Source: Vulcanimicrobiota bacterium (GTDB lineage Bacteria > Vulcanimicrobiota > Vulcanimicrobiia > Vulcanimicrobiales > Vulcanimicrobiaceae). Taken from it: a stretch of 34,253 nt of DNA. The first letter of the stretch is position 1. The number at the start of each line of letters is the position of its first letter. A program made the position numbers and the translations under genes. Below, one piece after another: positions 1 to 34,253 of the stretch. The DNA lies in contig JASHPI010000011.1 of the NCBI GenBank assembly GCA_030038215.1, positions 1 to 34,253 on the forward strand. The letters are read 5' to 3'. The notes under the pieces are model-generated. The model saw only the letters and a list, made by a program, of their open reading frames with translations, was not told the DNA's origin and ran no database searches.

Positions 1-2142
1 GTGATCACCGGTGAGGATCTCGATGCCGCCAAGCTCGAATGGCTCCCGACCTTCCATGGCTTCGACAAGCAAATGGTCCTGGCTTTGGGCAAGGCGCTCT
101 ACCAGTATCAAGAGGTCGCCGGCGTGATCGCGACCACGCGCGAGATCGCGCACGACGGCGCCGAACTGGTCGAGGTCGAGTACGACCCGCTCGATCCGGT
201 CGTCTCACCCTTCCAGGCGAAGGAAGACAAGATCATTCTGCGCGATGACCGCGAGACGAAAACGAACCATATCTATCACTGGGAAGTCGGCGACAAGGAG
301 AAGACTGCCGCCGCGCTCGAGCGCTCGGCGGTCCGCATCCAGGAACGCATCCTCTCACCGCGCTGCCATCCGGCCCCGCTCGAACCCTGCGGCATGGTCG
401 CAGACATGAACAAGGCGACGGGCCGTTTGACCGTCTACATGACCTCGCAAGCGCCGCACGTGCATCGGACGGCGTTTTCGCTGGTTACGGGCATCCCCGA
501 GGATAAGATTCACGTGATCTCGCCCGATGTCGGGGGCGGTTTCGGCAACAAAGTACCGGTCTATCCGGGCTATGTCGTCGCGGCGGTCGCGTCGGTGATT
601 ATTGGGGTTCCGGTGAAGTGGGTCGAAACGCGCACCGAAAATCTCACCACCACCGGTTTTGCGCGCGACTATCACATGGACGTCGAGATCGGCGCAGCCA
701 AAGACGGCAAAGTCACCGCGCTGAAGGTCTCCACGACCGCCGACCACGGCGCCTTCGACGCGGCCGCCGATCCGCGCAAGTATCCCGCCGGCATGTTCGG
801 CATCGTGACCGGATCGTATGATTTTCCAACCGCGTTCGCCGAAGTCGACGCCTATTTCACGAACAAGGCGCCGGGCGGAATCGCGTATCGCTGCTCGTTC
901 CGCGTTACCGAAGCCTCTTTCGCGATCGAGCGCGGCATGGACATTCTCGCGCGTAAGCTCGCGATGGATCCCGCCGAGCTGCGACGGCGCAACTTCGTGC
1001 GCAAGGAGCAGTTCCCGTATCCGTCACCGTTGGGCTTCGTCTACGATAGCGGCGATTACGAAACGACGATGCGCAAGGCGCTGGACAAGATCGGCTACGA
1101 CGCGCTCCGTAAGGAACAAGCCGATAAACGCGCCAAAGGCGAGCTCATGGGCATCGGCGTGTCGAGCTTCACCGAGATCGTCGGCGCGGGACCCGGCAAG
1201 CACTTCGACATCCTCGGCATCAAGATGTTCGACAGCGCCGAGATCCGCATTCATCCGACCGGATCCGGTATCGTCCGCGCCGGCACGCGCCACCAAGGTC
1301 AGGGTCATGAGACCACGTGGGCGCAGATCGTGGCCGAAGAGCTCGGCCTGGACCCGCAAGAACTCTTGGTCGAAGAAGGCGATACCGACACCGCGCCATA
1401 TGGCCTGGGGACTTACGCCAGCCGCAGCACGCCGGTCGCGGGCGGCGCGCTGGCGCTGGCGGCGCGCAAGATTCGCCAAAAGGCTCAGAAGATCGCGGCT
1501 CATTTGTTGGAGGCCTCGGAAGCCGACGTCGAGTGGAAGGATTACAAGTTCAGCGTCAAGGGCGTGCCGGGCAAGAGCGTCACGATGAAGGACGTTGCGT
1601 TTGCGGCGTACACCAATCCGCCCCCGGACACCGAGCCCGGCCTGGAAGCGACCTATTATTACGATCCGCCCAACCTGACGTTCCCCAACGGAACCTACGT
1701 TGCGGTCGTCGACGTCGATGGCGAAACCGGCGCCGTGAAAGTGCGCCGCTTCTTGGCGGTCGACGATTGCGGCGTCGTGATCAACCCGATGATCGTCGAA
1801 GGCCAAATCCACGGCGGCTTGACGGAAGGCTTCGCCATGGCATTCATGCAGGAGATCGTGTACGACGACGACGGCAACCACTTGAACACGAACTTCACCG
1901 ACTATCTCATTCCGACCGCGTTGGAGACGCCGCATTGGGAGACCGATAGCACGGTCACGCCTAGTCCGCATCATCCGATCGGCGCCAAGGGCGTCGGCGA
2001 GAGTCCAAACGTCGGCTCGCCGCAGGCGTTCGTAAATGCCGTGATGGACGCTCTCGCTCCGCTCGGCATCACGCACATCGACATGCCGCTGACGCGGGAA
2101 AAGATCTGGCGCGCCATCCGGGACGCCAAAGCGCAGCAATGA
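1..2142 (+). CDS. coxL: Form I aerobic CO dehydrogenase, large (Mo-binding) subunit, 5'-truncated by the window
   Basis: Catalytic subunit of the Mo-Cu CO dehydrogenase, which oxidises CO with water to CO2 and passes electrons through FeS and FAD subunits to quinone. The visible 713 residues carry the form I signature AYRCSFR at residues 295-301. Cys298 corresponds to the Cu-ligating Cys388 of the Oligotropha enzyme, and form II proteins have AYRGAGR here. Glu667 in GAKGVGES matches the catalytic glutamate near the C-terminus. Family members are about 800 residues and the sequence opens in mid-domain (residues 12-16, KLEWLP), so about 90 residues lie upstream and the GTG at base 1 is not the real start. 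The stop overlaps the coxG start as ATGA. coxM and coxS are not visible and probably lie upstream. Confidence 0.96.
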   Translation: MITGEDLDAAKLEWLPTFHGFDKQMVLALGKALYQYQEVAGVIATTREIAHDGAELVEVEYDPLDPVVSPFQAKEDKIILRDDRETKTNHIYHWEVGDKEKTAAALERSAVRIQERILSPRCHPAPLEPCGMVADMNKATGRLTVYMTSQAPHVHRTAFSLVTGIPEDKIHVISPDVGGGFGNKVPVYPGYVVAAVASVIIGVPVKWVETRTENLTTTGFARDYHMDVEIGAAKDGKVTALKVSTTADHGAFDAAADPRKYPAGMFGIVTGSYDFPTAFAEVDAYFTNKAPGGIAYRCSFRVTEASFAIERGMDILARKLAMDPAELRRRNFVRKEQFPYPSPLGFVYDSGDYETTMRKALDKIGYDALRKEQADKRAKGELMGIGVSSFTEIVGAGPGKHFDILGIKMFDSAEIRIHPTGSGIVRAGTRHQGQGHETTWAQIVAEELGLDPQELLVEEGDTDTAPYGLGTYASRSTPVAGGALALAARKIRQKAQKIAAHLLEASEADVEWKDYKFSVKGVPGKSVTMKDVAFAAYTNPPPDTEPGLEATYYYDPPNLTFPNGTYVAVVDVDGETGAVKVRRFLAVDDCGVVINPMIVEGQIHGGLTEGFAMAFMQEIVYDDDGNHLNTNFTDYLIPTALETPHWETDSTVTPSPHHPIGAKGVGESPNVGSPQAFVNAVMDALAPLGITHIDMPLTREKIWRAIRDAKAQQ

Positions 2143-2624
2143 ATCTTTCATGGAACGGTACCGAAGAGATTCAGGCCGGCAAAGACGCCGTCTGGACGTT
2201 CATCAACGATCCGGCCAAGATCGCCACGTGTCTGCCCGACGTTCAAAGCACGACCATTCGCGACGCACACAGTTTCGACGCGACCGTCGGCGTCGCGCTA
2301 GGCCCTGTGCGCGGTAAGTTCACCTTCAAAATCGCGCTCCAACCGGCTAGCGACGGCAACCATATGGACATGAAGGTCTCGGGCGGCGGGCTGGGAAGCG
2401 TCGTCGACCTCATTGCTGGTGCGGATCTGGTCTCCAATGGCGACGCTTCGACCACGCTGAATTGGAAGGGAACCGCCGATATCCGCGGTCCGGCCGCGAC
2501 GGTCGGCGGCCGCGTACTCGACGCACAGGCGCATCGCGTGATCAGTACGACCTTCGAGAACGTCAAGAAAAGCTTGAGCGGCAGCCCGCAGGCGCCGTCG
2601 AACGCCCCGGGAGATGCGCGCTAG
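2139..2624 (+). CDS. coxG: CoxG, SRPBCC-fold CO dehydrogenase accessory protein
   Basis: A 161-residue member of the CoxG family, a START/SRPBCC-like hydrophobic-pocket fold. CoxG proteins are reported to link CO dehydrogenase to the membrane and to carry menaquinone. The N-terminus (MNLSWNGTEEIQAGKDAVW) and the central CLPDVQ and VSGGGLGS segments are typical of the family. The start ATG overlaps the coxL stop (ATGA), so translation is probably coupled. The C-terminus ends in a short Pro/Ala/Ser-rich tail (SGSPQAPSNAPGDAR) with no membrane helix, so any membrane contact must be made another way. Its end overlaps the next gene by 11 bases. Confidence 0.9.
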   Translation: MNLSWNGTEEIQAGKDAVWTFINDPAKIATCLPDVQSTTIRDAHSFDATVGVALGPVRGKFTFKIALQPASDGNHMDMKVSGGGLGSVVDLIAGADLVSNGDASTTLNWKGTADIRGPAATVGGRVLDAQAHRVISTTFENVKKSLSGSPQAPSNAPGDAR

Positions 2625-3624
2625 CTTTTTCGAACGGGTGGCCGAGTTGGAACGCGCGCGCACGCCGTTTGCGCTCGCGACCGTCGTCGTCCGGCACCCG
2701 CCCGTCAGCTCGCATCTGGGCGATCGCGCGATCGTTTTTGCCGATGGACGCATGCAGGGATTCGTAGGTGGGGCTTGCTCGCGCGACATCGTGCGCCGTC
2801 AGGCGGTAGCGGCCATGCGCAGCGGGACCGGAAGGCTGGTGCAGATCCGTCCGGGCGCGCCGCCCGACGCAGACGATGCGGCGCCCGTCGGGACGGTGAT
2901 CGTGCCGATGACCTGCACGTCCGAGGGAGCCGTGGACGTCTACGTCGAGCCGCACCTGCCGCCACGCGTTCTGCTGGTCGCGGGAGCGACGCCGGTGGCG
3001 CGATCGCTCGTTGCCATCGGCGGGCTGCTCGATGGTTTTCGCGTCGTGCGCGTGTTGCAGGAGAGCGACCTGGCCGATCTTTCGCCGGAGGATCTGCGTG
3101 GCGTGATCGCGCTCTCGGCCCTCGGCGAGTTTCTGCGCGAACTCGATCCGGGAGAGCGCACGTCGCTGGTCGCGGTCGTCGCCACGCAGGGTCATTACGA
3201 CGAGCCCGTTCTCGAAGCGCTGCTCGACGCGCAGGCGTTGCCCTACATCGGTCTGCTGGCGAGTCGCCGGCGCGCAGCCGGCGTCTTCGCGACGCTGGCC
3301 GCGTCGGGCATGACGCGCGAACGGATCGAACGCGTGCAGAATCCGGCCGGGCTGGACATCGGCGCTCGCCGGCCAGGCGACGTCGCGGTTTCGATCTTGG
3401 CACAGATTGTCGCGATCGTGGCTGCCATCGAACCGCAAGCGGTGCGGCCCGAATCATTGAGCGAGAGGCTGGCGGCCGATCCGGTCTGCGGCATGGACGT
3501 CGAGGTTGCAAGCGACGCGCAGCGCGCGGAATACGACGGCCGCGGCTATTACTTCTGCGGCGCCGGATGTCGCGCCATCTTCCAGGAGGATCCGTCGCGC
3601 TATGCCGTGGCGGCGCATGCATGA
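2614..3624 (+). CDS. XdhC-family Mo-cofactor chaperone fused to a C-terminal YHS metal-binding domain
   Basis: XdhC/CoxF/CoxI proteins bind molybdenum cofactor and help it to be sulfurated and inserted into xanthine-oxidase-family enzymes. Residues 1-270 are a complete XdhC: N-terminal motif GFVGGACSRDIV with Cys55, then TCTSEGAVDVYVEP, then a Rossmann half (VLLVAGATPVARSLV, later YIGLLASRRRA and NPAGLDIGARRPGDVAVSI). Residues 286-333 are a YHS domain: ADPVCGMDVEV with Cys292, then YYFCGAGC with Cys315 and Cys319. YHS/TRASH domains bind copper and other soft metals. The start overlaps coxG by 11 bases and the stop overlaps coxD as ATGA. The fusion suggests that one protein handles both Moco and a metal, possibly the active-site copper; that is inference. 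Confidence 0.9.
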   Translation: MRASFFERVAELERARTPFALATVVVRHPPVSSHLGDRAIVFADGRMQGFVGGACSRDIVRRQAVAAMRSGTGRLVQIRPGAPPDADDAAPVGTVIVPMTCTSEGAVDVYVEPHLPPRVLLVAGATPVARSLVAIGGLLDGFRVVRVLQESDLADLSPEDLRGVIALSALGEFLRELDPGERTSLVAVVATQGHYDEPVLEALLDAQALPYIGLLASRRRAAGVFATLAASGMTRERIERVQNPAGLDIGARRPGDVAVSILAQIVAIVAAIEPQAVRPESLSERLAADPVCGMDVEVASDAQRAEYDGRGYYFCGAGCRAIFQEDPSRYAVAAHA

Positions 3625-4565
3625 ACGGAACGCAGATCCGCCGGCGTTTCGCGGAACGAGGCTACATCGCCGACGAGGACTTCGCCACCTCAATCGAGCT
3701 GATGCTCGCACTCGAGAAGCCGCTGCTGGTTGAAGGTCCCGCCGGCGTCGGCAAGACCGAGAGCGCGAAAGTGCTTGCCGACGTGCTCGATACCAAGCTG
3801 ATCCGCTTGCAATGCTATGAAGGCCTCGACGCCGCGAGCGCGCTCTACGAGTGGAACTATCCCAAGCAGCTGCTGCACATCCGGCTGACCGAGAACGAAG
3901 GCATCTCCCTGGCCGAGCGCGAGACACAAATCTTCAGCCAGCCGTTCCTGCTCGCACGGCCGCTGCTCGAGGCCATCTCGCAAGCCCGCGCCCCGGTGCT
4001 GCTGATCGACGAAATCGATCGCGCCGACGAAGCATTCGAAGCCTTTCTCCTCGAGCTTCTGGGCGAATTTCAAGTGACGATTCCCGAAATCGGCACGATA
4101 CGCGCGAAGGAGCGTCCGGCGGTGATCGTCACCTCGAACCGCTCGCGCGAGCTCTCGGACGCGCTGCGCCGCCGCTGTCTCTATCTGTGGATCGCATATC
4201 CGGAGCTCGAACGCGAGGTGGCAATCCTGCGCGCGCGCTTACCCGGCGTGAACGAACGACTGGCGCGGCAGATCGCGCGCTTCATGGAGTTTCTGCGAGG
4301 ACAGCCGTTCCAACGCGTCCCGGGAACCGCCGAAAGCCTGGACTGGGCGCTGGCGCTCGTACGTCTGCACCGCGATGAACTCGACGAAGCGACGCTTGAA
4401 CTCACCGCCGGCTGCATTCTCAAGGTGCAGGAGGATTGGGAGCTCCTGCGGACGCTGCGCACGCAATATCGGCCGCTCTTGGAGCCGGCCGGGGGCGAGA
4501 TCGTGGTGCCAACGCCGCCTGAAGCCGATTACGGCTTGGGGTCGGTGCGCGCGAACCTGGGATGA
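3621..4565 (+). CDS. coxD: CoxD, MoxR-family AAA+ ATPase
   Basis: A 314-residue MoxR-type AAA+ ATPase. In Oligotropha, CoxD is needed for maturation (sulfuration) of the CO dehydrogenase Mo site. Walker A is EGPAGVGKT with Lys45, Walker B is LLIDEID with Asp130-Glu131, and sensor 1 is VTSNRSRELSDALRRRC. The start at 3621 is chosen because its ATG overlaps the stop of the preceding gene (ATGA) and the product begins just before the conserved N-terminal helix. The open frame runs further upstream to about 2775, but that stretch is antiparallel to nothing conserved and lies over the XdhC gene in another frame. It overlaps coxE as ATGA. MoxR ATPases usually work with VWA proteins, here CoxE. Confidence 0.94.
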   Translation: MNGTQIRRRFAERGYIADEDFATSIELMLALEKPLLVEGPAGVGKTESAKVLADVLDTKLIRLQCYEGLDAASALYEWNYPKQLLHIRLTENEGISLAERETQIFSQPFLLARPLLEAISQARAPVLLIDEIDRADEAFEAFLLELLGEFQVTIPEIGTIRAKERPAVIVTSNRSRELSDALRRRCLYLWIAYPELEREVAILRARLPGVNERLARQIARFMEFLRGQPFQRVPGTAESLDWALALVRLHRDELDEATLELTAGCILKVQEDWELLRTLRTQYRPLLEPAGGEIVVPTPPEADYGLGSVRANLG

Positions 4566-5674
4566 GCGCCAATCTTACTGCGGGTGTCGTCGAGTTCTGC
4601 GCGCACCTGCGCCGCGAGCATGGGTTCAAGGTCGGCCCACGGGAAGCGCGCGACGCGATGCGAGCGATCGAATGCGTCGGAGTCGAGCGGCGGACGCGCG
4701 TCGCCGCCGCATTGCGCAGTATCTGCTGTAGCGGCCCCGAGGAGATCGCGCTCTTCGATCGCGCCTTTGCGGCTTTCTTCTCACTCGCGCCGGGCGTTGC
4801 GCAACCGAGGCCGCAGCGGCAGCCGCAGACGAGCGACGCGGGAGCCACAGGGGCGCCGCGCCAGTCCGCGCCCGCAGCCGAGAGCCTAGCTGACGGGTGG
4901 GAGCTGCGCCGCGCGCAGTACAGTCCGGCAGCATCGCCGGTCGACGCCGTGGCCATTCCGACCGAAGGGCTCGATGCGGCATTAACCCAAGCGCAACGTC
5001 TCATCCAACGCCTGCATCTGGCTCGATCGCTGCGTTGGAAGCCAAGGGCCCGCGGCGAGCGCTTCGATCTGCGGCGCACATTGCGCGCCGGGCTGCGCAC
5101 CGGCGGTGACGTGATGTTGCCGCGCATGCTCGATCACCCGCTGCGCAATCCGCGTTTCGTTCTGTTGCTCGACGGCAGCCGCTCGATGAGCGAGCACAGC
5201 GCGCGCATGCTCCAGTTCGCCTATGCGCTCTGCCGCTGCACGCGTCGCGCAAGCGCGTTCGTTTTCAGCACGAGACTCCGCGAGGTCACCCGTCAACTCC
5301 GTAGCGTCGCTCGTAAGGCGTATCGCTTGGAGGGCTTGGGCGAAGCTTGGGGCGGCGGCACCCGTATCGGCGCGAGTCTCGTGGAGTACCTTCGAAACTT
5401 TAGCGGACTCTTGAGCGATCAAACGTTCGTAATCGTGATGAGCGATGGGCTGGATGTCGGCGAGATCCCGCAACTGCAGCGCGCGATGAGCGAGATCGCG
5501 CGGCGCTCGGCGGCGATCGCGTGGGTCAACCCGCACGCGGACTCACCCGGCTACGTGCCCTCGGCGGACGGCATGCAGGCGGCGTTGCCCTATCTGGCGA
5601 CACTCGTCTCGTTCGATCGGCTCGGCGCGTTAACCAACCTGCGCCGTCGCCGGAGGATGGCCGCCGATGCGTGA
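4562..5674 (+). CDS. coxE: CoxE, VWA-domain partner of CoxD
   Basis: A 370-residue CoxE-family protein. The C-terminal half is a von Willebrand A domain with a complete MIDAS start, LLDGSRSMS (Asp204, Ser206, Ser208), then GGGTRIGASL and VIVMSDGLDVGE. The N-terminal half (residues 1-130) is helical with a Gln/Ala/Pro-rich linker around 80-105. CoxE acts with CoxD in post-translational assembly of the Mo-S-Cu site; work in Oligotropha links CoxE and CoxF to the copper step. Start codons overlap on both sides: ATGA with coxD, and 8 bases with the following XdhC gene. Confidence 0.93.
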   Translation: MSANLTAGVVEFCAHLRREHGFKVGPREARDAMRAIECVGVERRTRVAAALRSICCSGPEEIALFDRAFAAFFSLAPGVAQPRPQRQPQTSDAGATGAPRQSAPAAESLADGWELRRAQYSPAASPVDAVAIPTEGLDAALTQAQRLIQRLHLARSLRWKPRARGERFDLRRTLRAGLRTGGDVMLPRMLDHPLRNPRFVLLLDGSRSMSEHSARMLQFAYALCRCTRRASAFVFSTRLREVTRQLRSVARKAYRLEGLGEAWGGGTRIGASLVEYLRNFSGLLSDQTFVIVMSDGLDVGEIPQLQRAMSEIARRSAAIAWVNPHADSPGYVPSADGMQAALPYLATLVSFDRLGALTNLRRRRRMAADA

Positions 5675-6608
5675 GGTCTTCGCGACCGCGGCCGACTGGT
5701 TGGAAGAGGGCCGCAGCATGGCGCTGGCGACGCTGGTCGAGTTGCGCCAAGCTGCGACCGCTCCGATCGGCACGAGCATCGCGGTTGACGGCGCGGGACA
5801 CATCGTCGGCAACATCGGCGCCGGCTGTCACGAAAGCGAGATCGTCGAGGCGTGCCTGCGCGCGGCGGCCGACGGGCAAGCCCGCCGGCTCGACCTCAAC
5901 CTCGATGAAGATGAGTTGCTCGGGGGCAACGGGTGCGGCGCGGTGTTGCGAGTCGTGGCTTGGCGACCCGGGCGCGCTTTTCGCGAGGAGGCGCGTGCAA
6001 TTGCCGCCGGCAAGCGCGAAGCGCGTCTTTCATTCGCTTACGATGGCGGCAGAGCCGTCTTCGAGCACGTCTACCCAGCCAAAGAAACGCTGATTCTGAT
6101 CGGCGCCACGTCGCTGGCCGCGGAGCTGGCGACGATCGGCCGGCGCGTGGATTTCAACGTCGTCGTCGTCGATCCACGACCGGCATTCGCGACGGCCGAA
6201 AGAGTTCCCGACGCCGACGCGCTGGTGCGCGCGTGGCCGGACGAATATCTGCCGGCCGCGCTTTCGGAGCGCACGTCGATCGTGGTGCTTTCGCACGATC
6301 CAAAGTTCGATCTGCCGGCGCTGCGCTGCGCGCTGCGCTCGAACGCACCGTACATCGGGCTGTTGGGAAGCCGCCGCTCTCAGGCCAGCCGGCGATCGTC
6401 GCTGCGCGATGAGGGATTCGATGCGGAAGCGCTGGCGCGCGTGCACGGGCCGGCCGGCCTGGATATCGGAGGCGCAACGCTTGCGGAGACGGCGGTCTCG
6501 ATTCTGGCTGAGATCGTCGCGAGCCGGCACGAGCGCTCGGGCCAGTCGCTGCGAACGACCGACCGCGAGATCCATCGCCGCTCCGAAGGCGTCGCAAGGC
6601 AGGCATGA
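5667..6608 (+). CDS. coxF: Second XdhC-family protein, CoxF-like
   Basis: A 313-residue XdhC/CoxF protein without a YHS domain. The N-terminal XdhC domain has GNIGAGCHESEIVEA (Cys54) and a second conserved cysteine motif, LGGNGCGAVLRVV. The C-terminal Rossmann half has LILIGATSLAAELA, VVVLSHDPKFD, YIGLLGSRRSQ and HGPAGLDIGGATLAETAVSIL. The two XdhC paralogues differ: this one keeps the GNGCG motif, while the YHS fusion has TCTSEG instead, so their jobs are probably not identical. The tail after about residue 290 is charged and unlikely to be structured. Which of the two is the true CoxF orthologue cannot be decided from sequence alone. The stop overlaps the mocA start as ATGA. Confidence 0.9.
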   Translation: MREVFATAADWLEEGRSMALATLVELRQAATAPIGTSIAVDGAGHIVGNIGAGCHESEIVEACLRAAADGQARRLDLNLDEDELLGGNGCGAVLRVVAWRPGRAFREEARAIAAGKREARLSFAYDGGRAVFEHVYPAKETLILIGATSLAAELATIGRRVDFNVVVVDPRPAFATAERVPDADALVRAWPDEYLPAALSERTSIVVLSHDPKFDLPALRCALRSNAPYIGLLGSRRSQASRRSSLRDEGFDAEALARVHGPAGLDIGGATLAETAVSILAEIVASRHERSGQSLRTTDREIHRRSEGVARQA

Positions 6609-7156
6609 TCGCGGCGCGAGCCGTCATTCTCGCCGCCGGCACGTCGTCGCGCGTGGGCCGGCAAAAACTCTTGATGGAGTTCCGCGGCCGCCCATTGATC
6701 GAGTACGCGATCGCGGCGGCGCGAGCGTGGAAGCCGGTTGTCGTTGCCGGTCCGCAGGTCGCGGGCTATCTGTTCGACCGCTCCGACGTTACGGTGCTGC
6801 GCAACGACGCGCCGGAGCTTGGCATGGCACATTCGCTGAGTTTGGCGAATCGCGCGCTGCCCGAAGCCGGCGCGATGATCGTCTTACTCGGCGACAAACC
6901 CCTGATCAGCGCTTCGCTTATCGAATCGATCTGCCGAGCACCGGATGAAATCGACCTCGCCTATCCGGTGCGCGATGGCGTCCCGGGACATCCGGTTGCG
7001 CTCTCCGCGCGCGCGCGTCGCTGCATCGACCGCCTGCCGCCGGGCGATACGCTGCGCCTTCTGCGCGATCGCGCCGACCTGCGGCAATGGGCGATGCCCA
7101 GCGAGGACGCCGGCGCATTCTTCGACGTCGATACGGTCGAGGCGCTCGACACCTAG
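6605..7156 (+). CDS. mocA: MobA-like nucleotidyltransferase, probable molybdenum cofactor cytidylyltransferase
   Basis: A 183-residue protein of the MobA/MocA nucleotidyltransferase fold. The nucleotide-binding signature VILAAGTSSRVGRQKLL is at residues 7-23. IVLLGDKPLIS is the usual metal-site aspartate strand and VPGHPVALS the loop that closes the site. CO dehydrogenase uses molybdopterin cytosine dinucleotide, so a CTP-using MocA in this operon fits, but GTP or CTP preference is not proven by the visible motifs. The ATG overlaps the preceding stop. The next gene starts 50 bases downstream on the same strand. Confidence 0.88.
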   Translation: MIAARAVILAAGTSSRVGRQKLLMEFRGRPLIEYAIAAARAWKPVVVAGPQVAGYLFDRSDVTVLRNDAPELGMAHSLSLANRALPEAGAMIVLLGDKPLISASLIESICRAPDEIDLAYPVRDGVPGHPVALSARARRCIDRLPPGDTLRLLRDRADLRQWAMPSEDAGAFFDVDTVEALDT

Positions 7157-7206
7157 AGCACTGATTGGCCAGGGGCCGCGCGGTTGCGCGGGAACCTACC
7201 CGGATC

Positions 7207-7794
7207 ATGCGCAAGCCGTCCGTGATCGAAATATTCCTCACCTTCCTGCAGATTGGCGCCATCAGCTTTGGTGGAGGCGTCGTGGCCTATCTGCGCGATG
7301 GTCTGGTCCGTAATAAGAAGTGGTTCGACGACGTCGAGTTTCTTGAGCTGACGTCGATCAGCAACACGCTGCCCGGCCTCAACGCCACCAATATCGCGAT
7401 TCTCGCCGGCGACCGGCTGGGCGGGTGGCCGGGAGCCTCGCTCGCGCTGATCGGCATGTGCATTCCGGCATTCATCTTCATGACCGCGGCCGGAATCGTC
7501 TACGGTCAGTCGCATTCACGGCCATTGGCCAGCGCAGCGCTGCGAGGAGTCGCGGCCGCGGCAACCGGCCTGCTCGCCGCCACCTGGTTCAAGATCGGAA
7601 AGAAATCCCTGAAGGGATTCTACGACGCGTTCTTCGTGATGGCCGCGATCTTAGGCATCAACTACTTCAAGTGGGGTGTGCCGATCACGCTGCTGGCCGT
7701 CGGCGCGCTGGCGATCTTCACCTATCGGCCGACGACCGCGCCGCCCGAGAAGCCCGCGCAGGAGGAAGAACAATGGATCAGCTCCCTGCACTAG
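7207..7794 (+). CDS. CHR-family (chromate transporter-like) half-protein 1
   Basis: A 195-residue membrane protein of the CHR oxyanion transporter family, short-chain type. It has the ISFGGGVVAYLRDGLV motif near the N-terminus, followed by NTLPGLNATNIAILAGDRLGGWPG, which matches the usual LPGP-N-T-Q-A-I-x-x-G pattern. Five to six hydrophobic segments are visible. The start is set at ATG 7207 (MRKPSVIEIF); the frame is open upstream to a TTG at 7165, but those residues are Arg-rich and not family-like. It overlaps the second half by 22 bases. Short CHR proteins work as pairs of opposite topology. The substrate may be chromate or sulfate, or molybdate given the context; none is shown. Confidence 0.87.
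   Translation: MRKPSVIEIFLTFLQIGAISFGGGVVAYLRDGLVRNKKWFDDVEFLELTSISNTLPGLNATNIAILAGDRLGGWPGASLALIGMCIPAFIFMTAAGIVYGQSHSRPLASAALRGVAAAATGLLAATWFKIGKKSLKGFYDAFFVMAAILGINYFKWGVPITLLAVGALAIFTYRPTTAPPEKPAQEEEQWISSLH
7761..7766 (+). promoter_or_regulatory. Ribosome binding site of CHR half 2
   Basis: GGAGGA lies 6 bases before the ATG at 7773, inside the end of the preceding gene. It supports 7773 as the true start of the second CHR gene. Confidence 0.75.
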
Positions 7795-8294
7795 CAAAAG
7801 TCTTCGCCTATCTTTCCTTCCTGACGATCGGCGGCGGCATGGCCGCCTTTCCCGAGATGCGGGTGCTGATCGTCGACGTGCATCGTTGGCTGACCGCCGA
7901 ACAGCTGACCCACGTCTACAGTACCGGGCAGATGTCGCCGGGCCCGAACATGATGATGGTGGCCGAGGTCGGTCAACTTGTAGCCGGGTTTCCGGGCGCG
8001 CTCGTCTGCGCAATCGCGTTCTTTCTTCCAACGGGAATCCTGACGTTCTTGGTTGGACGCTTGTGGAAGCGGCTCGAAAACTGGCCGTGGCGCGCATCGA
8101 TTCAAAAGGGACTGGCACCGGTGGCGATCGGGCTGGCGGTGGGCGGTCTGATTACGTTCGGCCGGACTGCCGTCACGGGATGGCTTACCCTCATCGTCGC
8201 ATTCGCGACATTCGTGGCCGTCGCGCGAACGAAGATCAATCCGGTGTTCTTTATCCTGGGCGCCGGCGTGATCGGCTTGATCGCGATGCGCTAA
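7773..8294 (+). CDS. CHR-family (chromate transporter-like) half-protein 2
   Basis: A 173-residue membrane protein, the second half of the split CHR transporter. The motifs TIGGGMAAFPEM, RWLTAEQLTHVYSTGQMSPGPN and GFPGALVCAIAFFLPTG are the counterparts of the conserved FGGG, W-L-T, G-x-x-PGP and GxxGA-FxPs segments of the family. The start is fixed by a good ribosome binding site. It overlaps the first half by 22 bases, so the two are almost certainly translated together. Its TAA is followed immediately by the ATG of the next gene. Annotation as chromate transport comes from family only. Confidence 0.87.
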   Translation: MDQLPALAKVFAYLSFLTIGGGMAAFPEMRVLIVDVHRWLTAEQLTHVYSTGQMSPGPNMMMVAEVGQLVAGFPGALVCAIAFFLPTGILTFLVGRLWKRLENWPWRASIQKGLAPVAIGLAVGGLITFGRTAVTGWLTLIVAFATFVAVARTKINPVFFILGAGVIGLIAMR

Positions 8295-9149
8295 ATGAGC
8301 GCTCGGTCCGCGGCAGAAGCGGCACTCCGGCATCCGGCCGAGCAGCCGTTGTACATCGGATCGATCATCATCAACTTCGTGCTGATGGGCTTGGCGATCG
8401 CGTTCGTCGTACACCCGCCCGGATGGATCAAAGAGTTTCCGTTTATCGGCAAAGAGGTCACCCTGCTGCGGGCGCTCGCGATTTCGGCCCTGATCGGCAT
8501 ACCAGGAGCGGTACTGATACGTAACCGGCGGCGGGCGCTCGTGGCCGGCAACTCGGTCTTGCTCTCACCGACACAGTTTCCGGAAGTCTACGCGATACTC
8601 GAAGCACATTGTAAGCGGCTGGGAATGACGAAAATCCCGGAGCTGTATTTGACGGTTGGCACGATTCGGCCGTTCTCGGAGGCATTCTCCGCGTGGCACC
8701 GAGACTTTATCGTGCTGCACCAGATTGCGCTGGATCCGGACTACCGAAAATCACTCGATATCCTCAGTTTTGCGATCGCCTACGAGCTGGGGGCGATACG
8801 TCTCAACCACACCGCCTGGTGGAACGACATGCTCTTAACCTATATCTCGGCGCTCAAATGGCCGATCAATCCGCTGAAGCGAGTCCGGGTCTACTCGCGC
8901 GATCGCTACGGCGCATATCTCGCGCCGGCCGGATTTCGGGGCCTCTTGATCTATGCGGTCGGCCGGCGGTTGATGAACAGCGTGAACGTCGAGGATTATC
9001 TCGACCAAGCCACCCGATACCGTGGCCTGTGGGCCGACATAACGATGCTGACCGAACCGCGGCCGCCGGTCTTAGAGCGCCTGCGCGAGTTGCAGCGCGC
9101 CGGCTTTACGTTGGAGTTTACAAAAACGGGAGGTGAGCCAGCCGGATGA
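8295..9149 (+). CDS. Membrane protein resembling an M48 metallopeptidase, zinc ligands lost
   Basis: A 284-residue protein with two N-terminal membrane segments (about 19-40 and 55-76) and a domain that follows the layout of M48 peptidases. At the place of the HExxH helix it has Tyr163-Glu-Leu-Gly-Ala167 in FAIAYELGAIRLNHTAWW, where active relatives read HELGHI. At the third-ligand site, R-x-x-E-Y-S-x-D-R of relatives reads RVRVYSRDRYG, with Val199 instead of Glu. All three zinc ligands are therefore missing, so it is probably not a peptidase. The start directly abuts the stop of the CHR gene. Its 3' end overlaps the convergent gene by 32 bases. The relation to M48 is my reading by eye. Confidence 0.7.
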   Translation: MSARSAAEAALRHPAEQPLYIGSIIINFVLMGLAIAFVVHPPGWIKEFPFIGKEVTLLRALAISALIGIPGAVLIRNRRRALVAGNSVLLSPTQFPEVYAILEAHCKRLGMTKIPELYLTVGTIRPFSEAFSAWHRDFIVLHQIALDPDYRKSLDILSFAIAYELGAIRLNHTAWWNDMLLTYISALKWPINPLKRVRVYSRDRYGAYLAPAGFRGLLIYAVGRRLMNSVNVEDYLDQATRYRGLWADITMLTEPRPPVLERLRELQRAGFTLEFTKTGGEPAG

Positions 9150-9741
9150 GCCCGTAGAGCAACGCGAGGGTGCCCAGTGTCACGACCATGAGGTGATTCG
9201 GGAAGACCATCTTCGTGCTCACTCCGGCCAAGAATGAGACGCCGGCGAAGATGACCGTCAAGAGCAGGAACTCGTCGGCGTGACGCGCTGCCTCCTGTGC
9301 CGATTCGAAACTTGCGCCTGCACTCCGGTTATAACTCTCGGCTTCTGACTTCGTGCGCAGCGTGTATTGCCGCATAACGAACGGCGAACTCGGCGCCTTG
9401 GGATTGATCAGCGGCTTGGTCGCAAGCCAGGCATTCATCGCCGGGCGCATCTCCGGCCGAAACCGTCGATTGAAAAACTCCGCCTCGCGCGTGCGGCCGC
9501 CGGCCACCGCATTGATATAGTTCAGGAAGAGGGTCACATCGATGGTCATCAGTGCGTTGCTACGGCCGATGGCTTCGGCGCTCCTCACGTGCTGCGCGTT
9601 CGCGACGCTGTAGAAGCGTGACTGCGCTTCCCCCCACCGCCCCGATTGATAGCTGCAGACTGCGGAGAGCACCGCGGCCATCGAGATCAACGCCACCGAG
9701 GCGAAATCAACGGCGCGGTCAACCGCCTTGCGGTCCAGCAT
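9118..9741 (-). CDS. Unrecognised small membrane protein
   Basis: A 207-residue protein that I do not assign to a family. It has one hydrophobic segment near the N-terminus (about 13-31, ASVALISMAAVLSAVCSY), a soluble middle of about 120 residues rich in Arg, Ala and Glu, and two C-terminal membrane segments (about 156-176 and 184-203). This one-plus-two layout with a cytoplasmic or periplasmic middle recalls the DUF4337 type, without clear motif support. A GGAAG sequence lies a few bases before the ATG. It stands alone on the minus strand between plus-strand genes and is convergent, with a 32-base overlap, with the M48-like gene. Confidence 0.65.
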   Translation of the reverse strand: MLDRKAVDRAVDFASVALISMAAVLSAVCSYQSGRWGEAQSRFYSVANAQHVRSAEAIGRSNALMTIDVTLFLNYINAVAGGRTREAEFFNRRFRPEMRPAMNAWLATKPLINPKAPSSPFVMRQYTLRTKSEAESYNRSAGASFESAQEAARHADEFLLLTVIFAGVSFLAGVSTKMVFPNHLMVVTLGTLALLYGLIRLAHLPFL

Positions 9742-9840
9742 TCCAGTATTCTTCCGCCTTGTGAAAAAGCGCCCCTATCGCAAAAGGCCCCGGTCGCATC
9801 GGCGAGGAAGGCACAAGGCCCGGTTCTTTATCTTGGGGGT

Positions 9841-10695
9841 ATGACATTGAGCCCTGAAAAGCTCATCTCGGCAGCCGTACTCGTTTCGCTGACGTTTAGC
9901 GCAGGCTTGGAAGTCAATCGCGAGCATCTGTTCGCGATTCTCAAAGACATCGGCCTGCTCGTGCGGGCATTGCTCGCGAACTTCGTGATCGTTCCGATCA
10001 TCGGATTGCTTCTCGTCAAGCTCTTTGCGCTGCCGCCGGAGATCGCAACCGGTGTGCTCTTGATGGCGATCGCTCCCGGTGTCCCGCTCGTTCTCATTCA
10101 GGTCCGCAAACGCGGCGGCAGTCTGGGCCTCGCGGTTGAGCTCTCGCTGTTCCTGCCGTTGCTATCGGTCGTGACGGTACCGCTAACCGCCCGGCTCGTA
10201 CTTCCCCCCGACGCAGTCTCGCAGCTTCCGCTCGGGCAGTTCATCGTAACGCTGCTGCTCTTCCAGACCCTGCCGCTGTTGCTTGGAGTCGCGGTCGGCC
10301 ACCGCGCCCCCGCGGCAGCGCCCCGTCTCGCGCGGATTTTCCGCATCGTCTTTCTGCTAACAGTGCTCGTGTTGCTGGTTGCATTGGCTCCGAAGCTCGC
10401 GCACAGCGTTGCGGCGGTCTACGGTTCACGCGGCATGCTGGCAATGCTCTGCATCGTCGTGCTGTCGATGCTTACCGGTTTAGCCCTGGGCGGCCCGGCG
10501 CGCGAGACGCGACGCGTGCTCGGAATCGCTACGACACTGCGCAACATCGGGCTCGCCGCGCTCATAGGGACCTCGAATTTTTCCGCATCGTCGCTCGTCC
10601 CAGCTGCCATCTTGACCTACCTCTTGATTCAGTTCATCGTCGTGATGGTGGTAGGCATCTACTTCACGCGTACCGTCGAGAGAGCTCCGGCATGA
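9841..10695 (+). CDS. BASS-family (bile acid:sodium symporter-like) transporter
   Basis: A 284-residue polytopic protein with about nine hydrophobic segments and the layout of the bile acid:Na+ symporter (BASS) family: LTFSAGLEVNREHLFAILKD in the first part, LLMAIAPGVPLVLIQVRKRGG as the first cross-over helix region, and IATTLRNIGLAALIG as the second, where related proteins have a conserved E/R-N-x-G. The substrate is unknown; bacterial members carry organic acids such as pantoate or pyruvate. The start is set at ATG 9841; the frame is open upstream to 9646, but those residues are charged, lack family features and run over the divergent gene. No convincing ribosome binding site is visible. 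The stop overlaps the next gene as ATGA. Confidence 0.82.
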   Translation: MTLSPEKLISAAVLVSLTFSAGLEVNREHLFAILKDIGLLVRALLANFVIVPIIGLLLVKLFALPPEIATGVLLMAIAPGVPLVLIQVRKRGGSLGLAVELSLFLPLLSVVTVPLTARLVLPPDAVSQLPLGQFIVTLLLFQTLPLLLGVAVGHRAPAAAPRLARIFRIVFLLTVLVLLVALAPKLAHSVAAVYGSRGMLAMLCIVVLSMLTGLALGGPARETRRVLGIATTLRNIGLAALIGTSNFSASSLVPAAILTYLLIQFIVVMVVGIYFTRTVERAPA

Positions 10696-11456
10696 CCACT
10701 CAGTACGTCATCTCGCAGTTCGGGTTCAAGACGCTCACGCTCGTCGATTACATTTCCTTAGTCGCGGCCACGACCAATGCGTTCAACGGCGCGCTCCTCG
10801 CGCGGCGCCCCGATCATTACCGGCACTTCACCGTGATGGGGGTCGTCATCTTGGCCTATGCGGGTGGCATCGGCGGGGGCGTCGTGCGCGACGTGCTCGT
10901 CAACAAGGTGCCCTCGCCGCTCGTGAACCCGTGGTACCTGATCCTCTGCTTCGTCGCCGCCTGGCTGGCGCTCATCATCGACTACAGCAGCGCGCAGAAG
11001 TTCAAGGACGGCCTCTTCCAATTCATGACCGCCTTCACGTTGCCGTGGTACGCGATCGTCGGCGCGCAGGCGGCGTTGACGGCTCATCTCGGATACTTGG
11101 CGGCCGTGCTTATCGGGATGATCGCGACCACGGCCGGCCGCTGGATCATCGACACCGCGTGTTTGGTCATCCCCAAGCAGCTCGTGCGCGGCGAGTTTTT
11201 CATGACCGCCGCAGCGTTGACCGGCATCGCGTACTGCGTCTGCATCGCCGGGCTCGGGCTATCGGTGGCTCTATCGACGGCGATCGCATTCTTTATCGGC
11301 TTCGGTTTCCGCCTCACCGCGCAGACGTTGGGTTGGGAGGAATGGGAGCCGTGGGAGCCCGAGCCCCTTACGGAGGGAGAAAAGGCGCGCAAGAAGCTCG
11401 GAGAGGGACTGCGCGCGGAGCTCGGCGGGAGCGACGCCGGCTCGCCGAATAGCTAA
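10692..11456 (+). CDS. TRIC-type cation channel family protein (UPF0126)
   Basis: A 254-residue membrane protein with about seven hydrophobic segments. It has the family hallmark AYAGGIGGGVVRDVLVNKVP around residues 56-75 and a second related repeat (GRWIIDTACLVIPKQLVRGE), as in TRIC-type trimeric intracellular cation channel proteins of bacteria. The C-terminal 40 residues are charged, with the Trp/Glu-rich segment WEEWEPWEPEPL. The role is probably monovalent cation flux across the inner membrane, by family only. The ATG overlaps the preceding transporter stop, so the two are probably translated together. Confidence 0.84.
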   Translation: MTTQYVISQFGFKTLTLVDYISLVAATTNAFNGALLARRPDHYRHFTVMGVVILAYAGGIGGGVVRDVLVNKVPSPLVNPWYLILCFVAAWLALIIDYSSAQKFKDGLFQFMTAFTLPWYAIVGAQAALTAHLGYLAAVLIGMIATTAGRWIIDTACLVIPKQLVRGEFFMTAAALTGIAYCVCIAGLGLSVALSTAIAFFIGFGFRLTAQTLGWEEWEPWEPEPLTEGEKARKKLGEGLRAELGGSDAGSPNS

Positions 11457-11475
11457 CGCCTTAGGAGTACGAATC

Positions 11476-12324
11476 ATGAGCAAGACTGCGGAAAAAACGA
11501 GCGCGACCCCGCTAGTGACGCATCGCGAGTTCAAGCTGCTACTCAAGCCGGAAAAGTTTTCCAGCCGTCAAGCGGTGCTCGATTTCAACGTGAAGTTGGA
11601 GCAAGTCGCAAAGAAACTCGGCGTCCATTACGAGCCGGTCGAGTCCCTCGATGCTCAGCTTCGCATCGTGCAGTTCTACGATACGAAGAACGAGGATCTG
11701 CGCAAGAACAAGCTGATTTTTCGCATCCGGCAGATCCGAGAGAGTGTCTGGCCGGGCGAGAGCTGGGAGCTCACCTTCAAGTGCCGCGCGCCCGATTACG
11801 AAAAGGCCGCGGCTTTTAACACGGATACCACCTTGCCGAAGCTGCAGAAGAAGAAGTTCAAAGAGGAGCTGATTCGTGGGGATACGATCGGAACGATGAC
11901 GAGCATCTTCTCGAACAACGTCATCGTCGAATATCCCGGGACTCAAGCGGAGATTCCGCTCTCGCGTCTCGTAGACCACCTACCGCATCTCAAAACGTTG
12001 GACTTAGATTTAAACGATACGCTCGCGATCGTCGCCGGCGCAAAAGTCTTCGAGCTTCAGTCAACCCTGGGAAACCTCGCGTTCGGGCACGGCGTCGTCG
12101 CCCACGCGACGCTGGCCGTCTGGGCGCGACCGATACCCGATCGGTTCGAGCCGTTGATCGCGGAGTTTGGTTTCTCAACTCACGTGCTCGACGGCGACGA
12201 AAAGGAGGAGAAGGGTCAACGAGCCGCCGACGACTTCTTCAAGGCGCTGCAGGTGGCGTTGAAGGATTACCTGAGCGATGGAACGACGAAGACGGCGCTG
12301 ATTTATGGCGATCAAGGGTCCTGA
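11476..12324 (+). CDS. CYTH-like domain protein
   Basis: A 282-residue soluble protein. Residues 15-200 have the alternating charged beta-strand pattern of CYTH/triphosphate tunnel proteins: HREFKLLLKP at the N-terminus (an E-x-K pair), FYDTKNEDLRKNKLIFRIRQ, WELTFKCRAP, KFKEEL and ATLAVWAR. The classic EXEXK start is shortened to EFK, so catalysis on triphosphates is uncertain. The last 75 residues are helical and charged. AGGAG lies 8 bases before the ATG. It overlaps the following FGE gene by 20 bases in a different frame, implying coupled translation. The function is unknown. Confidence 0.7.
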   Translation: MSKTAEKTSATPLVTHREFKLLLKPEKFSSRQAVLDFNVKLEQVAKKLGVHYEPVESLDAQLRIVQFYDTKNEDLRKNKLIFRIRQIRESVWPGESWELTFKCRAPDYEKAAAFNTDTTLPKLQKKKFKEELIRGDTIGTMTSIFSNNVIVEYPGTQAEIPLSRLVDHLPHLKTLDLDLNDTLAIVAGAKVFELQSTLGNLAFGHGVVAHATLAVWARPIPDRFEPLIAEFGFSTHVLDGDEKEEKGQRAADDFFKALQVALKDYLSDGTTKTALIYGDQGS

Positions 12325-13231
12325 GACCAAGCGCGACGGCATGGTCGTGATCCCAGGCGGAACCTTCCGCATGGGATCCGATCGTTTCTATCCCGAGGAA
12401 GCACCGATTCGCGACGTTCACGTCGACGGCTTCTTAATCGATGCGTTTACCGTTACGAACAGCGACTTTTCGAAATTCGTTCGCAAGACCGGGTACGTTA
12501 CCGTTGCGGAACGCGAATTGAACCCCGACGATTACCCTGGAGCCCCAGCGGAGAATCTGGTCCCGGGTTCGATGGTTTTTCGCATGACTATCGGTCCTGT
12601 CGACCTGCGCGATTACTCCCAGTGGTGGACGTGGACGCCCGGCGCGTCCTGGAAGTATCCCGACGGTCCCGGTAGCTCGATCGATTCGCGCCCCGATCAT
12701 CCGGTCGTCCACGTTGCGTATGAAGATGTCGAGACGTACGCGCACTGGGCGGGGAAGCGGCTTCCAACCGAAGCCGAGTGGGAGTTCGCAGCGCGCGGCG
12801 GTCTTGATCAAAAGAGTTTCGTTTGGGGCGACGAGATGGAACCCGGCGGAAAGCCTGCGGCCAACACGTGGCAAGGCGATTTTCCGTGGCGGAGCACCTA
12901 TCGTCGCGGACCTGGCACGATGCCGGTGGGCCTGTTCGAGCCGAACGGATTCGGACTTTACGACATGGCCGGCAACGTCTGGGAATGGACCAGCGACTGG
13001 TACGTGGCTGACCGCACCACCTTGGAGTCACCATGTTGTGCCGGCGGTGCCCGCGAGCTCAGCTACGACCCGTGCCAACCGAAGTTTCGCATTCCTCGTA
13101 AAGTGCTCAAGGGCGGATCGTTTCTCTGCTCACCGAGCTATTGTTTACGATTTCGCCCGGCAGCGCGCTCGCCACAGATGATCGACACCGGAATGTCACA
13201 TCTGGGGTTTCGGTGCGCGCGAGATCTGTAG
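12305..13231 (+). CDS. Formylglycine-generating enzyme (sulfatase-modifying factor)
   Basis: A 308-residue FGE-sulfatase domain protein. It begins with MVVIPGGTFRMGSD and contains the conserved segments RPDHPVVHVAYEDVETYAHW, GKRLPTEAEWEFAARGG, GLYDMAGNVWEWTSDWY and HLGFRCA. The region GGSFLCSPSYCLRFRPAARS carries Cys275 and Cys280, matching the copper-binding active-site pair Cys336/Cys341 of human FGE. This indicates an active aerobic FGE and not one of the many FGE-fold proteins without these cysteines. FGE oxidises a cysteine in C-x-P-x-R of sulfatases to formylglycine. I see no sulfatase and no C-x-P-x-R motif in the window. No signal peptide is visible. The start overlaps the CYTH-like gene by 20 bases. 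Confidence 0.9.
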   Translation: MAIKGPETKRDGMVVIPGGTFRMGSDRFYPEEAPIRDVHVDGFLIDAFTVTNSDFSKFVRKTGYVTVAERELNPDDYPGAPAENLVPGSMVFRMTIGPVDLRDYSQWWTWTPGASWKYPDGPGSSIDSRPDHPVVHVAYEDVETYAHWAGKRLPTEAEWEFAARGGLDQKSFVWGDEMEPGGKPAANTWQGDFPWRSTYRRGPGTMPVGLFEPNGFGLYDMAGNVWEWTSDWYVADRTTLESPCCAGGARELSYDPCQPKFRIPRKVLKGGSFLCSPSYCLRFRPAARSPQMIDTGMSHLGFRCARDL

Positions 13232-13237
13232 CGACTC

Positions 13238-14335
13238 CTAGCCGCGAAACACGCTCAAGAGGAAAACGGCGCACGAGGCGGTGACGACGCCGGCGACAGC
13301 GGTGCCGCCGAGAAACAGCGGGCCGCCGATGCGGCCCTCCCCCATAATCGTTCGGTTACGCGCGATCGCTACCAGCAGCCAAAGCGTCAGTGGCGTTGCT
13401 AGGCCGCCGACGACTGAGGCCGCATAAAGCAAAGCGATCGGCGACGACCCGACGAGCGCGAATGCTGCCGACAGCGCGAGCGAGCCCAGCAGGGCCGCGT
13501 AGAAGATCGGTGCATCGCGCCAGTGCGCGTCGAGGCTGCCGTTCCGATCGAACGTTTGCGTCACGACATAAGCGCTCGTAGCCGCGAGAATCGGAACGGC
13601 GAGGGCGGCCGACGCGAGCAGCCCAACGGCAAACAGCGCCGTTGCCCATTGGCCCGCCAGCGGCTCTAGTGCCACCGCTGCATCGGTAGCCGTTTGCACG
13701 TTCGTGTGAGTCTTTCCGAGCGTTGCGGCCGTCGCGACTAGGATGAAGAAGAAACAGATTCCCGGCGCCAGCGCTCCCCAGGCAGCGTCGGCTCTCGCCC
13801 AACCTGCGCGCGTCGCCGGCGTCCGGCGCTCCGAGACTTGGATCTGCTCCCAATAGTACACGTAACTCGTCAGGGTCGTCCCAAGCAGCGCTAAGGCGCC
13901 GGTAACGACCGGCGGCGAGAGCGAGAAGCGCGGAAACAGCAGCGAGTGCAGGAGCGCGGACCAATCGGGACGTGCGAGCACGGCGCTGATGCCGTACGCC
14001 ACGAAAACGAAGGGAAGGCAAGTGAGAACGCGTTCGACGCGCCGATAGGATCGCACCAAGAGCAGCCCGGCTGCGACGGCTGCGAATGGAACAACGAAGA
14101 CTTGCCGGGGCACGCCGAAGAGCAGCTTGAGCGATTCCGCACCCGCCTGAATGTCCGCCGCAAGCGTCATGAGGTTGACCGCAACGATGGCGGCCAGAGC
14201 GAGCAACGCCCACACCAAGCCGTACCGCCGCTTGATCGCGCCTTGAATGCTGATTTGGGAAGTGCCAACCGAAGCGGCGATGGACTGAACGATCGCGATC
14301 ATTGGAAACAAGAGCACAACCAGCCACGAAAGCAT
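13238..14335 (-). CDS. NRAMP-related transporter, start codon unresolved
   Basis: A polytopic protein (365 residues from ATG 14335) related to NRAMP divalent-metal transporters. The conserved first helix lies upstream of this ATG: in the same frame, bases 14423 down to 14336 encode PFGPGFVAGASDADPTTVAS and more, matching the NRAMP GPGF-TGASDDDP segment. No ATG, GTG or TTG occurs in that frame between 14335 and the upstream in-frame stop near 14657, so either the start is unusual or there is a sequence error. DPTT replaces the DPGN of Mn/Fe transporters, and the sixth-helix region reads GTTLTSYVYYWEQIQ without the metal-binding methionine. It therefore belongs to the divergent side of the family, where substrates such as Mg are known. 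The preceding gene stops at 14443. Confidence 0.75.
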   Translation of the reverse strand: MLSWLVVLLFPMIAIVQSIAASVGTSQISIQGAIKRRYGLVWALLALAAIVAVNLMTLAADIQAGAESLKLLFGVPRQVFVVPFAAVAAGLLLVRSYRRVERVLTCLPFVFVAYGISAVLARPDWSALLHSLLFPRFSLSPPVVTGALALLGTTLTSYVYYWEQIQVSERRTPATRAGWARADAAWGALAPGICFFFILVATAATLGKTHTNVQTATDAAVALEPLAGQWATALFAVGLLASAALAVPILAATSAYVVTQTFDRNGSLDAHWRDAPIFYAALLGSLALSAAFALVGSSPIALLYAASVVGGLATPLTLWLLVAIARNRTIMGEGRIGGPLFLGGTAVAGVVTASCAVFLLSVFRG

Positions 14336-14442
14336 GTAGCCCGTCGCTGCGCCGACGACGGCCAGGCTTGCGACGGTCGTCGGATCCGCATCGGACGCTC
14401 CGGCAACGAAGCCCGGTCCGAACGGGCTAGAACGCTGCTGAG

Positions 14443-15330
14443 CTAAATTTGGAACGTGTAACCCAAAAGCGGGCCGGCCATATTGAATCGCTGCGTGTGG
14501 GCAGTCAAGGGAAAGTTGAAGTAGTTCAACGCGCGGTATAGGGCGATGATGGTTTGACCGTGATCGAACGCGTAGCCCGCCCCGCCATACGCCTCCCAGG
14601 ACTGGTTGTTGCTGCCGTTTCCAAAGTCTCCATAGTACGGCACGAAGAGACGCTGGTTAAAGAAGACCCTACCGCGCAGCCCGAGGATCATGTCATCGGC
14701 GGCATCGAACGTATGGAGACTTCCCGACGGCGTGATGATTCCTCGCCGGCCGACGACGGCGTTGTAGCTCAGGGCTGTAGAGATCGGGAACTGACGCGTT
14801 CCGGCGAAGAAGCTTACATCGGCAAAATCATTGTGCGCGAGCGTAACGCCTGCCGCCAACTCCCAGATCGCCGGAGAGATGCGCGCGGTCGTATTGACGG
14901 TGTAGGGAATGTGAATCCGGTTGAGTGGTCCACTGATCGTCCCGACAAATGTTGCGCTCGACGCAGCGTTCAAGTAGATAACGTCGCCGAAAAGATCGAG
15001 GATACCCTTGCGCGCGTCGAACGCACCCATGAATGCTGAGTCGACCTTCGGCAAGTAGTCACTCGGTCCGACTGCGATGTTGGACGCGATGATGCGCGCC
15101 GGACGCGTCGGCAGCGTGGGAATGGAAAACTGCGTGTTGAGCTTGACGGTGGGGGCCCATACGTACGGGGCGAGCGTAATGTGCGTCTGGCCGTCGTATT
15201 GCCGGTCGATCGGGGTCGGGCTAGAGGGGCCCGGAAGTGGTGCCGGCGGCGGCGTCTGTTGCGCGCGCGCCGGCGCTGCGGTTAGTGCGAATCCTAGCAT
15301 TACGAGAGGCAGCCAACGTCTGAAATTCAT
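14443..15330 (-). CDS. Secreted outer-membrane beta-barrel-type protein
   Basis: A 295-residue protein with a clear signal peptide (MNFRRWLPLVMLGFALTAAP, cleavage likely after ARA at about 25-27). A Pro-rich linker (TPPPAPLPGPSSPTP) and alternating aromatic/polar beta strands follow, ending in an aromatic-terminated C-terminus (LLGYTFQI) as in outer membrane barrels. I chose ATG 15330 because GGAGA lies about 5 bases upstream and the signal peptide starts there; the frame is open to 15531, but that extra part is not signal-like. It is unassigned to a named family. It lies between a secreted glycosidase (61 bases upstream) and the NRAMP-like gene (downstream). Confidence 0.75.
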   Translation of the reverse strand: MNFRRWLPLVMLGFALTAAPARAQQTPPPAPLPGPSSPTPIDRQYDGQTHITLAPYVWAPTVKLNTQFSIPTLPTRPARIIASNIAVGPSDYLPKVDSAFMGAFDARKGILDLFGDVIYLNAASSATFVGTISGPLNRIHIPYTVNTTARISPAIWELAAGVTLAHNDFADVSFFAGTRQFPISTALSYNAVVGRRGIITPSGSLHTFDAADDMILGLRGRVFFNQRLFVPYYGDFGNGSNNQSWEAYGGAGYAFDHGQTIIALYRALNYFNFPLTAHTQRFNMAGPLLGYTFQI

Positions 15331-15391
15331 AAAGTCTCCAGAGTGCTTCGATTTAAGGCACGCTTCTATTGGGGCGGTTAGCAAGCCTTCC

Positions 15392-16330
15392 CTATCTGCC
15401 CGCAGCAATCGCGGCCCCTGCCCTGCGCACGGCGTCGTAAAGCGCCGGATTATCTCGCAATCCATACTCGGGGTCTTCGTTCGGCTGCGCCATGTATTCG
15501 TAGATCGTGACGGTCGGTGTAACGGGTGCAAGACGCACGATCGTCTGGTAGAGATCGGCGGCGTTACTTTTGCCGATCTCCGTGACGTAGATGGTCGGCG
15601 CTACGCCGTCGGGGGCGTTGCCGATCGCATCGCGCAGCTGCTCGACCGCAGCAGCCATTTGATTGGGCGGGACACCGTAAGGGTGAAAGCCGTATCCGCT
15701 GACCGGCGGACTTGGATTGGCGTTTCGCAGAATCGAGGCCAAGGCCACCGTCCACGGCAAATCTCTTCCGGAAGTTCCGCTGGTAATGACTTGTATGCCG
15801 AAGGCGGCGATCGCCGGCGCAACCTGCTTGTAGTACGATGCGTAATCGCTCACGCTTGTGAAGCCGTTGCTACCAAGGTCGGCTTCATTTGCGATCTCCG
15901 CGTAGCGCAGGCAGCCGAACTCGCGGCGTGTGTACCGCGCGAAGAATTCGCCGACCGTATCGATCAGGTGCTGCTCGCCCATGTGATCGTCGTTCGGATT
16001 GGGGACGAGGATCATCGCCTGCAATCCAGAGCTGCAGATCGTATCGAGCCCCTGGTCTTCGCGGTGCCAGCGCACTTGGTCGAGTTGCAGGCCGTCGGGC
16101 CGCCATCCTACACGTACGAAGCTCGCGTGCAGGTTGTCGTGAATGTCGCGCATGACGGCCGGCGTGAAAAAGCGCCGTCGAATCGCGGGCCAGTGGATGC
16201 CGCCGACGGCCGGGAGCGCGATTCCAAGCTGCGCGTTCGCCGTCGCGGACGGCGACGTTTGTGAGATTCCCACCTCTGGAGCCAACGCCAGCGCTGCAAG
16301 AATTGACGCCGCGCGCCAAACAAGAGGCAT
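15392..16330 (-). CDS. Secreted clan GH-A glycoside hydrolase-like protein
   Basis: A 312-residue single-domain protein with an N-terminal signal peptide (to about residue 24, ISQ). The TIM-barrel glycosidase landmarks of clan GH-A are present: RYAEIANEADLG with Asn148-Glu149 (acid/base after strand 4), GYGFHPYG at 212-219, and IYVTEIGKSNA with Glu251 (nucleophile after strand 7). The family (GH5, GH39 or similar) and substrate cannot be fixed by eye. The start is ATG 16330, since the frame extends upstream to 16699 only in residues that lie over the divergent methyltransferase. It is probably co-transcribed with the beta-barrel gene downstream. Confidence 0.8.
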   Translation of the reverse strand: MPLVWRAASILAALALAPEVGISQTSPSATANAQLGIALPAVGGIHWPAIRRRFFTPAVMRDIHDNLHASFVRVGWRPDGLQLDQVRWHREDQGLDTICSSGLQAMILVPNPNDDHMGEQHLIDTVGEFFARYTRREFGCLRYAEIANEADLGSNGFTSVSDYASYYKQVAPAIAAFGIQVITSGTSGRDLPWTVALASILRNANPSPPVSGYGFHPYGVPPNQMAAAVEQLRDAIGNAPDGVAPTIYVTEIGKSNAADLYQTIVRLAPVTPTVTIYEYMAQPNEDPEYGLRDNPALYDAVRRAGAAIAAGR

Positions 16331-16384
16331 GTTAAGATAGTTACTCGCGAAAGGATCGATCTCCGCCCGCGAGAAGCGCCTCCG

Positions 16385-17200
16385 ATGACGTTCGACATCC
16401 TGCAATCGTGCCCCGAGTGGTACCACTCGATCGAGCTCGCTCCGGGAGTCGTTACGCCGGGTCGGGCCCCGCTTGAAGTATGGAACGAAACGCTGCGCAA
16501 ACTGCAGCTTCCCGACCTGCATGGGAAATCGGTACTCGATATCGGCGCGTATGACGGTTTTTTTTCGTTCGCCGCCGAGAGATTGGGCGCGGCGCGCGTC
16601 GTAGCCCTCGATCACTACGTATGGTCCGCCGACATGGCCGCGTACATGAAGGAATGGAGAAGCTCGCGCGAGTCGGGAATGCGGATGCCTCCCCCGCACC
16701 TATCGAGGCATTGGCGTCCCGCTGAGCTGCCGGGGCGGCGTCCGTTTGATGCGGCACGCGCGATCCTCGAGAGCGACGTCGAGCCCGTCGTCGGCGATTT
16801 TATGACGATGGATCTTGCCGATTTGGGACGCTTCGACATCGTGTTCTTCCTCGGAATCCTCTACCATTTGGAAGAACCGCTGCGCGCATTGAGGCGCGCG
16901 GCGGCGGTTACCGCACCGGGAGGCGCTCTCTTCATGGAAACGGAGGCGGTGGAGCTCCCCGGCGCTCCCGATGCGCCGTTCTGCGAGTTTTTCCCGGGCA
17001 GCGAGCTGAACGACGATGCATCGAACTGGTGGGCCCCCAACGCCAAAGCGCTGGAGGGATTCGCTCGCGCGGCCGGCTTCGCTGATTTCACCCTGCTTTC
17101 CGGACCGCCGCGCCTTTCGTCGACGCGGCAGTTGCGAGCGCGGATGCGTCGCGAACGATTGCGCTATCGAGCGGTAGCCCGCGCGGAAGCCGCGCGATAA
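16385..17200 (+). CDS. SAM-dependent methyltransferase, CmoB/DUF1698-like
   Basis: A 271-residue class I methyltransferase. Motif I is SVLDIGAYDGFFSFAAERLGA (about residues 50-70), the acidic residue of motif II is ALDHYVW, and motif IV is RFDIVFFLGILYHLEEPLRALRR. The N-terminal WYHSIELAPG and the LGILYHL segment resemble the CmoB family of tRNA wobble uridine modification. Such CmoB-like proteins are also used on small molecules, so the substrate is unknown. The C-terminal 30 residues are Arg-rich. It is divergent from the glycosidase gene with 54 bases between them; no clear promoter was recognised there. Confidence 0.8.
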   Translation: MTFDILQSCPEWYHSIELAPGVVTPGRAPLEVWNETLRKLQLPDLHGKSVLDIGAYDGFFSFAAERLGAARVVALDHYVWSADMAAYMKEWRSSRESGMRMPPPHLSRHWRPAELPGRRPFDAARAILESDVEPVVGDFMTMDLADLGRFDIVFFLGILYHLEEPLRALRRAAAVTAPGGALFMETEAVELPGAPDAPFCEFFPGSELNDDASNWWAPNAKALEGFARAAGFADFTLLSGPPRLSSTRQLRARMRRERLRYRAVARAEAAR

Positions 17201-17208
17201 AGCTACTG

Positions 17209-17237
17209 TTTACAGGCTAAAAACAACTAACTATAAT
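17209..17237 (+). promoter_or_regulatory. Strong sigma70-type promoter for the phosphoesterase pair
   Basis: TTTACA (17209-17214) and TATAAT (17232-17237) are separated by exactly 17 bases, five of six and six of six matches to the sigma70 consensus. The site lies in an AT-rich stretch of a GC-rich genome, just after the methyltransferase stop and 55 bases before the lipoprotein start at 17292. It is the best promoter seen in the window. Confidence 0.8.
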
Positions 17238-17243
17238 TAGCCT
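17214..17243 (+). promoter_or_regulatory. Perfect 7-base inverted repeat overlapping the promoter, candidate operator
   Basis: AGGCTAA (17214-17220) and TTAGCCT (17237-17243) are perfect reverse complements separated by 16 bases. They cover the end of the -35 element, the spacer and the end of the -10 box. The placement suits a dimeric repressor. There is no T-run and the loop is long, so it does not look like a terminator. Confidence 0.5.
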
Positions 17244-17278
17244 ACCAAAGCTGCTCTGCAGCCGCGCTGGAACAACTT

Positions 17279-17283
17279 GGAGG
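17279..17283 (+). promoter_or_regulatory. Ribosome binding site of first phosphoesterase
   Basis: GGAGG is 8 bases before ATG 17292. It fixes that ATG as the start, in preference to the TTG at 17277, which overlaps the site itself. Confidence 0.85.
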
Positions 17284-17291
17284 TTCGCGCG

Positions 17292-18629
17292 ATGGAGCAT
17301 TTAGGGTGGGTACGGCTCGCTTTCTTGGTGGCACTGACCGGTTGCGCGCAGAGTTCGATGCTGCCCGCGCCTCAGACGTTCCCGCTTGCACTCTCACCCG
17401 AACAGACGGCAGTGAAGATCCGACACGTCGTCATCATCTTCCAAGAGAATCGCAGCGTCGACAATCTCTTCAACGGCTTCCCCGGCGCGGATACGGTACG
17501 CAGCGGTTTGACCTCCGGCGGCCGCAGGGTACCGCTGCACCCGGTCAGCTTGTCCGCAGCCTACGACCTCGGCCATGCGCATTTCAATTTCGAAAGAGAG
17601 TATGCCGGCGGTCAGATGAACGGCTTCGACCTGGTTCACGGGGCGTGCTACTCGGTGATAACGTGCGGACAACTAGATCTTCGCGCCTACGGATACGTGC
17701 CGCGCGACGAGGTGCGGCCCTACTTCGACATGGCGTCGCAGTATACGTTTGGCGATCGAATGTTTCAGACCAATCAGGGACCAAGCTTCCCGGCGCACCA
17801 ATACATTCTGAGCGGAACATCAACCATCGCCGACGGCTCCGGGCTGCGCGCTGCGGAGAATCCCACCGGGGGGCCGGGAGGTTGCGACTCGCCGGCTGGA
17901 ACGATGGTCGAGCTCATCGATCCGACGGGCAAGGAAGGCATGCCGATCTTTCCGTGCTTCGATCGCACGTCGCTGATCGACTTGCTCGAGCGCAAGTCGA
18001 AAAGCTGGCGTTACTACCAAGCCTATATCGGAGCGGGGCTCTGGAACGGACCCGACGCTCTCGTGCACGTCCGAGAGAGTCGCGACTATAGCACTCACGT
18101 CGTAACTCCGCAGACCCAAGTCCTCTTGGATATCAAACACGGAGCGCTTGCTGACGTCGTCTGGGTAACGCCGAGCGGGCTGGCGTCCGATCATGCTTCG
18201 AGCACGAACGGCTCGGGGCCGTCGTGGGTCGCCGCGGTCGTCAATGCCGTCGGGGAGAGCCGGTACTGGCATGACACGGCGATCTTCGTGACCTGGGATG
18301 ACTGGGGCGGATGGTACGATCACGTTCGGCCGCCGCCGTATAACTCGTACGAACTCGGTTTTCGCGTACCGCTGATCGTGATATCACCATATGCCAAGAA
18401 TCACTACATTTCGCACGTCCAACACGAATTCGGCAGCATTCTAAAGTTTGTCGAGAAGACATTTGGCTTGCCTTCGCTTCACACGACCGACGTCCGCTCT
18501 GACGATCTCTCGGACTGTTTCGACTTCTCCAAACCGCCGACGCGATTTCGACCGATTCCCGCGCGGCTGCCGCCGAGCTATTTTTTCAAACAACCGATAG
18601 ACAGGACGGCACCCGACGATGATCTTTAA
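17292..18629 (+). CDS. Lipoprotein phosphoesterase (phospholipase C / AcpA acid phosphatase family), copy 1
   Basis: A 445-residue exported lipoprotein: signal peptide MEHLGWVRLAFLVALTGC with lipobox LTGC (Cys18). The body is a PF04185-type phosphoesterase, the family of bacterial phospholipase C and Francisella AcpA, which hydrolyse phosphomonoesters or phospholipids. IRHVVIIFQENRSVDNLF carries Glu52-Asn53, and TWDDWGGWYDHV carries Asp336-Asp337, equivalent to the AcpA metal-ligand pairs Glu43-Asn44 and Asp386-Asp387. GPSFPAHQY with Ser165 is the likely nucleophile region. Fold and motifs are complete, so activity is expected; the substrate is unknown. It is very similar to the next gene, and its end overlaps that gene by 11 bases. 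Confidence 0.9.
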   Translation: MEHLGWVRLAFLVALTGCAQSSMLPAPQTFPLALSPEQTAVKIRHVVIIFQENRSVDNLFNGFPGADTVRSGLTSGGRRVPLHPVSLSAAYDLGHAHFNFEREYAGGQMNGFDLVHGACYSVITCGQLDLRAYGYVPRDEVRPYFDMASQYTFGDRMFQTNQGPSFPAHQYILSGTSTIADGSGLRAAENPTGGPGGCDSPAGTMVELIDPTGKEGMPIFPCFDRTSLIDLLERKSKSWRYYQAYIGAGLWNGPDALVHVRESRDYSTHVVTPQTQVLLDIKHGALADVVWVTPSGLASDHASSTNGSGPSWVAAVVNAVGESRYWHDTAIFVTWDDWGGWYDHVRPPPYNSYELGFRVPLIVISPYAKNHYISHVQHEFGSILKFVEKTFGLPSLHTTDVRSDDLSDCFDFSKPPTRFRPIPARLPPSYFFKQPIDRTAPDDDL

Positions 18630-19950
18630 GTGCAGAATCGCTCTCTTAATTGCGCTGAGCGGCTGCGTTCAGTATTCGATGATGCCGGGGTCTCCAGCGC
18701 CCGCGTTCGCGCCGGCGACCGAGCAAGTTCGGTCGAAGATCCGACACGTGGTTATCATCTTTCAAGAGAATCGGAGCGTGGACAATCTCTTCAACGGCTT
18801 TCCGGGCGCGGACACGGTTCGCATCGGCTTCAATTCCAGCGGACGGAAGGTGTGGCTGCACGCGGTCAGCTTATCCGCACCCTTCGACCTCGGTCACGCG
18901 CACCTCTCGTTTGAGAAAGAGTACGCCGGCGGTCAGATGAACGGCTTTGATCGGGTCGGGGTGCGTTGCTACTCGGTTCTACCCTGCGCGCCGCACCAAC
19001 GCCGCGCCTACGGGTACGTGTCCAGCAACGAAGTCCAACCGTACTTCGACATGGCCTCGCGTTACACGTTTGGCGATCGGATGTTTCAGACTAACGAGGG
19101 GCCGAGTTTCCCGGCGCACCAGTACATCGTAAGCGGAACGTCGACCATTGCCAACGGTTCCGGGCTGCGAGCCGCGGAAAATCCGACGGGAGGCGGTGGA
19201 GGTTGCGACGCGCCGTTAGGAACGGTGGTCAAGCTGATCGATCAGGCCGGCCACGAGGGCACGGCAATCTATCCTTGCTTCGATCGCATCTCGCTCATGG
19301 ACTTGCTCGAGCGCAAGTCGCTGACCTGGCGCTACTACCAAGGCTTCCTCGGCCCGGGAATCTGGTTCGGCCCCGATGCCATCTTACGCATCCGCGAGAG
19401 TCGCGATTATAGCGCCAACGTGGTGGCCCCGCCCCAGCAAGTCTTGATAGACATCGCGCATCGATCGCTCGCCGACGTGGTCTGGGTCACGCCGAGCGCG
19501 TTCGATTCCGATCATCCTTCGGCCAACAACGGCTCGGGTCCATCCTGGGTCGCTGCAGTCGTCAATGCTATCGGCAAGAGCCCGTACTGGAATGATACCG
19601 CGATCTTCGTGACGTGGGACGATTGGGGCGGATGGTACGATCACGTTCCTCCGCCACGATATAACTCGTACGAGCTCAGTTTTCGCGTGCCCCTGATCGT
19701 GATATCCCCGTATGCCAAGAACCACTACGTCTCACATGTCCAACACGAGTTCGGCAGCATTCTGAAGTTCACCGAGGAGACGTTCGGGTTGGGATCGCTC
19801 CATACGACCGACGTCCGCGCCGACGATCTCTCGGATTGCTTCGACTTTTCCAAACCGCCGACGGCGTTTCGGCCTATTCGTGCCCCGCTGCCGGCAAGCT
19901 ACTTCCTCAATCACCCGACAGACAGGACGGATCCCGACGACGACTTCTAA
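18619..19950 (+). CDS. Lipoprotein phosphoesterase (phospholipase C / AcpA family), copy 2
   Basis: A 443-residue tandem paralogue of the preceding gene, roughly three-quarters identical by eye over the catalytic domain. It has its own lipobox signal peptide (MIFKCRIALLIALSGC). All catalytic landmarks are kept: IIFQENRSVDNLF, GPSFPAHQY and TWDDWGGWYDHV. The differences concentrate in the segment RVGVRCYSVLPCAPHQRR and in the loop KLIDQAGHEGTAIYPCF, so substrate fit may differ. The start overlaps the preceding stop by 11 bases, so the two are almost certainly expressed together from the promoter near 17209. The 3' end overlaps the annotated GTG start of the GloVer gene. Confidence 0.9.
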   Translation: MIFKCRIALLIALSGCVQYSMMPGSPAPAFAPATEQVRSKIRHVVIIFQENRSVDNLFNGFPGADTVRIGFNSSGRKVWLHAVSLSAPFDLGHAHLSFEKEYAGGQMNGFDRVGVRCYSVLPCAPHQRRAYGYVSSNEVQPYFDMASRYTFGDRMFQTNEGPSFPAHQYIVSGTSTIANGSGLRAAENPTGGGGGCDAPLGTVVKLIDQAGHEGTAIYPCFDRISLMDLLERKSLTWRYYQGFLGPGIWFGPDAILRIRESRDYSANVVAPPQQVLIDIAHRSLADVVWVTPSAFDSDHPSANNGSGPSWVAAVVNAIGKSPYWNDTAIFVTWDDWGGWYDHVPPPRYNSYELSFRVPLIVISPYAKNHYVSHVQHEFGSILKFTEETFGLGSLHTTDVRADDLSDCFDFSKPPTAFRPIRAPLPASYFLNHPTDRTDPDDDF

Positions 19951-21190
19951 GCTGCGTCTCGTTCTTTGTGTCATTGCCCTGACAGCCTGCTCGCGCGGGG
20001 GCGCGCTGCCTCCTACCCAGCCTGCCCTCGATCGGCAACTCCACGCGGCGGCGACCCTTACGACGCTCTATAACTTCGGTCGCAAGCGTGACGACGGTCA
20101 CGCGCCGGACTCCCCACTGATCGTTCACGACGCAACGTTGTACGGTACGACGAGCGAGGGAGGATCCGGCGCGTGCCCTGACGGTTGCGGCACAGTTTTT
20201 GCCGTAAGTGAGCACGACGAAAGGGTCGTCTATCAATTCACGGGCGGCAGCGACGGCGCCGGCCCGGTGGGTGGGCTGATCTTCGCCGGCGGTGCGTTCG
20301 TTGGCATCACGGGCGGCGGCGGGAGGTCCTCGCCGCGCTGTCTGGACGGATGCGGTACCGTCTTCAGCGTCACCCCGGAGGGAAAAAATGACATCACCTA
20401 TCGCTTCAAAGGTGGCCGAAGCGCAGTGCATCCGGTTGCACGTTTGATAGAGTTCGACGGCGCGCTCTACGGGACGAGCCCATACGGCGGCGCGCATACG
20501 CGTGGATGCTTCTCCGGGTGCGGCACGATCTTTCGTCTGAATCTCGATGGGAAGTCGGAAAGGGTCATCTATCGCTTCAAGGGAGGTGACGACGGCGCTC
20601 AGCCGGCTGCCGGATTAATCGTAGTCGACGGCGCGCTTTACGGGACCACAGAATACGGTGGTGGACACGACGACCGTTGCGCCCTCGGATGCGGAACGGT
20701 GTTCCGCGTGCGCAAAGACGGCGTCGAGCACGTTCTGCACCGCTTTACGTACAAGCGCGGGACCGACGGGGGTGCCTATCCGGTCGCCGGATTGACGCTG
20801 CTGGACGGCGCACTCTATGGCACGACGGAGGCGGGCGGCGACCAAAAAGGCGAAGGAACCATCTTTCGCATGACCAAGGACGGCGCCGAGCGCGTGCTTC
20901 ACACCTTTGGCCATTCTCGTAGAAGCCATGATGGCAGCTCACCGCAGGCCGCGCTGATTGCCGTAAACGGCATGCTGTATGGAACGACGTCGGACGGCGG
21001 CGCCTACCAGAAAGGAACGATCTTTCGGGTAACGCCAAGCGGCAAGGAGCGCGTTGTGTACAGCTTCATGGGTCAGCCGGGAGGCGCGCATCCGGATGCC
21101 GCTCTGACCTATATGGATGGGGTGCTCTACGGCACGACGCCGGACGGCGGCGAGCTAGGCGAGGGAACCGTTTTCAGGTTGAGGCTATAG
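19880..21190 (+). CDS. GloVer-type seven-repeat lipoprotein
   Basis: A 436-residue protein with a lipobox near residues 33-37 (VIALTAC) and seven repeats of about 50 residues. Each has the core LYGTT-x-x-GG followed by GCGT/GT-[VI]-F-x-[VL] and a V[VI]Y-x-F strand, the pattern of the GloVer / tandem-repeat-anchored proteins of environmental bacteria. Seven repeats suggest a seven-bladed beta-propeller. The start is uncertain: GTG 19880 gives a long n-region and overlaps the previous gene by 71 bases, but no ATG lies closer to the hydrophobic stretch. The function is unknown; the cell-surface location follows from the lipobox. It ends in a CTATAG sequence shared with the convergent gene. Confidence 0.8.
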   Translation: MPRCRQATSSITRQTGRIPTTTSKLRLVLCVIALTACSRGGALPPTQPALDRQLHAAATLTTLYNFGRKRDDGHAPDSPLIVHDATLYGTTSEGGSGACPDGCGTVFAVSEHDERVVYQFTGGSDGAGPVGGLIFAGGAFVGITGGGGRSSPRCLDGCGTVFSVTPEGKNDITYRFKGGRSAVHPVARLIEFDGALYGTSPYGGAHTRGCFSGCGTIFRLNLDGKSERVIYRFKGGDDGAQPAAGLIVVDGALYGTTEYGGGHDDRCALGCGTVFRVRKDGVEHVLHRFTYKRGTDGGAYPVAGLTLLDGALYGTTEAGGDQKGEGTIFRMTKDGAERVLHTFGHSRRSHDGSSPQAALIAVNGMLYGTTSDGGAYQKGTIFRVTPSGKERVVYSFMGQPGGAHPDAALTYMDGVLYGTTPDGGELGEGTVFRLRL

Positions 21191-22180
21191 GTTCGGCCGG
21201 TTGCTGATCGTTGCGCCTATCGGTACTTGGATGTCGTTGCGCACCCGAACGGGAGCGCCGCCGCGCGGATACGCCCAAATATCCGCGCTGCTGTGACCGG
21301 GGCCGCAGCGCCAATCGTCGCCGCCGGCAAAGCGGCCCTTCTCGAACGCGACTTGCACAACGTCACAGGAGCCGTTCAGCGGAACGCGCCGTATGATCCG
21401 CACGCTTCTTTTCGATACGACTGCTTCGTAGAGGCACGAGGTTTTCTTGAACCCGCATCGTTGATCGCCGAGCAGCAGCGAGGATCCGGTCCATTGGACC
21501 GTTCCCGGAACGAAGATCCTGGGACCTTTGATCAAGACGCTCACCATCGAACGCCCGCGCGGTGCAAGCATGGAGAGGCCGTACCGGCCGGTCGCGCTCT
21601 TGCCGCTGGCATAGAGATCGCTCGTGTCGTCGTAGCTAGCGAAGTAGTAGTAGTATTGACCTGGATTCGTATACGCCCTCGGCGTGCCGGAAGCGTTCCT
21701 GTAGATCAACACGCCGCCGGGGCCGCTCGTGTTGAAGAGGTCGGTAACGGCAAGATCGCCGGTCTTTCGATCGATCGCGCAGCCGACGGGAAAACCGAGC
21801 GGATCGAACAAGGTCGCCTGAATCTTCCTTCCGCCGTGACGGTACCGAAGAATCTCTCTGGCTTGAGTGTCTGTGATCCAGACGTCGCCCGCGGCGTCGC
21901 TGCACTCGCCCTCCGGCCGGTTGAAGCCGGTCAACCTCCCTTTGAGCTCGAGGCTGGGCAAGCTATAGAGGTAGACGTCGTAGGATTGCGCGTCCGAGAT
22001 ATAAAGAAGGCGCTTAACCTTCGCGGCATCCGGCGACATCCAGGACGAACCGCGATCCGGCACAACCGTTGGCGCCGTGGGTACGATCGGCAACTGCGAG
22101 GAGACATAGCCGCAGGCGCCGAGCGAGGCGACCGTGGCCGCCATCCCTGCTGCCCGTAAAACCGATGTCGGGATCCCCAT
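21185..22180 (-). CDS. Lipoprotein of beta-propeller type, function unknown
   Basis: A 331-residue exported protein. The signal peptide MGIPTSVLRAAGMAATVASLGAC carries a lipobox (LGAC). The body is a run of short beta-strand repeats of the kind YISDAQSYDVYLYSLPSLE, GECSDAAGDVWITDTQAREI and CAIDRKTGDLAVTDLFN, which recalls NHL/SMP-30-like propellers without clear family motifs. Eight bases before the ATG is AAGGA. Similar lipoproteins are common in large-genome soil bacteria. Its last codon overlaps that of the plus-strand GloVer gene (CTATAG). It is divergent from the next gene. Confidence 0.72.
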   Translation of the reverse strand: MGIPTSVLRAAGMAATVASLGACGYVSSQLPIVPTAPTVVPDRGSSWMSPDAAKVKRLLYISDAQSYDVYLYSLPSLELKGRLTGFNRPEGECSDAAGDVWITDTQAREILRYRHGGRKIQATLFDPLGFPVGCAIDRKTGDLAVTDLFNTSGPGGVLIYRNASGTPRAYTNPGQYYYYFASYDDTSDLYASGKSATGRYGLSMLAPRGRSMVSVLIKGPRIFVPGTVQWTGSSLLLGDQRCGFKKTSCLYEAVVSKRSVRIIRRVPLNGSCDVVQVAFEKGRFAGGDDWRCGPGHSSADIWAYPRGGAPVRVRNDIQVPIGATISNRPNL

Positions 22181-22291
22181 TGCCGCGGTCCTTTTTGCTG
22201 CTCCCAGCGCGCCGCCGTGCGCTCAAAGAGGCTAATTCGTGTGGCGCGAGGTATGCTCCTCGGGGGTGTGACGTTCGATGCAAAGCTTTTT

Positions 22292-22297
22292 GAGGAG
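22292..22297 (+). promoter_or_regulatory. Ribosome binding site deciding the start at 22304
   Basis: GAGGAG is 6 bases before ATG 22304. It supports this start over the upstream in-frame start at 22217, which lacks such a site and would lengthen the signal peptide. Confidence 0.75.
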
Positions 22298-22303
22298 CTT
22301 GAG

Positions 22304-22828
22304 ATGAGTCATTTATCTAAGCGAGCGCTTTTCGGCATTGTGATCGCCGCGCTCGCATGCGTGGCGTGCGCGGGGTCCGGTGGAGGCACGGCGAACGGGG
22401 CGATGCCGCTAACGCCCGGCGCGCGTTTCGGTGATGACGCGGGCGCGGTGAATTACGGAGGTCAGTATGCGGGGACGGCGCAGGATAGTTACTACGGCAA
22501 AGGGCGCGTGACGGGGTCGTTCGCGCAGTACAAAAGCTCGACGGGTGGCTGGCTGTCCTTCGTCTATCCAAAGTTGACCTTTAAGACCTCGACCGTTACG
22601 AACGTCTCCGGTACGTCGGGGAGCGGCATTTCGGTGGCGACGATCGATAACGCGGCATGCACGTTCAGCATCACCGGCAAATACGATTCGTCCACGAATA
22701 AGCTGACCGGATCCTACAAGGCCGTTCACGGCTGCACCGGCGACCACGGGACGTATACGCTTAGGCAGAAGTGCTATTACGTCCGCGATGGAGACATCCG
22801 ACCGGAGGCAGGCCTAAAATCCTGCTAG
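22304..22828 (+). CDS. Small lipoprotein, function unknown
   Basis: A 174-residue protein with a signal peptide and lipobox (MSHLSKRALFGIVIAALACVAC). The mature part is Gly/Ser/Thr-rich and probably all beta: GGQYAGTAQDSYYGKGRVTGSF at the start and KLTGSYKAVHGCTGDHGTYTLRQKC near the end, with four further cysteines that may form disulfides. I recognise no family. It shares its stop region with the convergent cyclase gene: CTAG at 22825-22828 contains both stop codons. Confidence 0.75.
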   Translation: MSHLSKRALFGIVIAALACVACAGSGGGTANGAMPLTPGARFGDDAGAVNYGGQYAGTAQDSYYGKGRVTGSFAQYKSSTGGWLSFVYPKLTFKTSTVTNVSGTSGSGISVATIDNAACTFSITGKYDSSTNKLTGSYKAVHGCTGDHGTYTLRQKCYYVRDGDIRPEAGLKSC

Positions 22829-25527
22829 TCGGCGGCCTCGCGAAGCAAGATATCGCTCGCGCGCGTCACCGCCTCCGATTCACTCCATGCGGCTCCTTCG
22901 GCAAGGAGTTTCACAAGCTCGCTTGGTGTCAGCTGCCGCCGGAGCTCGCTTTGGAGCTCCTCGATAATCGCTTGGTCTTGGGCGAGCGGTTGCCACCCCA
23001 CGCTGCGTAATCGCTGCTCTGCGTAACCCGTGAGTCGTGCGGCTTCGGAAGCGTCGGTGTCGTGTGCCGTAGCAGCGATGTACGCTACGGCAAACGGGAC
23101 CTCGATGGGATGGTGGGTCTTCGATGCGAGCGCGAGCGCTTCGCGAGCGCTTTGCTTGGCGCGCCCGCGATCGCCTAGCGAGAGATAGCAAGCCGTTAGG
23201 TCGACCGCGAGGTTCATCGCGAGATCGGGTCCGCCGACCCGACCCGCCTCAAGGAGTCGTTCGGCAGCGCTATCGTAGTTGCCGGCCACCGCTTCGGTTT
23301 GCCCCCACCAGGACAACGTGCGCGCCATCTCTTGGCCGGCGCCGAGGCCTTGAAAGAGCGCAACGCTCTCGGCGTAACGAGCTCGCACACCATCTATGCC
23401 GTCAGCGGTGAACGCCTCCGCGCAGCGCCGTAAACTGACTGCGAGCAGAAGCGGCTCCTGAAGCTCGCGCGCAAGACCAAGAGCTTCTTCGGCGACAGTC
23501 CGAGCTTCCTCATAGCGCGCTGCCCGGGCGTGGTGCTGCGCGACCTGGGAGAGGGCCCGGGCCAATCCTCGCCGATCGCCGGCCTCGCGGTAGAGCGCGA
23601 CAGCGGCGAGCGCTTCTGCGATGGAGCTCTTGTTGTCGCCCTGGTTGTTGTAAAGCATTGAGAGCCCGTAGCGCAGACGCGCCTCCTCCACAGGCGGTAA
23701 CGTCAATTCGGCCCGTAGAACCCGCTCGCACCACTCGATGCCCTCGGCGAGCAGTGTCAGGCGTAGAAACACAGGCGCAAGGTCGTCGACAGTCTGCGCA
23801 CCGAGAGGCAGATCATGCGCCTCCTCGATCGCCCATCGCAGCGTGGCGCGAAAGTTGGGAAGGTCCGGCTCGAGTCGCGAGAGCCAGCTGGGTTCCGGTC
23901 CATTCTCCCATTCCGCGTACGCGACATGTGCGAGCGATGCAAAAGCGAGCGCGTGGCGTCGTGCGGCCTCCGCCATTTCGTCATCGCCGGCGAGCTTTTC
24001 CAGCGCGTATTCGCGGATCGGCTCCAGCACGCGATACCGCTGTCGCTCACCGCGGGTGTCGAGAACGAGCAGCGACTTATCGACGAGCGAGGAGAGTAGT
24101 TCGAGGGTGCGCCAATCGCCCGCGGCGTCGAGAGCGCAGACCGCGGTTGCCGCCTCGAGCGTAAAGCCGCCGAGAAAGATGGAACAACGGCGCAAGACCG
24201 CGCGCTCGTCGCCGGCGAGCAGATCGTAGCTCCAGTCGATCAGCGCCTGCATCGTCTGCTGGCGCGGCCTACGGTCACGTCCGCCCGCGAGCATCCGCAG
24301 CTCCAAGTGACGCGCTAAGCTTTGGATGGGCATCGTGCGTATTCGAGCGGCAGCCAGCTCGATCGCCAACGCAATCCCATCCAGGCGGCGGCAAATTTCT
24401 TCGAGGATTGCGAGCTTTGCGTCGGCAGAGAAATTGGGATCGACCGCCTGCGCTCGTTCGGCGAAGAGACGCGCCGCCGATTGCAGATCCAGCGTCGGCA
24501 AGCGATAGATTCGTTCTCCGGTGACGTCGAGCGCTTCGCGGCTGGTCGCCAGCAGCACAACGCGCGGACAACGCTCCAACACGGCGGCTGCAATGCGAGC
24601 GGCTTCTGCAATAACGTGCTCGCAGTTGTCGAGGAGCAGAAGCAGCTCGCGTTTTTCCAAGTGGCGCAAAAGCGCATCCAGCGGCGGAATATCCTCCGAT
24701 TGCTCTTCACCCAGGGCGGAAAGAATCGCGCTCGCGACCAACTGGGCTTCCGAAATCGGGGAAAGGTCCACCAGCCAAGCGCCGTCGGGAAAGTCGTTCA
24801 GCCGGCTCGCGGCCGCTTCGCACGCCAAGCGCGTCTTCCCGATGCCGCCGGCCCCGACGATCGTTACGAGTGAAGCGTCGCCGAGCAACGCTTCGACGAG
24901 AGCCAAATCGTCGTGGCGGCCGACGAAGCTGGTCGTTTGACGCGGAAGATTGTTGGGCGGCGTCTCCAGCAAGCGGAGCGGCTTGAACTCCGAGGCAAGG
25001 CCGGGCGCGACGACCTGATAGACGCGCTCGGGCTCTGCGAGATCGCGCAGAGGCAGCGTTCCAAGATGCCGGAGTGCAATGCCGGATGGGAGATTCGGGG
25101 TCGCGAGATCGCTTGCAAATCCGGAAACGAGAACTTGTCCGCCGTGCCCGGTTGAGAGTAGGCGCGCGGTCCGGTTGACGGCGGGCCCGAAGTAATCGCC
25201 GGCGCGCTCGTCGGTCTCCCCGGCATGGATCGCGATCCGGACTCGCAGTCCATCGACCGCGGCAAAGTCTTCACCTTCAAGGCGCTGCTGCGCCGCAACT
25301 GCCGCCTCGAGCGCCTCGCCGACCGTCCAGAACGCCGCGCAGAAGGCATCGCCAACGGTCTTGAATACGTGGCCGCGACGCCGCTCGATTTCGGAACGCA
25401 CGATGTCGTCGTGCCGGCGCACGGCGTCGCGCATCGCTTCCGTATAACTCTCCCAACGCCGCGAGCTTCCCTCGATGTCCGAAAACAGAAAGACGACCGC
25501 ACCGGTAGGAACCGCGCTCAGGCTCAC
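22825..25527 (-). CDS. Class III adenylate cyclase fused to an NB-ARC-type ATPase and TPR repeats
   Basis: A 900-residue signalling protein. Residues 10-125 are a class III cyclase domain with all key residues: Asp17 (FLFSDIEGSS) and Asp60 for metal, Lys56 (FKTVGD) for adenine recognition, and Asn118 and Arg122 (VNRTARL) for the transition state. RDLAEPERVYQV (161-172) is the linker motif usual in such fusions. The ATPase has Walker A GAGGIGKT at 225-232 and LLLLLDNCEHVI as Walker B. From about residue 580 to the end are TPR-like helical repeats. No DNA-binding domain is visible, so it is not a LuxR-type regulator. Related proteins occur in mycobacteria and Chloroflexi. The input signal is unknown. 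It lies 35 bases downstream of a phosphoesterase gene on the same strand. Confidence 0.9.
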   Translation of the reverse strand: MSLSAVPTGAVVFLFSDIEGSSRRWESYTEAMRDAVRRHDDIVRSEIERRRGHVFKTVGDAFCAAFWTVGEALEAAVAAQQRLEGEDFAAVDGLRVRIAIHAGETDERAGDYFGPAVNRTARLLSTGHGGQVLVSGFASDLATPNLPSGIALRHLGTLPLRDLAEPERVYQVVAPGLASEFKPLRLLETPPNNLPRQTTSFVGRHDDLALVEALLGDASLVTIVGAGGIGKTRLACEAAASRLNDFPDGAWLVDLSPISEAQLVASAILSALGEEQSEDIPPLDALLRHLEKRELLLLLDNCEHVIAEAARIAAAVLERCPRVVLLATSREALDVTGERIYRLPTLDLQSAARLFAERAQAVDPNFSADAKLAILEEICRRLDGIALAIELAAARIRTMPIQSLARHLELRMLAGGRDRRPRQQTMQALIDWSYDLLAGDERAVLRRCSIFLGGFTLEAATAVCALDAAGDWRTLELLSSLVDKSLLVLDTRGERQRYRVLEPIREYALEKLAGDDEMAEAARRHALAFASLAHVAYAEWENGPEPSWLSRLEPDLPNFRATLRWAIEEAHDLPLGAQTVDDLAPVFLRLTLLAEGIEWCERVLRAELTLPPVEEARLRYGLSMLYNNQGDNKSSIAEALAAVALYREAGDRRGLARALSQVAQHHARAARYEEARTVAEEALGLARELQEPLLLAVSLRRCAEAFTADGIDGVRARYAESVALFQGLGAGQEMARTLSWWGQTEAVAGNYDSAAERLLEAGRVGGPDLAMNLAVDLTACYLSLGDRGRAKQSAREALALASKTHHPIEVPFAVAYIAATAHDTDASEAARLTGYAEQRLRSVGWQPLAQDQAIIEELQSELRRQLTPSELVKLLAEGAAWSESEAVTRASDILLREAAD

Positions 25528-25562
25528 CGTTGCCGTTCCTTCGGCAGGCGGTCGGGGTTCCC

Positions 25563-26900
25563 TTAGTTCGTATCGACCGGGATGTCGGAGGCCGGTTGCT
25601 CTTCGAAAAACCGCTGCGAGTAGGGCGCCGCGATCGGCTCGAACTTCCGCGGCTTTTGCGTGAAGTCGAAGACGTCCAAGATGCTGGCGGAGGTCCGATC
25701 CGACGTACCGAGGCTTCCCAGCCCGAAGACTTCCTCGACGAATTTAACGACGCTGCCAAATTGATAAACCGTGTGCGAAACGTAGCCCTTCTTGGCATAT
25801 GGAGAGATGACGATCCCCGGCACGCGAATGCCCAGACCGGCATAGGTAAGCTGCGGCGGCGGGACGTGGTCGTACCACCCTCCCCAGTCGTCCCAGACGA
25901 CGACGATTGCGGTGGAGTTCCAAAACTTGCTTTTACCGATCGCATTCACGACTTGCGCCACCCACGATGGGCCGGTATCGTGCTTTGCGAATCCGGCGTG
26001 ATCGGAGTTCGCCCCGTCGGGAATCACCCACGAAACACCCGCCAGCGATCCGGCCCGAATATCTTTAAAGACTTTCTTTTCGGGCATGATGACGTCGGCA
26101 CTCCACTCGGGGCCGTATCGCACTTTTTTGATTGCGTCGAATGCATCCCAGTACAAGCCGGGAAGATTACCGAGCAACGGCGGCACGTAGTATTTCCACG
26201 AGACCTTCTTCGCGTCGAGCACATCCCGGAGCGTATCGTACGTAAAGCACGGGAATGGTCCGTCGTTGATGAACTGCCCGCTCTTGGTGATGAGCGGGGT
26301 TTCGGTGAAGGACGGCGCATCGCAGCCCCACGGGCTATTCGACGGATTGTCGATCAGGCTTTCGGTCTTGTCGATCGCGGTGTTGCCGCGAATCAAGTCC
26401 TGATGGCCGGTAAAGCTGCCGCTGCTTTCGTCCGGAAACATGTGATCGGCAAGGACGTACTCGCGTGCCATCGTCCAATAGGGCTGGATCTGGGACGGAT
26501 TCACATATGCATAAGCGCACCGCGCGCATGGGGCAGAACCCACCTCGACCAGGTTCCAGCCATCCATTTTGCCGTCGTCGTACTCGGTCACGAAAGCCGC
26601 GTGACTGTTCGTGAGATATTTTGGATAGTAAAGGTCGATCGAATGGAGCCGGACCGATCGTCCGTCGCTCATTTTTCCCCGCTTCGTGCCGTCGGCGCCC
26701 GGGAAGGTCGAGAAGAGGTTATCGAAGCTGCGATTCTCCTGGATCAGGATCACGACGTGCTTGATGTATTTGCCGGCCGCCGTGCCGGGCGCGAGTGCCT
26801 CCTGCGAGAGCGCCGGGACGGTGACCGGAATCGTCGAACCGCCGCCGCCACATGCAACAAGTATCGCAAACAGGCCGAGCAGAGGACAGCGGGACCGCAT
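25563..26900 (-). CDS. Lipoprotein phosphoesterase (phospholipase C / AcpA family), copy 3
   Basis: A 445-residue exported lipoprotein, with a lipobox in MRSRCPLLGLFAILVAC. Its catalytic landmarks match those of the pair near 17-20 kb: IKHVVILIQENRSFDNLF (metal Glu-Asn), SSGSFTGHQDLI (Ser in the nucleophile region) and VVWDDWGGWYDHV (metal Asp-Asp). It is clearly diverged from the two tandem copies, so it is an older paralogue. It uses its own start 53 bases after the pgm stop. The cyclase gene follows after 35 bases on the same strand, so the two may be co-transcribed. The substrate is not known. Confidence 0.9.
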   Translation of the reverse strand: MRSRCPLLGLFAILVACGGGGSTIPVTVPALSQEALAPGTAAGKYIKHVVILIQENRSFDNLFSTFPGADGTKRGKMSDGRSVRLHSIDLYYPKYLTNSHAAFVTEYDDGKMDGWNLVEVGSAPCARCAYAYVNPSQIQPYWTMAREYVLADHMFPDESSGSFTGHQDLIRGNTAIDKTESLIDNPSNSPWGCDAPSFTETPLITKSGQFINDGPFPCFTYDTLRDVLDAKKVSWKYYVPPLLGNLPGLYWDAFDAIKKVRYGPEWSADVIMPEKKVFKDIRAGSLAGVSWVIPDGANSDHAGFAKHDTGPSWVAQVVNAIGKSKFWNSTAIVVVWDDWGGWYDHVPPPQLTYAGLGIRVPGIVISPYAKKGYVSHTVYQFGSVVKFVEEVFGLGSLGTSDRTSASILDVFDFTQKPRKFEPIAAPYSQRFFEEQPASDIPVDTN

Positions 26901-26953
26901 AGGTAGGCGTTGTACCCGTAACGGCCGCGGGCCGCGCAGTGAATATGATGACC

Positions 26954-28615
26954 CTAGTCATTAGTTAGCGCGTTGTTTACGATGCGTCGGGCTTCATCCA
27001 TGATGGTGCGGAGATGATCCTCATTCTTGAAGCTCTCGGCGTAGATCTTAAAGACGTCTTCCGTGCCGGAAGGCCGGGCTGCGAACCAGCCGTTTTCTGC
27101 CGTCACCTTCAAGCCGCCGATCGGGGCGCCGTTTCCGGGCGCGTGCGTAAGCTTGGCGGTGATGCGCTCGCCCGCGAGCTCCTCGGCGGTGACGTCGCCG
27201 GGTGAGAGCCGAGCGAGCTTCGCTTTCTGTTCAGGCGTCGCTGCGGAGTCGATCCGCGTATAGTAAGACGTGCCAAAGCGTTCGGCGAGCTCGCGGTAGT
27301 GTTCGCCCGGGTCCTTCCCAGTGCGAGCCGTGATCTCAGCGGCGAGCAGATCCATGATGAGGCCATCCTTATCAGTGCTCCACACCGTGCCGTCGCGCCG
27401 CAGGAAGCTCGCGCCCGCGCTCTCCTCGCCAACGAAACAATACGAACTGTCGAGCAGTCCCGGCACGAACCACTTGAAGCCGACCGGCACTTCGGAGAGT
27501 GTTCGGCGCACGTGGCCGACGACACGATCGATCATGCTGCTGCTGACGAGTGTTTTGCCGACGGCGCTGGTGGAGCTCCAATGCGGACGGTGCACCAAGA
27601 GATAGTGAATTGCGACGGCGAGAAAATGATTCGGATCCATCAAGCCGGCCGAACGCGTCACGATTCCGTGCCGATCGGCATCGGTGTCATTGGCAAACGA
27701 CAGGTCGTATCGATCCTTCAGCGCGACCAGCCGGGCCATCGCGTAGGGGCTCGAGCAGTCCATGCGGATCTTGCCGTCGTGGTCCACCGTCATGAATGAA
27801 AAGGTGGGGTCGACAGTGCGATTGACGACGGTTACGTCGATACCATAGCGATCGATGATGGGGTCCCAATAGTGAATCGATGCGCCGCCCAACGGATCGA
27901 CGCCCAGCTTTAGACCGGCTCCGCGGATGCTGTCCATGTCGACGACGCGATGCAGGTCGTCGACGTACGGCCCGATTAGATCCTCGGCATTCGTACGGGA
28001 ATGATGTAGCGCTTGTTCGATCGGACTGCGCTTAACGGCGGTGTTGCCCTCGCGCATCAACATGTTGGCGCGATTTTGTATCCAGCTCGTTGCGTCGGTA
28101 TCGGCCGGACCACCATGCGGCGGATTGTATTTGAAGCCGCCGTCATCAGGCGGATTGTGCGATGGCGTAACCACGATCCCGTCGGCCAGACCATAGGTTC
28201 GCGTGCGGTTGTGTACGAGAATGGCGCGCGAGATCACCGGGGTCGGCGTAACGCCGTCGTCGCGCTGGACGATCGCCGTCACTCCATTGGCAGCGAGCAC
28301 CTCGAGCGCGGTGCGCTGCGCCGGGTCGGAGAGCGCGTGCGTGTCTTTTCCCATGTACAACGGTCCATCGGTGCCCTGTTGGCGCCGGTATTCGCAGATG
28401 GCTTGCGTGATGGCGAGAATGTGCGGCTCGTTGAAGGCACCCTCCAGCGCCGAGCCGCGGTGACCGCTCGTCCCAAACACCACGCGCTGGTTGGGATCGT
28501 CGACGTCCGGTCGGAGATCGTAGTATGCATCGATGAGCTGGGATACGTCGACGAGCAGTTCGCGCGGCGCGGCCTTGCCCGCGAGCGGCGAGATGCCTTC
28601 TATCGTGCCGGGCAC
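26954..28615 (-). CDS. pgm: Phosphoglucomutase (alpha-D-glucose phosphate-specific)
   Basis: A 553-residue phosphohexomutase of the E. coli Pgm type (546 residues), which interconverts glucose 1-phosphate and glucose 6-phosphate. The active-site loop is [12 protein letters not shown], with phosphoserine Ser152. The metal loop is [11 protein letters not shown], the sugar-binding region is [14 protein letters not shown], and the phosphate-binding loop is [16 protein letters not shown]. The start at 28615 is chosen by the conserved N-terminal region and overlaps the glycogen phosphorylase end by 16 bases. It takes over the product of glycogen phosphorylase, which supports a joint role. Confidence 0.95.
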
Positions 28616-31074
28616 GGGACGACCCGCCAGATCTCGCTTGCGTATTGCTCGATCGTGCGATCGCTCGAGAATTTACCGGAGCTTGCGACGTTGAGGATCG
28701 TTTTGCCAGCCCACGCATCAGGGTCACTATAGAGCTGGCCGAGGCGCTCTTGCGCCTCCACGTACGATCCAAGGTCGGCCAGATTCATATAGTAATCGCC
28801 ATCGTCCAAGAGCGTCCGCAGAATCGGTGAAAAGATGCCGGGTTCGTAGCGGCTGAAGTAATCTGAGGCGATCAGGTCCAGCGCCGCGCGCGTCTCCGGG
28901 TCATGCTGGTAGTGCCAATGCGGATTATACCACCCGCGGCTGCCGGTGACTTGATCCGCGGTGAGGCCGAAGAGAAAGAGGTTGTCTTCGCCGGCCTCCT
29001 CGGCGATCTCGATCGTAGCGCCGTCGCGCGTGCCGACCGTGAGTGCGCCGTTCATCATGAACTTCATGTTGCTCGTTCCGCTGGCTTCGAAACCGGCGGT
29101 CGAAATTTGATTCGACACATCACTGGCCGGAATCAGCCGCTCTGCCAGCGACACGTTGTAGTCGGGAAGGAAGACGACTTTGAGCCGGCCGCGCATCGCC
29201 GCATCGCCGTCGATCGTGCCAGCGAGGTTGTTGATGAACTTGATGATGAGCTTAGCGAGATGATATCCGGGCGCGGCCTTGCCGCCGAAGAAGAACGTTC
29301 GCGGATGCATCTCGAGATTGGGATTCTCGCGCAGGCGATTGTAGACGATGATGATGCGCAGCGCGTTGAGCAACTGCCGCTTATACTCGTGAATGCGCTT
29401 GATCTGAGTGTCGAAGATCGAGTCGGGATCGACGGAGATGTCGAACGAGCGCAGGAGCCAATCGGCGAAACGCGTCTTAGCTTCGCGTTTAGCGCGCCGC
29501 CACGCCCCGCGAAAGCCCGAATCCTCGGCTAGCGGCCTCAGCTGGCCCAGACGCGCCAGGCGTGTTTCCCAGCCGGGACCGATTGCGGCGGTGATCGTCG
29601 ACGCTAACGGCGGGTTGGACAGCAGCAGCCAGCGCCGCGGCGTCACACCGTTGGTCTTGTTGTTGAAGCGCTCCGGGTAGAGCTCGGCTAAATCCTTGAC
29701 GGTCACGGTGCGCAGCAAGCGCGAGTGCAGCTCCGCGACGCCGTTGGTGCTGTGCGAGCCAACGATGGCGAGATTTGCCATGCGCACGCGGCGAACCGGC
29801 CCTTCTTCGATCAGGCTGACGCGTTCGACGCGCCCTTCGTCATCGGGGAACCGTTGGCGGACCTCGTCGAGCAGCCGACGGTTGACTTCGTAGATGATCT
29901 CCAGGTGACGCGGCAACAGCACTTCGAACCATCGAACCGGCCATGCCTCGAGCGCCTCGGGCAACAGGGTGTGGTTCGTGTACGCGAGCGTCTGCTGCGT
30001 AAGCCGCCAGGCCTCATCCCAGGCCAACTGCGCGTCGTCGAGCAGAACGCGCATGAGCTCGGGGACGGCGAGCGCCGGGTGCGTGTCGTTGAGCTGAATC
30101 GCCACCTTTTCGGGTAGCAGGTGCCAGTCGTTACCGGAGCGACGGAATCGCCGGAGCAGGTCGGCGAGCGAGCACGCAACCAGGAAGTACTCCTGAATGA
30201 AGCGGAGCGACTTGCCTTGGTTCGTCGTGTCATCGGGATAGAGCACGCGCGTGACCGTCTCGGCCGTGAGCGTGTGAACCATCGCCGTGACGAAGTCGCC
30301 CTCGCTGAACTCCAGAAAATCAAAGTAATCGGGCGCAGACGCCGCCCAAAGCCGCAGCGTGTTTACCGTCTTGCCGCCGTATCCGACGATCGGGCGGTCG
30401 TAGGGAATCCCGCTCAGATAGGACGGCTTTCCGGCTTTGGCGCGAAGCGTTCCGCCGGCCAGATCGAAGGATACGTTGAACGGTACCGTGACGCTTTCGT
30501 GCAGGCGTTTGATCTCCCACGGGTCGGCGCGCCGCAACCAGTTGTCCGGATCCTCGTGCTGCCAGCCCTCGGCGATCGACTGGCGGAACATGCCGAACTC
30601 ATGGCGCAGCCCGTAACCCATGGCCGGAAGTTCCATCGTCGCCATCGAGTCGAGGAAGCACGCGGCGAGCCGGCCCAGGCCGCCGTTACCGAGACCGGCA
30701 TCAGGCTCCTGATCGAGCAGCGACAGCCAGTCGATCTCGCCATCGTCGATCGCTCCCTGTACGAGCGGCTCGATCAAAAGGTTCGTGACGTTGCTTGCCA
30801 GCGAGCGCCCGATCAGGAACTCCATCGAAAGGTAGTAGATGCGTTTTGGATTGTGCAGCTCGTAAGCGTGCTTGCATGCGACCCAGCGCTCTGAGAGAAG
30901 GTCACGGACCGAACGCGCGAGCGCCTCAAAGCGCTCGCGGTCGTCGACGACCTTCGGATCGATCGCGTTGTCGAAGAGGAGATGGCGCTCGTAGAGCGAG
31001 TCGGGACTGCCGAAGAAGCGCAGCGACGCGCGTCCATCGATCGCCGCGGGCTCGCCGCGCGTATCGGTCGTCAT
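28600..31074 (-). CDS. glgP: Glycogen/alpha-glucan phosphorylase
   Basis: An 824-residue GT35 phosphorylase of full usual length, releasing glucose 1-phosphate from alpha-1,4-glucan. Conserved segments are [65 protein letters not shown] and [14 protein letters not shown], where the lysine of NMKF binds pyridoxal phosphate. The start at 31074 lies 9 bases after the stop of the His-rich gene. Its end overlaps pgm by 16 bases. The three genes probably form one unit for mobilising stored glucan. Confidence 0.96.
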
Positions 31075-31083
31075 GACGTGGTG

Positions 31084-31308
31084 TCAGGTCTTGCCTTCGC
31101 CGTATTCGCCGGCGTGATGCTTTGCCGCTTCGTGATGGTGGTGCTCGGCGTTAAGGTGGTGTCCGTGCGCGACGTGGGCGTGGTGGGCAGCTTTTTCATG
31201 ATCGCCGGCCGAGTGATGCTTCGCGGCCTCCTCGTGATGGTGCGCTGCGTGCCGGCTATGATAGGCCGCGTTCCGATGGTGCTCCGCGGCTTTTTGGTGA
31301 TCGGCCAT
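31084..31308 (-). CDS. Histidine/alanine heptad-repeat small protein
   Basis: A 74-residue protein with 23 His and about 18 Ala residues and no Cys. It falls into heptads of the form AA-x-H-H-x-x: AAEHHRN, AAYHSRH, AAHHHEE, AAKHHSA, a five-residue insert GDHEK, then AAHHAHV, AHGHHLN, AEHHHHE and AAKHHAG. This predicts an amphipathic helix with an Ala face and a His face, suited to metal binding or proton buffering; the role is inference. There is no signal peptide. A strong GAGGAG lies 8 bases before the ATG, which argues that it is a real gene. It ends 9 bases before glgP. Similar short His-rich proteins exist in other bacteria, but I know of no function. Confidence 0.8.
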   Translation of the reverse strand: MADHQKAAEHHRNAAYHSRHAAHHHEEAAKHHSAGDHEKAAHHAHVAHGHHLNAEHHHHEAAKHHAGEYGEGKT

Positions 31309-31440
31309 GATTCGTTCTCCTCAGTTTTTATTGTTTGGGAGCGCACAACGTTAGTTGCATCCGCCCGTTACCCTGTAGAACGTTAAGCTGCATTAAGCAA
31401 TCGCCCGGGCAAGCGAAACGATTGCGCCGAATACATCAAC
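31309..31440. promoter_or_regulatory. Divergent intergenic region between His-rich gene and DUF4239 gene
   Basis: This is the longest gene-free stretch, 132 bases, and the only place for promoters of both flanking genes. AACGTTA occurs at 31347-31353 and again at 31379-31385, 32 bases apart. TTAAGC occurs at 31383-31388 and 31393-31398. No good -35/-10 pair could be recognised on either strand. Confidence 0.35.
31317..31322 (-). promoter_or_regulatory. Ribosome binding site of the His-rich gene
   Basis: CTCCTC on the + strand reads GAGGAG on the minus strand, 8 bases before the ATG at 31308. It is one of the strongest sites in the window. Confidence 0.8.
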
Positions 31441-32214
31441 ATGGGGCTCGTGATGCTCGCGGCCGCCGTTATCGGAGTTGCGATCCTGTACGCGCTGACG
31501 GGCGTTTTACTCGTTCGCAGCTTCATGAGAGGACGCGTCAGCGAGCGGCACAACGATCTTCCGGTACCGATTTTCCAGACGGCCGGCACGATCTACGCGG
31601 TACTGCTTGCATTTTCGGTCATCGCCGTTTGGCAGAGCTACGGTGCGGCCAAGGACAATGTTGCCGAAGAAGCCTCGACGCTCACGACGGTCTACCGCCA
31701 GACCGACGGGCTCCCGAATCCGGAGCAACAACGCTTGCGGCGGCTGCTGCGGGAGTACACGCAGGCGGTCGTCGTCGACGAATGGCCGCTTCAAGCCGCG
31801 AACGGAGGCGCCAGCCCACGCGCGCGGCGGGATCTCGGCGCGATCTATGGCGCGTACCAGACGATGAGTCCGCGGGTCGCCGCCTCGCCGATTGGGCTGG
31901 AGTTCTTGCAGACGATGCGGACCGTCGCGGCCGACCGCAACCGGCGAACCTTGGAGGCCAGCGGATCGCTTCCGGCCGTGCTCTGGGTCGGCCTACTGGT
32001 CGGCGGAGCCATCGTGGTGGGCATGACGTTTGTGATGCACACGCCGGCGACGTACCCGCACGTGCTCTTTTCGGTGCTCTTGGCGGCGCTCATCGGCACC
32101 CTGCTCTTCATCACGCTGGTGCTGCATCGCCCGTTCTCCGGACCGCTAGGCATCTCGGCCGACTCGTTCGAACACTCGCTGGCGGTCTTCGCGTCGGTCG
32201 ATCAGGGTGACTGA
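31441..32214 (+). CDS. DUF4239-family membrane protein
   Basis: A 257-residue inner-membrane protein with the DUF4239 pattern: a first membrane helix (about 3-25), then QTAGTIYAVLLAFSVIAVWQSY (second helix, the family hallmark), a soluble helical part containing TLTTVYRQTDGLP and RLLREYTQAVVVDEW, and two C-terminal helices. The end has LHRPFSGPLGISADSFEHSL, typical of the family. The function is unknown; a bestrophin-like channel relation has been suggested for the family. No ribosome binding site is visible before ATG 31441. Confidence 0.82.
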   Translation: MGLVMLAAAVIGVAILYALTGVLLVRSFMRGRVSERHNDLPVPIFQTAGTIYAVLLAFSVIAVWQSYGAAKDNVAEEASTLTTVYRQTDGLPNPEQQRLRRLLREYTQAVVVDEWPLQAANGGASPRARRDLGAIYGAYQTMSPRVAASPIGLEFLQTMRTVAADRNRRTLEASGSLPAVLWVGLLVGGAIVVGMTFVMHTPATYPHVLFSVLLAALIGTLLFITLVLHRPFSGPLGISADSFEHSLAVFASVDQGD

Positions 32215-32230
32215 TTTCGCGCATTTCATA

Positions 32231-32246
32231 AACCAACGTTAACCAA
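32231..32246 (+). promoter_or_regulatory. Direct repeat AACCAA, candidate regulatory site
   Basis: AACCAA occurs at 32231-32236 and at 32241-32246, exactly 10 bases apart, in the 104-base gap before the MFS-pstS pair. TAAAAT at 32254-32259 could be a -10 box. Tandem half-sites one helical turn apart are the pattern of response regulators such as PhoB, but the sequence is not a Pho box consensus. Confidence 0.3.
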
Positions 32247-32306
32247 GTCTTTGTAAAATGGCGTGCATCGCAACTCCAGCCGCTCGTTCGGATGCTCCGC
32301 ATTAAA

Positions 32307-32312
32307 AGGAGG
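32307..32312 (+). promoter_or_regulatory. Ribosome binding site of the MFS transporter
   Basis: AGGAGG lies 6 bases before ATG 32319 and decides that start. Confidence 0.85.
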
Positions 32313-32318
32313 GCTTGA

Positions 32319-33848
32319 ATGACGCCTAAATCGGTCCAAGACTATATCGACGAGCTGCCCAAATGGGCCGACGGGACGCACGTGGCATCGGCTCCGATGA
32401 CGGGCATGCAGTGGCGGATCTGGTACCTCGCCGCGGCCGGGAAGTTCTTCGAAGGCTTCGTCGTCTTTATGACCGGCATCGCCCTGCCATTGATCTCGCG
32501 CGAGTTCGGCATCGCGCCAGCCCAAGCCGGCATCGTCACCGCGGCCAGTCTCTTCGGCATCTTGATCGGCGCGGTGGCCTTGGGCGGACTCTCCGATTAC
32601 TTCGGCCGCAAGCGGATGTTCGTGGTCGAGATGGTCATCTTTTGTCTGTTCCTGGCGCTGCTCGTCCTCTCGACCGGCTTCATATCGTTGGTCATTTGTC
32701 TGTTTGGATTGGGGCTGGCCTTGGGCTGCGACTATCCGACCGCGCACATGATCATCTCCGAAAACACTCCCAGCTCCAAACGCGGCAGCTTGGTCTTGGG
32801 CGCATTTGCCTTTCAAGCCGTCGGCGCCCTGGCCGGTACCGGCGTCGGCTTTATGATCCTCGCCTTTCAGCCCAATCTCGACGCGTGGCGCTGGATGTTC
32901 GCAACCGCCGTTATTCCGGCGATCATCGTGACGATTGGCCGGTTCTACATCACCGAGAGCGCGAACTGGCTCCTGGTACGAGGACAAAAGGTGCGCGCCG
33001 AGCGCGCGATGGCGCTGCTGCTCGTGCGCGCGCCCCAATACCCATCCGAGATCGCTCTGGTCCGGCACGGCAACGGCAGTGGCAACGGCGACGCGGAGAC
33101 GGGCGCCCGCCGACCCTCCTTTGCGGCCCTCTTCAATACGGTGCGCAATCGCCGCGCGACGATCCTGGCTTCGGTTCCCTGGTTTTTGCAAGACCTCGGA
33201 ACCTACGGCATCGGCATCTTCACGCCGACGATTCTCGCCACCGCGTTCGGAGCCCCGGCCGATCACGTTCGCAGCACCAGCGATCTCATCATGAACGACG
33301 TGCTCGCGGCGAAGGGGTCGGCGCTGATTACCTCGCTGCTGGTCGTCGGTATCTTCTTTGCGGTGCTACTCGCGGACAGGGTCGGCAGGATCAAACTTCA
33401 GATTTTCGGCTTCATCGGCTGCGCGGTGGGATTGTTCTTGGCTTCGCTCTCGGTCGACCTCAGCGGCCAGTCGAAGATCTTCCTGATCTTTGCGGGCTTC
33501 ATGCTCTTCGATTTCATGACGAACCTCGGTCCAAACGCGCAGACGTATCTGCTCGCCGGCGAAGTCTTCCCAACCGAAATCCGCGGCATCGGCGCGGGCT
33601 TCGCAGCGGCGTTTGCCAAGGTCGGCGCCGTGATGACGGCGTTCCTCTTCCCGATCCTGCTGGTCTCGATCGGAACGAAGTATCTGCTCTACATATTGAT
33701 CTTCACCTCGCTCCTAGGCGCCCTGATTACGTGGCTCTACCGGATCGAGACGACCGGCATCAAGCTCGATCGGATCGGCATCGGCGACGCTCCGGGCGAA
33801 GACGTAACGGTCGTGCAGCTGGTCGAGGCGACGGGAGAAGGTTCATGA
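32319..33848 (+). CDS. MFS transporter, probable phosphate or anion symporter
   Basis: A 509-residue, 12-helix major facilitator protein. GGLSDYFGRKRM is the conserved loop 2-3 motif, and the repeated one in the second half is LLADRVGRIKLQ. GLGLALGCDYPTAHMIISENTPSSKRG resembles the GGDYPLS segment of phosphate:H+ symporters of the Pho84 type. A central loop of about 40 residues (VRHGNGSGNGDAETGARRPS) is Gly-rich. The gene overlaps pstS as ATGA, which favours phosphate as substrate; other organic or inorganic anions remain possible. Confidence 0.8.
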   Translation: MTPKSVQDYIDELPKWADGTHVASAPMTGMQWRIWYLAAAGKFFEGFVVFMTGIALPLISREFGIAPAQAGIVTAASLFGILIGAVALGGLSDYFGRKRMFVVEMVIFCLFLALLVLSTGFISLVICLFGLGLALGCDYPTAHMIISENTPSSKRGSLVLGAFAFQAVGALAGTGVGFMILAFQPNLDAWRWMFATAVIPAIIVTIGRFYITESANWLLVRGQKVRAERAMALLLVRAPQYPSEIALVRHGNGSGNGDAETGARRPSFAALFNTVRNRRATILASVPWFLQDLGTYGIGIFTPTILATAFGAPADHVRSTSDLIMNDVLAAKGSALITSLLVVGIFFAVLLADRVGRIKLQIFGFIGCAVGLFLASLSVDLSGQSKIFLIFAGFMLFDFMTNLGPNAQTYLLAGEVFPTEIRGIGAGFAAAFAKVGAVMTAFLFPILLVSIGTKYLLYILIFTSLLGALITWLYRIETTGIKLDRIGIGDAPGEDVTVVQLVEATGEGS

Positions 33849-34253
33849 CGCGGCTGTGCTTTGCTCTGATCATAGCGCTCGCAGCGACGCTGGTGTTGCC
33901 GGCGTCGCCGGCTCGCGCCGCGGCACTGACGCTCGTCGAAACCGGCTCGACCCTGTTCTATCCGCTCTTTCAAATCTGGATCGCGCAGTATGCCAAAACG
34001 AACCCGAAGGTGCGCATCACGGCCAACGGGACCGGTTCGGAGATCGGGATGAAGGACGCAATTGCCGGAACCGCTCAGATCGGGGCTTCGGATGCCTTCA
34101 TGTCGGACGAGCAGCTACGCGGGAATCCTCAAATCATCAACGTTCCGCTGGCGATTGCCGCCCTGACCGTCAACTACAACCTTCCAGGGCTGAACCACGC
34201 GGGTCTCAAGCTCGACGGACCGGCGCTGGCGGGCATCTACGCCGGAACGACTC
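33845..34253 (+). CDS. pstS: Phosphate ABC transporter substrate-binding protein, 3'-truncated by the window
   Basis: The first 136 residues of a PstS-type periplasmic phosphate-binding protein; the gene runs off the window end. The signal peptide starts MTRLCFALIIALAATLVLP and ends ASPARAA. The binding loops are TGSTLFYPLFQIW, NGTGSEIGMKDAIAGTAQIGASDAFMSDEQL and NVPLAIAALTVNYNLPGL, matching the usual GS-T-xxP, GSGxGI-x-AIAGTxDFGASD and PxAxxxxxVxYN segments. The start overlaps the MFS stop as ATGA. pstC, pstA and pstB are expected just downstream. Confidence 0.92.
   Translation, partial: MTRLCFALIIALAATLVLPASPARAAALTLVETGSTLFYPLFQIWIAQYAKTNPKVRITANGTGSEIGMKDAIAGTAQIGASDAFMSDEQLRGNPQIINVPLAIAALTVNYNLPGLNHAGLKLDGPALAGIYAGTT

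Follow-up and report, generated by a model that had tools for sequence, protein, structure and literature searches.

The 336 aa open reading frame at positions 2614–3624 of the window (+ strand, ATG to TGA), the window being the whole 34,253-nucleotide stretch of DNA that was analysed, encodes an orthologue of CoxF of form I CO dehydrogenase that carries a YHS domain at its C-terminal end. The protein is probably a CoxF whose C-terminal soft-metal module holds copper and passes it to the Mo-S-Cu CO dehydrogenase. In the bacteria and archaea surveyed, the XdhC-YHS version is found only beside the copper enzyme, so that its role as a candidate copper donor can be tested directly.

Positions 1–7156 of the window consist of overlapping genes, all on the + strand:

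1–2142, +: coxL, form I CO dehydrogenase large subunit; above the TIGR02416 cut-off (1100.7 bits, cut-off 991); 5′ end cut by the contig start
883–903 (nt), +: AYRCSFR motif in coxL, motif position
2139–2624, +: coxG-like gene; PF06240, E = 3.7e-29; 4-base overlap with coxL, 11-base overlap with coxF
2614–3624, +: CoxF orthologue, XdhC with C-terminal YHS; Pfam, clade with SH-aLRT 99, AlphaFold2, Foldseek
3436–3462, +: flexible linker from XdhC core to YHS, residues 275–283; pLDDT <50
3475–3609, +: YHS domain, residues 288–332; PF04945, E = 3.6e-12; ligand conservation in 110 domains; AlphaFold2
3621–4565, +: coxD, AAA+ ATPase; AAA_5/AAA matches; ATGA overlap with coxF at 3621–3624
4562–5674, +: coxE, VWA protein; PF05762, E = 1.4e-44
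5667–6608, +: second XdhC, CoxI type, without YHS; Pfam; L003, a near-identical relative, falls outside the CoxF clade
6605–7156, +: MocA-like nucleotidyltransferase, probably for molybdopterin cytosine dinucleotide synthesis; PF12804, E = 1.1e-30; TIGR03310 below cut-off

Adjacent genes overlap by 4 to 11 bases and thus are probably translated together. We take AYRCSFR to be the form I signature, with the cysteine of the motif holding copper, as established for Oligotropha. The coxF gene adjoins coxD and coxE and a CoxL with AYXCSFR. An earlier note on this DNA had described an operon with two XdhC proteins, one of them an XdhC with C-terminal YHS at 2614–3624 beside a form I CoxL, and the Pfam YHS match, the TIGR02416 match and the AYRCSFR motif bear this out. 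Elsewhere in the window there are a chromate transporter present as two overlapping half-size genes (7165–8294), an Nramp-family metal transporter gene downstream of the cox operon (13238–14335, − strand) and an adjacent pair of PF04185 phosphoesterase-family genes with an overlap of about 11 bases (17277–19950).

The XdhC part of the protein shows the Pfam domains XdhC_CoxI at residues 14–77 (E = 5.1e-14) and XdhC_C at residues 120–265 (E = 2.2e-25), both scoring above the Pfam cut-offs. Scores against the NCBIfam XdhC equivalogs are below the curated cut-offs (NF045664, 96.8 against 350 bits; TIGR02964, 34.7 against 161.6 bits). The YHS match is over its curated cut-off, with 46.5 bits against 30.3. 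There are only five cysteines, at positions 55, 101, 292, 315 and 319, and the last three are the YHS cysteines, as the note had correctly named them. Asp289 is likely the fourth ligand.

An AlphaFold2 model based on an alignment of 31 fusions gives a pLDDT of 87.5, with a confident YHS domain and a disordered linker at residues 275–283. Among XdhC-type structures, the core of the model resembles 2we7/2we8 (Foldseek 5e-16; Z = 17.3 with rmsd 4.2 over 239 residues) and also 3on5. The YHS domain modelled alone (pLDDT 87.7) has the YHS fold and matches the YHS part of 3rng, a toluene/o-xylene monooxygenase, with Z = 7.0 and rmsd 2.4 over 50 residues; Foldseek E-values for this model are no better than 0.05, and the match to L24e is weaker. 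By sequence, the window YHS matches phenol hydroxylase with E = 8e-4.

The YHS domains of multicomponent monooxygenases (3rng, 2inp) and the ribosomal L24e TRASH domain thus show the same small fold as the window YHS. However, L24e holds its metal by four Cys and the toluene hydroxylase (toluene-4-hydroxylase) YHS is reported without bound metal (PMC4626032), whereas the window set is Asp and three Cys. That the nearest solved YHS domains are those of toluene and phenol hydroxylases, the toluene one being reported metal-free, weakens the copper-module reading. It also speaks for a reading that we consider rather unlikely, in which YHS, either filled with zinc or empty of metal, serves for structure or for docking CoxF on CoxL or CoxD/CoxE, and copper has another source. 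The best matches of the YHS model are indeed the monooxygenase domains, and residues P290, F314 and F323 beside the cysteines are conserved as strongly as the ligands. Yet the ligands themselves are kept in at least 90 of 110 domains, and the short His/Cys tails that appear to take the place of YHS in the window's phylum suit metal holding better than docking.

In a tree of the XdhC core, with YHS left out, a single clade of 43 rows unites all CoxF-type proteins, whether or not they have YHS, and includes Oligotropha CoxF; the SH-aLRT value of 99 comes from a quick tree made without bootstrap, with the window represented by close relatives. CoxI-type and form II XdhC fall outside the clade. 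The window protein shares the XdhC_CoxI domain and the XdhC Rossmann fold with CoxI and XdhC proteins in general (2we7/2we8, 3on5), but CoxI and form II XdhC have no YHS and no tie to form I.

CoxF of Oligotropha (Afipia) carboxidovorans OM5 has the XdhC core and the neighbours coxL, coxD, coxE and coxG, and it is implicated in copper insertion into CO dehydrogenase (PMC4240915). Oligotropha mutants in coxE and in coxF yield CO dehydrogenase without Cu and with Mo partly sulfurated, and the authors of that study proposed CoxF as the copper supplier (PMC4240915). A place in one clade with this protein favours a copper role for the window CoxF. Each of the two mutants had lost both proteins, so that the Cu defect is not cleanly assigned to CoxF (PMC4240915). 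Oligotropha CoxF differs from the window protein, which has a YHS domain, in being a 280 aa protein with no YHS and with a tail, RRHGQRQSDNQKEGTS, that contains no Cys. The suggestion in the earlier note that the fusion protein is a candidate for copper loading stands in so far as its orthologue has genetic support in Oligotropha (PMC4240915), but YHS itself is not required there. The further idea that the same polypeptide need hold the Mo cofactor (Moco) is unsupported, since Oligotropha assembles the cluster on Moco that the folded enzyme already contains (PMC4240915). The sequence MCPSHGTM of Oligotropha CoxF has been reported as a copper motif but is a weak signature; its Cys is found in 44 of 44 CoxF and in 22 of 25 other XdhC.

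Fetched stretches of at least 9 kb gave 61 form I loci and 37 form II (AYRGAGR) loci. A CoxF-type XdhC is present in 54 of the 61 form I loci and in none of the 37 form II loci (Fisher p about 3e-20, which overstates independence because the loci are related by descent, though the pattern spans several phyla). CoxD is found in 35/61 form I and 29/37 form II loci, CoxE in 35/61 and 27/37, and other XdhC genes occur in both locus types alike and are common in form II. Thus CoxF tracks the copper form whereas CoxD and CoxE do not, and this distribution favours a copper role for CoxF. None of about 84 non-CoxF XdhC proteins has a YHS domain; among the approximately 85 XdhC below the CoxF threshold the sole YHS carrier is a CoxF that a contig end has truncated. 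The note had proposed as a check that the fusion should follow CoxL with AYXCSFR and avoid form II enzymes, and these counts agree with that.

Several loci of this survey have features of their own. L073 contains a distant XdhC (162 bits, just above the CoxF threshold) with no YHS and no CoxL nearby. L115 and L117 carry form I CoxL with no XdhC, CoxD or CoxE in the stretch; they are explained as extra copies rather than form I loci lacking CoxF, as each genome has another copy with CoxF. The CoxL of Caballeronia SBC1 (L046, around 4916) has AYRCSFM, not AYRCSFR, and keeps the copper-ligand Cys. In form II loci such as L137, L140, L144 and L157 the XdhC N-domain and Rossmann domain are apparently in separate open reading frames that overlap or abut.

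Enzymes of the xanthine-oxidase family in general require sulfuration. Instead of copper, the YHS cysteines could carry sulfur as persulfide for the Mo-S ligand, and both the thiol-rich site and the general tie of XdhC proteins to Moco sulfuration (PMC4240915) are in keeping with this. But sulfuration is general in the family, yet YHS is on no non-CoxF XdhC examined and form II loci are without CoxF; in addition, the CO dehydrogenase of the coxF mutant retains some sulfurated Mo (PMC4240915). We regard a persulfide function as quite improbable.

The fusion is widespread and not unusual. Peptide patterns run against a collection of 84,980 species, each represented by one genome, picked out 39 loci. 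Of these, 38 are CoxF relatives, and in nearly all loci whose contig reaches far enough a CoxL with AYRCSFR lies just upstream on the same strand. Altogether, YHS is retained in 111 of 133 distinct CoxF-type XdhC proteins (full ligand set in 91, a CxxC variant in 18). XdhC-YHS recurs in Vulcanimicrobiota, Actinomycetota, Deinococcota, Thermomicrobiota, Betaproteobacteria and one haloarchaeon, with Pseudomonadota and Chloroflexota sampled through plasmids only and not whole genomes. This recurrence in five bacterial groups and a haloarchaeon, beyond one genome, rules out a one-off or an assembly artefact. In the genomes sampled, CoxF outside Alphaproteobacteria usually has this fused form.

Among 148 genomes of the window's phylum, 18 have a form I CoxL over the cut-off and 26 have matches of >230 bits to the fusion alignment, all of them at cox-type loci with form I-type CoxL sequence adjoining. 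The next-best matches reach 133 bits and are without YHS. One form I genome is without a strong match, and its CoxL is at a contig edge. Actinomycetota show the same pattern for the fusion and form I CoxL, and in Deinococcota the YHS fold is on 21 of 21 strong matches. The form I locus of the haloarchaeon Natronorubrum bangense (L203, 5950–7089) has an XdhC-YHS CoxF with SCCGGG in the linker ahead of YHS. One actinobacterial CoxF (L107, 7404–8888, − strand) carries two tandem YHS domains. In a single-contig genome (G008; L184, 8381–9451, − strand) the CoxF reading frame continues into CoxD sequence from inside its YHS domain, and a partial CoxL adjoins; this finished genome thus contains a cox locus in decay. 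Among the open-access papers searched, none pairs YHS with XdhC or with coxL.

In 110 YHS domains, Asp289 is conserved in 99, Cys292 in 90, Cys315 in 92 and Cys319 in all 110, and the Cys292–Cys315 spacing is 23 in 93. The window pattern, D289-x2-C292-x22-C315-x3-C319, is spaced exactly as are D178, C181, C204 and C208 in the YHS of the Mycobacterium phlei adenylyl cyclase. Judged by sequence, the window YHS has the Asp/Cys-Cys-Cys-Cys ligand set of copper-binding YHS/TRASH domains with the spacing conserved. The M. phlei domain is likewise C-terminal on a catalytic partner, and it is activated by copper and by no other transition metal tried with Mg2+ (PMC4626032). The identical spacing and the conserved ligands favour a soft-metal module.

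However, the M. phlei YHS is fused to a cyclase and is described as a Cu2+-responsive regulatory domain, a sensor and not a donor (PMC4626032). By analogy, the CoxF domain might sense copper and gate CoxF, e.g. by delaying cluster assembly until copper is present, with no donation of the metal. There is little likelihood of this in our estimation, as a carrier could more readily be replaced by short His/Cys tails than an allosteric sensor could.

The Deinococcota sequences are mostly DPTSGE...FSCPNC or SPVD...FTCANC, with a CxxC pair, and two members have CPxC...FCCPNC. Most have thus lost two of the three cysteine positions while keeping the CxxC pair, and the loss weakens the copper-module reading. 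A neutral fusion, inherited with the clade and with no role in metal handling, would fit the patchy presence of YHS across the CoxF clade, where it was lost several times (13 label changes, some of them due to contig ends). It is nevertheless highly improbable, for the last Cys is present in 110/110 domains from bacteria and an archaeon, though the whole proteins are only about 40% identical.

YHS and a Cys tail are both absent from alphaproteobacterial CoxF and from L077 and L204. YHS is therefore not universally required, the alphaproteobacterial CoxF being the sole one tested genetically, and copper insertion can work without the module; a requirement for YHS is unsupported. The absence of the module from the only lineage studied at the bench is the main weakness of the copper-module reading. 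L033, L035, L037 and L119 were discounted as exceptions lacking YHS, their CoxF stopping at contig ends, and L040 has a truncated CoxF. In the loci scanned, no separate YHS open reading frame of at least 35 aa is found near a YHS-less CoxF, the only exceptions being L039, where CoxF is frameshifted, and L041, where the protein is unrelated; this speaks against a neighbouring YHS gene in those loci.

In the window's phylum, four CoxF proteins that lack YHS end in DHHCCHT, EHAHCCEHERA, SHATHCS and SSCCHHSES... (HHCCH, HCCEH, HATHC and CCHH). As background, 2.6% of 3,101 open reading frame ends have at least one Cys and at least two His in the last 20 residues. The probability of four out of four by chance is 4e-7, a guide only, as the pattern was defined after seeing it. 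A search of the rest of the window's family gave no further CoxF with a His/Cys tail. In the XdhC-core tree the tailed proteins are placed among YHS-bearing relatives, which suggests that YHS has been repeatedly replaced by His/Cys tails in this phylum. Such tails favour a soft-metal module, as do the SCCGGG plus YHS of the archaeal protein, the tandem YHS of the actinobacterial one and the CxxC pair of Deinococcota.

For the favoured reading, a CoxF with a copper module, we infer copper binding by the window YHS, a docking step and a path of transfer. The XdhC core of CoxF would dock on sulfurated apo-CO dehydrogenase. The YHS domain on its flexible linker would hold a soft metal, most likely Cu(I), by Asp289, Cys292, Cys315 and Cys319. 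Copper would then move on to the Mo-SH group and to the cysteine that CoxL contributes from its AYRCSFR motif; Cys55 and Cys101, both conserved in the core, may serve as a relay. On a broader view, which we judge about evenly balanced, CoxF would be the only accessory protein confined to the copper enzyme and would donate copper inside the cell through a C-terminus dedicated to that task, with an exchangeable soft-metal module (YHS, tandem YHS, CxxC-YHS or His/Cys tail), with CoxD and CoxE serving molybdenum hydroxylases generally.

Form I CO dehydrogenase is the only known Mo-S-Cu enzyme, and the existing model of how copper enters it rests on one alphaproteobacterium, whose CoxF is without an obvious dedicated copper domain. 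In the present survey CoxF of most lineages sampled carries a candidate thiol metal module. Among the accessory genes compared CoxF alone follows the copper form, and residues for mutation are now named. Aerobic CO oxidisers take up a large share of atmospheric CO, and this maturation step thus has a wider meaning.
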